This document shows, one piece after another, positions 1-64,000 of a DNA stretch of 64,000 nucleotides. The stretch is from Desulfobacterium sp. GTDB taxonomy: Bacteria; Desulfobacterota; Desulfobacteria; Desulfobacterales; Desulfobacteraceae. A model generated the notes under the pieces. It did no database searches and was not told the origin of the DNA. It saw only the letters and a program-made list of their open reading frames with translations. Every line of letters starts with the position of its first letter. Within the stretch, counting starts at the first letter, position 1. The stretch is taken from assembly GCA_030145245.1 (NCBI GenBank), contig JAQYWC010000067.1:62001-126000 (forward strand). The letters are read 5' to 3'. The translations under genes were made by a program, and so were the position numbers.

Positions 1-456
1 CCCCTCCACACCATGGACAAGATCATGGAGACCTGCCTGGCAAGCCCTGTCATTTCAGCCCAGTGTGATGCCATCCTCTTCTCCGATATCCAGGTGCGCA
101 AGAACATGGTAACGGTCTATGGCGCCGGCGTCCCGTTTCCCGGGGTCAAAGAAAACGAGACCTTTTCCTACAAGGGAACCATTGCCGAGGACATCAACCG
201 CTACGCCCTGGACCACCTGGTGGTGGATGACACCCAGGACAGCATCAAACCCATTGACTGGGCCCTGTTTGTTCCCCGGGGCATCCGCTCCTATTTTGCC
301 ATGCCCTTTTACAGCCGCAAGGTGCTGCGCACCGTGCTGATCCTCTGCTCCACCACCCCCGGCCATTTTGCGGGCAGGAGCACGGATGATTTCCTGCCCA
401 TGTTCCGGACCATCAATACGGCGATCCGGGCCTGGCGACGACACCATCGCCGTTAG
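1..456 (+). CDS. GAF-domain protein, C-terminal part (partial)
   Basis: The frame is open to the first base of the window (Pro-Leu-His-Thr precede the first Met at base 13), so this is most likely the C-terminal end of a longer protein that starts outside. The visible 147 residues look like a GAF sensory domain: a hydrophobic strand-rich core, the segment GIRSYFAMPFY resembling the central GAF strand, then a strand (LRTVLILCSTTPGHF) and a C-terminal helix. The protein ends in a basic tail (RAWRRHHRR). GAF domains bind small ligands or mediate dimerisation in regulators and kinases. The output domain would lie upstream and cannot be seen. The GAF call rests on pattern only. Confidence 0.55.
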   Translation, partial: PLHTMDKIMETCLASPVISAQCDAILFSDIQVRKNMVTVYGAGVPFPGVKENETFSYKGTIAEDINRYALDHLVVDDTQDSIKPIDWALFVPRGIRSYFAMPFYSRKVLRTVLILCSTTPGHFAGRSTDDFLPMFRTINTAIRAWRRHHRR

Positions 457-506
457 CGCCTTTCCCGGCCCCTGCCACCCGTTATCATGGGTATGCTTTT
501 TCTAAA

Positions 507-519
507 TTGGTACCACCAA
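507..519. promoter_or_regulatory. Candidate operator of the FCD-type GntR regulator
   Basis: The sequence is a perfect inverted repeat TTGGT-ACC-ACCAA, with AAA on the left and AAT on the right. FadR-subfamily (FCD) GntR regulators such as PdhR, LldR and FadR are known to bind TGGT-N3-ACCA palindromes. The site lies about 135 bp upstream of a gene of that subfamily, which suggests autoregulation. Binding is inferred. Confidence 0.55.
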
Positions 520-555
520 AATCCAATTATTTTAATCAATTGCCCCTTTTTTCCC

Positions 556-584
556 TTGACATGATCTGCTTTTCTGGATAACTG
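556..584 (+). promoter_or_regulatory. Possible sigma-70 promoter for the GntR gene
   Basis: There is a perfect -35 hexamer TTGACA at 556-561. A 17-base spacer leads to TAACTG at 579-584, a weak -10. AT-rich sequence follows up to the start of the regulator gene. The palindrome at 507-519 ends 36 bp before the -35 box. Confidence 0.3.
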
Positions 585-652
585 AATATACCAATATTTG
601 ACAATTTATCATTATCTCATTCGGCGACACGGTTACTCGGTGAGGAAGGCAG

Positions 653-1375
653 ATGATGCAACGAACGCTGTTAAAACAATTAAAAGTTTTTATCAACGAA
701 CTCGACCTTAAGCCCGGCGACCGCCTTCCTGCCGAACGGACCCTTGCCCAGGAGTTCGGGGTGGGCCGCAACTCCCTGAGACGGCTGCTTCACACCCTGG
801 AAGGCCGGGGGCTGATCCGCATCAAAAAAAGCAGCGGCACCTTTCTCCGGGCCCGTTTTTTCAACCCCACAAGCCTCCCCCTTGATGAGAACACCCAAAA
901 CCCTGAGAAACTGGTGGCAGACCAGCTGGAAACCGCCTTTCTCTTTTTCCCCCTGATGGTGGAGCAGGCCGCCCTTCGCATCAACCCGGCCCAGCTGGAA
1001 GAGTTGCAGAAACGCAACGTTGCCCTGGGCCAGAGCATCTTCTCCAAGGATCCCCACAAGGTGTGGACAGAGAGCCTCTCCTTTTTCAGGCTCGTGGCCT
1101 TTGGCACGAATAACAGTTTCATGGTCGCCATCATGGAACAGATCTGTTCCGTGGATATGGAGCCGTTCAAGCGCTTTTTTGAGATAAACCGGAAAAGACA
1201 GGAACAGCTCTTTGCCGACCATGTCAACATATTGCACGCCCTGAAGGCACACAACCCGGAGGGGGCAAAACAGGTCACCCGGGAATACGTGCTCCACCTG
1301 TGCAAGGTGCTGGGCCCCCAGGTGAATATCCTTCCGGACGCAATCCGGGAACGGCTCAACAAGGAGGCACCATGA
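653..1375 (+). CDS. GntR family transcriptional regulator (FCD-type)
   Basis: This is a 240-aa DNA-binding regulator. The N-terminal winged helix-turn-helix covers about residues 1-68 and carries the GntR signature (PGDRLPAERTLAQEFGVGRN, then SLRRLLHTLEGRGLI and a wing ending SSGTFLR). Residues 85-225 form an all-helical ligand-binding domain that fits the FCD class by length and by its C-terminal helix (DHVNILHALKAHNPEGA). The usual metal-binding D-x-x-x-H of FCD proteins is not obvious, so the effector may be bound differently. The start is ATG 653 behind GAGGAAGG; ATG 656 is also possible. The stop overlaps the next gene as ATGA, so the two are co-translated. A palindrome typical of this subfamily lies upstream. 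The effector is unknown. Confidence 0.9.
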   Translation: MMQRTLLKQLKVFINELDLKPGDRLPAERTLAQEFGVGRNSLRRLLHTLEGRGLIRIKKSSGTFLRARFFNPTSLPLDENTQNPEKLVADQLETAFLFFPLMVEQAALRINPAQLEELQKRNVALGQSIFSKDPHKVWTESLSFFRLVAFGTNNSFMVAIMEQICSVDMEPFKRFFEINRKRQEQLFADHVNILHALKAHNPEGAKQVTREYVLHLCKVLGPQVNILPDAIRERLNKEAP

Positions 1376-1632
1376 CCAAAGGCCTTGAACGAAGGGCGTT
1401 TTTCAAGATGGTCTTCCAGAAAGCTGCCAGCACCATTCAAACCATGGCCGGCCAGGTGGGCGAAGGTGATGATACCGGTCATGATCCGGAGAGGATGGCA
1501 CCGGTCATCCTGTCGGATCTCCCCCCTGAACTCATGGCCATGGAAGCCGAACGGCTTGGACTCGATCCCCGGACCGACCGGGAGCAGGTAATTGCCGCCA
1601 TACAGGCCGCCATGCACGGCCCCGGCACCTGA
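1372..1632 (+). CDS. Small protein of unknown function (86 aa)
   Basis: The gene starts at ATG 1372, overlapping the stop of the GntR gene (ATGA), which supports translation. I recognise no family. The N-terminus, MTKGLERRAFFKMVFQKAAS, resembles a twin-arginine motif (RRAFFK), but no hydrophobic stretch follows, so export is doubtful. The C-terminal half (SDLPPELMAMEAERLGLDPR) is acidic and helical, and could be a small helical-bundle or protein-binding region. It lies 128 bp upstream of the membrane protein and MBL genes and may be an accessory subunit or maturation factor of that set. That role is inferred from position only. Confidence 0.65.
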   Translation: MTKGLERRAFFKMVFQKAASTIQTMAGQVGEGDDTGHDPERMAPVILSDLPPELMAMEAERLGLDPRTDREQVIAAIQAAMHGPGT

Positions 1633-1687
1633 CCCAAGGATTCCCCAAAGAAGAAAAGCTCAAAAACATAGAAAAATCAGAGCAGGA

Positions 1688-1718
1688 CGGAGCGCTGGAC
1701 TCGCAATCGGGCGCTCCG
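1688..1718. repeat. Inverted repeat ahead of the membrane-protein gene
   Basis: CGGAGCGC at 1688-1695 pairs perfectly with GCGCTCCG at 1711-1718 across a 15-base spacer. It lies in the 128-bp gap between the 86-aa gene and the membrane-protein gene. No T-run follows, so it is more likely an mRNA-stability hairpin or protein site than a classic terminator. Confidence 0.4.
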
Positions 1719-1760
1719 CCCATAACCCAACACAACCCCTAATACGAATCAGGAGGTTTT

Positions 1761-3179
1761 ATGGAAAGGTTTGGCGAACACTACCTTGAAGAGCGCAAGC
1801 TTGTCAAGAGATGGTCCGGCCCAATCCCCGCACTGGTCAGCCTGTTGCTGACCCTGACGGTTTTTTACGCAACCTGGTGGATCTTCCAGGATCCCCGGGG
1901 CCTCATGCGCATGTACACCCCGTATATCGGATACATGTACTGCCGCTGGTGGCTCATCATGATGATCTGGATGGTCTATATCTTTGACTTCTGGCCCTTT
2001 AAGCGCAAATGGCTCGAGACCGCCCATCCCCTTGTAAAAGGAACCGTGCTGACGCTGATCTCGGTGGCCATTCTCCTGGCCCTTGTCAAAGGATTCTTCG
2101 AAGGATTCTTAGGCAACTACGGCCTGGCCTATTTCAACCCTGAGCAGCTGGAAAAACTTGACGGGATCACCAGCTTTTTTGCCGCTGAATACTCGGCCCT
2201 TGCGATCCTCATGTTTGCCGCCATTGCCTCCTGGCTGTCGCCCGCCTGGGTGGTGGCCATGGAAAACGCCCCCTGGAACAAGATGCCGCAACCGGCCAGG
2301 GGATTCTCCATCCTCACCATCACCTTTTTCCTCTCCACCATTGTCTATTTTGTCACCATGCACCCCCACATGGGCATCCTCTACCACCCCTGGCAATACT
2401 TCACCTCCATTGCCCCGCCCTACTGGGAGAAATTTGCAGACACCGTGTCCGGCAACTTCCACGTCTCCTGGATCATGTGCTGCACCGTGGTGGTATGGCT
2501 GGTTGAGACCATCTGGGAACGCTATCCCTTTAACCTGATCAAAAACAACTGGCTCCGTAGGTTTGCCACCTTTTTCGGTATCATCCTCATTGCGCTGGCC
2601 ATGCATTTCTTCCTCTACTTTGCCCAGGAGCTCACCTGGGGAGAGGCGATCCGGGGCACAAGGCGCGCATTTTCACCGGACTGGCGATGGCTCCACGTGG
2701 GGGAGATGGCCATCTTCTTCCTGGTACCTGCCCTGTTCCTGGCCTTTTACTGCGACAACTGGCCGAAAAAGTTCTCCATGCCGGTGAATGTGGCCACACG
2801 GACCATTGTCTGCCTGGTTGCCGCCGTTGTTCTCTATATTGCCTATTACAAAACCTCCCATCTCTTTCTCGGGACCCAAAAGGGATTTTCCCATCCCCAG
2901 CAGTTCCCCATGATCCCCACCATCTGGCTGATCAACATCTGGCTGGCCCACCACTGGTTCATGGACAACTGGCCGGCCTGGAAGATGGTGCCGAAAACCG
3001 CCCACGAGATCGAGGCAGACCACAACGCCGCCCGGGCCCGGATTGATGACATACGGTTCACCCCGAAATTTGTCACCGGCATTGGCGCAGGCCTTGCCAT
3101 TGGAGTCCTCTTCTATGTTGTGACGGTCTGGGCCCTGCCCGGGTTGTATGAGATCATCGACATTATCCCGAAAAACTAA
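1761..3179 (+). CDS. Polytopic membrane protein, Trp/His-rich, unknown function
   Basis: This is a 472-aa inner-membrane protein with roughly ten hydrophobic segments, the first at about residues 25-42 and the last at about 445-465. It is unusually rich in Trp, His, Tyr and Met around the membrane boundaries, for example MHPHMGILYHPWQYF (about 195-209) and LAHHWFMDNWPAW (about 393-405). Such residues could hold metal or haem, or line a transport path. A strong AGGAGG-type ribosome site (1750-1757) precedes ATG 1761. The MBL-fold gene follows after 20 bp, so the two are very likely one operon. I recognise no characterised family. A transporter or the membrane partner of the periplasmic MBL enzyme are both possible. 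Confidence 0.8.
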   Translation: MERFGEHYLEERKLVKRWSGPIPALVSLLLTLTVFYATWWIFQDPRGLMRMYTPYIGYMYCRWWLIMMIWMVYIFDFWPFKRKWLETAHPLVKGTVLTLISVAILLALVKGFFEGFLGNYGLAYFNPEQLEKLDGITSFFAAEYSALAILMFAAIASWLSPAWVVAMENAPWNKMPQPARGFSILTITFFLSTIVYFVTMHPHMGILYHPWQYFTSIAPPYWEKFADTVSGNFHVSWIMCCTVVVWLVETIWERYPFNLIKNNWLRRFATFFGIILIALAMHFFLYFAQELTWGEAIRGTRRAFSPDWRWLHVGEMAIFFLVPALFLAFYCDNWPKKFSMPVNVATRTIVCLVAAVVLYIAYYKTSHLFLGTQKGFSHPQQFPMIPTIWLINIWLAHHWFMDNWPAWKMVPKTAHEIEADHNAARARIDDIRFTPKFVTGIGAGLAIGVLFYVVTVWALPGLYEIIDIIPKN

Positions 3180-3199
3180 CAGCCAAACAGGAGAACCAC

Positions 3200-4357
3200 A
3201 TGTCTGAGAAACTGAAACGACGTGATTTTCTGAAAGGTGCCATCACAGGCACAGGCATCGGAGTCCTGGGCGCCATGGGAGCCTACTCATACTCCGGAGC
3301 CAGAAAGGCGCTCTTTTCCAAAGCCGAGCGCAACATGACAGATATCGGAACCTGCAAGAGCGTCAAGGTCACCAACATCTCTGAAACCAGCTGGTTTGAC
3401 AACCAGACCCTGGTGGGGGACATCAAAGGCGCAGGCGGCCTTTTGGTAGACCAATATTCCTACAACTGGGCCCCGTTCGGCAACGGTACAGGCCTTGGCA
3501 AAGGCTCCTACGCCGACGGCATTGCCATGATCAAGCAGTACCTGCCCCATGATCTTGACAAGGCATGGGAGATCGCCCAGGCAAACTCGGTCAACCCGGA
3601 CAATGCCGGCGGCTACTCCTGCCTGCTGGAGGTGGAGGAGCTTGACGGCAATAAACGCAAATTTCTCCTGGATTCCGGCTGGTCCTACAAGTGGATGGAT
3701 GAGTGCTTTAAAAGGGAGGGGATCGACAAGATGCTTGAAAACAGGGAGATCGAAGCCCTGTTCATCTCCCACGAGCACTTTGACCACTACTGGGGCCTGC
3801 CCGTAACCATGAAATACGACCCCACCATCACCATCTACATTCCCGAAGGATTCTATCCCGAAGGCAAGCAGTATATCAAGGACGCAGGCCACACGGGCAA
3901 GCTCATTGAGGTGAAGAACGGCCTGTGCAAGCAGATCCCGGGCATGGCAAGCTATGTGTTTCCCATCCCCATCATCTGCCGGGTCTACGGCGAGCAGTCC
4001 CTCTACTTCAACATCAAGGACAAGGGACTTGTCTCGGTGACCGGCTGCTGCCACCAGGGGATCATCCGGTTTGCCGAAACCGCCTACAAGGAGATCAAGT
4101 ATGAAAACGACCAGTGCCACGGCATCTACGGGGGGCTGCACATCTCCCCCTTTGACGACTGGGACCCCAAGTACGACGACCTTGTGATCTCCCTTGAGCG
4201 GTACGGTTTTGAGCGCATCGGCTGCAACCACTGCACAGGCGTTCTCTGTGCCAAGAAGTTCATCAGCGCAGGCTACCCTGTGATCGAAGGAACGGCACGG
4301 TTCCGTTCCAAGGACAAAGCCTACCTGGGCAATGGTGATACCATAACCTTTGGCTAA
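3200..4357 (+). CDS. Tat-exported metallo-beta-lactamase-fold hydrolase
   Basis: This 385-aa protein begins with a clear twin-arginine signal (KRRDFLKG, then a Gly/Ala-rich hydrophobic stretch to about residue 35), so it is predicted to be folded, with metal, before export to the periplasm. The metal-binding motif HEHFDH lies at residues 191-196, followed by further candidate ligands in TGCCHQG (about 285-291), GGLH and CNHCTG. The overall pattern resembles the MBL subgroup named after dihydropterin / RFA-P synthase rather than beta-lactamases. The substrate is unknown. A GGAGAA ribosome site precedes ATG 3200. The adjacent downstream COG0523 GTPase may supply its metal; that link is inference. 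Confidence 0.85.
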   Translation: MSEKLKRRDFLKGAITGTGIGVLGAMGAYSYSGARKALFSKAERNMTDIGTCKSVKVTNISETSWFDNQTLVGDIKGAGGLLVDQYSYNWAPFGNGTGLGKGSYADGIAMIKQYLPHDLDKAWEIAQANSVNPDNAGGYSCLLEVEELDGNKRKFLLDSGWSYKWMDECFKREGIDKMLENREIEALFISHEHFDHYWGLPVTMKYDPTITIYIPEGFYPEGKQYIKDAGHTGKLIEVKNGLCKQIPGMASYVFPIPIICRVYGEQSLYFNIKDKGLVSVTGCCHQGIIRFAETAYKEIKYENDQCHGIYGGLHISPFDDWDPKYDDLVISLERYGFERIGCNHCTGVLCAKKFISAGYPVIEGTARFRSKDKAYLGNGDTITFG

Positions 4358-4362
4358 CCCCA

Positions 4363-4404
4363 GTTTCCCGGGCCTTTCCCCCAATGGGCAAGGGCCCGGG
4401 AAAC
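4363..4404. promoter_or_regulatory. Perfect 12-bp hairpin between the MBL and CobW genes
   Basis: GTTTCCCGGGCC (4363-4374) and GGCCCGGGAAAC (4393-4404) are exact reverse complements around an 18-base loop that can itself form a short CCC/GGG stem. There is no T-run after it. It lies 6 bp after the MBL stop and 19 bp before the next ATG, so it may stabilise the upstream message or lower read-through into the GTPase gene. Confidence 0.55.
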
Positions 4405-4423
4405 GCAACTGAGATTTAAAGCA

Positions 4424-6241
4424 ATGTGTGAAACATCCTCCACAGCCAATTTATCACTGACTGCCCTGCTGCCCCCCTCGGCCCTTGAAGAGCCCAGGGA
4501 GGCAGCCTTTGAACTTGTGCGGGCCGCCCTTGTCCGCGCCAACCAGATCCCGGGGGTCCGCCACCGGTTAGGCTGGTACGGCATCCATGAGGTGGTCACC
4601 CCGGACACCAGGCCCGGCACCCTCACGGCCCGGCTCAATGCCATGCCCGGGGTGTACGGCCTGCTGCCCCTGGACACCTGCCCCGGCCCAAAAGCCTGTT
4701 TTTCCCTCTGCTACTTTCCGGCCCCGGATGAGGAACTCCTGGAATCCTTCTCCATCCAGGCCGGCATAGAAGCCCTGAAACCCGACTTCATGGACAAGGT
4801 CAGAGGGTTTTCCCGCCATCCCGATCTTCTGCCCCTGTTCCATATGGGATTCATCGAGGCCCATATTTCTTCAACGGGGACCGGACCGTTCCTGGCAATG
4901 ACGGCCAGGGATCGCCTGGGCTGGATCTCCGAAACAGGGATTCGTGTCAACACCCCGGACGGAGAGATTGAGGCAGTGGCCCCCGGCGAAAGCGACCAGG
5001 ATCTGGCCGCCCTTGATATTACCATGCCCTTTTTCCGGTCCCTTGCAGCTTCCTTCTCCTACACCCTTTCCACTGCCCCGGACCGGTTTTACACCCAGAA
5101 ACGAGTTGCCGTCCTGCCGTCCCTCCTATGCCATGCCACCCTGGAACACCGGTTGACCCTGGGATATTTTACGGACAATGCCCAACCCACGGGTTTTGAC
5201 TGGGAGGAATCAAAAGAGATCGCCTGGACCCATGGAAATCCCCTGCCCGAACCCTATCAAGACGAGTCCTGGTGGAGCCCCCATCTGCCAGGGGCCCAAA
5301 ACAGCCTTGACAAGCGGGCCATGGGAATCACGGACAAGCCAAGATTCATCCTGCTCACCGGCTTCCTGGGGACGGGCAAAACCACCTTTCTCGACCACTT
5401 CATCCAGGCCCAGACCGCCAACAACAGCTTTGTTGCGGTGGTGCAGAACGAGATCGGGCAAAAGGGCCTGGACGCAACGCTTCTGGACGAAACCTATGCC
5501 GTCACCCAGATGGATGAAGGGTGTGTCTGCTGCTCCCTTGCCGGCAACCTGCGCGCGGCCCTGTCCGATATCATGGACCGGTTCCAGCCCGACTTTGTGG
5601 TGCTTGAAACCACCGGCCTTGCCAATCCGGCCAACATTCTCAGGGAGATAGACGACCTCTCCGACCTGCTTGAGTTCGGCTCCGTCACCACCCTCATGGA
5701 CAGCCTGGCAGCAGAACAGACCCTGGAACGCTTTGAGGTGGCCCGGGACCAGGTGCGGCTGGCCGATGTGATTTTGCTCAACAAGTGTGACCTTGCCCCT
5801 CCCCATGCCATTGAACGCCTGGAACAGCGCATCAGCGGGCTCAATCCCGTGGCGGCCATCCACAAAACCTGCCACGGGGAGATCCACCCGGCCGCCCTCT
5901 ATGGGATCAATTTCCGGAATCCGCCCAACCGTCCCCTGTTCAACGGCCTTGGGAACAGTTTAAAAGCAACCCACCGGGATGACAGGATCGAGACCCGGCT
6001 GATGGAGTTTTCAGCCCCCCTGGACAAGGAGGTCCTTATAACCGCCATTGAAGCCGGGGGAGAGAAGATCCTGAGGGTCAAGGGCATTGTGGAATTCAAC
6101 AATATACAAGGCCCCATGGTGTTCCAGTATTCACCCGGCACCTGTAATATTTCACCCCTTCAGGCCAAGGATACCCATGAACGCTTTCTTGTGGTTATCG
6201 GTCAAGACCTGGACAGGAGTTTTAACGAAGATTTCGATTAA
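4424..6241 (+). CDS. CobW/COG0523-family GTPase with a novel N-terminal domain
   Basis: This is a 605-aa protein, far longer than ordinary COG0523 GTPases (about 300-400 aa). From about residue 305 it has the family hallmarks: P-loop GFLGTGKTT (313-321), VVQNEIGQ, the metal-binding CxCC motif as CVCC (367-370), the switch segment VLETTGLANPA, and the guanine-specificity motif NKCD. A short C-terminal CobW_C-like region follows. Family members are metallochaperones that use GTP hydrolysis to deliver Zn, Co or Fe. The first ~300 residues match nothing I recognise; they contain FHMGFIEAHISS and Cys residues, and may be the client- or metal-handling part. The ribosome site is weak. It sits between the Tat MBL enzyme and the chemoreceptor gene. 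Confidence 0.85.
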   Translation: MCETSSTANLSLTALLPPSALEEPREAAFELVRAALVRANQIPGVRHRLGWYGIHEVVTPDTRPGTLTARLNAMPGVYGLLPLDTCPGPKACFSLCYFPAPDEELLESFSIQAGIEALKPDFMDKVRGFSRHPDLLPLFHMGFIEAHISSTGTGPFLAMTARDRLGWISETGIRVNTPDGEIEAVAPGESDQDLAALDITMPFFRSLAASFSYTLSTAPDRFYTQKRVAVLPSLLCHATLEHRLTLGYFTDNAQPTGFDWEESKEIAWTHGNPLPEPYQDESWWSPHLPGAQNSLDKRAMGITDKPRFILLTGFLGTGKTTFLDHFIQAQTANNSFVAVVQNEIGQKGLDATLLDETYAVTQMDEGCVCCSLAGNLRAALSDIMDRFQPDFVVLETTGLANPANILREIDDLSDLLEFGSVTTLMDSLAAEQTLERFEVARDQVRLADVILLNKCDLAPPHAIERLEQRISGLNPVAAIHKTCHGEIHPAALYGINFRNPPNRPLFNGLGNSLKATHRDDRIETRLMEFSAPLDKEVLITAIEAGGEKILRVKGIVEFNNIQGPMVFQYSPGTCNISPLQAKDTHERFLVVIGQDLDRSFNEDFD

Positions 6242-6260
6242 ACCAAGAAGGGACAAGACA

Positions 6261-8312
6261 ATGAAGAACAAACAAAAAACCCGCATCTCATTTCGGTTCA
6301 TCAAATGGACCGCCCCCCTGCTGTTCCTGTTTCTTTCGGCCCTGACCATCACCATCTACGGGGTTGAAAAGAAGAACCAGGAAAAAGCCCTGATCAATGT
6401 GGGCCACCAGGCCACAAAACAGACCGGCATTGCCCTTGAAAACTGGATCGCGGACCAGGTGCGGATCGCCAGGATGGTCGCAGCAGACCAGCGGGTGATC
6501 AGGGCGTGTGAGCATCCTGACAACAACGAGTATGTGGCAGCGGCACAACAATATACCAAGAGTATTCACCAGCGGTTTCCCTTCTATGAAAACCTGCCCC
6601 TTGTATCGAAAATGGCCCCGGGCGCGTCGGTCACGGTCCGGGTCGGCAACCAGGACCGCACCGTGGGTGACGGCCAGTTCTTCACGGACACGGTGGAGGG
6701 AAAGACCATCGGAAAATGCAGTCCCAAGGCAAGCTTTATCAAGGCGATCTATGGAGGAAAACCATACTTCATCAGCCAGGTCTACCCCAGCATCCTCAGG
6801 GGAAATCCCATTTTCGTCATCTCAGCTCCAGTGAAAAACAGCCGGGGCGACCTGGTGGGCGTGGCCCTGATAGCACCCCAGATGAGCTATTTCACCGACC
6901 TATTTGTCAACTCCGTCACCGTGGGCAAGACAGGCCACCTCTTTTTTGTGGACGACCGGGGCATGGTCCTTGCCCATCCCGACCCGAAACTCATCCTCAA
7001 CAAAGAGATGGGATCAACCTTTTCCCCCATAACCACACAGGTGTTTAACGGAGCCACCCGCTTTACAGCAACGTTCCAGGGCAACGAGCGCAGTTACATC
7101 TCCCGCAGGATCGATCTGCCCGAAGATAAACTCCTCCACAAATGGTACATGGTGTTTTCCCAGGACCGGGAAGAGATCCTCGCGACCTCCAGGCATTTCC
7201 TGACCCTGCTTGCCGGCGCAAGCGCTCTGTTTCTTGTCTGCTTCGGGGCAGGTTTCTTTATCCTGTGCCGCATCATCGTTGAGAAACCGGTAAACCAGGC
7301 CGTTGCAGCTCTCAAGGACATTGCCCAGGGCGAAGGGGATCTGACCAAACGGATCGAGATCAACGCAACCGATGAGATCGGTGAGCTTGCCGGATGGTTC
7401 AACACCTTTCTTGAAAAGCTCCAGAACATCATCCAACAGCTGGGGGAACACTCCACCCAGGTGGATCTCTCCTCAGCCAAGCTGTCGGAGATCGCCGCCC
7501 AGATGGCAACCGAGGCCGATGCCACCAAGACCCGGGCCGGCACGATCTCCAACGCCACAGAAGAGATGAGTGAACGATTCCAGGGGGCCGCCCACACCAC
7601 CACCCAGGCCTCGGACAATGTGGCCATGGTGGCAACGGCAGCCGAGCAGATGACAGCCACCATCAATGAGATCGCAAAGAACGCCCAGAACGCATCCACC
7701 ATCACCAACCGGGCCGTGGTCAAAGCGTCCGATGCCAATGCCCAGATAGAATCCCTGGGCCAGGCAGCCCACTCCATCGGCAAGGTGGTGGAGACCATTG
7801 CGGACATCTCCGATCAGGTGAACCTGCTCGCCCTGAATGCCACCATCGAAGCAGCCCGGGCCGGAGAAGCCGGCAAGGGATTTGCTGTTGTGGCCAATGA
7901 GATCAAGGACCTTGCCAACCAGACGGCCAGCGCCACCCTGGAGATAAAGCTCAACATCGACAACATCCAGAGTTCAACCGACGGCACCGTTCAAGGGATC
8001 ACCGAGATCAGCCAGACCATCAGCGATGTAAACACCCTTGTGGCCACCATTGCAACGGCCGTGGAGGAGCAGTCCTCGGCCACCAAAGAGATAGCCGACA
8101 ACATCTCCCAGGCCTCCCAGGGCATCCAGGAGGTGAACGACACCGTGGGCCAGAGCGTCATCCAGGCCTCAGACATTGCCAGGCACACCTCCTCGGGCAC
8201 CATGGCCGCAGCAGAGATCTCCTCCAGCAGCAACCAGGTCAAGACCAACGCAGGAGAGCTCCAGACCATGGCCGGAAGGCTCAACGCCATTGTGGGCAGC
8301 TTCAGGGTATAG
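6261..8312 (+). CDS. Methyl-accepting chemotaxis protein with periplasmic Cache domain
   Basis: This is a 683-aa transmembrane chemoreceptor. The start is ATG 6261, 19 bp after the previous stop; a longer open frame runs upstream into the CobW gene but is a shadow. The order is: N-terminal TM (about 13-31), a large periplasmic dCache-like sensor (about 35-310), a second TM (about 315-340, ALFLVCFGAGFFIL), HAMP (about 345-395), and the cytoplasmic helical signalling domain. The conserved hairpin tip is at about 521-552 (NLLALNATIEAARAGEAGKG). It should signal to CheA/CheW, none of which are in the window. No CheR-docking pentapeptide is seen at the C-terminus. The ligand is unknown; the neighbours suggest the substrate handled by the surrounding genes. 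Confidence 0.93.
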   Translation: MKNKQKTRISFRFIKWTAPLLFLFLSALTITIYGVEKKNQEKALINVGHQATKQTGIALENWIADQVRIARMVAADQRVIRACEHPDNNEYVAAAQQYTKSIHQRFPFYENLPLVSKMAPGASVTVRVGNQDRTVGDGQFFTDTVEGKTIGKCSPKASFIKAIYGGKPYFISQVYPSILRGNPIFVISAPVKNSRGDLVGVALIAPQMSYFTDLFVNSVTVGKTGHLFFVDDRGMVLAHPDPKLILNKEMGSTFSPITTQVFNGATRFTATFQGNERSYISRRIDLPEDKLLHKWYMVFSQDREEILATSRHFLTLLAGASALFLVCFGAGFFILCRIIVEKPVNQAVAALKDIAQGEGDLTKRIEINATDEIGELAGWFNTFLEKLQNIIQQLGEHSTQVDLSSAKLSEIAAQMATEADATKTRAGTISNATEEMSERFQGAAHTTTQASDNVAMVATAAEQMTATINEIAKNAQNASTITNRAVVKASDANAQIESLGQAAHSIGKVVETIADISDQVNLLALNATIEAARAGEAGKGFAVVANEIKDLANQTASATLEIKLNIDNIQSSTDGTVQGITEISQTISDVNTLVATIATAVEEQSSATKEIADNISQASQGIQEVNDTVGQSVIQASDIARHTSSGTMAAAEISSSSNQVKTNAGELQTMAGRLNAIVGSFRV

Positions 8313-8323
8313 GAAAGAATCAT

Positions 8324-8920
8324 ATGACACTGCTACAACAGGGGGGCACCATGATGTGGCCCCTGATCCTCCTGTCCGTGCCCGCCCTGGGGATCATCCT
8401 GGAGAGACTCTGTTTTTTCGGGTTCAACCGGTTCCCCTCCCCGGTTCACCCAACAACCGGGACTCTCCGGGATCAAGACAAAGCCGGGCCCTTTCTTGCC
8501 GGGCTCCGGGAAAACGAAAGCCTGTTTCTTCCTTTTTTTGAAACGCTTGTGTCAAAAGGCCCGGTAAAACAGCGTGAAGAACGGGCAGCCATGGCTGCCA
8601 GGGAGATCCTGTTCGCCTTTGGCAAACGCCTGGATTTTCTGTCGTCCGTTGCCACCACAGCCCCCCTGCTGGGGCTTCTGGGGACTGTGGTTGGCATGGT
8701 CGAAGCCTTTTCAAAGCTTGCGGGCGCCAACGGCGCAATGGACATCACCCTGCTGGCCAACGGCATCTGGCACGCCCTTCTGACCACGGCCGCCGGCCTT
8801 GTCATCGCCATTCCATCCCTCATGGCCCACCAATGGTTCTGCACCCAGCAGCGGCAGACCGCATTTGCCATGGAACGCCTTGCCAACCATGTAATCAGCC
8901 AATCGGAGACACGGCCGTGA
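8324..8920 (+). CDS. exbB: ExbB/TolQ/MotA-family proton channel subunit
   Basis: This 198-aa inner-membrane protein has the MotA/TolQ/ExbB signature in its C-terminal half: a TM segment with TTAPLLGLLGTVVGMVEAF, and a second with GIWHALLTTAAGLVIAIPSLMAH. A first TM lies at the N-terminus (MWPLILLSVPALGIILE). In ExbB the two C-terminal helices build the proton path that energises TonB. It starts 11 bp after the chemoreceptor gene with AGGAAAG upstream. Its stop overlaps the GTG start of exbD, so the products are probably made in fixed ratio. Confidence 0.9.
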   Translation: MTLLQQGGTMMWPLILLSVPALGIILERLCFFGFNRFPSPVHPTTGTLRDQDKAGPFLAGLRENESLFLPFFETLVSKGPVKQREERAAMAAREILFAFGKRLDFLSSVATTAPLLGLLGTVVGMVEAFSKLAGANGAMDITLLANGIWHALLTTAAGLVIAIPSLMAHQWFCTQQRQTAFAMERLANHVISQSETRP

Positions 8921-9342
8921 TCGATCTTGGTTCCCATACCACCCCGCCCACAAAGCCGGACATCACCCCCCTGCTTGACGTGGTGTTCATTCTATTGATC
9001 TTTTTTGTGGTCACCTCGGTGTTCGCAGTCCAGGGCATGGAACTCGACCTGCCCGAGGCCCGGTCTGCCCGGTCGGTTTCAGGCAAGTCCCACGAGATCA
9101 GGATCGACAACAACAACACCCTGTTTTTCGACAATGCCGGAATCTCTTCCAGGGAGCTTGCCCGCACCCTTCAGTCCCTGGCGGAGCGCTCCAAGGGCAC
9201 TCCCCTGGACAAGATCATCCTGGAATCCTCCCCCAACGCCCGGGTGGGCCTCTTTATCAGCGTGGTGGACACGGTTCGCACAGCGGGATTCGACGACCTT
9301 GTCATTGCCACCCAACCACCAACCCCATCAAAACGCCCCTAG
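8917..9342 (+). CDS. exbD: ExbD/TolR-family biopolymer transport protein
   Basis: The start is the GTG at 8917, overlapping the exbB stop (GTGA). The open frame extends further upstream, but those codons fall inside exbB and lack ExbD character. The 141-aa protein has a short cytoplasmic N-terminus, then PDITPLLDVVFILLIFFVV, the ExbD/TolR signature whose membrane Asp (in LLDVV) carries protons. A periplasmic domain ends with the typical GFDDLVIATQ strand. It works with ExbB and TonB to couple the proton gradient to outer-membrane transport. Confidence 0.92.
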   Translation: MIDLGSHTTPPTKPDITPLLDVVFILLIFFVVTSVFAVQGMELDLPEARSARSVSGKSHEIRIDNNNTLFFDNAGISSRELARTLQSLAERSKGTPLDKIILESSPNARVGLFISVVDTVRTAGFDDLVIATQPPTPSKRP

Positions 9343-9864
9343 ATGTCTTCCACCCACAGATGGATCGTCTGCCTCATCTTCTCCCTGGTGATCCACAACC
9401 AGGTGCTGGGGCACAACTACACCCCGGCACCGCCCGGGGAACAAGGGACCATCCACGTCGCCCTGAACGCCAGGGGATGTGCCGGAACATCTGAAAACAC
9501 CTTTGCCCTTCACCCGGCCCTGGAACCCCTCCCGGAAGAGAAGGGCAAAGCCGGGGCGGACCACAGAAAACAAATATTGAACCGCTACCTGAAACAGGTG
9601 AGAAAAGAGATCCATCGCAACAAGTTTTCCCCGGTCACCCAAGGCAGGGGGACCATGATCGGCAATGTGAAGTATCGTTTCGCCATAGACAAAACAGGCG
9701 GGTTCACCGGCATATCACTGGTGCAAAGTTCCGGCGACCCTGCCATGGACACGGCGGCGGGCCATGCCATCGCCGTCAGCAGCCACCGGGTCGAACGCCC
9801 CCATTCAACGGGCATCGCCCCCATCGCCCTTGGCATCACCATCAAGTACCAGTACGGCCTCTGA
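9343..9864 (+). CDS. tonB: TonB-like energy transducer, short form
   Basis: This 173-aa protein begins right after the exbD stop. A single hydrophobic N-terminal segment (WIVCLIFSLVIHNQVLG) could be the TonB membrane anchor. The C-terminal ~90 residues match the TonB C-terminal domain by pattern: NRYLKQVRKEIHRNKF, then a central GNVKYRFAIDKTGGF and SLVQSSGDPAMDTAAGHAI. The usual long Pro/Lys/Glu spacer is short, so reach across the periplasm would be limited. No TonB-dependent receptor gene is in the window, so its partner must be encoded elsewhere. Confidence 0.8.
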   Translation: MSSTHRWIVCLIFSLVIHNQVLGHNYTPAPPGEQGTIHVALNARGCAGTSENTFALHPALEPLPEEKGKAGADHRKQILNRYLKQVRKEIHRNKFSPVTQGRGTMIGNVKYRFAIDKTGGFTGISLVQSSGDPAMDTAAGHAIAVSSHRVERPHSTGIAPIALGITIKYQYGL

Positions 9865-9891
9865 CATTGCCCCTGAACAGGAAAATAAAAC

Positions 9892-10194
9892 TTAAGCCCG
9901 GTCAATCCAGAACACGGCAGGTGCGATTCTGCCATCTCTGCACCCCGGACACCTGCCTGGTTTCTTGAATCTTTTCCGGCTCTTAAATTGAAATCCGCAA
10001 TTCAAACAATAATAGGGATCGCAACGTATCCTTTTTTTCTGGTGCCGGACTGTTTTTTCTATGAATGTCAGATGATGGTAAACATCCTTTTCCATGATAC
10101 CAACCAACTGGGAAATATCCCGCACCGTCAGGTGACCGTTTTCAAGATGACCTATGATTGCCTGCCGGATGGTTTGTTTTCTTTCATTGCTCAT
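9892..10194 (-). CDS. Predicted transcriptional regulator, HTH plus zinc ribbon
   Basis: A 100-aa protein. Residues 1-45 form a helix-turn-helix of the winged type (RQAIIGHLENGHLTVRDISQLVGI), and residues 55-90 form a zinc ribbon with two Cys pairs (CLNCGFQFK and CPGC). The layout matches the small family described as predicted regulators with an HTH fused to a Zn ribbon (COG3357-like). It is convergent with tonB and lies 19 bp downstream of the macro-domain gene, probably in one transcript with it. The target is unknown; it could sense zinc or thiol status. Confidence 0.75.
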   Translation of the reverse strand: MSNERKQTIRQAIIGHLENGHLTVRDISQLVGIMEKDVYHHLTFIEKTVRHQKKRIRCDPYYCLNCGFQFKSRKRFKKPGRCPGCRDGRIAPAVFWIDRA

Positions 10195-10213
10195 ATTGAA
10201 TGATCATTTTTTT

Positions 10214-10726
10214 TTATGGGTGGTCAAGCGCTGCCGTCCAGATGGCTGTCATTTCGTCACTGAAAAGATAAAAATATTTCATCAATGATGAATACTCCGG
10301 CCGTTTGCAGACTGAAACAGAAATTCTGGCGGCCTCTTGCGGGGGATAATCGTAAACCCCACATGAAATTGCAGGAAATGCAATTGATTCACACCCATGG
10401 GAGACCGCCAGATCCAGGCTGTTCTGATATGCTGAAGTGAGAAGTTTTTCAGGTTTTTTATCCATTCCATACCTGGGACCCACAGTATGAATGACATATT
10501 TTGCCTTTAGATTCCCGGCTTCAGTAAGTCTTGCTTCCCCGGTTGGACACCGGATCCCGTTTTCCTGCTTAACATTTTTACATGCTTCCAGCAGTTTTGG
10601 GCCGGCAGCCCTGTGAATAGCTCCATCCACCCCACCGCCCCCAAGCATCCGGGAATTAGCGGCATTGACAACGACATCTACAGAGGCTTGAGTGATATCA
10701 CCCTGGACAATTTTTATAGTATCCAT
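10214..10726 (-). CDS. Macro-domain protein (ADP-ribose / O-acetyl-ADP-ribose hydrolase type)
   Basis: This 170-aa protein is essentially a single macro domain with the conserved ligand motifs: VDVVVNAANSRMLGGGGVDG (about 16-35), then GEARLTEAG, YVIHTVGPRYG, and the late segment AFPAISCGVYDYPP. Proteins of this type (YmdB/MacroD) remove acetyl from O-acetyl-ADP-ribose or ADP-ribose from proteins. The ribosome site GAGGA lies in the last codons of the small ORF immediately upstream, suggesting translational coupling. The base composition is AT-richer than the flanking operons. Confidence 0.9.
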   Translation of the reverse strand: MDTIKIVQGDITQASVDVVVNAANSRMLGGGGVDGAIHRAAGPKLLEACKNVKQENGIRCPTGEARLTEAGNLKAKYVIHTVGPRYGMDKKPEKLLTSAYQNSLDLAVSHGCESIAFPAISCGVYDYPPQEAARISVSVCKRPEYSSLMKYFYLFSDEMTAIWTAALDHP

Positions 10727-10731
10727 ATTTT

Positions 10732-10869
10732 TTATTCCTCTTCGTATCGATCGATAGGATTCCCCATAAAAAAATGATGATCTGTTTTTTTGGGATCCAT
10801 AACAATAGCAGCCTTTGAATAATCCACAAAAGGATAATTATCTTTAACCTCTGAAATACGCCATATCAT
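10732..10869 (-). CDS. Small ORF (45 aa) directly upstream of the macro-domain gene
   Basis: The 45-residue frame begins MIWRISEV and ends NPIDRYEEE, stopping 5 bp before the macro-domain ATG; its final Glu codons form that gene's ribosome site. The composition looks protein-like (charged, with aromatic residues). In the same frame, upstream codons continue to an ATG at 10917 through a single TAG (10894-10896) and would add a hydrophobic membrane-like segment (MILPLIS-stop-AIGLASFFMIW). It may therefore be a broken small membrane protein, an amber-read-through gene, or a plain leader ORF. No good ribosome site precedes the ATG at 10869. Confidence 0.4.
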   Translation of the reverse strand: MIWRISEVKDNYPFVDYSKAAIVMDPKKTDHHFFMGNPIDRYEEE

Positions 10870-10935
10870 AAAAAAAGAGGCTAAACCGATCGCCTACGAT
10901 ATCAGGGGAAGGATCATTTTGGACTTATTAAAAGA

Positions 10936-10963
10936 TTGATTTCCATTAATTTGCTGGTATTAT
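10936..10963 (+). promoter_or_regulatory. Likely promoter of the FIST gene
   Basis: TTGATT at 10936-10941 and TATTAT at 10958-10963 are separated by 16 bases, in AT-rich DNA 47 bp upstream of the chosen start codon. No alternative pair as good is seen in this gap. Confidence 0.45.
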
Positions 10964-11009
10964 TGATTCTAATATTTGAAAAACTGAGACCACACAGGTG
11001 AACAAAAAA

Positions 11010-12254
11010 ATGAAAATCTTAGTGGATGCCAATGGAGAGTTCTCAGATCTTGAAGAAAAAATCACTGAAATGGTCTCCAATGGTTATAAAAATATCATGG
11101 TATTTCATGCAGAGGGTGGCATTGATTCGGATTCAAATTATAAAGAGAGATCCGATAATGTCTTAGTTTCCCAACATGAAAACAATGTACAGATTTTTGG
11201 AGGTATTTTCCCGGGAATTTTTGATAACGGTATACTTATGACAAAAGGGAGTATACTCGCAGGGATAAAATCCGAAGTTCATGTCATTACACTTGAAAAT
11301 CTGAATGATCCCAATATCCACAACACGGTTGAACAGGAATTAGAGCCGATTAAAAAAGAGCTCGAAAGCAACGAATTCAAAACGCTCTTCGTTTTCGGGG
11401 ATGGGTTTGGGGAAAATAATTTACGTCTGATTAATGTATTGAATCGCCTGGTTAAAAAGCACCCGGTTAATGTCATTGGTGGTCTCACAGGAAGGGACAA
11501 AGTCAAAGCATCACTTTATAGTATTTTTACTCCTACAAAAATCATTCAAAATGGAGCTGTCCTTGCTTTTACTAAATTAAAAAGTGGCATTGGTGTCAAA
11601 CATGGCTGGGAACCTTTAATGGATTCAGCATTAGAAGTAACAAAAACAAACGGCTGTTTTATTGAAGAGATCAACGGTACTTCAGCCTTTGACTTCTACA
11701 TGCATGTAATCACCTCTTTTGATGAAAAATTAGACAGCATACAAGATGAATTGATAAAAGATGCTGATAAATTTTTTAATATAGTTGCAGTTAAATACCC
11801 CCTTGGTCTTATCCGGGAGAAACAGGGAGGTAAAAACTATATTGACCGGACGGCTGTTTCGGTTGGTGGTGATAAATCCTTACAGTTTTCGTCAGAGATC
11901 CCGGTTGGGACAAAAGCCTGCATTTTGCACTTAAAAGGCAACTCACCGGACGAACAATGCAACAATCTGACGGCAGCGATAAGAACAGCATTCAAAGAGA
12001 GCAAAAATAATTTCCCTGATCATATTAAAAACAGAAGAGTCATTATAATGGATTGTTTTGGCCGCAAAAAAACTGTTGAATATATGGGAAAAGAATATAG
12101 CGATATCGAATTCACGGAGATTGCCCTTGATCAGAAAGATAAAAGCCACTCCCCCATAGGTCCGCTTACTTTTGGAGAGATATCCAGTATGGAGGGAAAT
12201 TATGTTGAGCTCCACAATAAAACAGCGGTGGTTGGGATAATAGAGGATGACTAG
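11010..12254 (+). CDS. FIST-domain signal-input protein
   Basis: A cytoplasmic protein of 414 aa from ATG 11010. That start is preferred because AGGTG at 10996-11000 lies nine bases before it; a GTG at 10998 would give four more residues. It has FIST_N features (repeated beta strands such as FGGIFPGIFDNGILMTKGS, FVFGDGFGENN, VIGGLTGRDK) and FIST_C features (QFSSEIPVGTKACIL and the closing IGPLTFGEISSMEGNYVELHNKTAVVGII). FIST domains are thought to bind small ligands such as amino acids and usually feed kinases or cyclases. Here the protein stands alone with no output domain, so it must act on a partner encoded elsewhere. The gene is AT-rich compared with the dpp operon beside it. Confidence 0.85.
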   Translation: MKILVDANGEFSDLEEKITEMVSNGYKNIMVFHAEGGIDSDSNYKERSDNVLVSQHENNVQIFGGIFPGIFDNGILMTKGSILAGIKSEVHVITLENLNDPNIHNTVEQELEPIKKELESNEFKTLFVFGDGFGENNLRLINVLNRLVKKHPVNVIGGLTGRDKVKASLYSIFTPTKIIQNGAVLAFTKLKSGIGVKHGWEPLMDSALEVTKTNGCFIEEINGTSAFDFYMHVITSFDEKLDSIQDELIKDADKFFNIVAVKYPLGLIREKQGGKNYIDRTAVSVGGDKSLQFSSEIPVGTKACILHLKGNSPDEQCNNLTAAIRTAFKESKNNFPDHIKNRRVIIMDCFGRKKTVEYMGKEYSDIEFTEIALDQKDKSHSPIGPLTFGEISSMEGNYVELHNKTAVVGIIEDD

Positions 12255-12323
12255 GTAAAAACGATAACGTAACGTTTTCATAAAAATAAAACCTCCCACA
12301 CACAACCCGTGTTCATTACTCCA

Positions 12324-12352
12324 TTGACAAGCTAAGTTTGATTTTGTAGCTT
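12324..12352 (+). promoter_or_regulatory. Possible promoter of the dpp operon
   Basis: There is a perfect TTGACA at 12324-12329. A 17-base spacer leads to TAGCTT (12347-12352), a weak -10. The leader to dppA is then about 60 bases. A second AT-rich box (TATAAA near 12376) could be an alternative -10. Confidence 0.35.
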
Positions 12353-12414
12353 TCTCAAATCGTATGCTGGTTCTCTATAAAAGTTGTTAACCTGTTACAG
12401 AGGAGAAGATTGAG

Positions 12415-14016
12415 ATGAAATGGCGAAACATCGTTAAAACCGCTTTTTTTGCGGTCTTGTTCAGCTTACTTGCCCTGTCTGCCCAGGCCAAAACCTTTGT
12501 TTACTGTTCCGAAGGCAGCCCCGAAGGCTTCACACCCAGCTTCTATACCTCCGGCACCTCCTTTGATGCCTCTTCCCGGCAGATTTTCGATAAGCTGGTT
12601 CTGTTCGAACGGGGAACCACCAAGACCATGCCCGGGCTTGCAACTTCCTGGGAGGTCTCCAACGGCGGGACCGTATACACCTTCCACCTGAGAAAAGGGG
12701 TCAAGTTCCACACCACCAAGTTCTTCACCCCCACCCGGGAGTTTAACGCGGATGATGTGATCTTCTCCTTTGATCGTCAACGGGATCCCGGCCACCCCTA
12801 CCACAAGGTGTCCGGCGGGGCCTATGAGTACTTCAACTCCATGGGCATGCCGGAACTGATCAAATCCATTGTGAAGAAAGATGACTACACCGTCGTCTTT
12901 AACCTGCACCGGCCGGAAGCACCCTTTATCGCCAACCTGGCCATGGATTTTGCCTCCATCCACTCGGCCGAGTATGCGGACAAAATGATGAAGGCCGGCA
13001 CCCCGGAACAGTTTGACCAGCAGCCCATCGGCACCGGCCCCTTTGCCTTTGTTTCATACCAGAAAGACGCTTTCATCCGCTTCATGGCCTTTGACCATTA
13101 CTGGCGGGGACGGGCCAAGATCGACAAGCTGGTTTTCAGCATCACCCCGGACGCCTCGGTGCGTTATGCCAAGCTCAAGGCGGGTGAGTGCCACCTCATG
13201 CCCTATCCCAATCCTGCCGACCTGGCCCAGATGCGGGCGGACAAGGATATAAACCTCATGGAAAAAGAGGGGCTCAATGTCGGGTATCTTGCCTTCAACA
13301 CCCTGAAGGTGGAAGCGTTCAAGAATGTCAAGGTGCGCCGGGCCCTGTCCATGGCCATCAACAAGCAGAACATCATAGACGCTGTGTTCCAGGGGGCCGG
13401 CAAAATCGCAAAAAACCCGATCCCGCCCACCATCTGGTCCTACAATGAGGCGGTGGAAGATTACCCCTACGATCCAGCACGGGCAAAAGCCCTTTTGGCC
13501 GAGGCCGGTTACCCCAACGGTTTTGAAACCAATGTCTGGGCCATGCCCGTCTCCCGGCCCTACAATCCCAACGCCCGCCGCATGGCTGAGATCATCCAGG
13601 AAGACTGGTCCAATGTCGGCGTAAAAGCCAAGATCGTCACCTTTGAGTGGGGAGAGTACCTGAAGCGGTCCAAGGCAGGGGAGCATGAGAGCGTTCTTCT
13701 GGGCTGGACCGGCGACAACGGCGACCCGGACAACTTCCTGGCCGTTCTTTTGAGCTGCGACGGCGTGGGCAGTGCCAACCGGGCCATGTGGTGCTACAAA
13801 CCCTTTGAGGACCTGATCCAGAAAGCCAAAACAACCGCTGACCCGGCCGAGCGAACCCGGCTCTACGAAGAGGCCCAGATGATCTTCAAGGAGCAGGCGC
13901 CCTGGGTGACCATTGCCCATTCCGTGGTGTATGAACCCATGAGCACCAAGGTTAAGAATTACAAGATCGACCCCTTTGGCGGTCATATCTTCTACGGCGT
14001 GGATCTGGAAGACTAA
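12415..14016 (+). CDS. dppA: Dipeptide ABC transporter, periplasmic binding protein
   Basis: A 533-aa substrate-binding protein with a Sec signal (residues 1-25, cleavage after AQA). The mature sequence begins KTFVYCSEGSPEGF and follows E. coli DppA closely along its length (family SBP_bac_5; E. coli DppA is 535 aa). Examples are DDVIFSFDRQRDPGHPYHKVSGG, ITPDASVRYAKLKAGECHLMPYPNPADLA and GWTGDNGDPDNF. It should capture dipeptides in the periplasm and hand them to DppBC; in enterics the homologue also serves as a haem and chemotaxis-ligand binder. AGAGGAG precedes the ATG. It is first of five genes in order A-B-C-D-F. Confidence 0.95.
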   Translation: MKWRNIVKTAFFAVLFSLLALSAQAKTFVYCSEGSPEGFTPSFYTSGTSFDASSRQIFDKLVLFERGTTKTMPGLATSWEVSNGGTVYTFHLRKGVKFHTTKFFTPTREFNADDVIFSFDRQRDPGHPYHKVSGGAYEYFNSMGMPELIKSIVKKDDYTVVFNLHRPEAPFIANLAMDFASIHSAEYADKMMKAGTPEQFDQQPIGTGPFAFVSYQKDAFIRFMAFDHYWRGRAKIDKLVFSITPDASVRYAKLKAGECHLMPYPNPADLAQMRADKDINLMEKEGLNVGYLAFNTLKVEAFKNVKVRRALSMAINKQNIIDAVFQGAGKIAKNPIPPTIWSYNEAVEDYPYDPARAKALLAEAGYPNGFETNVWAMPVSRPYNPNARRMAEIIQEDWSNVGVKAKIVTFEWGEYLKRSKAGEHESVLLGWTGDNGDPDNFLAVLLSCDGVGSANRAMWCYKPFEDLIQKAKTTADPAERTRLYEEAQMIFKEQAPWVTIAHSVVYEPMSTKVKNYKIDPFGGHIFYGVDLED

Positions 14017-14039
14017 AATCACCTTTTTGATTAATTCAG

Positions 14040-14064
14040 GCGGTGGGGATCCATTCCCCACCGC
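14040..14064. promoter_or_regulatory. Intercistronic hairpin dppA-dppB
   Basis: GCGGTGGGGA and TCCCCACCGC form a perfect 10-bp stem with a 5-base loop, 23 bp after the dppA stop and 24 bp before the dppB start. There is no T-run. Hairpins at this place in ABC operons typically protect the binding-protein message and reduce read-through, giving more DppA than permease. Confidence 0.65.
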
Positions 14065-14088
14065 TGCTTCCATAAGCGAATCCATGCC

Positions 14089-15099
14089 ATGATTCAATTT
14101 ATTATAAGACGGTTTTTTTATGTTTTTCCGGCATTTATCGGGGTTACCCTGCTCACCTTTTCCCTGATCCATCTCATTCCCGGGGATCCGGTTGAACTCC
14201 GGGCAGGGGAGCGGGGCATCGATGCTGTCCGACACGCCAAGCTCAAAGCGGAGATGGGACTGGACAAGCCCCTGACCGTTCAATACATCAAGTATATCAG
14301 GGGGGTGGTCAAGGGCGACCTGGGCAAATCATTTGTCACCAAACGACCGATTCTGGAAGAGTTCCTGGCCCTGTTCCCGGCCACCCTGGAACTGTCCGTC
14401 TGCGCCATGACCTTCGCCATCCTGTTCGGGCTGCCCGCCGGGATCATCGCCGGGGTCAAGCGGGGGTCTCCCATTGACCACACGGTGATGGGCGTCTCCC
14501 TCACCGGGTACTCCATGCCCATCTTCTGGTGGGGGCTGCTCCTGATCCTCTTCTTTTCCGTGAAACTTGGGTGGACCCCGGTTTCAGGGCGGCTTTCGGC
14601 ACTGTTCTGGATCGATACGGATACCGGGTTCATGCTCATTGACACCCTGCGGTCCGATGAGCCGGGGGCCTTTAAATCCGCCCTGAGTCATCTGATCCTC
14701 CCCTCCATTGTCCTGGGAACCATTCCCCTGGCTGTGATCGCCCGCATGACCCGGTCCTCCATGCTGGAGGTGCTCCAGGAAGACTATGTAAGGACCGCAA
14801 AAGCAAAAGGCCTTTCCCCCATGCGGGTGATCCTGGTCCATGCGCTCAGGAACGCCCTTATCCCGGTGATCACCGTGATCGGGCTCCAGACCGGGGTGCT
14901 CCTGGCCGGCGCCATCCTCACCGAAACCATATTTGCCTGGCCCGGTGTGGGAAAATGGATCGTGGAGTCCATCAACCGGCGGGACTATCCCGCCATCCAG
15001 GGGGGCATCCTGATCATCGCCACCCTGATTATTTTTGTGAATCTTGCGGTGGACCTGGTTTACGGCATCATCAATCCCCGTATCCGTCACACCCGTTAG
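14089..15099 (+). CDS. dppB: Dipeptide ABC transporter permease
   Basis: A 336-aa inner-membrane permease with six predicted helices, a first TM at residues 9-30 (FYVFPAFIGVTLLTFSLIHLI) and the N-terminal TM region typical of DppB/OppB. The binding-protein-dependent transport (EAA) loop near residues 225-245 reads DYVRTAKAKGLSPMRVILVHALRNA and contacts the ATPases. It pairs with DppC to form the channel. No clear ribosome site is seen right before ATG 14089, but the alignment to the family begins here. Confidence 0.95.
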   Translation: MIQFIIRRFFYVFPAFIGVTLLTFSLIHLIPGDPVELRAGERGIDAVRHAKLKAEMGLDKPLTVQYIKYIRGVVKGDLGKSFVTKRPILEEFLALFPATLELSVCAMTFAILFGLPAGIIAGVKRGSPIDHTVMGVSLTGYSMPIFWWGLLLILFFSVKLGWTPVSGRLSALFWIDTDTGFMLIDTLRSDEPGAFKSALSHLILPSIVLGTIPLAVIARMTRSSMLEVLQEDYVRTAKAKGLSPMRVILVHALRNALIPVITVIGLQTGVLLAGAILTETIFAWPGVGKWIVESINRRDYPAIQGGILIIATLIIFVNLAVDLVYGIINPRIRHTR

Positions 15100-15195
15100 G
15101 CCATTAGGTTTTTATCTCTGGTTTTCGTGTTGTTTTGGCAAAGGAATCAGAAAACCGTTTCAGCTCTGGCTTGTCCAGGTTAGGATAGATAAGAG

Positions 15196-16095
15196 ATGAG
15201 TGAAACCATAGCAGCAAGCAGCAACCAGGCACCGCCGGACACCCCCCTCAAGGAGTTCTGGAAATACTTTTCCGAAAACAGGGGCGCGGTCATGGGGCTA
15301 TACTTCATTGTTTTTGCGGTTATCCTGGCGGTTTTTGCCGATTTCCTGGCCCCCCACAGCCCCTTTCACCAGTACCGGGACGCCATTCTCCAGCCCCCCT
15401 GCTGGCTGGACGGCGGGAGCCTGAAGTTCCTCCTCGGCACCGACGATGTGGGACGGTGCATCCTCTCCCGGCTGATCCACGGCGCCCGGCTCAGCCTGTT
15501 TGTGGGCTGCATCGTTGTCACCCTGTCCCTGGCCGCCGGCATCATCCTGGGCCTTACGTCGGGGTATTTCGGCGGATATTACGAGGCGTTTATCATGCGG
15601 CTCATGGACATCATGCTGGCCCTGCCAAGCCTGCTTTTGGCCATGGCCATCGTGGCCATCCTGGGCCCCAGCCTGAGGAACGCCATCCTGGCCATTGCCA
15701 TTGTTGTGCTGCCCCACTATGTGCGGCTCACCCGGGCCTCGGTCATGTCTGAAAAAACCAAAGATTACGTCACCGCCTCCCGGGTCTGCGGGGCCGGCCC
15801 CCTGCGCATGATGTTCATTGTGCTGCTGCCCAACTGCATGGCACCCCTCATTGTCCAGGCCACCCTGGGATTTTCCACGGCCATCCTGGACGCAGCCGCC
15901 CTGGGCTTCCTGGGCATGGGCGCCCAGCCCCCCACCCCTGAGTGGGGAGCCATGCTGGCCAATGCCCTGCAGTTTATCCAGCGAGCCTGGTGGGTGGTCA
16001 CCTTTCCGGGGGTCACGATTCTTCTCACGGTTCTTGCGTTCAACCTGGCAGGCGATGGTCTCCGGGACGCCATGGACCCGAAAATGAAGCGGTAA
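15196..16095 (+). CDS. dppC: Dipeptide ABC transporter permease
   Basis: A 299-aa permease, partner of DppB. The N-terminal OppC_N-type region ([34 protein letters not shown]) precedes five further helices. The EAA loop is [25 protein letters not shown]. The 96-bp gap after dppB holds no gene or clear promoter; a ribosome site-like AGATAAGAG precedes ATG 15196. Confidence 0.95.
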
Positions 16096-16108
16096 AACGA
16101 GATATAAT

Positions 16109-17080
16109 ATGGATCCTATTGTAGAGATAAAAAATCTGTCCGTCGATTTCGACGGGTTCAAGGCAGTGGATGATGTGGAGCTCACCGTAAACCCAGGCCA
16201 GGTGGTGGGCATCGTGGGGGAGTCGGGTTCCGGCAAGAGCGTGACCCAGCTGGCCCTCATGGGTCTCATCCCCTATCCCGGCATCATCAAGGCCGACACC
16301 CTGACTTTCAACAACAACGATCTTTTGGCCATGGCTGCTGAGAAGCGTCGCCAGATCACGGGCAAGGAGATCGCCATGATCTTCCAGGAACCCATGACCA
16401 GCCTCAACCCCTGCTATACCGTGGAGTTCCAGATCACCGAAGCCCTCAAGGTGCATGAAGGGGGCACCCGGAAAACCCGTCGGCAACGGGCGGTGGAGTT
16501 GTTGGCCCAGGTGGGTATCCCGGCCCCAGAAGAAAGACTCAAGAGCTTTCCCCACCAGCTCTCCGGCGGCATGAGCCAGCGGGTGATGATCGCCATGGCC
16601 ATTGCCTGCAACCCCACCCTCCTCATTGCGGACGAACCCACCACGGCCCTGGACGTCACCATCCAGGCCCAGATCCTGGACCTGCTCATGGCGCTCCAGA
16701 AGAGAAACAACATGGCCCTCATCCTCATCACCCACGACATGGCCGTGATCGCCGAAACCGTGGAAGATGTGGTGGTGATGTATGCCGGCCAGGTGGTGGA
16801 GAGGAACACCTCGGAAAACATCTTTACCCGGCCAAGACACCCCTACACCGAGGCGCTGTTGAATGCCCTGCCCGAACGGAATGTCAATGCCCGCCGCCTG
16901 CCCACCATCCCCGGGGTGGTGCCGGGCAAGTATGACCGGCCCACTGGCTGCCTCTTCCATCCCCGGTGTAAGCATGCAAGGGAGCGGTGTTCCATTGAAG
17001 CCCCGGTATTAACCCATGAAGGCCATGCCGCCTTTCGCTGCCATTTCCCCCTGCTAAACGGAGTTCCCCAATATGAGTAA
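16109..17080 (+). CDS. dppD: Dipeptide ABC transporter ATP-binding protein
   Basis: A 323-aa cytoplasmic ATPase. It has Walker A GESGSGKS (about 38-45), Q-loop in [15 protein letters not shown] signature [16 protein letters not shown], Walker [13 protein letters not shown] and the switch His in ILITHDM. The C-terminal oligopeptide-transporter extension ends with the Cys-rich segment [15 protein letters not shown], which in some DppD/F proteins binds an Fe-S cluster. Its end overlaps the dppF start by 8 bp. Confidence 0.95.
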
Positions 17081-18050
17081 TCAAACAGTGGTCACGGCAA
17101 AAGACCTGAAACGGTACTATACGGTAAAGACCGGCAATTTCATCAAGAGGAAGGAGACCCTCAAGGCCCTTGACGGCACCTCCTTCTCCATCCAGGCCGG
17201 TAAGACCCTTGCCGTTGTGGGGGAATCCGGGTGCGGAAAATCCACCCTGGCCCGTCTCATCACCATGATCGAAAAACCCACGGCCGGAGCGTTTGAGATC
17301 AACGGCATCAACGCCGTGACCTGCACCCCTGCCGACCGCAAGCAGCTCAGGTCCGAGGTGCAGATCGTTTTCCAGGACCCTTACGGCTCCCTGAATCCCA
17401 GAAAAAAGGTGGGCGCCATCCTGGAGGAACCCCTTAAGATCAACACCAACCTTTCTGGAGGCCAGCGCAGGGAAGCATCCCTTGCCATAATGGCCAAGGT
17501 GGGCCTCAGCCCGGAGCAGTACGGCCGGTATCCCCACATGTTTTCAGGCGGCCAGCGCCAGCGCATTGCAGTTGCCCGGGCACTCATGCTCAACCCCTCC
17601 ATTGTTGTGGCGGACGAGCCGGTTTCCGCCCTGGACGTGTCGGTCCAGGCCCAGGTGCTCAACCTTCTCATGGACATCCAGGAGGAGATGAACCTGGCCT
17701 ACCTGTTCATCTCCCACGACCTGTCCGTGGTGGAACTCATCGCCGACGAGATCATGGTGATGTACCTGGGCCGCCCGGTGGAGCAGGGAGAAAAAAAGCT
17801 GATTTTCCACCAGCCCCTCCACCCGTACACCATGGCCCTGCTGGCTGCCACCCCCCGTGTGGACCCCGGGGCCAGGACGGACCGCATCCTTCTTTCGGGT
17901 GAGCTGCCCTCTCCCCTGGCCCCGCCCCCTGGCTGCAGTTTCCACCAGCGCTGCGCCCACATGACAGAGGTCTGCAAGCAGGTTTCCCCCGAGCTCCGGG
18001 AACTCGGCGGCCGCAAGATTGCCTGCCACCATTCGGAGAAGTTCCTGTAA
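17073..18050 (+). CDS. dppF: Dipeptide ABC transporter ATP-binding protein
   Basis: A 325-aa second ATPase, partner of DppD. It has Walker [10 protein letters not shown] (about 50-58), Q-loop [12 protein letters not shown], signature [17 protein letters not shown], Walker [13 protein letters not shown] and H-loop [10 protein letters not shown]. The C-terminal extension has the same Cys motif ([11 protein letters not shown]), ending with a further Cys-His (IACHH). ATG 17073 lies inside dppD, indicating coupled translation. No terminator follows; a 133-bp gap with a short repeat leads to the AOR gene. Confidence 0.95.
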
Positions 18051-18073
18051 GATCCGGCGGACAATAACGACAA

Positions 18074-18092
18074 TAAGCTAGGCCTGACCCCA
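18074..18092 (+). repeat. 19-nt intergenic repeat, copy 1
   Basis: TAAGCTAGGCCTGACCCCA occurs here, 23 bp after the dppF stop. A copy with one mismatch (TAAGCTAAGCCTGACCCCA) lies at 23283-23301. Both are intergenic and in the same orientation on this strand. Confidence 0.6.
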
Positions 18093-18183
18093 TTTATGGT
18101 TGCCCCATGGGACAGAATGCGATATATATTGGAATTTTATTCGTTTTTTGGGCAATGTCCCAATCGCTTATAGGAGTATCGTT

Positions 18184-20121
18184 ATGTTTGGATGGTGTGG
18201 AACCGTTCTTCGTGTGAATCTGACCCGTGCAACCCTTGAGAAAGAAGCTTTGGATCCCGATCTGGCCAGGGATTTTCTGGGGGGACGCGGCATGAACGCA
18301 AAAACCATGTTTGACGAAATGGGACCGGGAACCGACCCTCTGGGGCCGGAAAACCTCCTCTGCTTCGCACCGGGCACCCTCACTGCCACCACCCTCGGCC
18401 TTTCAAGCCGGCTCCACGTGAGCACCCTTTCCCCCTACAGCGGGATCATGGGGGACGGCAGCGTGGGCGGGTCCATGGCCAATGTCGTGAAACGGGCCGG
18501 CTACGATCAGATTGTGGTGAAGGGCGCTTCCGACAAGCCCGTTTACCTGCTCATCGAAGATGGCGAGGTTTCCCTCCACCCCGCAGACGACCTCTGGGGC
18601 CTGGACACCTGGACCACCACCGACACCCTTGTGGAACGCCACGGCAAGGGAGTGAGCGTGGCCTGTATCGGCCAGGCCGGAGAGAACCTGGTACGACTGG
18701 CCTCCACCATGGTGGACAAATACGCATCAGCCTCACGGGGCTCAGGCGCAGTCTGGGGTTCCAAGAACCTGAAGGCCATGGTCGTCAGGGGCACGGGCCG
18801 GCCCGAACTCTTTGACCGCAAAGGATTTCTCGCCCTCTCCAAAGAGGACAAGCAGTTCATGGCCCAGGACCGGGTACAGAAGGAAGTGGCATCGGTCTAC
18901 GGTTCCCACTACGGCATCACCAACTGGTTTCCCGGATCCAAAAACTTTGAGAAGGAGCTTCCCCCGGAAGAGGTACCTAAACAGCTTCGCCATGAGGCGT
19001 GGAAAGAGTACGAAATCGCCCGGACGGGCTGCCAGAGCTGCCACATCAAGTGCAAAAACATCTACAAGATTCCCAAGGGAGACCGCAAGGGCGAGGTGGG
19101 TGAAGGCTTGGAGTATGAGGCGGTCTACTGCCTGGGCACCAACTGCGGTGTGGAAGATCCCATTGCCATCATGGAGATGGAGAACCTCTGCGACGCCTAC
19201 GGCATGGATGTGATCGCCCTTGGCAACACCATCGCCCTGGCCAAGGATCTCTTTAACCGGGGCATCCTCGACAAGAACGACACACAGGGCCTGGACCTTA
19301 CCTGGGACAACGCAACGGATCAGGTGGAGCTGGTTCACAAGACAGTGATGCGGGAAGGCTTCGGCAACCTCATTGCCGAAGGCATGTACTCCCTTGCCAA
19401 GATCGTCGGCAAGGGCGCCATGGACTACTGCTACCACGTGAAAGGCCTGGGCCGGGGCGTCTACCCTGCCGGTCTCTTCTCCCTGGCCCACGCCCTTGCC
19501 ACCCGGGGTGCCGACCATCTGCGCGGCCGGAGCTGGGGCTCTGGCGAAAACTCCGACGAAGACGTGCTCAAGGATCTCACGAAAAAAGGGATCATCACCG
19601 ATGACCCGGTTCAGTCCATGATCCACGGGGAAAGGGTTACCACCCTGGCCGACACCATCGGCCGCTGCAAAGGAGCCGTGAACACCTGGACCTGCGCCCT
19701 GCCCCTCATCTGGAAAGGCTCCCTGTTTGATGGGCTGGCCGACATGCTCACCAAGGCCACCGGCATCCCCTACACAGGCAAAACCGTGGAGGATGCCTCA
19801 GACCGCATCGGTGCCGTGGAAAGGGCCTTTAACGCACGCCAGGGCATCACCATTGCCGACGACATGCTGCCCCAGCGCCCCGACTTCAAGAACAGTCCTG
19901 AAGGGGCAGAGGAGAGAGAAGCCCACATGGACATGGTAAAGGCGTGGTATGAAGAGAACGGCTACGCACCTGAAACCGGCCTGCCCACCCGGGAGACCTG
20001 TGAGCGCCTCAACATCGCCGAAGTGGCAGATGCCCTTGATAAAAGCGCGCCCTATGAAAAATGGGACGGTCCCCTGTTAAAGGATCTCTCCACCTACCCC
20101 ACGGGCGGAAAGAGGTTCTAA
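18184..20121 (+). CDS. Aldehyde:ferredoxin oxidoreductase family protein
   Basis: A 645-aa member of the AOR family of tungsto-/molybdopterin enzymes, which oxidise aldehydes to carboxylic acids with ferredoxin as acceptor. The N-terminal pterin-binding domain has LGGRGMNAKTMFDEM, SRLHVSTLSPYSG and the run DGSVGGSMANVVKRAGYD. The 4Fe-4S cysteines are C283, C286 and C290 (CQSCHIKC), plus a distal Cys, C495 or C504. The start is ATG 18184 behind TAGGAG; the frame is open 28 codons further but without AOR similarity. TTGCCC (18100-18105) and TATATA (18123-18128) could be its own promoter. Next to a dipeptide importer it may oxidise aldehydes from amino-acid breakdown; that is inference. The substrate subgroup is not determinable by eye. 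Confidence 0.92.
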   Translation: MFGWCGTVLRVNLTRATLEKEALDPDLARDFLGGRGMNAKTMFDEMGPGTDPLGPENLLCFAPGTLTATTLGLSSRLHVSTLSPYSGIMGDGSVGGSMANVVKRAGYDQIVVKGASDKPVYLLIEDGEVSLHPADDLWGLDTWTTTDTLVERHGKGVSVACIGQAGENLVRLASTMVDKYASASRGSGAVWGSKNLKAMVVRGTGRPELFDRKGFLALSKEDKQFMAQDRVQKEVASVYGSHYGITNWFPGSKNFEKELPPEEVPKQLRHEAWKEYEIARTGCQSCHIKCKNIYKIPKGDRKGEVGEGLEYEAVYCLGTNCGVEDPIAIMEMENLCDAYGMDVIALGNTIALAKDLFNRGILDKNDTQGLDLTWDNATDQVELVHKTVMREGFGNLIAEGMYSLAKIVGKGAMDYCYHVKGLGRGVYPAGLFSLAHALATRGADHLRGRSWGSGENSDEDVLKDLTKKGIITDDPVQSMIHGERVTTLADTIGRCKGAVNTWTCALPLIWKGSLFDGLADMLTKATGIPYTGKTVEDASDRIGAVERAFNARQGITIADDMLPQRPDFKNSPEGAEEREAHMDMVKAWYEENGYAPETGLPTRETCERLNIAEVADALDKSAPYEKWDGPLLKDLSTYPTGGKRF

Positions 20122-20126
20122 CGAAA

Positions 20127-20180
20127 ACTCTCCGGTATTGGCGGTTCTTTGGACCACCAATACCGGGGGAACCCGTAAAA
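20127..20180. repeat. Intergenic hairpin repeat, copy A (likely bidirectional terminator)
   Basis: A 54-nt element with stem CTCCGGTATTGG...CCAATACCGG and the tail AACCCGTAAAA. A 53-nt relative lies at 22478-22530. It fills the gap between two convergent genes (AOR ends at 20121, LysR ends at 20187). On the minus strand the stem is followed by TTTTCGTT, which fits termination of the lysR transcript. Confidence 0.65.
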
Positions 20181-20186
20181 ATATAT

Positions 20187-21131
20187 TTACTCAAAGTGAA
20201 GCAGTAAATCCGAAATGTTATTCAATTCACAGCGAAAGTGCTGCTGAAAATATTTTTCCGTCACCGTTTCCTCTTTGTCCCGGAACCGCACCCGGGCGAT
20301 GGTATTCTGTAATTCCTGGGTGGTTGTTTGTACAGGAATGAGTGATCCGTCGGCAATTTGCCCACTGATAAGATGGCTGACCAGAATGCCCAGCCCCAGA
20401 TCCTCTTCAAGGCCGGTGATGATCGCTCCGGCACTGTCTGCGACCAGGACGAGGTCCAACGCTGACGGTGCTTCATCAAAATGCAATGAGAACCAGCTGC
20501 GAAACAGTGCGATATCTGTTTTGTAGCCGATATATTTAAGTTTTATAAGTTCGTCATAGCCGGCTTCAACGATGTTGTTTTCATAGTAATTACGAGAGCA
20601 GGCCAGCACGAACGTCTCCGTGACCATAGGCTCTACGGTATAAACTGTTGACTCGCTGGGTATGTCCTTAAATATGGGCAGGATGTCTATATATGCAAAA
20701 TCCAGCTCACCTTCAGAAACCATCCCAAACAAGGTGTTGGGATCTCCCAGCTCAAGCTGCAAAGAGACATCCCGGTATTTCCGGTTAAAAGATGCAAAGA
20801 TCCTAGGCAGGTAGGTTTTACCAAACTCTGAAGGTGCCCCTATGCGCAATCGTCCCGAAGGCTTTTCCGAAGTTTCATTGATATGCCGGACCCCGCTTTC
20901 AAGCTGGATCATAAAGCCCTGCACAATGCCATAGAGTTTATGCCCCGCTGCCGTGGGAATCAAACGGCGATGCACCCTCGTAAACAGGGACGTTTTCAGC
21001 TCACCTTCCAGTTTCTTCAGGTGCTGGCTCACCCCGGATTGGGTGATGTGCAGAATTTTAGCCGCACCGGTACTGCTTTGTTCGTTGAAAATATGATAGA
21101 AAACCTTTAACCTGTTAAAATCCGGCAGCAT
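20187..21131 (-). CDS. LysR family transcriptional regulator
   Basis: A 314-aa regulator. The N-terminal winged HTH (residues 1-62) carries the LysR signature (RLKVFYHIFNEQSSTGAAKILHITQSGVSQHLKKLE). The substrate-binding domain starts about residue 90 with GRLRIGAPSEFGKTYLPRIFASF. It is divergent from mtnN-luxS with a 139-bp shared gap, the classic arrangement for a LysR protein controlling its neighbour. The likely target is therefore SAH/AI-2 metabolism, with a sulfur-amino-acid metabolite as effector; this is inference from position. The gene ends at the hairpin shared with the AOR gene. Confidence 0.92.
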   Translation of the reverse strand: MLPDFNRLKVFYHIFNEQSSTGAAKILHITQSGVSQHLKKLEGELKTSLFTRVHRRLIPTAAGHKLYGIVQGFMIQLESGVRHINETSEKPSGRLRIGAPSEFGKTYLPRIFASFNRKYRDVSLQLELGDPNTLFGMVSEGELDFAYIDILPIFKDIPSESTVYTVEPMVTETFVLACSRNYYENNIVEAGYDELIKLKYIGYKTDIALFRSWFSLHFDEAPSALDLVLVADSAGAIITGLEEDLGLGILVSHLISGQIADGSLIPVQTTTQELQNTIARVRFRDKEETVTEKYFQQHFRCELNNISDLLLHFE

Positions 21132-21140
21132 GGATATATC

Positions 21141-21164
21141 CTTAACTCAATTGATAAGTTTAAG
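21141..21164. promoter_or_regulatory. Candidate LysR-type binding site
   Basis: An imperfect dyad, CTTAACT...AGTTTAAG around CAATTG, lies 10 bp before the lysR start codon and upstream of the mtnN promoter boxes. LysR-type proteins usually bind such T-N11-A dyads next to their own promoter. Confidence 0.4.
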
Positions 21165-21190
21165 TAACTGAATAAAGTAGAAGCATTAAT

Positions 21191-21220
21191 TTTACAAACT
21201 ATCAAATCATCCTCTATAGT
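21191..21220 (+). promoter_or_regulatory. Promoter of mtnN-luxS
   Basis: TTTACA at 21191-21196 and TATAGT at 21215-21220 are separated by 18 bases, each one mismatch from consensus. The leader to the TTG start is about 45 bases. The dyad at 21141-21164 lies just upstream, as expected for an activator site. Confidence 0.6.
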
Positions 21221-21270
21221 GCAACGATTCTTGTGGCCCGGACCACCAACTTTCAACAAAGGATTTCATA

Positions 21271-22020
21271 TTGAGAATAGGAATAATCGCGGCAATGGAA
21301 GAGGAACTTGCATTGCTGGTTGACAATCTGGACAACGCCGATAAAACAAATTTCGGCCAATTCACATTTTATACAGGGCAGATCAAAGGGGTGGATGTGG
21401 CCCTGTTTCGCTGCGGCATTGGTAAGGTTAACGCAGCTGTGGGCGCAACCCTGCTACTGGATAAATTCAGGCCCGATTACCTGATCAATACGGGCGTTGC
21501 CGGAGGCTTTCCTGATGGGATTGAAATTGGGGATGTCGTCATCTCTTCAGAAGTCCGTCATTACGATGCGGATGCAACCGCATTTGAATACGAGATCGGG
21601 CAGATTCCTCAAATGCCCGCAGTTTACAGGGCAGATGATCTTCTCACGAGTATGGCAAGAAAAGCCTGTCTCGCCTGCAATGATATAACCGTACATCAGG
21701 GTTCGGTTCTTTCCGGCGATTCATTTGTACATACCCAGGAGCAGATCGCATATCTCACTAAGAATTTTCCCGGTGTAATGGCCGTGGAAATGGAGGGGGC
21801 AGCCATTGCTCAAACCGGATTTCTTTTCAAGGTGCCCTTCATCCTTATCCGAACCATTTCCGATAAAGTCCGTGAAACCGGCAACACCGCCGTTTACGAA
21901 AACCGTATGAAAAAAGCTGCGGAAAACTCAGCAAAGATAGTCATGGGCATACTTGATAATATTCAGGGAGGAAAAAATGGAAAAGATAGAAAGCTTCAAA
22001 ATAGATCACATGCGGCTTAA
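21271..22020 (+). CDS. mtnN: 5'-methylthioadenosine / S-adenosylhomocysteine nucleosidase
   Basis: A 249-aa enzyme that cleaves adenine from SAH and MTA, the first step of the two-step SAH pathway completed by LuxS. It has [19 protein letters not shown] at the N-terminus, the phosphorylase-type [14 protein letters not shown], and the active-site segment [13 protein letters not shown]; the catalytic Asp is in IRTISDKV. The start is the TTG at 21271 behind AAAGGA; the family begins exactly at this residue. The usual length is about 230 aa. The extra C-terminal residues come from frame overlap with luxS (44 bp), suggesting coupled translation. Confidence 0.95.
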
Positions 22021-22456
22021 GAGGGGAATTTATGTTTCACGCAAGGACGGAGTAGGTTCAAAGACAGTAACTACTTTTGACCTGCGCATGAAGGAGCCGA
22101 ACAATGAACCGGCGCTCACCCCGGCTGCAGCACATACCATCGAGCACATCGGAGCCACTTTTCTGCGAAACCATTCTGAGTTTGGCAACAAAATACTCTA
22201 TTTCGGCCCCATGGGTTGCCTGACGGGATTCTACCTGCTTTTAAGCGATAATTTCGAGTCAAAAAGCATCGTTCCACTCATTCAGGAACTCTTCAAATAT
22301 GCTGCCAGATATGAAGGTGTAATCCCCGGTGCAACGCCTGTTGAATGTGGTAACCATTCTCTGATGGATCTTCCCAAAGCCAAACTGGAAGCAGAAAAGT
22401 ATTTTGAGGAGGTGCTGAATGGCATTGACGACGAGAATCTTGTCTACCCCGAATAA
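21977..22456 (+). CDS. luxS: S-ribosylhomocysteine lyase (AI-2 synthesis)
   Basis: A 159-aa metalloenzyme that converts S-ribosylhomocysteine to homocysteine and DPD, the precursor of autoinducer-2. The metal motif HTIEH is at about residues 54-58, the catalytic Cys is in PMGCLTGFY, and a later Cys/His pair lies in ECGNHSL. The start is ATG 21977, with AGGAGG a few bases upstream inside the end of mtnN. Together with mtnN it recycles SAH. Whether AI-2 signals here or is a by-product cannot be told; no Lsr or LuxP receptor gene is in the window. Confidence 0.96.
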
Positions 22457-22477
22457 CGGTTGAGACAAAAAGCGAAC

Positions 22478-22530
22478 ACTCTCCGGTACTGGTGGCTGTT
22501 TGCCCCACCATTACCGGAGAACCCGTAAAA
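22478..22530. repeat. Intergenic hairpin repeat, copy B (likely bidirectional terminator)
   Basis: Stem CTCCGGTACTGGTGG...CCACCATTACCGGAG with the same AACCCGTAAAA tail as copy A (20127-20180). It again lies between convergent genes: luxS ends at 22456 and the ferredoxin-type gene ends at 22556. On the minus strand the stem is followed by a TTTTT run. A run of ten C bases follows the element at 22534. Confidence 0.65.
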
Positions 22531-22555
22531 CAGCCCCCCCCCCAATGGAGTGCCC

Positions 22556-23209
22556 TTACCTCGGCTCCAGCTGGATCACATCTTCGGGACATGATGAAAC
22601 ACAGAGCCCGCACCCATAACATTGATCAGGTTCATACACCATCTTTCCGTCCACCTGTTTTCTGGCGTCATAGTAACACCTGTCCACACATTCAAAACAG
22701 GAGGTGCACCTGTCGGCCTCATCCCGGGCAATATAGTCTGATTTTACTGTAAACCAGGTGATGTTGTGCTTTTTCATCAAACGGAATCCCACGCAACAAC
22801 AGGAACAGCAGCTGCACAGGGAACAGATCTCCTGACCGGGCTTATAATAGGTAAGGTGAATCAGTCCTTTTTCGTCGGCATCTTTGATAATTTCCAGGGC
22901 TTCCTGTTTGGAAAGGGAATCTGCCTTGCCAGTGCGGATTTTCTTTTCAGCGGAGCTGTTGAACACCAGGCAGACCCGTACAGGATTATCACAATTTTGA
23001 TACTCTGCCCGGCACACACAATCGGTCACGCCAATGGGATCCGCCGCCATTATCAGATCCTCTACCCGGGGCAGGGGAACCACCTGCTGCATACTGCTGA
23101 CCGATTGACCCACCGGGATCACTTTGGTGGGATAGCGGACTTTTTTTTCTTTCAGCCAAGGTTCATACTCTTCTACAAAATCCAGTTCAAACCCATCCAG
23201 TTCCTGCAT
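22556..23209 (-). CDS. 4Fe-4S ferredoxin-type protein
   Basis: A 217-aa cytoplasmic protein. The C-terminal part holds a two-cluster ferredoxin fold: CTSCFECVDRC (first cluster) and CYGCGLCVSSCPEDVI (second). A Cys-dense middle region (CSLCSCCSCCC) and an earlier CVCR may bind another cluster or metal. The N-terminal segment VIPVGQSVSSMQQVVPLPRVEDLI is reminiscent of the Fe-S proteins found in many anaerobes next to oxidoreductases. An electron-transfer role is likely; the partner is not apparent, though the AOR gene 2.4 kb away needs such a carrier. Confidence 0.85.
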   Translation of the reverse strand: MQELDGFELDFVEEYEPWLKEKKVRYPTKVIPVGQSVSSMQQVVPLPRVEDLIMAADPIGVTDCVCRAEYQNCDNPVRVCLVFNSSAEKKIRTGKADSLSKQEALEIIKDADEKGLIHLTYYKPGQEICSLCSCCSCCCVGFRLMKKHNITWFTVKSDYIARDEADRCTSCFECVDRCYYDARKQVDGKMVYEPDQCYGCGLCVSSCPEDVIQLEPR

Positions 23210-23282
23210 CTCTTCTCCATTCAGTTCAATACTTTGATCCGCAATAAAGCGTCCTCTTCAGACAAAGCAGGTTAAAGGTTAG

Positions 23283-23301
23283 TAAGCTAAGCCTGACCCC
23301 A
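23283..23301 (+). repeat. 19-nt intergenic repeat, copy 2
   Basis: TAAGCTAAGCCTGACCCCA, one mismatch from the copy at 18074-18092. It lies one base beyond the stop codon of the S8 protease gene on the opposite strand. The reverse strand reads GGGGTCAGGC, a core reminiscent of extragenic repeats in related genomes (impression, not checked). Confidence 0.6.
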
Positions 23302-23302
23302 A

Positions 23303-26146
23303 TCAGGGTGCCACCTCCTTGATCACTTGCTTCCTGCTGGTGTTGGAGGGAACGGCCATGGTGCTTGCGGAGATGGCGAAATTGTACCCGGTGAAGAACT
23401 CAAGGTCTGAGATATCGCCGTTCACATGGATCAGGGTGGGAATTTCAACGGTTTTATATCCTCCGGCTGCTTCCCAGCTGCCAAGGATATAATCGTCGTT
23501 ATCCGGATCATTTCCAGCAAAGAGGTGGTAGCTGCCCGCCGGCACATCGGTAAAGGAAAAGGCGTACTCACCGTTCCGGGCATCTGCCTTAACCTGGGAG
23601 ATCTGGCCGGTTTCCGTGTTCATCATCTGGATATAGTGGGTACCGAGATCCCCGGAGGCGGCGCCCTGGGACGGTTGATAGATGGTCACAGGTATATCAA
23701 GGGAATTGGCGGTTGATGTCAATGTGATGATACCGGAATAGGAGGTGTTTTCGGTCAGTGCGGAACGGTTGGCAGTGAGAATGTAGGTGCCAAGGTTGTT
23801 GGCATCGGTTTTATCCTTGGCAATGGTCAGCCAGAACAGGCCTGACACCGGCGGATCCACCCAAAGGTCTCCTGCACCGCCATTGACGATTGTGAGTGTC
23901 TGGCTCTGGGAAGAACTGCCAAAATTGACCGCTCCCGGGCTTGCCGCAAGCCTTGGCGGATCAGGCGTCTGGACGCCCTGGGCAAGCTCGGTGGCGGCAG
24001 CCAGGCATTTTTGCGCATTGACCAGGCCATACCCGTGGTAATCGTCCCGTCCCAAAGTCCCTGTGTCATCGGTCAGGCTGCCGTTTCCCAGCAGAGTTGT
24101 GACCATATCAAAGGTCAGCCCGGGATAGATGGATTTCATCAGGGCAGCCACCCCTGAGACATGGGGGGCTGCCATGGAGGTGCCCTGCAAAAAGGTGTAC
24201 AGGAATTGAACGGTTCCCGAGGTATCATCACCGCCGGTGCTCAAAACGCCGTCGGGATACCCGTCACCATTGAGATCGGCTGAAGTGCTTCCCCCGGGTG
24301 CTGCAATATCGATCCATGGACCGAAATTAGTATACCAGGCAGCCTTTTTCTCCATGGTAACGGCACTGACGGAAAGAACGCCGGAATAGGCAGCAGGATA
24401 ACTTTGCTGATTGGTGGATTCGTTTCCGGCAGCAGCCACCAGGATAATCCCAAGTGCCTTGATTGTGTCGATGGTATTCTGTTCAGCCTGGGAATAGCTG
24501 GTGGAACCGAAACTCATGTTGATGATGTCAGCCCGTTTCTGGGGAACGGTTCCGGAATCGTTGGCGAGACCTGCGGCATACTTCAGGGCCTGGATGGAAT
24601 CATAGGTGGTGCCTCCGTCCTTGCCCAGGACCCTCAAGGGCATGATCATGGCGTTCCAGGACACCCCCGAAACCCCCAGGGCGTTGTTGGAGGCAGCGCC
24701 CACGGTGCCGGCCACATGGGTGCCGTGGAAACTGCTTGTGGAACCGTTTCTCTTGTCCCCCGGGTCATTGGGATTGCTGTCAATGCCGTCGTTGTCCAGG
24801 GCATTGACAGGGTCGCTGATGAAATCATACCCGGCAGTCAGACGGTTCGTAAGATCCGGATGGGCAAGGAGTACGCCTGTGTCAACCACAGCCACAATGA
24901 CATTGCTGTTGCCAACCGAGGTGTCCCAGGCCTGGGGCAGGTTGATCAGGGGATAGTGCCACTGGCTTACATAATGGGGATCGGACGGGGTGGTGACATA
25001 GGCTTTCCGGACAAAGTTGGGTTCGGCATAGGCCACATCGTCCCTTCTCTTAAGGGCCTTGAGCATGTTCAGGGTTCGGTCTTTTTCAAGCAGGATGTCA
25101 GAAGCATTGGGCATAAGGGCTGCTGTCTCTGAATTGCTCTTCGCAACCCTGGACCGAAGACTGTTTATGGAATACCGGCTGGCGGAATCAAGCTTGACAA
25201 GCACCGGTTCCACCCCTTGCCGGGACTCCCCGGCGGCCAGAGAACGGGTTACCGTTTCAGGCGGTTTGAACCCCACAATGGCCTCACCCGGAACAAAATC
25301 GTCACCCAGGGTCATTCCCGCATCCAAAGCCAATGCGATGTTCTGCCCCATGGTCAGGATATAGGTGGAAGCTCCGCTGTATGCATACACCCGGATGTAA
25401 TAGTTACCGGCAGCACTCACCTTAAGGGTCTCGATGCCGGCAACGTCTTTTGAGCTGTCTATCAGCACAAAAGCATCGTTGTAGAGATAGAGATCCAGAT
25501 CGTTTGAAAAGGAATCGGCAAAGGAGAGGCTGATGATTTCGTTGCCCGTAAAAGAAACACTGTAAATGTCTGACTGATCGCCCTGGATAAAGGATCTGCC
25601 CTGGGCGCCCGCATTGGGCTCATTCACATATCCCCCCAGGGTGCTTGGGGAGGAGATCTGCTGGGCGGACCCGAAGGTATTGTTCTCCTTGACAGAAGCA
25701 TTGGGATCATTGGTATCTGTGTCGGCAATGTTACCCGAGGCGATGATGATTTTCCCGCCCACGGTTGAAGCTCCAGGAGAAGCGGTAACAACAAATTCTT
25801 TGGACAGGGAGGTACTGCCTGACGAACTGCCGGTCACAGTGAGAACCACGGTGTAGGTTCCCTCCGTGACGTAGAGGTGGGAAAGTGCCTGGCCCGACCC
25901 GGTTGATCCGTCTCCGAAGTCCCAGGCATACTCACCGATGGTCTGCCCTGTTGCAGTGGACGCGGAAGCATCAAAATAGGCGTCAACGGGTGCATTACCG
26001 GTTCCGGGTGAAATGGAGAAATTCGGATCAAGGCTGCTGTCCGAGGAGGAACCGCCTCCCCCGCCGCCGCAACCTGCACAAAGCATGATAATAGAGAACA
26101 GAAGGACCAGCACGGCACCAGAAATTGGTTTTCTTTTACCCATCAT
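23303..26146 (-). CDS. Cell-envelope subtilisin-like (S8) serine protease lipoprotein
   Basis: A 947-aa exported protease. The signal peptide ends in LCAG-C26 followed by polyglycine, so it is probably a lipoprotein. Domains in order: a PKD domain (about 40-125, with YAWDFGDGSTG), a PPC-like pre-peptidase domain (about 185-265, DIYSVSF to YYIRVYAYSG), an I9-like pro-region, and the S8 catalytic domain with D422 (VVDTGV), H477 (FHGTHVAG), the oxyanion Asn in AAAGNES and S657 (GTSMAAPH). A C-terminal beta-rich region follows. The position of PKD and PPC domains before, not after, the catalytic domain is less usual. The function is probably extracellular peptide degradation, which would fit the dipeptide importer nearby. 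Confidence 0.92.
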   Translation of the reverse strand: MMGKRKPISGAVLVLLFSIIMLCAGCGGGGGGSSSDSSLDPNFSISPGTGNAPVDAYFDASASTATGQTIGEYAWDFGDGSTGSGQALSHLYVTEGTYTVVLTVTGSSSGSTSLSKEFVVTASPGASTVGGKIIIASGNIADTDTNDPNASVKENNTFGSAQQISSPSTLGGYVNEPNAGAQGRSFIQGDQSDIYSVSFTGNEIISLSFADSFSNDLDLYLYNDAFVLIDSSKDVAGIETLKVSAAGNYYIRVYAYSGASTYILTMGQNIALALDAGMTLGDDFVPGEAIVGFKPPETVTRSLAAGESRQGVEPVLVKLDSASRYSINSLRSRVAKSNSETAALMPNASDILLEKDRTLNMLKALKRRDDVAYAEPNFVRKAYVTTPSDPHYVSQWHYPLINLPQAWDTSVGNSNVIVAVVDTGVLLAHPDLTNRLTAGYDFISDPVNALDNDGIDSNPNDPGDKRNGSTSSFHGTHVAGTVGAASNNALGVSGVSWNAMIMPLRVLGKDGGTTYDSIQALKYAAGLANDSGTVPQKRADIINMSFGSTSYSQAEQNTIDTIKALGIILVAAAGNESTNQQSYPAAYSGVLSVSAVTMEKKAAWYTNFGPWIDIAAPGGSTSADLNGDGYPDGVLSTGGDDTSGTVQFLYTFLQGTSMAAPHVSGVAALMKSIYPGLTFDMVTTLLGNGSLTDDTGTLGRDDYHGYGLVNAQKCLAAATELAQGVQTPDPPRLAASPGAVNFGSSSQSQTLTIVNGGAGDLWVDPPVSGLFWLTIAKDKTDANNLGTYILTANRSALTENTSYSGIITLTSTANSLDIPVTIYQPSQGAASGDLGTHYIQMMNTETGQISQVKADARNGEYAFSFTDVPAGSYHLFAGNDPDNDDYILGSWEAAGGYKTVEIPTLIHVNGDISDLEFFTGYNFAISASTMAVPSNTSRKQVIKEVAP

Positions 26147-26209
26147 AATCGTCTCCCGTTAACGTCTTTGAATTATCTTGATTTTAAAGGAGGACCTGAC
26201 AATTTTCGC

Positions 26210-26238
26210 ATTATAAGAAAATAGAGAAACAAAGGCAA
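26210..26238 (-). promoter_or_regulatory. Promoter of the S8 protease gene
   Basis: On the minus strand, TTGCCT (26238-26233) and a perfect TATAAT (26215-26210) are separated by 17 bases. The start codon is about 65 bases further on and is preceded by CGGGAGA. Confidence 0.6.
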
Positions 26239-26272
26239 GAAAGATGTTCCAACCGGGAGACACGGTTATAAT

Positions 26273-26295
26273 TGGGGCCCGGGAACCAGGCCCCA
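26273..26295 (-). terminator. Probable terminator after the diguanylate cyclase gene
   Basis: TGGGGCC and GGCCCCA form a 7-bp GC-rich stem with a 9-base loop just past the cyclase stop codon, followed on the minus strand by ATTATAA. The T-run is poor, so efficiency is uncertain. Confidence 0.5.
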
Positions 26296-26298
26296 TGA

Positions 26299-27330
26299 TC
26301 AACCTACGCCCTGGGACACGGCGAGGGAAAGTTTCAGGACCTGACCGGTCTCACACCGGTTACGTCCATTGCTCTTGGCCCTGTAAAGCGCCTTGTCTGC
26401 AGCCTTGACCAGGTCCGTGGAATAGGTTTCCAGGCAGGGAACGATGGCGCTGATGCCCAGGCTCACCGTGATACGACCATATTCCGCTGACTCGGCATGC
26501 TCTATCTCCAGCTGTTCCACGACACTTCTCAGGTTTTCGGCCACCTTGGCCCCGCCCTCGATATCGGTACCGGGAAGAATCGCGCAAAATTCTTCGCCGC
26601 CATACCGCGCCACGATATCCATGGGGCGCTTGAAAACCGAGGAGAGCGCTTTTGCGATCCGCTGGAGGCAAAAATCTCCGGCAGGATGACCGTAATGGTC
26701 ATTGTAGGCCTTGAAATAGTCAACATCCAGCATGATGAGGCAGAGGGGCTTCCCGCTGCGCATGGCCCTTTGCCATTCAGACAGAAGAACCTCGTCAAAT
26801 CTCCGGCGGTTGTGGATATGGGTGAGCCCGTCAAGGGAGGAGAGCAGTTTCAGCTGCTCGTTTCTCTCTTTGAGCTGAACCTGGGCCTGCTTGAGTTCCA
26901 GGATCTTGGCATCCAGCTCCCGTGTCTTGGCCTGGAGCTGATTCTTCTGGCGCTGGAGTTCCAGGAACACCTCCACCTTGCTGTTGAGCACGGCCGGCTC
27001 CAGGGGTTTGAACAGGTAATCCACGGCCCCGGAGTCGTATCCCTTGAAGATATAGTGCTTTTCCGTGTGGGAGGCGGTGACAAAGATGATGGGGATATGT
27101 TTTGTCTTCCTGGAGCTGCGCATGAGTTCAGCGGTTTCAAAACCGTCCATTTCCGGCATCTGCACATCCAGCAACACCAGGGCAAAGTCGTATTCCAGCA
27201 TCAGGCCAAGGGCGTTGTTGCCTGATTCGGCTTTGACGATATTCAGCTCCGGATTGTCCAGGAGGACTTCCAGGGTAAGGAGGTTTTCCGGACGGTCGTC
27301 CACAATGAGGATGTTGAGTTGATCTGGCAT
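26299..27330 (-). CDS. PleD-like response regulator with GGDEF diguanylate cyclase domain
   Basis: A 343-aa protein. The receiver domain spans residues 1-125 (acidic pocket in LIVDDRPE, phospho-acceptor Asp in [12 protein letters not shown], Lys in YLFKPLE). A coiled-coil linker (about 128-165) is followed by a GGDEF domain (about 170-330) with active-site RYGGEEF at about 241-247. The RxxD allosteric inhibition site is present as RPMD, five residues before GGEEF. It should make cyclic di-GMP when phosphorylated and be product-inhibited. It follows cheR by 8 bp and the hybrid kinase before that, so the kinase is its likely phosphate source. Confidence 0.93.
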
Positions 27331-27338
27331 TTTTTCCT

Positions 27339-28265
27339 TTAACCGTTAACCGTTGCGTTTATCAATTCACCTGTTCCATGGGGGGATGGTACAGGGTCCA
27401 CTTCCCGGGCTGTCGCCACATTGCTCCTGCGTTTTCTGTAGATATTATCCTTTCCCTTCACCAGCGTAAACCTGTCTGCGTATCTGGAAAACACAAGGCT
27501 CTCCTTTGATCCCAGACAAAGGAATCCACCCGGACAGAGACTGTCCAGAAAGAGCTTGATCACCCTGTCCTGGAGATCCCTGTTAAAATAGATCAGCACA
27601 TTTCTGCAGAAGATGATGTTCATCTCGCCGAAGACACTGTCGGTGACAAGGTTATGAAGGGAAAAAAGCACCTTTTTCCTGAGGGAGGTATCCATGACCA
27701 CGGAATCGTACATGGCCGTGTAGTAGTCGGCAAATGAGTTCCTCCCCCCGGCATCATGGTAGTTTGCCGTGTACTGCCGGATGCGGTCCATGGGATAGAT
27801 CCCCTGCATGGCCTGCTCCAGTATGGGGGCGTTGAAGTCGGTGGCATAGGTCTGGGTACGGTCCTTGAGCCCCTCCTCCTGGAGGAGGATCGAAAAGGAG
27901 TAAACCTCCTCTCCAGTGGCGCACCCTGCGTGCCAGACTTTTATGAAGGGATAGGTTGAAAGCCGGGGAACCACCTCCGCCCTCAAAGCCCGGTAGAATG
28001 GGGGATCCCGGAACATATGGGTGACGTTGATGGAAAGGTCCTGGAGAAGCCCCTCGAAAAAAGAGGGATCGTTCAACACCCGGTGGGTCATCTCCGAGAT
28101 GGTGGGACACCCGGAAATGGACAGCCTGTGGTTAATCCGGCGCTGGATGTGGGTGGGGGCATAATCCCTGAAGTCGTATCCGTATTTCAGGTAGATCGCC
28201 TCCAGGAGCAGTCGCGCCTCGATCCCTTCGTTACCGGTTTCCGTTTTCTCCCTGCTTCCCGTCAT
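27339..28265 (-). CDS. cheR: CheR-type protein-glutamate methyltransferase
   Basis: A 308-aa protein with the N-terminal helical CheR_N domain (about 15-75) and a C-terminal SAM-dependent methyltransferase domain with motif [13 protein letters not shown], the motif ATDFNAPIL and FCRNVLIYF. CheR methylates receptor glutamates with S-adenosylmethionine. The gene directly abuts the hybrid kinase gene, and no cheB is beside it. This suggests a non-chemotaxis pathway in which CheR modifies a sensor, perhaps the kinase itself; that is inference. The product SAH would be recycled by enzymes such as MtnN. Confidence 0.92.
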
Positions 28266-31200
28266 CTATACAGCCACGCCCTTGTAAAGCCACACCCTGA
28301 GCATGGAGAGAAGTTTGTCGGTGTCCACGGGCTTGGCCAGGTAATCGCTTGCACCGGCATCGATGCACCGGTTCCGGTCTCCTTTCATGGCCTTGGCCGT
28401 AAGGGCGATGATGGGCAGTTTTTCACACCACTCCCGCTTTCTGATCTCGGTCATGGCCTGGTAACCGTCCATCCGGGGCATCATGATATCCATGAGCACC
28501 AGGTCGATCTCCTTGTGAAGATCGACATTTTCAACGGCTTCGATCCCGTTCCTGGCCACGATGATATTCATCTCCTTTTCCTCGAGCACGCTTGAAAGGG
28601 CAAACACGTTGCGCATGTCGTCATCCACAAGCAGGATGTTCTTACCGGACAGGGCGGCCTCCTTGTCGTGGATAATCCGGGTCACCTTCTGCTTCTCTTC
28701 GGGCAGACTCACCTCCACCCGGTGGAGGAACAGAGAGGCTTCCTCCAGCAGCCGTTCCGGAGAACGGACCCCCTTGATGATGATGGTTTCCGCATATTTC
28801 TGGAGCTTCTCATCTTCCGCGCGGGTCAGATCCCGGCCCGTGTAGATGATGATGGGAATCCGCGGGCAGTGACGGTCGTCCCGGATCATTTTCAACAGGT
28901 CGAATCCGGACATGTCCCCGAGTCCCAGGTCCAGGATCATGCAGTCGTACCTGCCGGTTACGATCTCCTGGAAAGCCTCTTTGCCCGTTCCCACGGTGAT
29001 GATGGTAATATCCCCGTTCCCCATGAGTTCCCTGATGCTCTCCCGCTGGAGTTCATCATCCTCCACCACCAGCAGCCGCTTCATGGGGGCCGCAAGATGG
29101 GCCTCGATCCGGGTGAGGGTCTCCTCTATCTTTTCCACGGACACCGGTTTTGTCAGGTATTCCATGGCCCCCATTTTCAGGGCATCCATGGAATCGTCAC
29201 TGGCGGAGATGAAATGAACCGGAATATGACGGAGTTCCGGGTTCCCCTTGAGCCGCTCCATCACCTCCCATCCGTCGATGCCCGGCAGGCCGATGTCCAG
29301 AAGAATGGCGCTGGGACCATAGTAATCGGCAAAATGAAGACCGGTCTCCCCGTCACCGGCAACAAGGCACTTGAACCCCCGCTGGGTGGCAAGGTTCTTT
29401 AAGACCCCTGCGAATTTGGGATCATCCTCGATGATCAGCAACAGCTTGTCCCCGGGGGTGATATCCCGCCTGTCGTCATTCACCTTTTCAGGCAAAGGGG
29501 ACTTAGGGGGGGCGGCATCCATTTCAACGGCCACCTCATCCTTTGCCTGGGAATCGCCATGCCGGGTTTCAACATCCCTGTGGCTGACGGGTAGGTAAAG
29601 GGTAAAGGTGCACCCCTTGCCCTCTTCGCTCACAAGCCCGATCTCACCGCCCAACAGGGTGGCAAGCTCCCTGGAGATGGAAAGGCCCAGCCCGGTTCCG
29701 CCGTATTTCCGGCTGGTGCTGCCGTCCACCTGCTGGAACGCATTGAATATGTCCTCCTGCCGCTCTTTGGGAATGCCGATGCCCGAGTCAATGACAGATA
29801 GGGCGACCGCCCCTCCGGAAAGATCCGTGTCTGAACCCGGACGGGATACGGCCAGGGTGACACTGCCCTGTTCCGTAAATTTAAAGGCGTTGGAGATAAG
29901 GTTCCTCAATATCTGCTGTAGCCTGTGGGAGTCGGTAACAATGGAGGCCGGAGCATCCTCCTTTATGTCGATCACGAACTCGACCCCCTTGTCTTCGGCC
30001 ACCCCGCTGAAAAGCCGGGTGAGCTCCCCTGCCATGGACACCATGGGCACCTCTTCCAGGGAGAGTTCCAGCATGCCGGCCTCCACCTTGGAGAGGTCGA
30101 GGACGTCGTTGATCAGCTTGAGAAGATCCGAGCCCGAAGAGTGGATCGCCTGGGCAGACTCCACCTGCTTTTCCGTGAGATTGCCGTCCCTGTTGCCGGA
30201 AAAGAGCTGGGAGAGAATCAGGATGCTGTTCAGGGGAGTTCTCAGCTCGTGGGACATGTTGGCCAGAAATTCCGACTTGTATTTGCTGGCAATCTCAAGA
30301 TCCTTTGCCTTTTGCCTGATATTATCCTGGGCCCGGAGGAGTTCGTTGTTCTTCTCTCCCAGGGATGCCTTCTGGGCCTTAAGCGCAATGGTCTGCTCTT
30401 CCAGCTCCTCGTTGGTGATTCTCAGCTCCTCCTGCTGGGTCTGGAGTTCACCCTCCGATTCCCGGAGGGCCTTGGCCTGCTCCGCAAGCTCCCCGTTGGT
30501 GACCCGCAATTCCTCCTGCTGGGCCTGGAGTTCACCCTCGGATTCCATGAGGGCCTTGGCCTGCTCCTCAAGCTCGGAGTTGGCATTCTGCAACTCCTCC
30601 TGCTGCTGCTGGGCCCTGTCCAGGAGATCATGGATCAGCCTGCGGGCTCTGGCGGCATTGAACAGGATGGAGATATTTTCGGTGTTTTTCTCTATAAATT
30701 TTCGCTTAAGCTTCGAAAAGGGATCGGTTGCGCCCACCTGGAACACGCCCAGGAGCCTGTCCTGGAAAACCAGGGGCGCGGTGAGCAGATGATCCAGGGT
30801 TCTTTCCCCCATGCCGTAATTCAGAAGGGGCGCCTCATCCCCCACATTGGCAAATACAACCATCTCCCGCTCCAGTGCGACCTGTCCGACAATGCCTTCC
30901 CCAACCCGGATGCGGCTGAAGTTACCCTTCCGGTCGGTAAATGCATAACTTGCCGTCAATTCCAGGTTCTCCTGGTCTTCGGTGGTGTAGAGAACTCCCA
31001 CATGACCGCCCAGGTGTTTGACCATATAAGCGATAAAGCGTTTGCCCATCTCCTCCATGGTCAGATCGCCCCGCAATTGATCGTCCAGGCCCTCTTTGCC
31101 GCTCTGGAGCCATCCCAGCTCCCTGAGGTTGGCGGCCATGGTGTCCAGGGCCCGGCCGAGATCCCCGAGTTCGTCCCTTCGGTTCAGCCGGAGGGTTTGA

Positions 31201-32354
31201 TCCAGCTCCCCCCGGGAGATCGCCTGGGCAAACTCCATATCAGCGACGATGGGCTGGGTAAGGCCCCTGGCAAACCGGAGCGATCCTGCGGCAATCAGGA
31301 GGAAGATGACTCCGCCGCCGGCAAGGATCGACCTGATAAGCTTCCTGAGGGGGGCCGTGACTTCCGCCTTGTCGATCTTGGAGATCAAGGCCCAGTCCTC
31401 GCCGATAAAATCCAGTGGGGTGTAGGAAACAAGCACATCATTGCCGGCATTGTCCGTGTACAGCCCGTGGCCGCCGGTTCCGCTGCTTTTCATGGCATCC
31501 TTCCAGTAGGCAAGGCCCTCACCAAAAACAGAACCGATCACATACCGTCCCCCCCCAACGATTTTGATATCGCTGCGAAGTTCGTACTTATCCTTGCCTG
31601 TGATGCCTCCCCTGTAGCGGCGGACAAGATATGAAACGCCAGTCTCGCCCATGCCGGCCCGGATATCCATGATCTCGTTGATAAACCGGGAGGTGCACTG
31701 GAACGCCACCACGCTGATCATCCTTGAGGCGTCGTCATAAACCGGGTAGCCGATAAATGCGGACTCCAGTCCGTTGCTGGGCGCGTAAGGCTCGAAATCC
31801 ACAAGAACGGCTTTTTCCGACTTCACCACCCGTTGCCACACCTGGGCAAGCCCGCTGTCTTTAAGGGGCCCCTGGGAGAGACTCACCCCGGAAGGCGTCA
31901 TTCCCGTGGCGGAAAACAGAACGTTCCCATGCTCGCTTCCGAGAATAAAGATGTCATGATAATCGTAGGCTTTTATGTAGCGGGAAAAATAGGGCAGATA
32001 CCTGTCGCGGATGGACTTGTATGAATCGGTATTAACGGGAAAAGGCAGTCCGGGCCCTGTATTGGTTTTTCCATGGTAAAGGGAAAACTCCCTGCATGCC
32101 TCTTTCACATCCTTTGTGTCGGCAAGCAGCGCCACCTCTTTCAGTCTTTCCTTCAGGAGGGAGGCAAACCGGTTGCTGGTGAGTTCCTTGACCGTGTCCA
32201 GCTGGTTGAACGACTTTTCCATCAACGCATCGCTGGAGAGCTTGCTCCCCAGCAGGGCAAGAACAATGAGGGGGAAAATCCCTGTCATCAGGAAGAGAAG
32301 AACCAGCTTAGGCTTCATTCTCACATTACGCATCCCGGTAAAAAAACGAAACAT
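28266..32354 (-). CDS. Large hybrid sensor histidine kinase with three receiver domains
   Basis: A 1362-aa inner-membrane sensor kinase. Order: TM1 (about 18-36), a periplasmic dCache-like sensor (about 45-335), TM2 (about 338-358), HAMP (about 360-415), GAF (about 440-570), a coiled coil with 28-residue repeats (about 580-665), HisKA with H702 in FLANMSHELRTPLNS, and HATPase_c (N-box near 818, GGTGLGLSIS near 886). Receiver 1 is at about 971-1090 (LLDIGLPGIDG), receiver 2 at about 1091-1210 (LDLGLGDMSG) and receiver 3 at about 1238-1355 (LMDIMMPRMDG). There is no Hpt domain, so phosphate probably passes between receivers via a separate protein or to the downstream regulator. It is first gene of an operon with cheR and the cyclase. 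Confidence 0.93.
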   Translation of the reverse strand: MFRFFTGMRNVRMKPKLVLLFLMTGIFPLIVLALLGSKLSSDALMEKSFNQLDTVKELTSNRFASLLKERLKEVALLADTKDVKEACREFSLYHGKTNTGPGLPFPVNTDSYKSIRDRYLPYFSRYIKAYDYHDIFILGSEHGNVLFSATGMTPSGVSLSQGPLKDSGLAQVWQRVVKSEKAVLVDFEPYAPSNGLESAFIGYPVYDDASRMISVVAFQCTSRFINEIMDIRAGMGETGVSYLVRRYRGGITGKDKYELRSDIKIVGGGRYVIGSVFGEGLAYWKDAMKSSGTGGHGLYTDNAGNDVLVSYTPLDFIGEDWALISKIDKAEVTAPLRKLIRSILAGGGVIFLLIAAGSLRFARGLTQPIVADMEFAQAISRGELDQTLRLNRRDELGDLGRALDTMAANLRELGWLQSGKEGLDDQLRGDLTMEEMGKRFIAYMVKHLGGHVGVLYTTEDQENLELTASYAFTDRKGNFSRIRVGEGIVGQVALEREMVVFANVGDEAPLLNYGMGERTLDHLLTAPLVFQDRLLGVFQVGATDPFSKLKRKFIEKNTENISILFNAARARRLIHDLLDRAQQQQEELQNANSELEEQAKALMESEGELQAQQEELRVTNGELAEQAKALRESEGELQTQQEELRITNEELEEQTIALKAQKASLGEKNNELLRAQDNIRQKAKDLEIASKYKSEFLANMSHELRTPLNSILILSQLFSGNRDGNLTEKQVESAQAIHSSGSDLLKLINDVLDLSKVEAGMLELSLEEVPMVSMAGELTRLFSGVAEDKGVEFVIDIKEDAPASIVTDSHRLQQILRNLISNAFKFTEQGSVTLAVSRPGSDTDLSGGAVALSVIDSGIGIPKERQEDIFNAFQQVDGSTSRKYGGTGLGLSISRELATLLGGEIGLVSEEGKGCTFTLYLPVSHRDVETRHGDSQAKDEVAVEMDAAPPKSPLPEKVNDDRRDITPGDKLLLIIEDDPKFAGVLKNLATQRGFKCLVAGDGETGLHFADYYGPSAILLDIGLPGIDGWEVMERLKGNPELRHIPVHFISASDDSMDALKMGAMEYLTKPVSVEKIEETLTRIEAHLAAPMKRLLVVEDDELQRESIRELMGNGDITIITVGTGKEAFQEIVTGRYDCMILDLGLGDMSGFDLLKMIRDDRHCPRIPIIIYTGRDLTRAEDEKLQKYAETIIIKGVRSPERLLEEASLFLHRVEVSLPEEKQKVTRIIHDKEAALSGKNILLVDDDMRNVFALSSVLEEKEMNIIVARNGIEAVENVDLHKEIDLVLMDIMMPRMDGYQAMTEIRKREWCEKLPIIALTAKAMKGDRNRCIDAGASDYLAKPVDTDKLLSMLRVWLYKGVAV
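30385..30610 (-). repeat. 84-bp in-frame tandem repeats encoding a coiled coil
   Basis: Within the kinase gene an 84-bp unit recurs with exact 84-base spacing (TCCTCCTGCTG at 30427, 30511 and 30595). Each unit encodes 28 residues, that is four heptads, of the pattern EELxxxNxELxEQxxALxESEGELQxQQ. Two units are nearly identical and the flanking ones are diverged. Confidence 0.75.
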
Positions 32355-32600
32355 TCAATTCACCCCCAACCCATTATCCAGCCGTTTTCTAAGCTCTGCC
32401 CGGCAGCCGTCTGTTTCAGATAGGTAAGCAAAGGCCTGTTGATCAGCCCCAGATACAATTTTTTATCAGCTGTTTTTCTAATCTCCTGGCTCTGATTAGT
32501 CAACCTATTAATAATAATTTTAGAAACCTGGACCAGAATCAGGCCCGTTTATCCGGCCCCGGAAGAAACTGGCCCCATCAAGGGAGAGATCTCCAACGAC

Positions 32601-32630
32601 TTGACTTGATCCCCGGCAAACAGCTATAAT
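32601..32630 (+). promoter_or_regulatory. Promoter of the rlmK-type gene
   Basis: TTGACT (32601-32606) and a perfect TATAAT (32625-32630) are separated by 18 bases. Transcription should begin near base 32637. That leaves only about eight bases before the first in-frame ATG (32645), so translation from ATG 32678 is more likely. Confidence 0.65.
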
Positions 32631-32677
32631 TCCAGCCTTGATAGATGTATGACACTGTAAAGAGACAGGCAGAACAA

Positions 32678-33643
32678 ATGAAAGATCCAAAATTAGAAGC
32701 AAAATTCAATACCCAGGCAGAGATGCTTGCCAACAAGGCAAAGAAACGGTTCAAGCACCTGCGCAAGCGGTTCAAGAAGCAGAACATCGAGATTTTCAGG
32801 CTCTACGACTGGGATATCCCCGAGATCAGGGCGGTGGTGGACTGGTATGCAGGCCATCTCGTCATTGCCGAGTACACGCGGCAGCACACGGTGCCCCAAT
32901 GGCTTCCCACCATGGCCAAGGCCCTTGCCACAGCCCTGGACGTGCCCATGAAAAATGTCCATCTCAAGGAGAGACGGGTGGGCAAGCAGGATGGCCACCG
33001 GTACGAGCGGATCGACCGCACCAACGCAAAAATCGTCATGAACGAACGGGACTTGAAGTTCATCATCAACCCCTTTGACTATGTTGACACAGGCCTCTTT
33101 TCCGACCACAGGAACACCCGAAAGATGGTGAGGGAGATGGCAGAAGGCAAGGATTTCCTCAACCTTTACTGCTACACGGGATCGTTCTCCTGCTATGCAG
33201 CAAAGGGAGGGGCCCGCACCACCCTGTCCGTGGACCGATCCGAAACCGCCGTCACCTGGGCCCGGGAAAACATGGAACTCAACAACATTGAGCCTGAAAC
33301 CAACGTTCTGGTCCAAGCCCCCACCTTTGAGTTTCTGAAACAGGCAGCAGAGGTGAACCGCTCCTTTGACCTGGCCGTGGTGGATCCCCCCTCGTTTTCC
33401 ACCTCCAGGGACAATGGTGAAGCGTTTGACATCGCACGGCACCATCCCAGGCTGCTCAGGGCGGTGATCCGGGTGATGCGCCCCGGTGGCACCATATTCT
33501 TCTCCACCAACCACCAGAACTTCACCCCCAAGATGGATGGCATCGCTGTCACCGAAGCGGTTGAGATCACCAGCAAAACCATCCCTGAAGACTACCAGAG
33601 CAAGAAAAAAACCATCCACCGCTGCTGGAAGATACGGGTATAA
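32678..33643 (+). CDS. rlmK: RlmK-type 23S rRNA guanine methyltransferase
   Basis: A 321-aa class I SAM-dependent methyltransferase. The whole protein resembles the RlmK half of E. coli RlmKL, which makes m7G2069 in 23S rRNA: a basic helical N-terminus (KKRFKHLRKRFKKQ), FRLYDWDIPE, LVIAEYTRQHT, then DYVDTGLFSDHRNTRKMV, motif I NLYCYTGSFSCYAAKGGA and motif IV VVDPPSFS. ATG 32678 is chosen because the promoter leaves almost no leader for ATG 32645; GAGACAGG lies upstream of it. The RlmL half is not fused here. The pyruvate-kinase-C-like gene follows after 17 bp. Confidence 0.85.
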   Translation: MKDPKLEAKFNTQAEMLANKAKKRFKHLRKRFKKQNIEIFRLYDWDIPEIRAVVDWYAGHLVIAEYTRQHTVPQWLPTMAKALATALDVPMKNVHLKERRVGKQDGHRYERIDRTNAKIVMNERDLKFIINPFDYVDTGLFSDHRNTRKMVREMAEGKDFLNLYCYTGSFSCYAAKGGARTTLSVDRSETAVTWARENMELNNIEPETNVLVQAPTFEFLKQAAEVNRSFDLAVVDPPSFSTSRDNGEAFDIARHHPRLLRAVIRVMRPGGTIFFSTNHQNFTPKMDGIAVTEAVEITSKTIPEDYQSKKKTIHRCWKIRV

Positions 33644-33660
33644 CCACAACAGGAAACCAA

Positions 33661-34221
33661 ATGAAGATATTTACAAAACCAGGCCATAAAAACACAGAGA
33701 GCGTTGTTGAACAGGTACAGGCAAAGGTCGCAGCCACCGGCATCACCCATATCGTTGTTGCCTCGTCCACGGGTGCCACGGCACTTAAATTTGCCGAGGC
33801 CCTTCCGGACTGCACCCTCTGCGTTGTATCCCTCTGCACCGGTGCCAAGGAGGCCAACCACCAGGTCATGGATGATACCATCCGGCAGGCCCTTGAAACA
33901 AAGGGCTGCAAGGTGATCACGGCGGCCCATGCCATGGGCGGCATCGGCCGGGCCGTGAAGAACAAGTTCTCAGCCATCCAGGTCGACGAGATCATCGCCC
34001 ACACCCTGAAGATCTTTGGCCAGGGCACCAAGGTCGCCGTGGAGGTGGCCATGATGGCGGCGGATGCAGGAGCTGTCAGGACAGACCAGCTGGTGATCAG
34101 TGTGGGAGGCTCCTCAAAGGGCGCAGACACGGCCCTGGTGATGCGGCCTGCCAACACCCACAACTTCTTTGATGTTAAGATCGACGAGATCATCTGCAAG
34201 CCGAAGATGAGCGGATTGTAA
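33661..34221 (+). CDS. Pyruvate kinase C-terminal-like domain protein
   Basis: A 186-aa stand-alone protein resembling the alpha/beta C-terminal (allosteric) domain of pyruvate kinase (COG1751-type). Features are ITHIVVASSTGATALKFAEAL, TLCVVSLCTGAKEAN, a central helix pair with AHAMGGIGRAV, and LVISVGGSSKGADTALVMRPA near the end. No catalytic barrel is present, so it is not itself a pyruvate kinase. Proteins of this type are common in anaerobes and archaea with no settled role; a nucleotide or metabolite-binding function is plausible. Confidence 0.82.
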   Translation: MKIFTKPGHKNTESVVEQVQAKVAATGITHIVVASSTGATALKFAEALPDCTLCVVSLCTGAKEANHQVMDDTIRQALETKGCKVITAAHAMGGIGRAVKNKFSAIQVDEIIAHTLKIFGQGTKVAVEVAMMAADAGAVRTDQLVISVGGSSKGADTALVMRPANTHNFFDVKIDEIICKPKMSGL

Positions 34222-34238
34222 AAAACCGTGTCCCCTGT

Positions 34239-34267
34239 TTGACATTGCAATGAAATCTTTTTACTAT
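34239..34267 (+). promoter_or_regulatory. Strong promoter for the DUF2959 lipoprotein gene
   Basis: TTGACA at 34239-34244, a 17-base spacer, and TACTAT at 34262-34267, one mismatch from consensus. The start codon lies about 35 bases beyond the expected start site with AAGGAG between, so the lipoprotein-hisD unit can be transcribed independently of rlmK. Confidence 0.7.
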
Positions 34268-34308
34268 TGACCACAATTTTTCAAAAAAACAGCCATCAAG
34301 GAGATAAC

Positions 34309-34974
34309 ATGAACACACGATATCTGCCAAGGTTCTACCCGTTGATCATCGCGGCCCTGTTTTCCATGGTTCTGGGGGCGTGTTCCACCACCTATTACAA
34401 CGCCATGGAGAAGATCGGCGTCCACAAGCGGGACATCCTGGTGGACCGGGTGGAAAAGGCACGGGATTCCCAGTCCGATGCCCAGGAGCAGTTCAAGAGC
34501 GCCCTGGAGCAGTTTGGTTCCGTGGTGAACCTGGAGCAGACCGAGCTCAAGACCGCCTATGAACGGGTGAATTCCGCCTATGAAGACAGCGAAGCCGCAG
34601 CAAAGGATGTCTCTGCCCGCATCGACAAGGTGGAGTCCGTGGCCGAGGCCCTGTTTGTCGAATGGGCCGAAGAGCTTGAGCTCTACCAGAACCCTGAGCT
34701 GAAAAGAGCCAGCCGCACACAGCTCAACCAGACAAAATCCCGCTACCGCTCCATGCTCGCCGTCATGCACAAGGCCGAAAAAAGCATGGAGCCCGTGCTC
34801 AAGACCTTCAGGGACAATGCCCTGTTCCTGAAGCACAACCTCAACGCCCAGGCCATCGGTTCCCTGCGCTATGAGTTCTCGGAGCTCCAGGAACGAATCA
34901 ACCGGCTGATCAGGGAGATGAACACCTCCATTGAATCCTCCAATCGATTTATAGACGAACTGACCAAAAGCTGA
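34309..34974 (+). CDS. DUF2959-family lipoprotein, coiled-coil
   Basis: A 221-aa exported lipoprotein: signal ending MVLGAC with the lipid-modified Cys at about residue 25. The mature part is almost entirely helical with long heptad patterns (DRVEKARDSQSDAQEQFKSA, ELKTAYERVNSAYEDSEAAA, SELQERINRLIREMNT). It fits the DUF2959 family, envelope proteins of unknown function. The start is ATG 34309 behind AAGGAG; an upstream TTG would fall inside the promoter. hisD follows after 28 bp and probably shares the transcript. Confidence 0.85.
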   Translation: MNTRYLPRFYPLIIAALFSMVLGACSTTYYNAMEKIGVHKRDILVDRVEKARDSQSDAQEQFKSALEQFGSVVNLEQTELKTAYERVNSAYEDSEAAAKDVSARIDKVESVAEALFVEWAEELELYQNPELKRASRTQLNQTKSRYRSMLAVMHKAEKSMEPVLKTFRDNALFLKHNLNAQAIGSLRYEFSELQERINRLIREMNTSIESSNRFIDELTKS

Positions 34975-35002
34975 CCATTTACCCATACAGGAAACAGAGA
35001 AA

Positions 35003-36301
35003 ATGAAGATCTACACCTACCCCTCTGACGAGGGAGAGCAGCGCGTTTGTGACACCATAGAGAGGGGCCTTGGATTTACCCCCGAAGATTACAAGGCTGT
35101 GGAGGCCTATATAGAGGATGTCAAGAAACGGGGTGACCAGGCCCTGGCCCAGTACACCAACCGGTTCGACTCCCCCCATGTCACCCCGGACACCCTGAAG
35201 GTGACCAAGGAAGAGATCGAAAAAGCCAAGGAGCTGGTGGACCCGGATTTCACAAGGGCCCTGGACCGGGCCGTTAACCAGCTTGAGACCTTCCACTCAC
35301 GCCAGCGCCAGAACTCCTGGATCGACACCCCCAGGGACGGTGTCATGGTGGGCCAGATGATCAGACCCGTGGACGCCGCCGGCATCTACGCCCCCGGCGC
35401 CAAGGGCGGCAAGACGCCCCTGGTCAGCTCCGTGCTCATGGGCGGTATCCCGGCAAAGGTGGCCGGGGTTCAGTCCCGCCTCCTCATGACCCCGCCCATG
35501 GAGGACGGCACCATCAACCCCTACATGCTGGTCGCAGCCGACCGTGTGGGCATCACCTCTATCTTCAAGGCGGGAAGCGCCTGGGCCATCGCAGCCCTGG
35601 CATTCGGTACCGCCACGGTTCCCAAGGTGGATGTGATCGTGGGACCGGGCAACATCTATGTAACCCTGGCCAAGAAGATCGTCTCCGGCACCGTCGGCAT
35701 CGACATGATCGCAGGCCCCAGCGAGATCCTTATCATCGCAGACAAGGGCGCCAACCCGGACTATCTTGCAGCAGATCTTCTCTCCCAGGCAGAGCACGAT
35801 CCCATGGCATCCTCCATTCTTGTCACCGACTCCATGGAGATCGCCAACGCAACCAGCAAAGCCCTGGAGACCCAGATAAAGGCCCTGTCGCGACAGGAGA
35901 TCGCCCAAAGCTCCATCGATGATTTTGGCGCCATCATGGTGGTTCCGGACATGGACACGGCCATCGCCCTTGCCAACCGCCTTGCCCCGGAGCACCTGGA
36001 GCTCATGATCGACAATCCCTTTGAGCAGGTGGGCAAGATCAGGAACGCAGGCGCGGTTTTCCTCGGCCCCTACACCCCGGAACCCATGGGGGATTACATT
36101 GCAGGCCCCAACCACGTTCTGCCCACCGCAGGCACAGCAAGGTTTTCCTCCGCCCTGAGCGTGGATAACTTCACCAAAAAGATGAGCCTCATCAATTACT
36201 CAAAAGAGGCCTTTGACCTGGAGGCCGAGGATGTGATGGTCCTGGCCGAGATCGAGGGCCTGGACGCACATGCAAACTCCGTCCGGGTAAGAACAAAGTA
36301 A
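35003..36301 (+). CDS. hisD: Histidinol dehydrogenase
   Basis: A 432-aa zinc enzyme that oxidises L-histidinol to L-histidine with two NAD+ in the last two steps of histidine synthesis. Family marks are RPVDAAGIYAPGAKG, VGPGNIYVTLAKK, GIDMIAGPSEILIIAD, the zinc/catalytic motifs SQAEHDP, LAPEHLEL (general acid/base Glu-His) and GDYIAGPNHVLPT, and the late zinc His in LDAHANSV. Length and motifs are complete. It stands apart from other his genes. HisD homologues acting on other alcohols exist (for example sulfopropanediol dehydrogenase), so a non-histidine role is not fully excluded. Confidence 0.93.
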   Translation: MKIYTYPSDEGEQRVCDTIERGLGFTPEDYKAVEAYIEDVKKRGDQALAQYTNRFDSPHVTPDTLKVTKEEIEKAKELVDPDFTRALDRAVNQLETFHSRQRQNSWIDTPRDGVMVGQMIRPVDAAGIYAPGAKGGKTPLVSSVLMGGIPAKVAGVQSRLLMTPPMEDGTINPYMLVAADRVGITSIFKAGSAWAIAALAFGTATVPKVDVIVGPGNIYVTLAKKIVSGTVGIDMIAGPSEILIIADKGANPDYLAADLLSQAEHDPMASSILVTDSMEIANATSKALETQIKALSRQEIAQSSIDDFGAIMVVPDMDTAIALANRLAPEHLELMIDNPFEQVGKIRNAGAVFLGPYTPEPMGDYIAGPNHVLPTAGTARFSSALSVDNFTKKMSLINYSKEAFDLEAEDVMVLAEIEGLDAHANSVRVRTK

Positions 36302-36320
36302 ACGCCAATTTCAAAACCAC

Positions 36321-36347
36321 CCTTGTCCCGGAACGTCCGGGACAAGG
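36321..36347 (+). terminator. Hairpin terminator after hisD
   Basis: CCTTGTCCCGGA and TCCGGGACAAGG form a perfect 12-bp stem with a 3-base loop, 19 bp after the hisD stop. There is no T-run, so it may act with Rho or as a 3'-end stabiliser; it can fold on both strands. Confidence 0.6.
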
Positions 36348-36357
36348 ATGCCGGATT

Positions 36358-36386
36358 ACCCCCTTATGGCACATACCATTTGGGGG
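36358..36386 (-). terminator. Hairpin after the SGNH gene
   Basis: CCCCC-TT-ATGG and CCAT-TT-GGGGG pair around CACATA, with an internal T/T mismatch. The hairpin starts two bases beyond the stop codon of the minus-strand SGNH gene. It probably ends the acylation transcript, with the hisD hairpin next to it serving the other strand. Confidence 0.45.
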
Positions 36387-36387
36387 A

Positions 36388-37368
36388 CTAAATGCCTGGG
36401 CAACGTCCACAGTAATGTGCATTTTCAAGGATATTGTCCGCCCTTAAGAAAGCCACAAACAATTCCGTAAAAAGATCCGCCCCTTTTGAGTTCAAATGAT
36501 CAATATCATAAAAAAACTCAGACTTGTTTTTGAAATGGCGATCATGACTGAAATCATACCAGGGGATCTGTTCGTTTACGGCGATTGATCTCATCACATC
36601 CATGGACCGGTTAGTCGAGGCATCATCCCCGTAATAGTTTGGAGAGACACCAATAACCATACGGATGTTTTTATTTTTTGCATTTTTGATAAATGAAGCA
36701 AAGGCTGCAATAAAATGATCATCAAGCGCTAAATTGATTTCTTCGTTTGATCCCGGTGTCTTGTATTCTGAAAAAACGCAGTTCTTTTTATTCTCATTAA
36801 ACGGCATATACCCGTCAAGATCATTTTGAGGAAAAAAATAATATTTTATCGCATGAAGAATCGTTGAATTGGTTTGATATGACTTAAACAGCATTTTAAG
36901 ATCGGTACATCTGGATTGTAAACTTAGAACAGGCTTGAGAATGTCGTGATGGTTTCCATAATAGGGTCGTAAATCAATCAGTCTGTCATAGACTTTCTGG
37001 GATTCGAACAGCCAATATGAATCAACATTCAAGATAATCAGTTTCGGTCGAGTTCTTTCTAAAATGATTTTTTGAAGCGCGGAATGAAATAGAATCCCCT
37101 GCCCCTGCACGCCGACATTATAGCACGATTCGCCCAACCTTTTTTCAACGATTGCCGGAACATAATGTCTGTTTGCATGGGAGCTTCCAAAAATTAATAT
37201 TTCATCGGATGCTTTTTCTATGGCATGTGTAATTCTCGAATACTTACCACTTTTTTGACTGAAGAAGATTTGTTTCGCAACACCCCCTAAGGTAAAATCT
37301 ATCATCAGAAAAAGAATGACAAACTTCACTAATTTAACGGCGAGCATTTTATATTCTTGATTAATCAT
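36388..37368 (-). CDS. SGNH-like protein paired with an MBOAT acyltransferase
   Basis: A 326-aa protein with one N-terminal membrane anchor (about 10-30) and a periplasmic domain. The segment ILIFGSSHANRHYVP matches SGNH block I with the Ser nucleophile, and DIDHLNSKGADLF near the end supplies the Asp-x-x-His pair. Proteins of this layout next to an MBOAT gene (AlgX/AlgJ- or DltD-like) move acyl groups onto exported polysaccharides. It follows the MBOAT gene by 3 bp. Both genes are AT-rich. The nearby exopolysaccharide is the probable target (inference). Confidence 0.78.
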   Translation of the reverse strand: MINQEYKMLAVKLVKFVILFLMIDFTLGGVAKQIFFSQKSGKYSRITHAIEKASDEILIFGSSHANRHYVPAIVEKRLGESCYNVGVQGQGILFHSALQKIILERTRPKLIILNVDSYWLFESQKVYDRLIDLRPYYGNHHDILKPVLSLQSRCTDLKMLFKSYQTNSTILHAIKYYFFPQNDLDGYMPFNENKKNCVFSEYKTPGSNEEINLALDDHFIAAFASFIKNAKNKNIRMVIGVSPNYYGDDASTNRSMDVMRSIAVNEQIPWYDFSHDRHFKNKSEFFYDIDHLNSKGADLFTELFVAFLRADNILENAHYCGRCPGI

Positions 37369-37371
37369 AAT

Positions 37372-38781
37372 TCAAAATTGAAAATATATAAATTGACTCT
37401 CCCCAAAAACCCCGATGAACAAAATAACGAAAACAAGAACGGCATATGCAGACATCCGTACAAAATCGAACTGATTCTTTGATATTGTAAAAAGAAAATC
37501 ATAATATTCCATTTTAATTTCACCGACCACCAGCATTAAAATTGCAATCGTAGCATACAGGGGCGCAACGATATCGTTCCCATTGCCGATATACAATTCA
37601 CCTGGGCTTGTTACGATGGTTCTCAGGATGTAAAAAGCATCATCCAGGGTGTTGGCCCTAAAAAATATCCATGAGAAATTCACCAACAAAAATGTAACCG
37701 CCACATTGACGAGACTTTTCCTTCTATCTTTAAAAAAAGAATTTTCAACAATCAAATACACCCCATTTAAACCACCCCATAAAACAAACGTCCAATTCGC
37801 ACCATGCCATAATCCACAAATTAAAAAAGTGATAAAAAGATTCATCAACCATCGTGGTTTTTCAACGCGATTTCCCCCAAGGGGGATATACAGATAATCT
37901 CTTAGCCATGTTGAAAGAGAAATATGCCACCGCCGCCAGAATTCACCCATGGAATGGGCCAAATAAGGTCTTTTAAAATTTGTCATCAATTGAATTCCAA
38001 ACAGCTTGGCAGTCCCGATTGCAATTAAGGAATACCCGGCAAAATCCCCATAAATCTGGAAAGCGAATAAAAAAGTCGCGGCAAGAAAAGTTAATCCGCC
38101 ATGCATAGGAACATTATTGTACACGGCATTCACATAAATAGCGGCCCGGTCGGCAACAACCAATTTCAAAAAGAACCCCCATATCATAAGTTTCATTCCA
38201 TGGGAGATATTGGAGTAAAGGAATACTTTTTTGGTAAGAAACTGTGGTAAAAGATGGGTCGCCCTTTCAATAGGACCGGCTACCAGTTGAGGAAAAAAGG
38301 CCACAAATGTAAAGAAAGAAACAATATCCCCATGGGGCGTCAGTTTCCGTTTATAGACATCAATTGAATAGCTTAATGTTTGAAAGGTATAAAAACTGAT
38401 ACCCACAGGCAGGATAATACTAAGACACTCAAAATCAATTTGACCGCCAAAAAAAGAAAACGCCCGTATAAATGATTCCAGGAAAAAATTGGAGTACTTA
38501 AAGTAACCCAACATCGCCAGATTACAGGTAAGGCTGACAAGCAACAGGCCTTTTCTTACTTTTTCATTTCCATTCAGTCTCAACAGACAAAGACCGATGA
38601 GATAGTCAACAAAAGAACTAAAAACAATAAGCAATAGAAAGCGTTTGTCCCACCATCCATAAAAAACATAACTGGCGATTAACAAGCACAGATTCTGACA
38701 TTTCACATTGTTCTGCAACAACCAATATGAGACAAACACCATGGGTAAAAACACTGCAAAATCAATTGAGTTAAACAGCAT
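37372..38781 (-). CDS. MBOAT-family membrane O-acyltransferase (AlgI/DltB-like)
   Basis: A 469-aa polytopic membrane protein with about 10-12 helices. It has the AlgI-type signature GEFWRRWHISLSTWLRDYLYIPLGGNR and the catalytic-His region ICGLWHGANWTFVLWGG. Such proteins take acyl (usually acetyl) groups from the cytoplasm across the membrane for attachment to polysaccharide by a partner enzyme, here the adjacent SGNH protein. It is the first gene of a two-gene AT-rich unit, divergent from the exopolysaccharide operon. Confidence 0.9.
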   Translation of the reverse strand: MLFNSIDFAVFLPMVFVSYWLLQNNVKCQNLCLLIASYVFYGWWDKRFLLLIVFSSFVDYLIGLCLLRLNGNEKVRKGLLLVSLTCNLAMLGYFKYSNFFLESFIRAFSFFGGQIDFECLSIILPVGISFYTFQTLSYSIDVYKRKLTPHGDIVSFFTFVAFFPQLVAGPIERATHLLPQFLTKKVFLYSNISHGMKLMIWGFFLKLVVADRAAIYVNAVYNNVPMHGGLTFLAATFLFAFQIYGDFAGYSLIAIGTAKLFGIQLMTNFKRPYLAHSMGEFWRRWHISLSTWLRDYLYIPLGGNRVEKPRWLMNLFITFLICGLWHGANWTFVLWGGLNGVYLIVENSFFKDRRKSLVNVAVTFLLVNFSWIFFRANTLDDAFYILRTIVTSPGELYIGNGNDIVAPLYATIAILMLVVGEIKMEYYDFLFTISKNQFDFVRMSAYAVLVFVILFIGVFGESQFIYFQF

Positions 38782-39360
38782 ACGTCGCGGTCGTCTTTGA
38801 TTGTTTAACCGGGATAGGCAACCAGTGGATCACCTGAGGTCTTTCCCGGAGCCGTCCCCCGACATCCGTTAAACGCAAACGAACACCGGTAAAGAGCCAC
38901 ATAAAAACAAACGGGACTGTTCGAATCTGCCGCATCAATCAAATTCCCTTTGGCTTCATTTCCCATGATTCCGAATTCTTAATTGTAATAAAACAGGATG
39001 GTAATATACCCAGTTCGACGGATAAAATCAACCGTTCATTTACTTCCCCCCGTTACTAAATCAAACAAAACTTAATTCACTCCGAAAGCTAAATCAGGCA
39101 CCGCTGACATTACTTCGTATTTAACGACAAAAAGGACTGCCGGATACCGCCCCCGGAACCTTGCAACGCGCATACCCATTGGACTTTTTCTATTTTTTAA
39201 GTTGACAATCACAAAGTCATTAGAGTAGTAATAACACTTCACACATTATTGAGAAGGTATTTTTAGACAGAACAGTTATTTGAGTTGTTGAGCTTTATAT
39301 TTTTAAGAGTATCAAGGGAACAGAACTGAGACCTTACTTGTTAAAAAGAGAGCGAGCAAA
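38782..39360. other. 579-bp divergent intergenic region
   Basis: I find no gene here; all frames are broken. The stretch is AT-rich in its middle and right parts. It must hold the start sites for the leftward acylation pair and the rightward exopolysaccharide operon. The only clear signal is the TTGACA box at 39202. The long leader after it (about 120 bases to ATG 39361) leaves room for regulatory binding or an RNA element. No tRNA-like or CRISPR-like pattern is seen. Confidence 0.6.
39202..39231 (+). promoter_or_regulatory. Likely promoter of the exopolysaccharide operon
   Basis: There is a perfect TTGACA at 39202-39207, and TAGTAA at 39226-39231 after 18 bases. It is followed by a leader of roughly 120 bases before the first gene. 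Confidence 0.45.
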
Positions 39361-40179
39361 ATGGATACAAAGTTCACTTTAAAACCGATCGCAAATATTA
39401 CCAGGAGGAGACCAGCCTCCGGAAAAACCAGCCGCTTGGCCGCGTTATTCCCCCTGCAGTATCTCAAAAAACGGCGATACTCCAAACTGCTGATATGTTT
39501 AAATTATTGCATAGCCATACCGGCACTTGTTTTCACGTTTCCCGTCATGGCCGCCATTGCTGTGGCCATCAAAATCGATTCCCCTGGTCCCGCCATTTTT
39601 CGTCAAAAACGCGTGGGCAAGAATCGTAGAGCGACGGCAGACCGCAGGATCTCGGATAAAAATCAAACCGTTCAATGTGACAGGCGGCAAGTGCAGAAGA
39701 GACGGGAAGATCTCGGCGGACGCCCGTTCACGTTTTACAAATTTCGAACCATGAAAACAAATGCCAAAGAGCTATATCCCGAATTATATGAATATAAATA
39801 CTCCGAACCGGAACTGAAGAGCTTAAAATTCAAGAACAATGAAGACCCCCGGGTAACCCGGGTTGGCAAATGGCTTCGCAAAACAACCCTCGACGAACTG
39901 CCGAATTTCATAAATGTACTTACCGGTGACATGAACCTTGTGGGCCCCCGCCCGGAAATCCCGGAGATGGCAAAGTATTACAAGGGAGAACAAAAGAGAA
40001 AATTCAGTGTAAAACCCGGGGTGACCGGTCTTGCCCAAATCAGTGGCCGTGGGGATTTGAAATTCAATGAAACCATCCAGTATGATATTGAATACCTCTC
40101 CCAAAGAAGCTTTTTGAAGGACCTGTCAATACTTGTAAAAACGTTGGAGGCTTTGATTTTCCGGCGTGGGGCTTATTAA
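39361..40179 (+). CDS. Exopolysaccharide priming sugar transferase
   Basis: A 272-aa bacterial sugar transferase (phosphoglycosyl transferase). One hydrophobic membrane segment lies at about residues 43-70, followed by the catalytic part with [46 protein letters not shown] and [16 protein letters not shown]. It should place the first sugar phosphate on undecaprenyl phosphate. Between RVGKNRR and FTFYKFRTM, where relatives normally have a few residues, there is an insert of about 33 Arg/Asp/Gln-rich residues (89-121, including [10 protein letters not shown] and [12 protein letters not shown]). The N-terminal extension of about 40 basic residues is cytoplasmic. Confidence 0.92.
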
Positions 40180-40226
40180 AACCGGATTTTTGTTTTTTTT
40201 TGCCAACCACCATGGGGAGGGTGTTT

Positions 40227-41189
40227 ATGTCTGAAGATATGGTCGGTGTTATACTTGCAGCGGGTCGTGGTACGAGAATGGCCCCTTTCAATAAAAACTA
40301 TCCCAAGCCAACGCTACCCATCTGCAATCAACCGTTGATGGCCTATCAGATTGCCATCATGAAGCAATCAGGAATTCGGAAGATTTACATAGTCATCGGC
40401 CATTTAGGCTATGAAATTTCCCGAACCATCGGAGACGGCAAAGATTTTGATGTGGAGATACACTATGTTGAACAGTCCGACACCCTCGGCATTGCCCATG
40501 CTGTGGGACAGTTGGAACCCTACATCAATTCTCCGTTTCTGTTATTTTTAGGGGATATCTATTTCCATGGCAACGGCATCAGGCAGGTGATGGAGGATTA
40601 CAGGCGTTCACCGGATGGAAGTCTGATATTTGTCAAGGAAGAAGATGACCCGGAAGCCATCAAAAAGAATTTTGCCGTCATCTATGACCCGGAAACAGGG
40701 CGAATTCAAAGGGTGATCGAAAAACCGAGACATGTCAAGAACCGGATGAAAGGATGCGGGATTTACCTGTTTGACCTCCCCATTTTTGATGCGATCCGAA
40801 GAACCCCGCGAACAGCCTTGAGGGATGAGTATGAATTGACAGATTCCATTCAAATACTCATTGACGATGGGGAGCCTGTCACCATTGCCAAGGCCATTGA
40901 AAATGATATCAACCTGACCTCGCCTTCGGATCTGTTGCGGGTGAACCTCTATGAACTTGATAACCAAGGTCTCGGGCAACTGGTTGATGCCACATCCAAA
41001 GTCGATGAAAATTCCCAAATCCGGCATACGGTCATCGGACCCAATGCTGAAATCCGGGGCCACGGCACCCTGAAGGACTCCCTTGTTTTGGGAAATACCA
41101 CCGTGGATCTGAACGGAGAAGTAATTTCAAATCATATCATGACACCCAACTTGGCCATTGACTGTAAGGCCATGTGTTATTCAAAATAA
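40227..41189 (+). CDS. Sugar-phosphate nucleotidyltransferase
   Basis: A 320-aa NDP-sugar pyrophosphorylase-type enzyme. The N-terminal Rossmann part begins VGVILAAGRGTRMAPFNKNYPKP, with the substrate-binding segments FLLFLGDIYFHG and KGCGIYLFDLPIF. The C-terminal ~70 residues show left-handed beta-helix hexads (SQIRHTVIGPNAEIRGHGTLKDSLVLGNTTV). ATG 40227 is chosen because GGGGAGG sits five to six bases upstream; earlier in-frame starts (TTG 40200, ATG 40212) lack this. It activates a sugar for the operon's glycosyltransferases; glucose-1-phosphate thymidylyl- or uridylyltransferase are the leading options. Confidence 0.88.
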   Translation: MSEDMVGVILAAGRGTRMAPFNKNYPKPTLPICNQPLMAYQIAIMKQSGIRKIYIVIGHLGYEISRTIGDGKDFDVEIHYVEQSDTLGIAHAVGQLEPYINSPFLLFLGDIYFHGNGIRQVMEDYRRSPDGSLIFVKEEDDPEAIKKNFAVIYDPETGRIQRVIEKPRHVKNRMKGCGIYLFDLPIFDAIRRTPRTALRDEYELTDSIQILIDDGEPVTIAKAIENDINLTSPSDLLRVNLYELDNQGLGQLVDATSKVDENSQIRHTVIGPNAEIRGHGTLKDSLVLGNTTVDLNGEVISNHIMTPNLAIDCKAMCYSK

Positions 41190-41211
41190 GTTCTTTTGAT
41201 AAGGAGAAACG

Positions 41212-42156
41212 TTGAAAGTTATTGTAACCGGAGGAGCTGGGTTCATCGGCCACCATACCGTCCGTGAATTGCTTGAAAATGGACATGATATCCTTGTGGT
41301 GGACAACCTGAGTGTCGGAAAACGGGCAAATATTCCGTCAGCAGTAATGTTTGAAAAGGCGGACGTCCTGGATTCCGGGGCAATGGTCCGCCTCTTTTCC
41401 CAGTTCAAGCCGGACGGAGTACTTCATCTTGCCGCACGGGTCAGTATTCGAAATTCCGTTGAAGCCTTTTTAGAAGATGCAAAACAAAATTATATCGGCA
41501 CTGCAACGGTTCTGGATGCAGCCGTTAAAGCCGACACGCCCCGCTTTATCCTTGCCAGCAGCATGGCAGTGTATGGGGACGCCCCCACCCCTTCCCCCAT
41601 TGCCGAGACCTGGCCGAAAGCCCCGGCAAGTCCCTATGGCATCAGCAAACTGGCCTCGGAACAAACGGTTTTGAACATTGGCGAGCAAACCGGCATCAAT
41701 GCAACGGTACTGCGTCTGTTCAACACCTTCGGAACCGGCCAGACCTACACGCCCTATGTCGGCGTCATCACCATTTTCATCCGACGGCTACTGGCTGGCA
41801 TGCATCCCATCATATTTGGAGATGGCAATCAATGCAGGGACTTTGTGTATGTCAAGGATGTTGCGCAATCATTTGTGAGTGCCCTTCATGGGGACCAGCG
41901 GGGAGTCACCATGAATATCGGAACAGGAATCGGAAAAACAGTGAATGAACTTGCTTGCCTGATAAGCGAAAAAACAGGACTTTCAATGGCACCGGAATAC
42001 ACTCCTGCAAAGTCCGAAGAGCTCCGTAACTCCGTTGCGGACATTTCCCTTGCCCGGGAAACCATCGGCTACGCTCCCCGGTATGGCATTGGTGATAAGT
42101 TAGAAGAAGTGATTGAATCTCTAAAATCGATCTCTCCCCATACGGATCCCCAGTAA
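41212..42156 (+). CDS. NAD-dependent sugar epimerase/dehydratase
   Basis: A 314-aa short-chain extended dehydrogenase. It has the NAD motif TGGAGFIGHHTV (8-19), the VDNLSVGKRANIP segment typical of UDP-glucose 4-epimerase relatives, the catalytic Ser in ILASSMAVYGD and the YxxxK pair in SPYGISKLASE. The start is the TTG at 41212 behind AAGGAGAAA; the sequence MKVIVTGGAG matches family N-termini. It likely converts the NDP-sugar made by the preceding gene. The next gene begins one base after its stop. Confidence 0.9.
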   Translation: MKVIVTGGAGFIGHHTVRELLENGHDILVVDNLSVGKRANIPSAVMFEKADVLDSGAMVRLFSQFKPDGVLHLAARVSIRNSVEAFLEDAKQNYIGTATVLDAAVKADTPRFILASSMAVYGDAPTPSPIAETWPKAPASPYGISKLASEQTVLNIGEQTGINATVLRLFNTFGTGQTYTPYVGVITIFIRRLLAGMHPIIFGDGNQCRDFVYVKDVAQSFVSALHGDQRGVTMNIGTGIGKTVNELACLISEKTGLSMAPEYTPAKSEELRNSVADISLARETIGYAPRYGIGDKLEEVIESLKSISPHTDPQ

Positions 42157-42157
42157 A

Positions 42158-42928
42158 ATGAGCCCTAAAATGAAAAGGACACAAAAGGTGAAACACAGAT
42201 GGACACATTCAACGGGGTGGATTGGGATCTGCTTGCTCCTCTGCGCCTGTTCCCACCTGCCCGCTACTGAAAAAGTCACAAGCCCCGATCAAGCCCGGGC
42301 GATTCAAGGGGTGCCCCTGCCTGGGGTGCGAAAGATACCAACCCAAACCTATCGGATTCTGCCTGGAGACAGGGTGGAAATTAAGTTTGTTTACCATCCT
42401 AAATTCTCAGAACAGATGGAGGTGCGGCCGGATGGAAGAATTTCCCTTCCCATTGTTCAAGAAATAATGGCCGCCGGTAAAACGCCCGGAGAACTGCAAA
42501 AAGATTTGTACGACGCTTTTTCCAAAGAACTGTACAAACCGGACATTTCGGTTATCATGCGTCATTTTGAAGGACGCGTGGTCTATGTCGGCGGGGCGGT
42601 CAAAACCCCTGGGGTTATGAAGGTGACGTTACCCACCACCCTGCTCCAGGCGGTCATATACAGTTCAGGCCCATTGACAAGTGCCAACGAAGAACAGGTT
42701 TTAATTATTCGGACGGGTTCGGATCAAGCCGCCCGGGTGCTCACCGTGAATCTGGAACAGATCCGGAAAGGAAACGCCCCCGATGTGTTGTTGGAGCCCT
42801 ATGACGTCATCTATCTGCCCAAAACCACCATCGCAAAAACCGGAGAATTTGTGGAAACTTATATCAACGCCCTTATTCCAAGGAACGTCAGTTTCCCATT
42901 TACCTACGAACTCCATGGAGACCAATAG
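42158..42928 (+). CDS. Wza-type outer-membrane polysaccharide export lipoprotein
   Basis: A 256-aa protein with a lipoprotein signal ending LLLCA-C31. The Poly_export domain covers about 60-140 (YRILPGDRVEIKFVYHP, VRPDGRISLPIVQEI) and an SLBB domain about 145-215 (VYVGGAVKTPGVMKV). It forms the outer-membrane exit channel with the chain-length protein encoded next. It is shorter than E. coli Wza (379 aa), lacking one SLBB repeat and probably the C-terminal outer-membrane helix, as seen in many non-enteric homologues. The start is one base after the epimerase stop. Confidence 0.9.
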   Translation: MSPKMKRTQKVKHRWTHSTGWIGICLLLCACSHLPATEKVTSPDQARAIQGVPLPGVRKIPTQTYRILPGDRVEIKFVYHPKFSEQMEVRPDGRISLPIVQEIMAAGKTPGELQKDLYDAFSKELYKPDISVIMRHFEGRVVYVGGAVKTPGVMKVTLPTTLLQAVIYSSGPLTSANEEQVLIIRTGSDQAARVLTVNLEQIRKGNAPDVLLEPYDVIYLPKTTIAKTGEFVETYINALIPRNVSFPFTYELHGDQ

Positions 42929-42943
42929 CTCGGACGATTATTT

Positions 42944-44530
42944 ATGATATCAGATATGAAAGAACATTCATTCCTTACCCTGCGAGATATTTTACGGACT
43001 TTTTTTAAAAATGGCCGTCAGATTCTCATCCTTACAGTGCTTTCGGCTATTTTGGGTGCCATCGTCAGTTTCTCATATCCGCCGGTATTCGAATCCCGCG
43101 GCGAGATTCTGGTGAAACGCCTCTCTTTAAACGAGAAAGACCCAGGTACCAACAGCGACTCCATGAGGGTCACCCCCAACATCCGTCATCTGGATCAAGC
43201 AGGGGAGATAAACACGGTCATCGTCCTGCTGAAGAGTATGGACCTGACCCGGCGCATTGTTGAAACCCTTGATATTACCAGGGAACGCTTTGATCGTATC
43301 CCGGATTACCGGAAATACATCCGAAGAGCCTGGGTCAATGTTAAAGAGGTCATCATAACAGCCTACAACCAAATCAAATACACCTTGCATTTGTCCAAAC
43401 CACCCACCCCGGAAGAACGCCGGATCCTCGAACAGAACCGACTGCTTGCGGACATTGCCGATGCATTCGATATTTCCCAGGTTCCGGACAGTGATATCAT
43501 CTCCATTGCATTTCGCTGCAACGATCAGACCCTGGCCCGGGAAATCACCGGAAAAATGTGTGAACAGGCATTGTTCTGGCATGAAGAGAAAACCGGATTA
43601 TCGCCCGTCAACCTAACATTTTATAAAAATCAGGTGGACGACGCCAGGCACAAGCTGAACCGGATAGAAAAGGAATTATCCACACTGCGAAGCACCATGA
43701 ATCTGATCGGGGCCGAACGGGAAACAGCCCTTTTAATCGAGCACCGGCTTTTATCCAAATCCCGTTTGAATAAGGCCCTCGTGAAACAAAAGGCCCTGGA
43801 CGCTCAACTGGCGTTTCTCAAAAACGAAATCCGGAAGAACGCCCCCTATATCATTTTAACCCGGGACATCTCCATCAATCCGGTATGGGAGAATGTTGCC
43901 CATGAAATCGCCAGGATGAAACTCGATCGGTTCAAGCAAGGCCAGGAATATGCAGAACAGGGAAGGATTATCTCCGGCATTGATGAATCCATCAAAGAAA
44001 GTGAAGCATTGCTGGAAACCATTCGCCCTGAAAAGAAAATGTCCTTTCAGGAAGGTGTCAACACGATCCATGAAAGCCTTGCCCATAGCTTGAATGCCAA
44101 AACAGCCGAACACGTCGCCGTTAGTTCAGAAATAGACCGGATTCGGGAAGAGATCGAGGAATTCAACCAGGAATTGAAAACCATCAACCAAAACATCCAT
44201 CTTGTTTCCAGGTTGGAGTTGGAATGGAAATCCACCCGGGAAACCTATGAGATGTATTTGAAAACCGCCGAGGAAACCCGGTTGCTGGACCAGAAAAAAA
44301 GAGCCAAAATAGTGGACCTGATCATCATTCAACAGGCGGATTCTCCCATACGCCCGGTCAAACCCCGAAAATGGTTGTATATTTTCCTTTCTGCTCTGTG
44401 CGCCTTTGTTTTGACAACGGCCCTGTGTTTTGTCCGGGAACTTAACGACACGACTTACTGGAACGCGGACGAAATCCAAAATGAGCTGGGGCTTCAAGTT
44501 TTGGGAACCATCGAACAATACAAAGGATAG
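42944..44530 (+). CDS. Polysaccharide co-polymerase / chain-length determinant (Wzz/GumC type)
   Basis: A 528-aa inner-membrane protein with TM1 at about 27-46 (ILILTVLSAILGAIVSFSYPP), a large periplasmic helical region with long coiled coils (about 215-450), then the proline-rich SPIRPVKPRKW motif followed by TM2 (about 478-498). It lacks a fused tyrosine-kinase domain; the kinase-like partner is the next gene. It bridges the inner membrane to the Wza-type channel and sets chain length. Confidence 0.9.
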   Translation: MISDMKEHSFLTLRDILRTFFKNGRQILILTVLSAILGAIVSFSYPPVFESRGEILVKRLSLNEKDPGTNSDSMRVTPNIRHLDQAGEINTVIVLLKSMDLTRRIVETLDITRERFDRIPDYRKYIRRAWVNVKEVIITAYNQIKYTLHLSKPPTPEERRILEQNRLLADIADAFDISQVPDSDIISIAFRCNDQTLAREITGKMCEQALFWHEEKTGLSPVNLTFYKNQVDDARHKLNRIEKELSTLRSTMNLIGAERETALLIEHRLLSKSRLNKALVKQKALDAQLAFLKNEIRKNAPYIILTRDISINPVWENVAHEIARMKLDRFKQGQEYAEQGRIISGIDESIKESEALLETIRPEKKMSFQEGVNTIHESLAHSLNAKTAEHVAVSSEIDRIREEIEEFNQELKTINQNIHLVSRLELEWKSTRETYEMYLKTAEETRLLDQKKRAKIVDLIIIQQADSPIRPVKPRKWLYIFLSALCAFVLTTALCFVRELNDTTYWNADEIQNELGLQVLGTIEQYKG

Positions 44531-44542
44531 CAATTACGAATC

Positions 44543-45235
44543 ATGGATATCATATCTCAACAGAAAACAACTTCCGGGCAGGTCAAATGGACGCTGGATC
44601 ACCCCTTTTTCAAAACCGAAAAGCCGGATCCGGTCTTTCGCTCCATTTATGAAAAAAGTATACTTCAACTCCAGGCCACCCCCCATCCAGTGGTCGGGGT
44701 GTTTTCAAGTATTCCGAGGGAAGGCTGCACCAGCATCGTATTAAAACTGGCACAGATGGCCTCCCAAAATCAAAAGACAGTTTTAATCATTGACACCGGT
44801 AACGGGGGAGAGCTCAGCCGCTACTTCAATCTTTCCGGGCACCGGGGAATCCATGATATCAGGGACAAACCATCGAACATCGCTGATATGGCCATTCCCA
44901 CGAAGTGGCAAGGTGTATCCGTGCTTCCCTTCGGGCTGGCAGCCAATACGGGATTACCCTACCAGGATTTAAAACCCGCCATTGCTGAACTCAAGCCCCA
45001 ATGGGATCTCACCCTGATCGATCTTCCCCCTATTTTGGAATCCTTGCTGGCAGCCCATCTATCGGATGGCGTTGTTGACAAACTCCTATGGGTCATTGCA
45101 GCCCATCGCACTCGCCGGGAAACCATCCTGCGGGCCCAGGCGGAACTCAGGACCTATGGGCAGCCCATCCCCCTGGAGACCATCCTGAACATGAGACAAT
45201 TTTTTATCCCGAAAGGGCTTTACCGATTCTTCTGA
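44543..45235 (+). CDS. BY-kinase/CpsD-like ATPase with degenerate P-loop
   Basis: A 230-aa cytoplasmic protein with the layout of CpsD/CapB tyrosine autokinases: an N-terminal adaptor helix (FRSIYEKSILQLQ), a P-loop region at 55-65, a second Walker motif (VLIIDTGNGG) and Walker B (LTLIDLPP). The P-loop reads SSIPREGCTSI where the family has PGEGKST, so the essential Lys is replaced by Cys (C62), and the Asp that normally follows IDAD in the A' motif is lost (IDTG). There is no C-terminal tyrosine cluster. It is therefore probably not a working kinase and may act as a structural partner of the chain-length protein. Confidence 0.82.
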   Translation: MDIISQQKTTSGQVKWTLDHPFFKTEKPDPVFRSIYEKSILQLQATPHPVVGVFSSIPREGCTSIVLKLAQMASQNQKTVLIIDTGNGGELSRYFNLSGHRGIHDIRDKPSNIADMAIPTKWQGVSVLPFGLAANTGLPYQDLKPAIAELKPQWDLTLIDLPPILESLLAAHLSDGVVDKLLWVIAAHRTRRETILRAQAELRTYGQPIPLETILNMRQFFIPKGLYRFF

Positions 45236-45250
45236 AAAAGGCCCAAGGCA

Positions 45251-46567
45251 ATGACTCTTTCCCATCAAAAACAACCCGGCACCCGCCCCAAGTTACATCG
45301 GGATATCGGGCATACCCTGTGGACCTTGATCTCTTCGGGCAGCAATGCCTTGCTGGGGGTGGGCGGCGGTCTGCTCATGATAACCTGCCTTTCCGTCCAG
45401 GAATACGGACGAATCAGTTCGGTTCTGGCGGTGGTCCTCATTGTCCAGGAACTGGTCGGTCAAGGTATCAATGACAGCATGGTGAGACTCGGCACCCAAG
45501 CCGTTGCAAAGGACACCCACCGGATCAACCATATCTTCCGGGCGGGTCTGGTGATCAAGCTCGGCATATGCGGCATACTGGCGGTTTGCCTCCTGGCGCT
45601 GCCGGACGGCGTCTACGGGATTCTCGGACTGGACAGAATCCAAGAGGCCCTGCCCCAGATGATTGCCGCCATCACGGGATATGGACTGTGGACCTTGATT
45701 CAGGCCAAAAAGCAAGCAGCGTTGGATTTTAAAACCCTGGCCTTGATTCGACCGGTTTACAACACAGCCCGGCTGTGCTTTTTTGCGCTGTTGATTACAA
45801 TGGGGACATTTACATGGATGCGGGCATTGTGGATCATCTCCGGTTGCTTCTTTTTAAGCGCATGGCTCATTGGATACAGGGACTGGTTGATATTATTACG
45901 CTTGCCCCTTGATGCCGAGTCGATAATAGCACCCATTGGCGCGGTATGGCGCTACGCGAAATGGAGTATCCTCGCCGGGGTGACCTATGTATTCTATAGC
46001 CGCATGGATGTGCTGATGTTAACCCGCATGAAAACCGAGTCGGATGTGGCGGTCTACAACGCCGCCTGGCAGATTTTGACAATTCTCGACCTTTGTATTA
46101 TTTCGATCATGACCACCATGATGCCCAAGGCCTGCCATCACCGATATTATGAGGACCTTTTAAATTGGTGCAAGCGATGCCTTTTCATCAGCGTCGGCGT
46201 ATCCGTCTTGAGTTTACCCATATTCATTTTTGTCGATGATTATATTCCCCTTTTGTTTCCCGGCGCCTATCTCATATCGGCGTCCTTGCTGAAAATCATG
46301 TATCCCGCATATATTCTCTCCCTGCTGGTTTTTCCATTGATTGGCCTGCTCTATGCATTGGAGCGGTTTTATATCAGTGCCATCGTCCATTCACTACTGT
46401 TGATAGTGAGTTTTCCGGTTTATTACATGGCGATCAACACCGCCGGTACCACAGGAGCTGCCTGGGGGACTTTGATATTGAAATCGGCAACAGCAGCCAT
46501 TTTAGGCCTGGCCGTATGGTGGTCCCTTTCCGGTGCCCCCAGAAAAGCATCCCCCCTCCGGAGATAA
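45251..46567 (+). CDS. Wzx-type polysaccharide flippase
   Basis: A 438-aa polytopic membrane protein of the MOP (MATE-like) exporter type, with about 12 helices. It starts with a basic cytoplasmic end and TLISSGSNALLGVGGGLLMITCLS; a middle segment VTYVFYSRMDVLMLTRMKTESDVAVYNAAWQI is typical of flippases, and so is the C-terminal VIPVYYMAI-like helix pair. It should move the lipid-linked repeat unit across the inner membrane. It overlaps no gene and lies 15 bp after the kinase-like gene. Confidence 0.87.
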   Translation: MTLSHQKQPGTRPKLHRDIGHTLWTLISSGSNALLGVGGGLLMITCLSVQEYGRISSVLAVVLIVQELVGQGINDSMVRLGTQAVAKDTHRINHIFRAGLVIKLGICGILAVCLLALPDGVYGILGLDRIQEALPQMIAAITGYGLWTLIQAKKQAALDFKTLALIRPVYNTARLCFFALLITMGTFTWMRALWIISGCFFLSAWLIGYRDWLILLRLPLDAESIIAPIGAVWRYAKWSILAGVTYVFYSRMDVLMLTRMKTESDVAVYNAAWQILTILDLCIISIMTTMMPKACHHRYYEDLLNWCKRCLFISVGVSVLSLPIFIFVDDYIPLLFPGAYLISASLLKIMYPAYILSLLVFPLIGLLYALERFYISAIVHSLLLIVSFPVYYMAINTAGTTGAAWGTLILKSATAAILGLAVWWSLSGAPRKASPLRR

Positions 46568-46582
46568 CCCCAGAAAGGAGCA

Positions 46583-47722
46583 ATGATGACATCACCGAAA
46601 ACAGTCTTGCAGGTCAGAAACAGTGTCTTATACGGAGGCGTGGAAACCACCATGCTCGGATGGCTCGACAACATCGACACCCGACGGTTCTCCTGCCCTG
46701 TGGCCCTGTTCAAGAATGCACGGGACACGGAAACCGCCTTCAAATCCCCCCTGGTATCCCATGGCCATACCGTGCATGAATTGCCCTGGGCCCCCGGGAA
46801 AAGCATCCCAAAGGCCATAAACCACCTGGCAGACCTCATCCGAGAGACCAATGCCGTGCTATTGCATACCCATGATTGGAGAAGCGACATCATCGGATAT
46901 TATGCGGCCCGAAAAGCCGGGATTCCCATTATGACCACGATCTATGTCTGGTTTCGGAAACCATTGAAAATATTACTCTACGAGCTTTTGGACACGTTAC
47001 ATATCCGTCGGTTTGACATGGTGACAGCGGTATGCGAGGCAACCCGGAAACAAACGATCTCCAGGGGAGTTAACGCCAGGCGGACCCAGGTTGTTATTTC
47101 CGGCATGGATCACCGTCGGGATCCGGGGCCTGTGGACAAGCTCGCGGTCCGGAAGCGGTTTGGCATCCAACCGGATGAGATCGCCTTTGTTTATACCGCC
47201 CGTTTTTACCCGGAAAAGGCCCATGGCAACCTGGTTGAAGCATTTGCACAATCCTTGAAGAACCATCGTCATAAAAAACTCCTGTTATTGGGAACAGGGC
47301 CCCTTGAAGCATCCATGCGCGCAAAAATCAAAACCCTTGGCATTGCGGATCATGTCATCATGCCGGGATTTGTAGACGATGTCCCCGTTGTGTTGAAAGC
47401 CATGGACGTCATGGTGCACCCCAGCCTTGCCGAAGGCATTTCCCTTGCCATCTATGAAGGTATGCTCATGGGATTACCCGTAATCGGCACCAACGTGGAC
47501 GGCACACCTGAAGTTGTGAAGCCCGGGGAGACCGGATGGATCGTTCCCGTCAGAGACAGCCGGGCCCTGTCCGCTGCCATGGATATTGCGACCGACCGTC
47601 CCGATCTCAGGAAGGCATACGGTGCCAACGCCAAGCGCCTAATAAAAACCCGGTATAGTCTGGATATGGCAGGCAATACATTACAGGATGTTTATGATCA
47701 CGTTATTTCCAATGCAGGATAG
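46583..47722 (+). CDS. Glycosyltransferase family 4
   Basis: A 379-aa GT-B enzyme. The N-terminal acceptor domain has LQVRNSVLYGGVETTMLGWL and HTHDWRSDIIGYYAA. The C-terminal nucleotide-sugar domain has YTARFYPEKAHGNLVEAFA, LLLLGTGPLE and the retaining EX7E motif EGISLAIYE followed by GLPVIGTNVDGTPEVV. It adds a sugar to the lipid-linked repeat unit. AAAGGAG lies before ATG 46583. The end overlaps the start of the polymerase gene. Confidence 0.92.
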   Translation: MMTSPKTVLQVRNSVLYGGVETTMLGWLDNIDTRRFSCPVALFKNARDTETAFKSPLVSHGHTVHELPWAPGKSIPKAINHLADLIRETNAVLLHTHDWRSDIIGYYAARKAGIPIMTTIYVWFRKPLKILLYELLDTLHIRRFDMVTAVCEATRKQTISRGVNARRTQVVISGMDHRRDPGPVDKLAVRKRFGIQPDEIAFVYTARFYPEKAHGNLVEAFAQSLKNHRHKKLLLLGTGPLEASMRAKIKTLGIADHVIMPGFVDDVPVVLKAMDVMVHPSLAEGISLAIYEGMLMGLPVIGTNVDGTPEVVKPGETGWIVPVRDSRALSAAMDIATDRPDLRKAYGANAKRLIKTRYSLDMAGNTLQDVYDHVISNAG

Positions 47723-49214
47723 GGCCGAAAAAGCAAAAAGCCATGGGGCGCCGGTTGAAAAATATGCCGGATATGCCGCCATTATCATGCTGTCCGCCCT
47801 TCTGCCCCTATGGGTGGGGCCGAAACTGTTCATCGGCATGGTGGCGGGCACTGCAATCCTGCTGCTAGTATTGATCAATCCCCGGTACGGATTATTGCTC
47901 ATCGCTTTGACCATTCCCCTGGAGGTCGCCGGAACCGTTGGGGCGTTGACCAGACACCTCCCCTTGACCATTCCAAAGATTCTGACCCTGGTAACCCTTT
48001 TCTCGACAATCATCCATGTTGGCATGAAAAAAATACAGATTCGCGTTTTGCCCTGGATGTACCTTTTGCCGGCGTTTCTGCTCATGGCCGTTTTCAGCCT
48101 CATGGGCGCCGGTGAAATGAAAAATGGTTTTGAAGCGGTCTTTCGCCTCTCCACAACGGTATTGTTTTTCTTCCTGGTTGTTCAGTTGGCCGATTCATGG
48201 AAAATCATCAAGCGATGCCTTTTAATTTTGATTCTGTCTTCCACACTGGCATCCACCTACGCCTTGATTCAAAGGTACCTGCCCCAAGCCCGGTTTGAAA
48301 CCCGGTACAGCTGGGAACAGTCCGAAGGGAATGTTTTCGGTGTGGAAAAAAGTGTCCTGGAAGAAAAAACCGTCGGTGTCGTGGAGCGTTCCACGGGCCT
48401 GAGCGCCCATGCCATTCTTCTAGCACTTAATGTTTCCCTTTTGATCCCGCTGGTGGTCGTCTTCTGGCGGAATACCCACGCTTTTGATTTAACCCGCATC
48501 CTATGGCTTCTGTTCATGGTGATTCTGCTGAGTTCCTTTGTGGTGACCTATTCCCGAACCGGCTTTGTTTTGCTTTTGTTTTCCTTCGGCATGATGTTTA
48601 TCAAACGGCTGGCCATATTAACGCCATTTACCCTCGTGGTCTGCGTTGCTGCCGGGATATTATTGATCAGCTTTCCCCCCCCCAGGTTCATCGACCGGGT
48701 TCTTTCTGTGAAAAGTTATACGAGCCAAAGCCATAGTTATTCGGTTCGCATGGAATTGTTCCAAGCCGGCTGGATGCAATTCAAGGATCATTTTTTAACC
48801 GGTGTCGGCTACGGCAACCGATACGATATTTTCAAATACTATGCATGTGCGGACAAAAAATCGGCGGTCACCCCCCACAACGCCTATATCCAGGTCGCAT
48901 CCCAGACCGGTGTTTTTGCCCTTGCCCTGCTGCTGGCTTTCTTTTTCAAAGTTCATCGAAACCTTTGCCGTGTGATCAAGACACTGCAAAAAAACGGGCA
49001 AGAAACATTTTCCAGAATAGGACAGGCCTTGGATATCAGTATTCTGACATTTCTTCTCTGCGGCCTGGTGCTGGATCTGTTTGATAAAGGCATGCCCCAG
49101 GCATGGCTCATCATCAGTCTTAGCGTTGCCTATTCCCTGCAGTTTGAACCAAAACCGGCTGGATTTGAGACCAATGCCCTTGAAACGGAACCCCACCGAC
49201 TGGAGCAGCCATGA
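47688..49214 (+). CDS. O-antigen ligase / Wzy-type polymerase
   Basis: A membrane protein of up to 508 aa with about 10-12 helices and a large periplasmic loop before a late conserved region (FLTGVGYGNRYDIFKYYACADKKSAVTPHNAYIQVASQTG), which is the Wzy_C/WaaL pattern. In this gene context it most likely polymerises the repeat unit. The first in-frame ATG (47688) lies 35 bp inside the preceding gene. ATG 47694 has AGG six bases upstream and ATG 47712 is also possible, so the exact start is open. The stop overlaps the next start as ATGA. Confidence 0.88.
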   Translation: MFMITLFPMQDRAEKAKSHGAPVEKYAGYAAIIMLSALLPLWVGPKLFIGMVAGTAILLLVLINPRYGLLLIALTIPLEVAGTVGALTRHLPLTIPKILTLVTLFSTIIHVGMKKIQIRVLPWMYLLPAFLLMAVFSLMGAGEMKNGFEAVFRLSTTVLFFFLVVQLADSWKIIKRCLLILILSSTLASTYALIQRYLPQARFETRYSWEQSEGNVFGVEKSVLEEKTVGVVERSTGLSAHAILLALNVSLLIPLVVVFWRNTHAFDLTRILWLLFMVILLSSFVVTYSRTGFVLLLFSFGMMFIKRLAILTPFTLVVCVAAGILLISFPPPRFIDRVLSVKSYTSQSHSYSVRMELFQAGWMQFKDHFLTGVGYGNRYDIFKYYACADKKSAVTPHNAYIQVASQTGVFALALLLAFFFKVHRNLCRVIKTLQKNGQETFSRIGQALDISILTFLLCGLVLDLFDKGMPQAWLIISLSVAYSLQFEPKPAGFETNALETEPHRLEQP

Positions 49215-50092
49215 AACAGACTCAATTATCCGTACTGATCGTAACCTATAATTGCAAAACGGATCTGAAGCGTTGCCTGGAAAGTCTGCACCCCCAGATT
49301 CAAAACAATCGGGAAGTCATCGTTCTCGACAATGCATCCACCGACGGTACCGTCCAGATGCTCAAGACGGATTACCCCTGGGTAAAACCCATATTCTCCC
49401 ATCAGAACCTCGGGCTTGCCCAGGGATTAAGGCAGGCGGCTCAATTGGCAACCGGCGATTGGCTGCTGCTGCTCAATGACGATACCATCATCCCCCGGGG
49501 GTCCATCGACGGACTCACGGCATTTGCCGGTTCCCATCCGAGGATCGGCGCTGTCGCCCCTCGAATCAGGGATGGAAAGGGCAATATTGAATATACGGCA
49601 CGAAAATTTCCCACACCCGTAAATGCCCTGTTCGGGCGGTACACCCTTTTGAGCCGAATCTGGCCGAACAATGCCATTACCCGGAATTTTTTAAATTTCA
49701 CCGCCCAATCGGCCTGCAGACCGTTTGCCTGTGACTGGGGATCCTTTGCCGCCGTTCTGGTACGAAAAAAGGCGCTTGAATCCATTGATTCCATTGATCC
49801 CGGCTTTTTTGTCTACTGGTCGGACGCCGACTTTTTTTACCGGCTGAAAAAGCGAGACTGGGAGGTATGGTGCACCCCTGATGTCGAAATGATCCACATG
49901 GAATACTACCGCCCCAACCGCAAACGAAGCCCGCTCTCCATTCTGGATTTCCACAGGGGGGCACTGCGGTACTATTACAAACACCATGGATTAAACGGAT
50001 GGAACCCATTGTTCTGGCTCGGAAGCACAGCACTGTTATTGAAAATGCTGGCGACCTTAATTGTAAATCATATCCGGTGCGAACATGAATAA
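49211..50092 (+). CDS. Glycosyltransferase family 2
   Basis: A 293-aa GT-A enzyme with the N-terminal LSVLIVTYNCKTDLKRCLESL, the nucleotide-binding VIVLDNASTDGT, the metal DxD-type motif LLNDDTIIPRG and the catalytic-base region DWGSFAAVLVRKKA... followed by DADFFYRLKKRDW. The layout matches rhamnosyltransferase-like GT2 enzymes. A C-terminal hydrophobic segment (NPLFWLGSTALLLKMLATLIV) suggests membrane attachment. It overlaps both neighbours by 4 and 8 bp. Confidence 0.92.
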   Translation: MKQTQLSVLIVTYNCKTDLKRCLESLHPQIQNNREVIVLDNASTDGTVQMLKTDYPWVKPIFSHQNLGLAQGLRQAAQLATGDWLLLLNDDTIIPRGSIDGLTAFAGSHPRIGAVAPRIRDGKGNIEYTARKFPTPVNALFGRYTLLSRIWPNNAITRNFLNFTAQSACRPFACDWGSFAAVLVRKKALESIDSIDPGFFVYWSDADFFYRLKKRDWEVWCTPDVEMIHMEYYRPNRKRSPLSILDFHRGALRYYYKHHGLNGWNPLFWLGSTALLLKMLATLIVNHIRCEHE

Positions 50093-51215
50093 TCATACGG
50101 TCGCCATTTCAACATATATGATGGGCAAATCCTCCGGTGGGCCTGAAACCTATGATAAATGCATCATTCCGGCCTTGATCGACGATGCAGGAAATCGCAT
50201 GCCCCACGTGAACCTGTTTGCCCTGGTCGCCTACCCCGGGGCCATTGACCTGCTGCCGGAAAGATATCGAAACCATTGCCGTATCACAAAGCCCGTTGGG
50301 AAACTGGGTGTGCTCGCCTCTTCCCAGCGCCTCGTCCGTCGACTGGACGCCGGGGTCGTCCACGCCACCTATGTCCTTCCGCCAATTTCAAAAAAAACCC
50401 GAATTGTGGCAACGGTGCATGATATCGGCTTCATAAGAAATCCCGATTTTTTCCCCAAAGCCATCCAATGGCGGCTGGAAAAAAATTTACAGTATATGGT
50501 CAAGCGTGCGGATATTATCGTCACCGTGTCCGAAGCAACACGGACAGACCTGCTGGATATAACCAATCTGAATCCCAGTAAGGTGGTCACCGTTCATAAC
50601 GGGATCGATCCCCTTTTCTCAAAGCCCAAATCAATGTTGGACAACCAGGCGGTATTAGACCTCTATGGCGTAAAAAAGCCCTTCATCCTCTACGCAGGCC
50701 GCCTGCAACCCCGAAAAAACGTGATAAAACTGGTCGAAGCCTATGAACTGCTGCGCCAATCAAATCGATTTGAACATCAGCTGGTTCTTTTGGGGGAACC
50801 CCGGGCTTTTTTGTGGGAAAAGCCCCAGGCCAGGATCCATGCATCGCCCTATCGAAAGGACATTATTCAAACAGGTCATATCCCCTGGGAACACCTTCCT
50901 GGGTTTTATGATGAGGCCAGCGTTTTTTCCTTTGTATCCCGGTACGAAGGCTTCGGTTTTCCTGTGTTAGAGGCCATGAGCCGCGGGTTGCCCGTGGTCT
51001 GCAGCAATACCACAAGCCTGCCGGAAGTTGCCGGAGACGCAGCGGTGTTGGTGTCCCCCCTGGATTCGGAAGAAATTGCCGACGGATTATGCACGGTTTT
51101 ATCAGACGATTCCTTGCAAAAACAGATGATCCAAAAAGGATTTGAACAGGCATCACACTTTTCATGGGATAGAGCCGCTCGATCATTGAATGATATCTAC
51201 CGCAGGCTGTTATAA
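50085..51215 (+). CDS. Glycosyltransferase family 4
   Basis: A 376-aa GT-B enzyme. It has HATYVLPPISKKTRIVATVHDIGF in the acceptor domain, then YAGRLQPRKNVIKLVEAYELL, the EX7E motif EGFGFPVLE and GLPVVCSNTTSLPEVAGDAAVLV. It resembles mannosyltransferases of the WbaZ type, but the sugar cannot be fixed by eye. It starts 8 bp inside the GT2 gene. A 65-bp gap follows, the longest so far inside the glycosyltransferase part of the operon. Confidence 0.92.
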   Translation: MNNHTVAISTYMMGKSSGGPETYDKCIIPALIDDAGNRMPHVNLFALVAYPGAIDLLPERYRNHCRITKPVGKLGVLASSQRLVRRLDAGVVHATYVLPPISKKTRIVATVHDIGFIRNPDFFPKAIQWRLEKNLQYMVKRADIIVTVSEATRTDLLDITNLNPSKVVTVHNGIDPLFSKPKSMLDNQAVLDLYGVKKPFILYAGRLQPRKNVIKLVEAYELLRQSNRFEHQLVLLGEPRAFLWEKPQARIHASPYRKDIIQTGHIPWEHLPGFYDEASVFSFVSRYEGFGFPVLEAMSRGLPVVCSNTTSLPEVAGDAAVLVSPLDSEEIADGLCTVLSDDSLQKQMIQKGFEQASHFSWDRAARSLNDIYRRLL

Positions 51216-51280
51216 CGATTGAAAGCCAGGTGCACCAGGACACTGGAGATGACAAAATAACACATACATAAGCTGAGACA

Positions 51281-52369
51281 ATGGAAAAAAAAAAGATCCC
51301 CAATTTAGAATCCATCCAAGAAAAAAGGCGCTGGCGTCCCATGGCGAAACGGCTTCCACGCTACTTTCAGTCCTTTATACGCCATGCAACGCCCCAAAAA
51401 ATACTCAATGCCCTTCGCGTCGAATGGGATAAAAAAAACAAAAAAAACCGACTGCAGGGCTATCCCTATAAAATCATCATCGATACCTGCAATTTCTGCA
51501 ATCTTCGGTGCCGGTTATGTCCCACGGGCATGAATACCCTGAACCGCCCCAAGGGCTCCATGGACTTTCAAACATATACCAGAATCATGGATCAGCTGAA
51601 ACCCTATGCCTTCGAGGTCTCCTTGCATAACTGGGGAGAGCCTTTCCTGAATCCGGACATTTTTAAAATGATCGAATATAATGTAAACAACCGGATTGGA
51701 ACCAGTCTAAGTTCGAATTTAAAGAATATTACAGATGAGACCATTCTGAAAATAGTCGAGTCCGGCCTGGAGTATCTTGTGGTTTCCATCGACGGCACCT
51801 CCCAGGAGATATATGAGCAGTATCGCACCGGCGGCAATTATGAGCGTGTTATCCAGACCCTCAATGCCATCATTCAAAAGAAAAAAGCCCTTAAAAGCCG
51901 AACCCCCTTTATTGAGTGGCAGTACCTGGTGATGAAGCATAATGAACACCAAATGACAAGCGCCCAGGCCCTGGCCAAGGAGATCGGCGTTGACTTACTT
52001 CGGTTCGCACCGGCGGGGTTACCCTTCGAAGAGTTCTCAAACCAGGAGATGGCAAATAAATGGTTGCCTGAAAACCCGGATTATTGGTATTATGATCCCC
52101 GGGTACTTCAAAATCAAAATTATATTATCAACCAGAAATGCTTCTACCTGTATCGATCCATCACTGTTAATCCCGACGGAGGCGTCTCCCCCTGCTGTGT
52201 GGTGTATGATAAGGCATACGATTTTGGCAACCTTTTACAGCAGGATCTTGAAGAGATCTGGAACAATCAGAAATATAAAAGTGCCAGAGCCCTTTTCGCA
52301 GAACAGGAAAAGGATAATTACATGGAACAAACGGTTTGCAACCAATGCCGGTTATTTCGAAAAGGATGA
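51281..52369 (+). CDS. Radical SAM / SPASM-domain enzyme
   Basis: A 362-aa enzyme. The radical SAM cluster motif CNLRCRLC lies at about residues 75-82 (within DTCNFCNLRCRLCPTG), followed by the barrel elements VSLHNWGEPFLNPDIF and LVVSIDGTSQEIYEQYRTGGNY. The C-terminal SPASM region has VNPDGGVSPCCVVYDKAYDFGNLL and CNQCRLF, which bind auxiliary 4Fe-4S clusters. SPASM enzymes modify peptides or sugars. Its place in an exopolysaccharide operon suggests sugar modification (for example a dehydration or epimerisation), which is inference. AGG-type ribosome signals are weak; ATG 51281 follows GAGACA. The stop overlaps the next gene. Confidence 0.9.
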   Translation: MEKKKIPNLESIQEKRRWRPMAKRLPRYFQSFIRHATPQKILNALRVEWDKKNKKNRLQGYPYKIIIDTCNFCNLRCRLCPTGMNTLNRPKGSMDFQTYTRIMDQLKPYAFEVSLHNWGEPFLNPDIFKMIEYNVNNRIGTSLSSNLKNITDETILKIVESGLEYLVVSIDGTSQEIYEQYRTGGNYERVIQTLNAIIQKKKALKSRTPFIEWQYLVMKHNEHQMTSAQALAKEIGVDLLRFAPAGLPFEEFSNQEMANKWLPENPDYWYYDPRVLQNQNYIINQKCFYLYRSITVNPDGGVSPCCVVYDKAYDFGNLLQQDLEEIWNNQKYKSARALFAEQEKDNYMEQTVCNQCRLFRKG

Positions 52370-52371
52370 AT

Positions 52372-54705
52372 ATGAAACGATCATTCAAGGCCATCGCACT
52401 GGTGATCGGAGTGTCGATTCTCAGTGCCCTGATGATTTCCCCGACCAACGGAGACGTCCATCCCAAATTCTTTTTTCCCATCAACAGCAGCATCTCCTGG
52501 GAAAAGACACCCGACCAGGGGGGCATTTTTTCATGGGAATACGGCTATAATGCAGAACCCGCCGTTTTGACGGGAAATACCGATGCCCCATGGCGACAGT
52601 CATCCCGGATCTATTTTGAAGTGCGAAGCGATCGTGAAGGGGCGCTGGTTCTGCGTTTCAACCAGACAAACGGGAAGGTGTTTTATTCCGTCTTTACCCC
52701 CACCCAGGAATGGCAGGCGATCTCTTTTTATCCAAAAGATATGATCCCCTTTGATTCCGCATCCAATGAACCCATGGATGTATCCCTGCTTGAACACATT
52801 TTTATCGCCGATATGAACGGACCGGATCATGGTAAAAGCGGAGACCGAACCGTATGGATGAAAAATTTTTCCCTGAAAGAGACAATCCAAACGGACCCCG
52901 ATGTTGTCCCCGAAATTCCGCTGCTGGCCTATGGCCCAGGAGGCCGCCTCCTGACCGAACAAGATTTCAAAGCAATGGGTGTATCTGCCGGCCAATGGTT
53001 TTTTGCCACGGATTCCAAACATTCTCCGGTGAAAGTAACGGTTAAGACAGGTACCATTAAGTTGGATGGCGAACCGGCCAGTGTGCCCGTGTTAATCCCC
53101 TCGTCGACATCCCCCTTGACCCTGGAGATCCTCTTCTGGCAAGCCGGTGAATCGTACAAACTGTGGCTGAGAGCCGACGGACGGGGAAAAGGGATTCAAA
53201 ACAGCCTTATAAACGGTTCCATCCTATTGAACCTTGAATTGGCCCATACCCGTTTAAACGAGCTGTTATCATCGGACTATACAAAAGATAAAGCCCTTTC
53301 GGCCCAGCTGAACAGGATGAAAATTCAATTAGAGGGTTTAGACCCCCTTGAATCAACCAAAGAGTGTGCGCAAAAAGCGGACCTCATATTGAAGCAACTG
53401 CTGGATATCAGCCAAAAAAGCGTGGCCGCCCAAAGCCGTGAACGGGTGATGAAGCGGTTGACACCCAAAAATAGAGTGATACTGCCGTTTTCAATGAAAT
53501 CCGACTTGAATAATCAACCATGGGTTCAACTGGTTGAACCGGATTTTCGAATCGGTGTGGTCCAATCCTTTGGATTCGAAGACCCCCAGGAAACAAACAG
53601 CATCCCGGAATATTATGCGAAATTGCGGGAGACGGGATTCAATCATTTTGTATTACCCCTGTTTTGGGATAAAATTGTCGATGAAAAAAATAAATTCACC
53701 CACTGGGAGGATATACTCCAAATCCCCGAACTGGTTTCCCTGGGGTACACGCTTCACACCCATGCGGTCATTCAAGCCGCCAAACCCAAATTCATTGAAA
53801 AACAAAGGGGGGAAGAATTTCGCCTCAGCGCGGAACAACACCTTGCCAAGGTTTTTAAGACCTATCAGCAGGACTATGGTTCTTCCATGCACCTATGGGA
53901 GATCGTTAATGAGCCGTCCAGCAATATCTATGGCGGTTACCGCGTAAAGGATCGCGTCCGTCTGGTTGAAGCATTGATAGCCGCCCATCGGAACATGGCC
54001 CCGGACGCAAAGGTGATGGTAAATGATTATGATTGGCAAAGGGGAATTGACGCCCAGGTCCCTTGGGAGAAAAAAAGAATTACCGGCACCTTGCTCTTTT
54101 ATCAAGCGCTTTTAAAAACCGCAAACCCGCCGGACGTTTTGGGGCTGGAATGGTATCCGGGATTGTCTGTGAACCAGCCGGCATACGGAATTCAACTGTT
54201 TGAGCCCTGCAAAGACCTGTTGGATACGGGAATTGCATGGGATCAGCTCCTTTCTTTGGGCCTGCCGGTCATGATCAGCGAATTCAGTGTTCCCGACCGA
54301 ATGGCGCCATCCGGCAAAAACGGGTATGCCTGGGGCAAATGGGATATGGAGGTCCAAGCCAGGGCAGCAGTGGATTCTTTTTTCCTTGCGCTCAGCAAGC
54401 CGGGTATCACGGGATGGGTCTGGTGGGGAATCACGGATAAAGAACCCTGGAATACCGGCGGTGGATTGTTTGACTCACAGGGGCTTCCCAAGCCGGTCCT
54501 GGAACACCTGGGCAAAGCCATTTCAAGCCTGAAAAAACCATTAAAAACCACCATAAATATATCCAACCAGATATCCATGCCGTCCGTACCGGGGATTTAT
54601 CGTATTTTCTTTTCCAATACACCGGAAAGTGGACGGCTTGTGCGATTGAGCAAAACAGCGTCCGGGGAATTCACACTTGCCCTTGAAAATCAAATCTCTT
54701 TTTAG
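52372..54705 (+). CDS. Secreted GH10-like (clan GH-A) glycoside hydrolase of the exopolysaccharide operon
   Basis: A 777-aa exported protein. The signal peptide is at about 1-30 (AIALVIGVSILSALMI), then a beta-rich, CBM-like N-terminal region to about residue 380. The catalytic TIM barrel (about 385-690) carries the acid/base Glu in WEIVNEPSS (E514) and the nucleophile Glu in VMISEFSV (E637), the clan GH-A pair. The layout recalls xylanase-like GH10 and PslG-type GH39 hydrolases. It probably trims or releases the polymer made by the operon. ATG 52372 is preferred because AAAGG lies six bases upstream; ATG 52366 overlaps the previous stop. A strong terminator follows. Confidence 0.85.
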   Translation: MKRSFKAIALVIGVSILSALMISPTNGDVHPKFFFPINSSISWEKTPDQGGIFSWEYGYNAEPAVLTGNTDAPWRQSSRIYFEVRSDREGALVLRFNQTNGKVFYSVFTPTQEWQAISFYPKDMIPFDSASNEPMDVSLLEHIFIADMNGPDHGKSGDRTVWMKNFSLKETIQTDPDVVPEIPLLAYGPGGRLLTEQDFKAMGVSAGQWFFATDSKHSPVKVTVKTGTIKLDGEPASVPVLIPSSTSPLTLEILFWQAGESYKLWLRADGRGKGIQNSLINGSILLNLELAHTRLNELLSSDYTKDKALSAQLNRMKIQLEGLDPLESTKECAQKADLILKQLLDISQKSVAAQSRERVMKRLTPKNRVILPFSMKSDLNNQPWVQLVEPDFRIGVVQSFGFEDPQETNSIPEYYAKLRETGFNHFVLPLFWDKIVDEKNKFTHWEDILQIPELVSLGYTLHTHAVIQAAKPKFIEKQRGEEFRLSAEQHLAKVFKTYQQDYGSSMHLWEIVNEPSSNIYGGYRVKDRVRLVEALIAAHRNMAPDAKVMVNDYDWQRGIDAQVPWEKKRITGTLLFYQALLKTANPPDVLGLEWYPGLSVNQPAYGIQLFEPCKDLLDTGIAWDQLLSLGLPVMISEFSVPDRMAPSGKNGYAWGKWDMEVQARAAVDSFFLALSKPGITGWVWWGITDKEPWNTGGGLFDSQGLPKPVLEHLGKAISSLKKPLKTTINISNQISMPSVPGIYRIFFSNTPESGRLVRLSKTASGEFTLALENQISF

Positions 54706-54714
54706 AAATCCCGT

Positions 54715-54784
54715 GGCCCCTTACTTCATTCTGCTTGTTTGGACAAAGCAAAGTGAAGTAAGGGGCCCTCTTTTTATTTTTTTT
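54715..54784 (+). terminator. Rho-independent terminator of the exopolysaccharide operon
   Basis: GGCCCCTTACTTCA (54715-54728) and TGAAGTAAGGGGCC (54754-54767) form a perfect 14-bp stem, followed by CTC and a T-rich run to 54784. It lies 9 bp after the hydrolase stop and faces the convergent fadH gene. Confidence 0.92.
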
Positions 54785-54820
54785 AGCCCTGTACATTCTT
54801 CATAGAAACGCGGGCAGCGG

Positions 54821-56869
<2,049 letters not shown>

Positions 56870-56916
56870 TTATGTGTCGGTTCAAATACGAACGGAGGGC
56901 GACCCCGACGGCCGGG

Positions 56917-56943
56917 TAAGGTCTGATTTAAAAAAAGACCTTA
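56917..56943 (-). terminator. Hairpin between the Cys-rich gene and fadH
   Basis: TAAGGTCT and AGACCTTA are exact inverted repeats with an 11-base A/T-rich loop, extendable by CCGGG/ACCGG on the outside. It lies 23 bp beyond the stop of the minus-strand Cys-rich gene, so it probably ends the transporter transcript before fadH. Confidence 0.5.
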
Positions 56944-56966
56944 TACCGGGACCGCCGGGACAAGGA

Positions 56967-57185
56967 TCACTGGTTGCCGAATCCGTTCTGGGCGCTGCAG
57001 TCGGGACACTGCCAGGTGATGCCGTTGCAGGTCATGCCCCACTCGTTTTCATACATGCACTCCTGGCAGATGGCAAAGCCGCACCGGCAGCTCCAGCAAA
57101 AGGTTAATGTCTTACCGCAGCAGTGGCAAACCGTGCCCCGTTTGCTGCGTCGTTTCGCTTTTCTCTTCTCTTGTGCTTCTGTCAT
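56967..57185 (-). CDS. Small Cys-rich zinc-binding protein (72 aa)
   Basis: Seventy-two residues with a very basic N-terminus (KRKAKRRSKRG) and eleven cysteines: CHCC, CWSCRC, CQEC, a single C, and CPDC at the end, a spacing that suggests two structural zinc sites (treble-clef or RING-like). I do not recognise the family. It starts 7 bp after the ZnuA-like gene, which supports a shared transcript and a metal link. A role as cytoplasmic zinc sensor, chaperone or nucleic-acid-binding protein is possible. Confidence 0.7.
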   Translation of the reverse strand: MTEAQEKRKAKRRSKRGTVCHCCGKTLTFCWSCRCGFAICQECMYENEWGMTCNGITWQCPDCSAQNGFGNQ

Positions 57186-57192
57186 AATATTC

Positions 57193-58032
57193 CTACTTAA
57201 ATGCTTCTCTTATCGTCTGGGCCATGGCCGTCAGGTTTGAGATATAATCCTTTGCCAGGGGGTCCAGGGGTACCACGGCACCGTTGATGGCGGTTGCGAT
57301 CTTGTGGGCCGTTCTTGTGTCAAACTGGGGCTGGACAAAGATCACCCGGATCCTTGCGGCCTTGGCCTGTTTAATGAACTTAGTCAGGGCCCGTCCCTTG
57401 GGCGCCTTGCCCCCCACCTCCACGGCCGTCTGGGTCAGGCCGTACCGGTCGGCAAAATAGCCGAACACAGGGTGAAACACAAAGACGGTCTCCCCGGCCA
57501 GGGGCGCAAGGGCCTTGGCAATGGTCCGGTCAAGGCGGTCAAGGTCGGCCAGGAGGCGGTCAAGGTTGGCCCTGAAATAATCGGCGGATTCGGGAGCAGC
57601 TTTACAAAGGGCGTTGCACACGGTTATGGCCTGCTGTTTCACCAGCATGGGACTCATCCAGACATGGGGATCGGTGCCTCCGTTGGCAAACCGCCTCCGG
57701 GTGATTCCTGCTGTGGAGTCCACCAGGGTCAGCCCCTGGGAAGCGCCCTTGATCTTGGGCATGAGCGCCTGCTCAAAGGGCACGCCAATGGAGAAAAAGA
57801 GCTTGGCCCGGGAGAGCTTTACCATCTGTGACGGCCGGGGGGCATAGGTGGCAGGACTCTTGCCCGGGGGAACCAGCACCGCCACTGCCACTTGCTCCTT
57901 GCCGATGCGCTCCACCACATAGGCCTGGGGCTGGATGCTCACAAACACGGACAGGGGGGCTTTTGCCCCGGCCTGGCACGCCGTTGCCAGGGAGATAACC
58001 GCTGCCCATACAATCCATTTCAATCTGCCCAT
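57193..58032 (-). CDS. ZnuA/TroA-like periplasmic metal-binding protein, incomplete metal site
   Basis: A 279-aa exported protein of the cluster A-I metal-binding family. The N-terminal signal includes LATAC, so it might be a lipoprotein. Family features are PQAYVVERIGKEQVAVAVLVPPG, DPHVWMSP (H123), FHPVFGYFADRYGL (H187) and PLDPLAKDY (D257). The first metal His, normally in P-H-x-Y, is Ala here (A61 in SPATYAP), and the usual His-rich loop is absent. No permease or ATPase gene is next to it. It may bind metal weakly, bind something else, or work with a distant transporter. AAGGAGG precedes the ATG. It lies 74 bp after dctM. Confidence 0.85.
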   Translation of the reverse strand: MGRLKWIVWAAVISLATACQAGAKAPLSVFVSIQPQAYVVERIGKEQVAVAVLVPPGKSPATYAPRPSQMVKLSRAKLFFSIGVPFEQALMPKIKGASQGLTLVDSTAGITRRRFANGGTDPHVWMSPMLVKQQAITVCNALCKAAPESADYFRANLDRLLADLDRLDRTIAKALAPLAGETVFVFHPVFGYFADRYGLTQTAVEVGGKAPKGRALTKFIKQAKAARIRVIFVQPQFDTRTAHKIATAINGAVVPLDPLAKDYISNLTAMAQTIREAFK

Positions 58033-58106
58033 GATCTTGCCTCCTTTATCATTATCAACCTCATTTTAGCTTCTTCACTCCTCTTTTTGGTTCCGGCTTG
58101 TCAAGG

Positions 58107-59396
58107 TTAAGGTGTATATAACCCGGCCTTCACCGGAAGGTAAAGGGAAAGCTCAGGGAAGAGGGAAAGAATGATCAAAACGATCACATCCATGACAATA
58201 AAGGGGATGGCCTGCTTGGCAATGGAGTCCACCGACTCCCCGGTGAGGTTGGCCGCCGTGAACAGGTTCACGCCCACGGGCGGGGTGGCCTGGCCAATGG
58301 CCAGGGCCGAGATAAAGATCACCCCGTACCAGAGGGGATCGATCTTGAATGCGGCCAGCACCGGGATGAGAATGGGCATGATCAGGTAGGAGATGGAGAT
58401 GGCGTCCAGGACCATGCCAAGCCCCAGGAGCAGAAAGTTAATCAGCACGATCATCACCACGGCATTGGGCGAGATATGAAGGATCAGTTCCGCAGCCCTG
58501 TCCACGATGCCGATCACCGAGGCGGCCCAGGTGAAGATGCCGGCAAAGACCACGATGAACATGATCACGCTGCTGGTGACCGATGCATCCACCAAAAGAT
58601 GGAGGAAATCGTTCCAGGTGAGGGAGCGATAGACAAACACGGCCACGAACAGACTGTAGAACACGGCCACCACCGCAGCTTCCGTGGGGGTGAAGATACC
58701 CGAATAGATACCACCAAGGACGATCACCGGCGCCAGGATCGCCCAGATAGACTCTTTCAGGGCGGTGAGGATATCCCCCACAGGCGCCCGCTTGGTATCT
58801 CCCCTGTACCCCCGCTTTCTGGAGACAAAATAGGCCACGATGATGGTGCCGACCCCCGTGAGAATACCGGGCACGATGCCGGCAAGGAAAAGGGCGCTCA
58901 CCGATACATTGGTGATGTTGCCGTAGATGATGAAGGCGATGCTCGGGGGAATGATGATGGAGAGGTCTGCGGCATTGGCGATCAGGGCCCCGGCAAAGCT
59001 CTTGTCATACCCCTGGCGCACCATGGGAACAAAGAGGATCAGGCCCACGGCTGCCGTGGTGGCAGGGCCGGAGCCGGAGAGGGCGCCCCAGAACATGCAG
59101 GTGCACACGGCCACCATGGCAAGGCCGCCCGTGGCCCGTCCCACCAGCAGCTCAAAGAACCGGGCAATGGTCTTGGCAAGGCCAGCCTTGTCCAGGATGA
59201 CGCCGGCCAGTACAAAGAACGGGATGGCAAGCAAGGGAAATGAGGCAATGCCCGAGGAGAAGTTCACCCCCAGCATCTCGATGCCCAGATCAAAGGTGAG
59301 GATGGTGGCAACGGCGGAGATGCCAAGGGAAGTGCCGATGGGCACCCCGAAAAACATGAGAACAAAGAAACTTGCGGCAATGAGAAGAATATCCAT
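58107..59396 (-). CDS. dctM: TRAP transporter large membrane subunit
   Basis: A 429-aa polytopic membrane protein of the DctM/SiaM type with about 12 helices. It starts at MDILLIAASFFVLMFFGVPIGTSLGIS; the open frame upstream is only the dctQ shadow. Family segments include LLAIPFFVLAGVILDKAGLA, GSGPATTAAVGLILFVPMV, IIPPSIAFIIYG and ALAIGQATPPVGVNLFTAA. It carries the substrate with the Na+ gradient. Its ATG overlaps the last base of the dctQ stop (TGATG), so the two are translationally coupled. Confidence 0.94.
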   Translation of the reverse strand: MDILLIAASFFVLMFFGVPIGTSLGISAVATILTFDLGIEMLGVNFSSGIASFPLLAIPFFVLAGVILDKAGLAKTIARFFELLVGRATGGLAMVAVCTCMFWGALSGSGPATTAAVGLILFVPMVRQGYDKSFAGALIANAADLSIIIPPSIAFIIYGNITNVSVSALFLAGIVPGILTGVGTIIVAYFVSRKRGYRGDTKRAPVGDILTALKESIWAILAPVIVLGGIYSGIFTPTEAAVVAVFYSLFVAVFVYRSLTWNDFLHLLVDASVTSSVIMFIVVFAGIFTWAASVIGIVDRAAELILHISPNAVVMIVLINFLLLGLGMVLDAISISYLIMPILIPVLAAFKIDPLWYGVIFISALAIGQATPPVGVNLFTAANLTGESVDSIAKQAIPFIVMDVIVLIILSLFPELSLYLPVKAGLYTP

Positions 59397-59878
59397 CAGT
59401 CGGCCTCCTCCTCGATCTTCAGCCGTTGGACGGCGTCCCTGTAGATCCCCCGGAACACAAAGACTGACAGGACCGGCACGCCTGCATAATAGATCCACAC
59501 GGGAATGCTCAGGGAGGCCGAGGTGGCATGGAAGAGTGTCAGCTCATCATAGATCGCCTGGATCATAAAAACATCCACCAGCACGAATAAAACAGCGCTC
59601 AGCAGGGCACTTGCCAGAACCACGGTTTTCTTGAGTTTTTTGGGAAACAGATTGTAAAAGGTGACCACCCCCAGCTGCCCGCCCCGCTCAAAGGCGATGC
59701 CGCACCCCACTACGGTCATCCAAACAAACATGTTGATGGTGATCTCCTCTGTGGATGCGATGGAGAAGTGGAAAAAATAGCGGCTCACAACATTTGCAAA
59801 GGCAATGAATGCCATTGAAAACAGCAGAATGGCCGTCACCAGGTAATCGAGTCTCAACCCTTGCTTCTCTTTTTCCAT
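59396..59878 (-). CDS. dctQ: TRAP transporter small membrane subunit
   Basis: A 160-aa membrane protein with four helices. It has the DctQ pattern NVVSRYFFHFSIASTEEITINMFVWMTVVGCGIAFERGGQLGV. It associates with DctM. The gene lies 71 bp after dctP with a hairpin in between, which should lower its level relative to the binding protein. Confidence 0.93.
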   Translation of the reverse strand: MEKEKQGLRLDYLVTAILLFSMAFIAFANVVSRYFFHFSIASTEEITINMFVWMTVVGCGIAFERGGQLGVVTFYNLFPKKLKKTVVLASALLSAVLFVLVDVFMIQAIYDELTLFHATSASLSIPVWIYYAGVPVLSVFVFRGIYRDAVQRLKIEEEAD

Positions 59879-59899
59879 ATTTTCTCCCTCCTTAATGCA

Positions 59900-59931
59900 A
59901 AAGCCCCTGGGATCAGGAATCCAGGGGCTTT
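59900..59931 (-). terminator. Intercistronic hairpin dctP-dctQ
   Basis: AAAGCCCCTGG and CCAGGGGCTTT form a perfect 11-bp stem with a 10-base loop, followed on the minus strand by TTTTGCATT. It is a rho-independent-type signal just after dctP, probably a partial terminator that gives excess binding protein. Confidence 0.75.
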
Positions 59932-59949
59932 AAAGTCAATCAGCAGATT

Positions 59950-61020
59950 TTAGTCTGCCATATCCTGTTTTGCGGTTTCGTAAAGCTCTTTTCCGATCTT
60001 TGGCACCCACTTGTCATACACCGGCTCGGTTGCCTGCCTGAAGGCCTTTTCAGCCCCGGGGGTGAGGAAGTTGACCTCCATGCCCTTGGATTCGAGATAA
60101 CGAACCGGATCCGGCACCTCCATCTCGTAGTTGAACTCGTTTTTCAGGATGTTGATGGAGACGTCGCCGTCAAGCCCAGCACGGCACAACGCCTTTTCAA
60201 ACCGGGCAGACTCCCTGGCCGCCTCGGAGATGGCTTTCTTGATGTCGTCCGGGAACTTGTTCCACTGGCGGGTGCCCCAGTAGACCACCACGGGATCCAC
60301 CAGATAGTTCCAGAAGGAGGCATGGTTGTGGTACTGCCAGATCTGCACGGGGATCAGCACGCCCACCGGGTTCTCCTGGCCGTCCACAACCCCCTGCTGG
60401 AACGCGGTCTGGGCATCCCCCCAGTTCATGTTCACGGGATCGGCCCCAAGGGCCCTGAAGGTGTCGATGAAGATGGGGCTTCCCACGACCCTGAGCCTCA
60501 ACCCCTTCATGTCTGCCGGGGTGTTGATAGCCCGCTTGCTGTTGGTCACCTGGCGGAATCCGTTTTCGGCCCAGGCAAGGGGGGTGAGCCCGATCCGCTC
60601 CATCTTCTTGAACAGGACAGCCCCGGTTTTGCCGTTCTCAAGCCGATCCAGGTTCTCAAAGTTATTAATAAAAAAAGGTAGGGAGAAGATGTTCATCTCC
60701 GGGATCACCGGGGAGGAATTGATGGTGGATTCATAGGCGCAATCGATCACCCCCTTGGCCACCATCTGGGGGGATTTGAGCTGGGCCCCTTTTAAAAGGG
60801 AGCTGCCGAAATAGGGCTTGATATGGATCCTGCCCTGGGTCTTCTCAGCGACCAGCTCGCTGAACTTGATGGCCCCCATGCCCCAGTAGAAGCTGGGCCC
60901 CACGTTCACCGTCATCTTGTACTCTTTCTTGAATTTTGCAGCCGTCGCGGGAAGGGCAACCATCACCACAAGCAATGCCGAGACAACTCCGATAACACCT
61001 CGTTTCAACCACGCGTTCAT
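59950..61020 (-). CDS. dctP: TRAP transporter periplasmic binding protein
   Basis: A 356-aa exported solute-binding protein. The signal peptide ends ATAA (about residue 28). It has the DctP motif MKGLRLRVVGSPIFIDTFRALGADPVNMNWGDAQTAFQQGVVDGQENP, whose Arg contacts the carboxylate of the ligand. The start is ATG 61020 behind AAGGAGG; a TTG 21 bases upstream is inferior. The ligand is probably an organic acid. It is the first gene of the dctPQM-znuA-like-Cys-rich set. A GC-rich hairpin (61061-61084) lies in the leader. Confidence 0.93.
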   Translation of the reverse strand: MNAWLKRGVIGVVSALLVVMVALPATAAKFKKEYKMTVNVGPSFYWGMGAIKFSELVAEKTQGRIHIKPYFGSSLLKGAQLKSPQMVAKGVIDCAYESTINSSPVIPEMNIFSLPFFINNFENLDRLENGKTGAVLFKKMERIGLTPLAWAENGFRQVTNSKRAINTPADMKGLRLRVVGSPIFIDTFRALGADPVNMNWGDAQTAFQQGVVDGQENPVGVLIPVQIWQYHNHASFWNYLVDPVVVYWGTRQWNKFPDDIKKAISEAARESARFEKALCRAGLDGDVSINILKNEFNYEMEVPDPVRYLESKGMEVNFLTPGAEKAFRQATEPVYDKWVPKIGKELYETAKQDMAD

Positions 61021-61384
61021 CTGGAACTCCTCCTTTTTCAATTAATTAAGCGTTTCGACGCCCCTGCCTGAAAAACGGGCGGGGAAAAGGCAAACACCAA
61101 TAATTAGAGAAGGCCAGGGGTGATGTCAATGGTTTTCTGGCAGCTGCATTCAAAATACAGCCCCGGCGTTTCCCATACTTTTCTTGACAACAAGCAAGGT
61201 CCTATCCTATGTAAAATATGTGGCTGTTTTTTTAAACCGAAAAGTACGGCCGGACATTCAAGCATTAAAAGAATCACTTCCAGAGACGCCTTACCAAGCT
61301 TACGCACGATTTTCAAATATAAAAAAGAACCAAAATCGGAGGATCACCATACCTGTGACAAATTAAATCAAGGGATTAAAGATC
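61021..61384. other. Intergenic region between dctP and the prepilin-like gene
   Basis: About 360 bp between divergent genes. Left part: the dctP ribosome site and a GC-rich hairpin at 61061-61084 (CCCC-TGCC / GGGC-GGGG). Right part: a candidate promoter (61184-61213) and a leader of about 165 bases. A frame in the leader (GTG 61220 to stop 61366, 48 codons, protein-like middle VRPDIQALKESLPETPYQAY) could be a small gene or a gene remnant, but has no ribosome site. The stretch is AT-rich toward the right. Confidence 0.5.
61184..61213 (+). promoter_or_regulatory. Likely promoter of the prepilin-like/HAMP pair
   Basis: There is a perfect TTGACA at 61184-61189. An 18-base spacer leads to TATGTA (61208-61213), which continues into AAAT. 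It reads toward the prepilin-like gene with a leader of roughly 165 bases. Confidence 0.5.
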
Positions 61385-61906
61385 ATGACGGGTAAGATTA
61401 TCTCCATTTTACGATCAATAGGCGCCAAGAGCTTTACAGGTCGGCACAGGGAGACTAGGAAAACACCCTTTCTTTTATCCAGCGAAGGCATCTCCCTGGT
61501 TGAATTAGTTGTGGTACTGGCAATCATTTTGGTTCTGTTTTTTTCAATCGTACGTTTCATGGCAACATCCCAGAAAAAAGCACATGATATTGCCGCCAAA
61601 AGTGATTTAAGGAATTTTGCTACCATTGTGATATCCGGAGAATATATGTACGAAGATATGGTTCTGGCAACGCCCAATCAAAAACTTTGCCATGATCGAT
61701 CGCGGGTTGACTTCACCCTGCCCAATTTCACCCTGTCAAAGGGTGTTTGCATTACTATCCTTTCCGGGAACCCCAGAAGACTGAACGACAAGGAAAACCC
61801 GTATATTGCATCCTCAAGGTACAAAGATTCAACGACAATATATAATTACAATTTTGCAACTAAAATACTTTCCGACAGAGAGGCATCTAAAGATGGGAAA
61901 ATCTAA
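61385..61906 (+). CDS. Type IV prepilin / pseudopilin-like protein
   Basis: A 173-aa protein with a prepilin signal: G35 cleavage site followed by ISLVELVVVLAIILVLFFSIV, with the conserved Glu at mature position 5. The leader of 35 residues is long for this class and basic (GRHRETRKT), so a shorter true start cannot be excluded, although no better start codon is seen; AAGGGA lies upstream of ATG 61385. The mature part is only about 138 residues with two Cys in the C-terminal half (KLCHDR, KGVCITIL) that could form the usual disulfide. No assembly ATPase, peptidase or secretin gene is nearby. Confidence 0.78.
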   Translation: MTGKIISILRSIGAKSFTGRHRETRKTPFLLSSEGISLVELVVVLAIILVLFFSIVRFMATSQKKAHDIAAKSDLRNFATIVISGEYMYEDMVLATPNQKLCHDRSRVDFTLPNFTLSKGVCITILSGNPRRLNDKENPYIASSRYKDSTTIYNYNFATKILSDREASKDGKI

Positions 61907-62528
61907 TCATAGAAAATTTAAAAATTATCTGATCCATAAGGACTTTCAAATCAGGATCATACTTTATTCCTTATTATTCATAGGCCTGATCACGACTTTC
62001 ACCATCGCCATCACCCTGTCCCCTTATGTAAATAAGATGGTTCACTCAACGGTTCTTGAAGAACAAATGGCTGCAGCCGAAACATATATGCTGCTGTTAA
62101 AATTGATACCCGGCATCTTTGTATTGTCGGTTATCTTTTTATTCACCATGGTTTTTTTCACCCATCGGTTATGCGGGCCATTGGTTAATTTCCTGCGAAG
62201 TTTTGAGGCCGGGGTTAAAGGAGACCTGACCCATAAAGTGCATTTGCGGAAAAACGATTATTTAAAGGAAGAAAGTTCTGTTTACAATGAAATGATAGAT
62301 AACTTGACCCTTAAACTGATGAGCATAAAGAGAAACAGTAAAGAGGTTCAGGCCCTTTTAAATGGAATAATTGAGGAAACAGACAAACCAGACAGAATCG
62401 AGGGTAACACAATAGCTGAGAAAGCAAACAACGCATTAAAGAGCACTGAAATGGTCGTTGAAGAGATATCATTCTTCAAATTACCCGAAGATTCTGACAG
62501 GAGGGAACCGTCCCCCCTGCCAGAGTGA
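61893..62528 (+). CDS. Membrane protein with HAMP domain and no output domain
   Basis: A 211-aa inner-membrane protein that starts 14 bp inside the prepilin-like gene (ATG 61893). TM1 at about 21-45 and TM2 at about 70-92 flank a very short periplasmic loop. A HAMP domain (about 88-140, RLCGPLVNFLRSFEAGVKGDLTHKV) and a helical C-terminus follow. There is no kinase, cyclase or methyl-accepting domain, so it would have to signal through a partner, plausibly the pilin-like protein or a distant receptor. AT-rich. Its last codons contain an imperfect hairpin (62498-62519) facing the convergent amt gene. Confidence 0.75.
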   Translation: MGKSNHRKFKNYLIHKDFQIRIILYSLLFIGLITTFTIAITLSPYVNKMVHSTVLEEQMAAAETYMLLLKLIPGIFVLSVIFLFTMVFFTHRLCGPLVNFLRSFEAGVKGDLTHKVHLRKNDYLKEESSVYNEMIDNLTLKLMSIKRNSKEVQALLNGIIEETDKPDRIEGNTIAEKANNALKSTEMVVEEISFFKLPEDSDRREPSPLPE

Positions 62529-62531
62529 GGG

Positions 62532-63842
62532 TTAGAGATTAAAGTCGGGATACGCGTTTCCGCCGTGTTCAGTGAAATCGAGTCCCTCCAGCTCCTCCTC
62601 GGGAGAGCAGCGAAGACCGATGGTTGCAGCAATGAGCTTGAACATGGCAAAGGCTGTGGTAAAGGTCCAGGCAAAACAGGCCAGGATACCAACCACCTGG
62701 ACCATGACGATGGCAAGGGTCACCCCCTCCATGTTGAAAAGGCCGGCCGCCAGGGTTCCCCAGGCACCGCACACTCCGTGGACAGACACGGCGCCAACAG
62801 GATCATCGATCCTGAGCTTGTCAAAGAAGAGAACCGAAAGAACCACCAGGACGCCTGATACGGCCCCGATGATGATGGCGCTGGAAGGCGAAACATTAGC
62901 GCAGCCCGCCGTGATGCCCACAAGTCCTGCCAGGGCGCCGTTCAAACTCATGCCCACCTCGGGCTTTCCAAGCTTGATCCAGGAGACGATCATGGCGACC
63001 ACACACCCGGTGGCGGCAGAGAGGTTGGTGTTGACAAAGATCATGGCAATGCTCGTGTCCGCCGTGGTGGTGGAGCCGGGATTGAATCCAAACCAGCCGA
63101 GCCAGAGGATGAATACCCCCAGGGACGCAAGGGGGATGTTGTGACCGAGGATGGGTCGTATGCCCTCCTCCGTGTATTTTCCCGTGCGGGGACCAAGGAC
63201 AATCGCTCCTGCAAGGGCTGCCCACCCGCCCACACTATGGACGACGGTTGAGCCGGCAAAGTCGATGAACCCGAGGCCTTCAAGCCAGCCCGAACCGTTG
63301 AAAAGGCTGCCCCAGGCCCAGCTGCCGAATATGGGGTAGATCAGGGCTGACACAACGATGCTGTACACAAGGTAGCCGGTAAATTTGGTCCGCTCGGCCA
63401 TGGCACCGGATACGATGGTGGCGGCGGTGGCGGCAAACACCACCTGGAACATCCAGAAGGCAAGAATCCAGGGATCACCGTCCGGGGTGAAGTCGCTCAG
63501 GAAAAATCCCGAGGTACCTAAAAACCCTGTGGGGGAGGCCCCGAACATCAGGCCGAATCCGACGGCCCAGAAGGCAAGACTTCCCACGGAAAAATCCATG
63601 AGGTTCTTCATCATGATGTTGATGCTGTTCTTAGCCCGGGTGAATCCCGCCTCGACCAGGGCGAATCCCGCCTGCATGAAAAATACGAGGCAGGCAGCGA
63701 TCAGGGTCCAGAGGTAGTTGGCATGGGTCTGGACAAGTTCGATGGCCGCTTTGTTACTAAGGGGTGAAGGAGGGGTATCCCCTGCAAAAACTGGGGTTAA
63801 ATACAAACACAATAGCGCGGTTACAATTAATATTCGTTTCAT
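62532..63842 (-). CDS. amtB: Ammonium transporter (Amt family)
   Basis: A 436-aa membrane protein with an N-terminal signal-like segment (residues 1-20, ending FAG) and 11 helices. Family marks are ANYLWTLIAACLVFFMQAGFALVEAGFTRAKNS, DFAGSTVVHSVGGWAALAGAIVLGPR with the first pore His, WLGWFGFNPGST, and DPVGAVSVHGVCGAWGTLAAGLF with the twin pore-His region. The C-terminal cytoplasmic tail is short (EEELEGLDFTEHGGNAYPDFNL). It conducts ammonium into the cell and is plugged by the P-II protein encoded just upstream. GGAGAG precedes the ATG. Confidence 0.95.
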   Translation of the reverse strand: MKRILIVTALLCLYLTPVFAGDTPPSPLSNKAAIELVQTHANYLWTLIAACLVFFMQAGFALVEAGFTRAKNSINIMMKNLMDFSVGSLAFWAVGFGLMFGASPTGFLGTSGFFLSDFTPDGDPWILAFWMFQVVFAATAATIVSGAMAERTKFTGYLVYSIVVSALIYPIFGSWAWGSLFNGSGWLEGLGFIDFAGSTVVHSVGGWAALAGAIVLGPRTGKYTEEGIRPILGHNIPLASLGVFILWLGWFGFNPGSTTTADTSIAMIFVNTNLSAATGCVVAMIVSWIKLGKPEVGMSLNGALAGLVGITAGCANVSPSSAIIIGAVSGVLVVLSVLFFDKLRIDDPVGAVSVHGVCGAWGTLAAGLFNMEGVTLAIVMVQVVGILACFAWTFTTAFAMFKLIAATIGLRCSPEEELEGLDFTEHGGNAYPDFNL

Positions 63843-63905
63843 CGGTGGCTCTCCATGAATTAATGATTTTACAGTATAAGGGGGTTAAGGAAACGGGACG
63901 ACGAC

Positions 63906-64000
<95 letters not shown>

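Follow-up and report, generated by a model that had tools for sequence, protein, structure and literature searches.

We analyzed a 64,000-nucleotide stretch of DNA (hereafter, the window) from the sulfate-reducing bacterium Desulfobacterium sp., in which an open reading frame on the forward strand (4424-6241) encodes a protein of 605 amino acid residues. Residues 1-301 (4424..5326, +) make up an N-terminal domain (NTD) that is unnamed in the libraries we searched and homologous to stand-alone proteins; its WW motif (residues 283-284; 5270..5275, +) is the final conserved point ahead of the metal module in both the fused and the stand-alone forms. The remainder comprises a CobW/COG0523 GTPase domain (PF02492; residues 309-479; 5348..5860, +; Pfam E 2.4e-38), with the P-loop TGFLGTGKT (residues 312-320; 5357..5383, +) and the CXCC metal motif in the form CVCC (residues 367-370; 5522..5533, +) read from its sequence, and a CobW_C domain (PF07683; residues 523-599; 5990..6220, +; Pfam E 2.1e-11).

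Two genes on the same strand precede the fusion gene. The first encodes a polytopic membrane protein of 472 residues and approximately 10 helices, which we call MEM (1761..3179, +; alignment A4) and for which no Pfam or NCBIfam family scored above its cut-off. The second encodes MBL, a metallo-beta-lactamase-fold protein of 385 residues (3200..4357, +; PF00753, 27.9 bits against a cut-off of 22.7; alignment A5). The intergenic gaps are 20 bp between MEM and MBL and 66 bp between MBL and the fusion. Upstream of this cluster lie a GntR/FCD regulator gene (653..1375, +; PF00392, PF07729) and the C-terminal portion of a PAS-like sensor whose start is outside the window (13..456, +). The latter was recognized with a profile from L012:631-2043 and L015 (L numbers denote loci, G numbers genomes); the L012 copy gives four PAS-type Pfam matches, every one below cut-off. 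On the other side, a dCache/HAMP chemoreceptor gene (6261-8312) starts approximately 20 bp 3′ of the fusion, and it does likewise in L012.

The GTPase part has the features of its family. The window protein scores 132 bits against PF02492 (cut-off 20.7) and 44 bits against PF07683 (cut-off 22), and both Walker A (GFLGTGKT) and the guanine motif (NKCD) are present, together with a CXCC read as GCVCC at residues 366-370. Among the 32 fused ORFs that we tabulated, the window's own included, GCxCC occurs in the GTPase of 31 and NKx[DE] in 30, the misses for the latter being L066 and the contig-cut L087. Against PDB sequences, E. coli YjiA gave the sole matches to this part (best E 4e-29). By its sequence, then, the GTPase belongs to COG0523, and its motifs are intact. 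It shares the P-loop, CXCC, NKxD and CobW_C with the COG0523/CobW subfamily of G3E GTPases (YjiA, CobW, ZigA and the nitrile hydratase activator), but differs from them in having some 300 residues ahead of the GTPase. It also falls far below the equivalog cut-offs of CobW (TIGR02475; 96.4 bits vs 332.1), of the zinc metallochaperone ZigA (NF038288; 74.7 vs 600) and of NF008578/PRK11537 (123.3 vs 361), a model titled just 'GTPase' that we take to be the YjiA type, and, unlike those three, it is tied to a membrane/MBL cluster.

We regard the 605-residue ORF, from sequence comparison, as a conserved fusion and no chance open frame, because a same-genus copy (L012, Desulfobacterium sp. MAG9) is 85% identical across residues 1-301, because the changes between the two fall on codon positions in a coding pattern with a low dN/dS, and because 32 fused ORFs exist. 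In the NTD, the window and L012 differ by 36, 20 and 65 changes at codon positions 1, 2 and 3, with a dN/dS of 0.23, indicating that this part of the gene is under purifying selection; MEM (0.09) and MBL (0.07) are both tighter than the NTD. The fusion architecture occurs a second time in the same genome, on contig 75, at 26% identity.

The initial annotation had put the start of the P-loop at residue 313, had recognized nothing in the residues before it, and had proposed that a profile search and a structure prediction be applied to them. The G of TGFLGTGKT indeed sits at 313, and the domain bounds suggested at that time, 4424-5335, hold to about 10 residues. For residues 1-305, neither Pfam nor NCBIfam returned a family at E<=10, and a search of PDB sequences gave one match (E 1.1), which is not credible; a 43-row NTD profile (A3) had no PDB match at E<=5. 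AlphaFold2 predicted a confident, globular, mixed alpha/beta structure (mean pLDDT 87.5, pTM 0.88), whose best Foldseek match of any kind against the PDB had an E of 0.074. The best VIA-align result, the START/Bet v 1 helix-grip fold (Z 4.6, rmsd 4.2, 131 aligned), is under that tool's noise level. Thus, Pfam, NCBIfam, PDB sequences, Foldseek and VIA-align assigned residues 1-305 to no known family. PADLOC likewise gave no family at E<=0.01 for the fusion, MEM, MBL or one stand-alone NTD. The domain is real and conserved, and it is absent from the libraries searched.

We considered whether the NTD could be an enzyme or bear a metal site of its own. No Cys or His is conserved across the 43 rows of A3, which argues against both, and the ten invariant columns of 23 fused NTD rows include neither residue. 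Variable and without a conserved Cys or His in A3, the NTD looks like a binding part; E83 and D93 may nevertheless have a role in the stand-alone form, as both are invariant in 20 stand-alone copies. The WW motif is invariant in the 4 rows of alignment A2, and in A6 (20 stand-alone rows) the first W is invariant and the second nearly so. Among ORFs, WW is present in 24/33 fused and 33/35 complete stand-alone ones.

All genome-sample searches covered the window's own phylum. We searched the 4-row NTD profile A2 in 389 genomes of the class and 395 of the phylum, samples that overlap, and it matched in 43 and 19 genomes, respectively. Strong matches were mostly fusions of approximately 600-740 residues, and weaker ones were separate proteins of approximately 300-370 residues. 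A profile-profile comparison of 23 fused with 20 stand-alone rows gave 99.9% and E 1.3e-32 over 241 columns; on this ground the two forms of the NTD are one family by sequence. A contig scan by exact peptide patterns, which reaches close relatives only, found 1 locus, and neither MEM nor the NTD had a match in the plasmid collection PLSDB. An in-frame TGA was flagged as a selenocysteine candidate in genome G268; the ORF in L068 opens without that TGA. PMC9312934 lists a CobW-like selenoprotein with UxxC.

The stand-alone NTD had been expected beside lone CobW genes. A CobW profile made from three fused copies recognized no CobW ORF in the approximately 3.5-13 kb around the stand-alone copies, which instead sit beside homologs of MEM and MBL. 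The linkage holds from both directions. The MEM profile A4 matched 65/389 class genomes and 23/395 phylum genomes at E<=1e-5; with close MEM copies defined by A4 E<=6.1e-92, the class sample had 56 places and the phylum sample contributed another 14, and the NTD is on the same contig for 68 of these 70. The two exceptions are G363, whose contig ends 237 bp past MEM, and G510, where MEM and the NTD are on two contig ends. Starting from the NTD, the A2 matches of both samples together comprise 27 stand-alone and 38 fused copies. MEM adjoins 26 of the former, the 27th (G282:C559) being a stop-containing fragment of 84 residues at the end of a contig, with no MEM in the 3 kb read, and it shares the contig with 32 of the latter. 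Of the six fused misses, G371 and G541 have the gene at a contig edge, with MEM and MBL not found elsewhere in those genomes, and G510 and G347 have MEM on another contig, MBL adjoining the fusion in G347. In G615 and G259 the gene lies well inside its contig, and searches of these genomes yielded no MEM and no MBL. The G615 gene (L089:6408-8375) has kept the P-loop and lost CXCC; in G259 (L155:6580-8438) the NTD and the GTPase are in two separate frames, with a DsrC-like gene adjoining. Such damaged copies fit a protein that is superfluous without MEM and MBL. However, in a draft contig of G249 (L158) the GTPase frame is broken despite the MEM and MBL pieces there, so the breaks may be draft errors.

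Gene order separates the two forms. It is MBL-MEM-NTD in 37/37 stand-alone loci with all three genes, to which L159 adds one, and MEM-MBL-NTD:GTPase in 28/29 fused loci with all three, the remaining one being divergent and L156 adding one; these counts are not all independent, as the pairs L080/L081, L102/L141 and L100/L110 are nearly identical. The genomic evidence gives good support to the membership of the NTD in a MEM-MBL system. It also bears on the idea that the window protein is a general COG0523 zinc-shortage protein, placed in the cluster incidentally and with an NTD unlinked to MEM or MBL. Its ordinary GTPase motifs would suit that role, but the adjacency of MEM to nearly every stand-alone copy found by the NTD profile alone, and the CobW, ZigA and YjiA equivalog cut-offs that it fails to reach, make this very improbable. 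The suggestion that a fused domain may identify the client protein or the metal was borne out in part: the client is narrowed to the MEM-MBL cluster, and neither a single protein nor the metal is given.

MBL belongs to the metallo-beta-lactamase superfamily by its Lactamase_B score and its HxHxDH motif, which is conserved along with GCCH, GGLH and CNHCTG. Over the 18 rows of A5, H191, H193, D195 and H196 are invariant, and the conserved site further includes C283/C284/H285, H314 and C342/H344/C345. The MBL profile matched PDB entries 7dck (E 1.1e-17) and 2p4z (E 1.8e-14), the latter a superfamily II metal-dependent hydrolase of a type that presumably corresponds to COG1237. MBL differs from the 2p4z hydrolases in its Tat-like N-terminus: it begins with KRRDFLKG (an RRxFLK pattern), and R7, R8, F10 and K12 are nearly invariant in A5. 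The Tat models score below cut-off on MBL (13.9 vs 22.7 in Pfam, 14.3 vs 16.7 in NCBIfam), and we read this N-terminus, from its sequence, as a putative Tat signal.

MEM is invariant at E143, H201, R309 and H312 over the 41 rows of A4, and nearly so at H203. Its model is mostly helical (pLDDT 85.1). As regards NrfD/ActC quinone-linked membrane subunits, three alternative complex III chains came out on top of the Foldseek search, at E 0.04 with TM <0.2; no such chain is among the best 50 VIA-align rows. Nothing significant thus identified MEM as a known transporter or an NrfD-type protein, and a missing match proves nothing. The window MEM has W/Y/A-P loops at residues 78, 170, 255, 334 and 404, a spacing of approximately 70-90 residues, and may be composed of repeated two-helix units. 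It is 97% identical to the MEM of the same-genus L012; the next copy, at 93%, is L084 (G474, outside the class), above the copies of its own family, and its history perhaps includes a transfer.

A distant MEM branch (A4 E 2e-43 to 4e-13; profile match to A4 99.8%) was read at 16 loci (L109:6880-8112, L121-L129, L143, L144, L147, L148, L150 and L151), after exclusion of partial close copies (among them G249, G347, G411 and the second G360 piece). None of the 16 has an NTD, and 13 have acyl-CoA synthetase genes. The window's genome has one distant MEM (L109, on contig 61), with no synthetase in the ORFs of it that were read. H312 is common to MEM and the distant branch; the HxH pair H201/H203 is not.

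The difference between the fused and stand-alone forms is concentrated behind the WW motif. Stand-alone NTD proteins end shortly past it; their Cys/His tails read, for example, SSCGCH, CCYHDH, CSCFHDH, CACYKDH, CGCEHC or CGCTHDHH. CxC or CC occurs within the final 45 residues of 35/38 stand-alone ORFs (33/35 in the main set, plus L145 and L159 with it and L146 without), and within the 45 residues preceding the GTPase of 0/32 fused ORFs. In two of the three without, L110 and L113, a contig end truncates the ORF; the third, L146, has one terminal Cys. The 38 stand-alone loci are 37 of those labeled so at first plus L159; L152 (G411), with an ORF likewise truncated by the end of its contig, was moved to the fused set, as its other half, L161, contains the GTPase. 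The tail and the GTPase are thus complementary. In the f110 copies and in L088, the GTPase is present and WW absent.

A MEM tree (82 rows, IQ-TREE, LG+C20, L012 left out, rooted by the distant MEM rows) places the fused (28), stand-alone (37) and distant (15) rows each on one side of a branch, with values of 100/100, 99/96 and 100/100, respectively. The unlabeled rows L111 and L153 fall within these groups. We retained the long-branch rows L146, L135, L099 and L145; the tool warns of meeting long branches. The tree needs two changes in all, the minimum, and the fused copies form a single branch, so that, judged from this tree, one fusion event suffices. Since the fused and stand-alone copies are sister groups, the tree does not give the order of the two forms.

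Several accessory genes accompany the cluster; their counts are lower bounds, because the stretches differ in length. A protein of approximately 90 residues with a conserved SYESSYALTLAYPD stretch and no Pfam family is encoded at 36/38 stand-alone loci (for example, L095:5686-5958, L101:6181-6462 and L117:6142-6417), missing at L110 (contig end) and L146. Its gene is mostly between MEM and the NTD; nine copies, with low scores of 26-47 bits, are directly behind the NTD. It is also found at three fused loci, L086 (5144-5455), L087 and L152, and its retention there would fit the tail form having come first. A gene for a Nitro_FeMo-Co (NifX-type) protein is near 14 stand-alone and 4/32 fused copies. 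Of these 14 genes, 13 are on the same strand and within 250 bp of the NTD or overlapping its end (as at L094:6864-7220, L095:6974-7330 and L117:7439-7786, directly behind it), and the 14th abuts MBL; 5/6 scanned proteins were above the Pfam cut-off. It is another metal-handling neighbor of the stand-alone NTD.

A small, exported-looking cytochrome c bearing a single CxxCH (CLGCHDSVADPEKPGRTRDDWH, for example) is encoded at 19/38 stand-alone loci and at L111 (examples, among others, are L096:2641-2982, L112:4280-4618, L132:3400-3735 and L159:2662-3000). Its gene is mostly approximately 50 bp ahead of the MBL gene, and its Pfam cytochrome matches are below cut-off. Given this cytochrome, the cluster may have a role in electron transfer. 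DsrC works through a Cys arm, and DsrC-like genes lie just ahead of NTD:GTPase at 3/32 fused loci (L072:7355-8014, L085:5572-6261 and L078), as well as at L155 (5904-6563) and L158 (2193-2852). The cluster might be seen as a redox or sulfur relay, in which the mobile Cys tail of the stand-alone NTD would make it a thiol carrier, acting in the manner of DsrC's Cys arm and exchanging electrons or sulfur with MEM; in the fused lineage a different protein would have taken over that job, leaving the GTPase as a regulator. Tails with CxC or vicinal CC close to the C-terminus, the cytochrome genes, and the DsrC-like genes beside fused copies that have no tail would be in keeping with such a relay. 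We nevertheless consider it unlikely: it does not account for the presence, in the position of the tail, of a CXCC-bearing GTPase from a metal-delivery family; DsrC neighbors are few; and several tails are also His-rich (CCYHDH, CGCTHDHH), favoring metal.

The regulators also differ between the forms. GntR genes occur at 16/32 fused vs 5/38 stand-alone loci, PAS-like sensor genes at 16/32 vs 3/38, and sigma-54 activators at 5/32 vs 19/38, the 38 stand-alone loci of these counts including L152, which is in fact fused. These data bear on a further possibility, metal uptake or sensing, in which MEM would move a metal or a metal complex, the exported MBL would process it outside, and the NTD with its tail or GTPase would be the cytosolic acceptor. 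It would share the anatomy of the cluster, with a cytosolic partner bearing a thiol module and with NifX-type neighbors; but the regulators observed are of GntR/FCD, PAS-like and sigma-54 types, and the frequent acyl-CoA synthetase genes in the distant MEM stretches do not suggest metal transport. We consider it slightly less probable than the relay.

The explanation that we favor, at slightly under even chances, is that the 605-residue protein is a dedicated metal-loading assembly factor of the co-encoded MEM-MBL system. The NTD would be its docking part, recognizing MEM or pre-export MBL on the cytoplasmic side, and the C-terminal module would be its metal carrier. In stand-alone copies, that carrier would be the short Cys/His tail behind WW. 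In one lineage, including the window, a COG0523 GTPase would occupy the tail's place, with CXCC holding the metal and the GTP cycle driving its release. The thiol module would then pass the metal on to MEM or MBL. Several points speak against this explanation: a CxC tail can also serve as a redox thiol or carry sulfur; L146 has one terminal Cys, and the f110 copies and L088 have no WW; six fused NTD copies are without MEM on their contig; the HxH pair of MEM is absent from its distant branch; and co-evolution singles out no client in the fused group.

MBL is a natural candidate client: it has a metal-binding fold and a conserved site, and Tat substrates fold and receive their metal before they are exported. 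MEM is the other candidate. In 33 stand-alone loci, a distance-based co-evolution analysis gave partial correlations of 0.50 for NTD-MEM and 0.07 for NTD-MBL, so that NTD divergence tracks MEM over MBL; in 26 fused loci the values were 0.39 and 0.37, with neither ahead. The analysis omitted L012, L080, L110, L113, L141, any locus lacking one of the three genes, and NTD rows of <=180 residues, and it provides a lead only, since the pairs are not independent. As to the metal, zinc would be our first guess, because, according to its title, PMC7895991 reports that CobW-related proteins prefer zinc.

Dedicated service to one client has counterparts among G3E systems. The nitrile hydratase activator, UreG together with its urease partners, and HypB are GTPases that serve one metalloenzyme with accessory proteins. 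The presumed client here differs in being a membrane/exported set, and a tail and a GTPase share one place on one scaffold. PMC12891040 concerns a Chlamydomonas CobW/WW-domain factor, likewise a CobW-type protein named with another domain; that factor is eukaryotic and nuclear, and 'WW' in our protein is a two-residue motif only. The words 'fusion' and 'fused' do not occur in the main text of Haas et al. 2009 (PMC2770081), and among the matches listed no open-access title concerned the MEM-MBL-NTD cluster.

Taken as a whole, the window protein is a COG0523 protein tied to a presumed client system, and its putative metal module has a tail-type counterpart. With more reserve, we propose as a possible wider reading, though a somewhat doubtful one, that sulfate reducers have an undescribed cell-envelope system in which an exported MBL-fold protein and MEM, partly with a cytochrome c and the approximately 90-residue partner, are served by a cytosolic assembly factor that comes either with a Cys/His tail or, in the tail's position, with a GTP-driven metallochaperone. 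The MEM-MBL cluster, whose core has no Pfam name, is not rare in the class, as the 56 places of close MEM copies in the 389-genome sample indicate. To our knowledge, the client of many COG0523 GTPases is not known. The fused NTD links this GTPase to a short list of candidate partners, and related species offer a matched NTD form without the GTPase, so that the client, the metal and the contribution of the GTPase become directly testable. If the proposed explanation is true, the two forms would be a natural with/without pair for what a COG0523 GTPase contributes to metal delivery.
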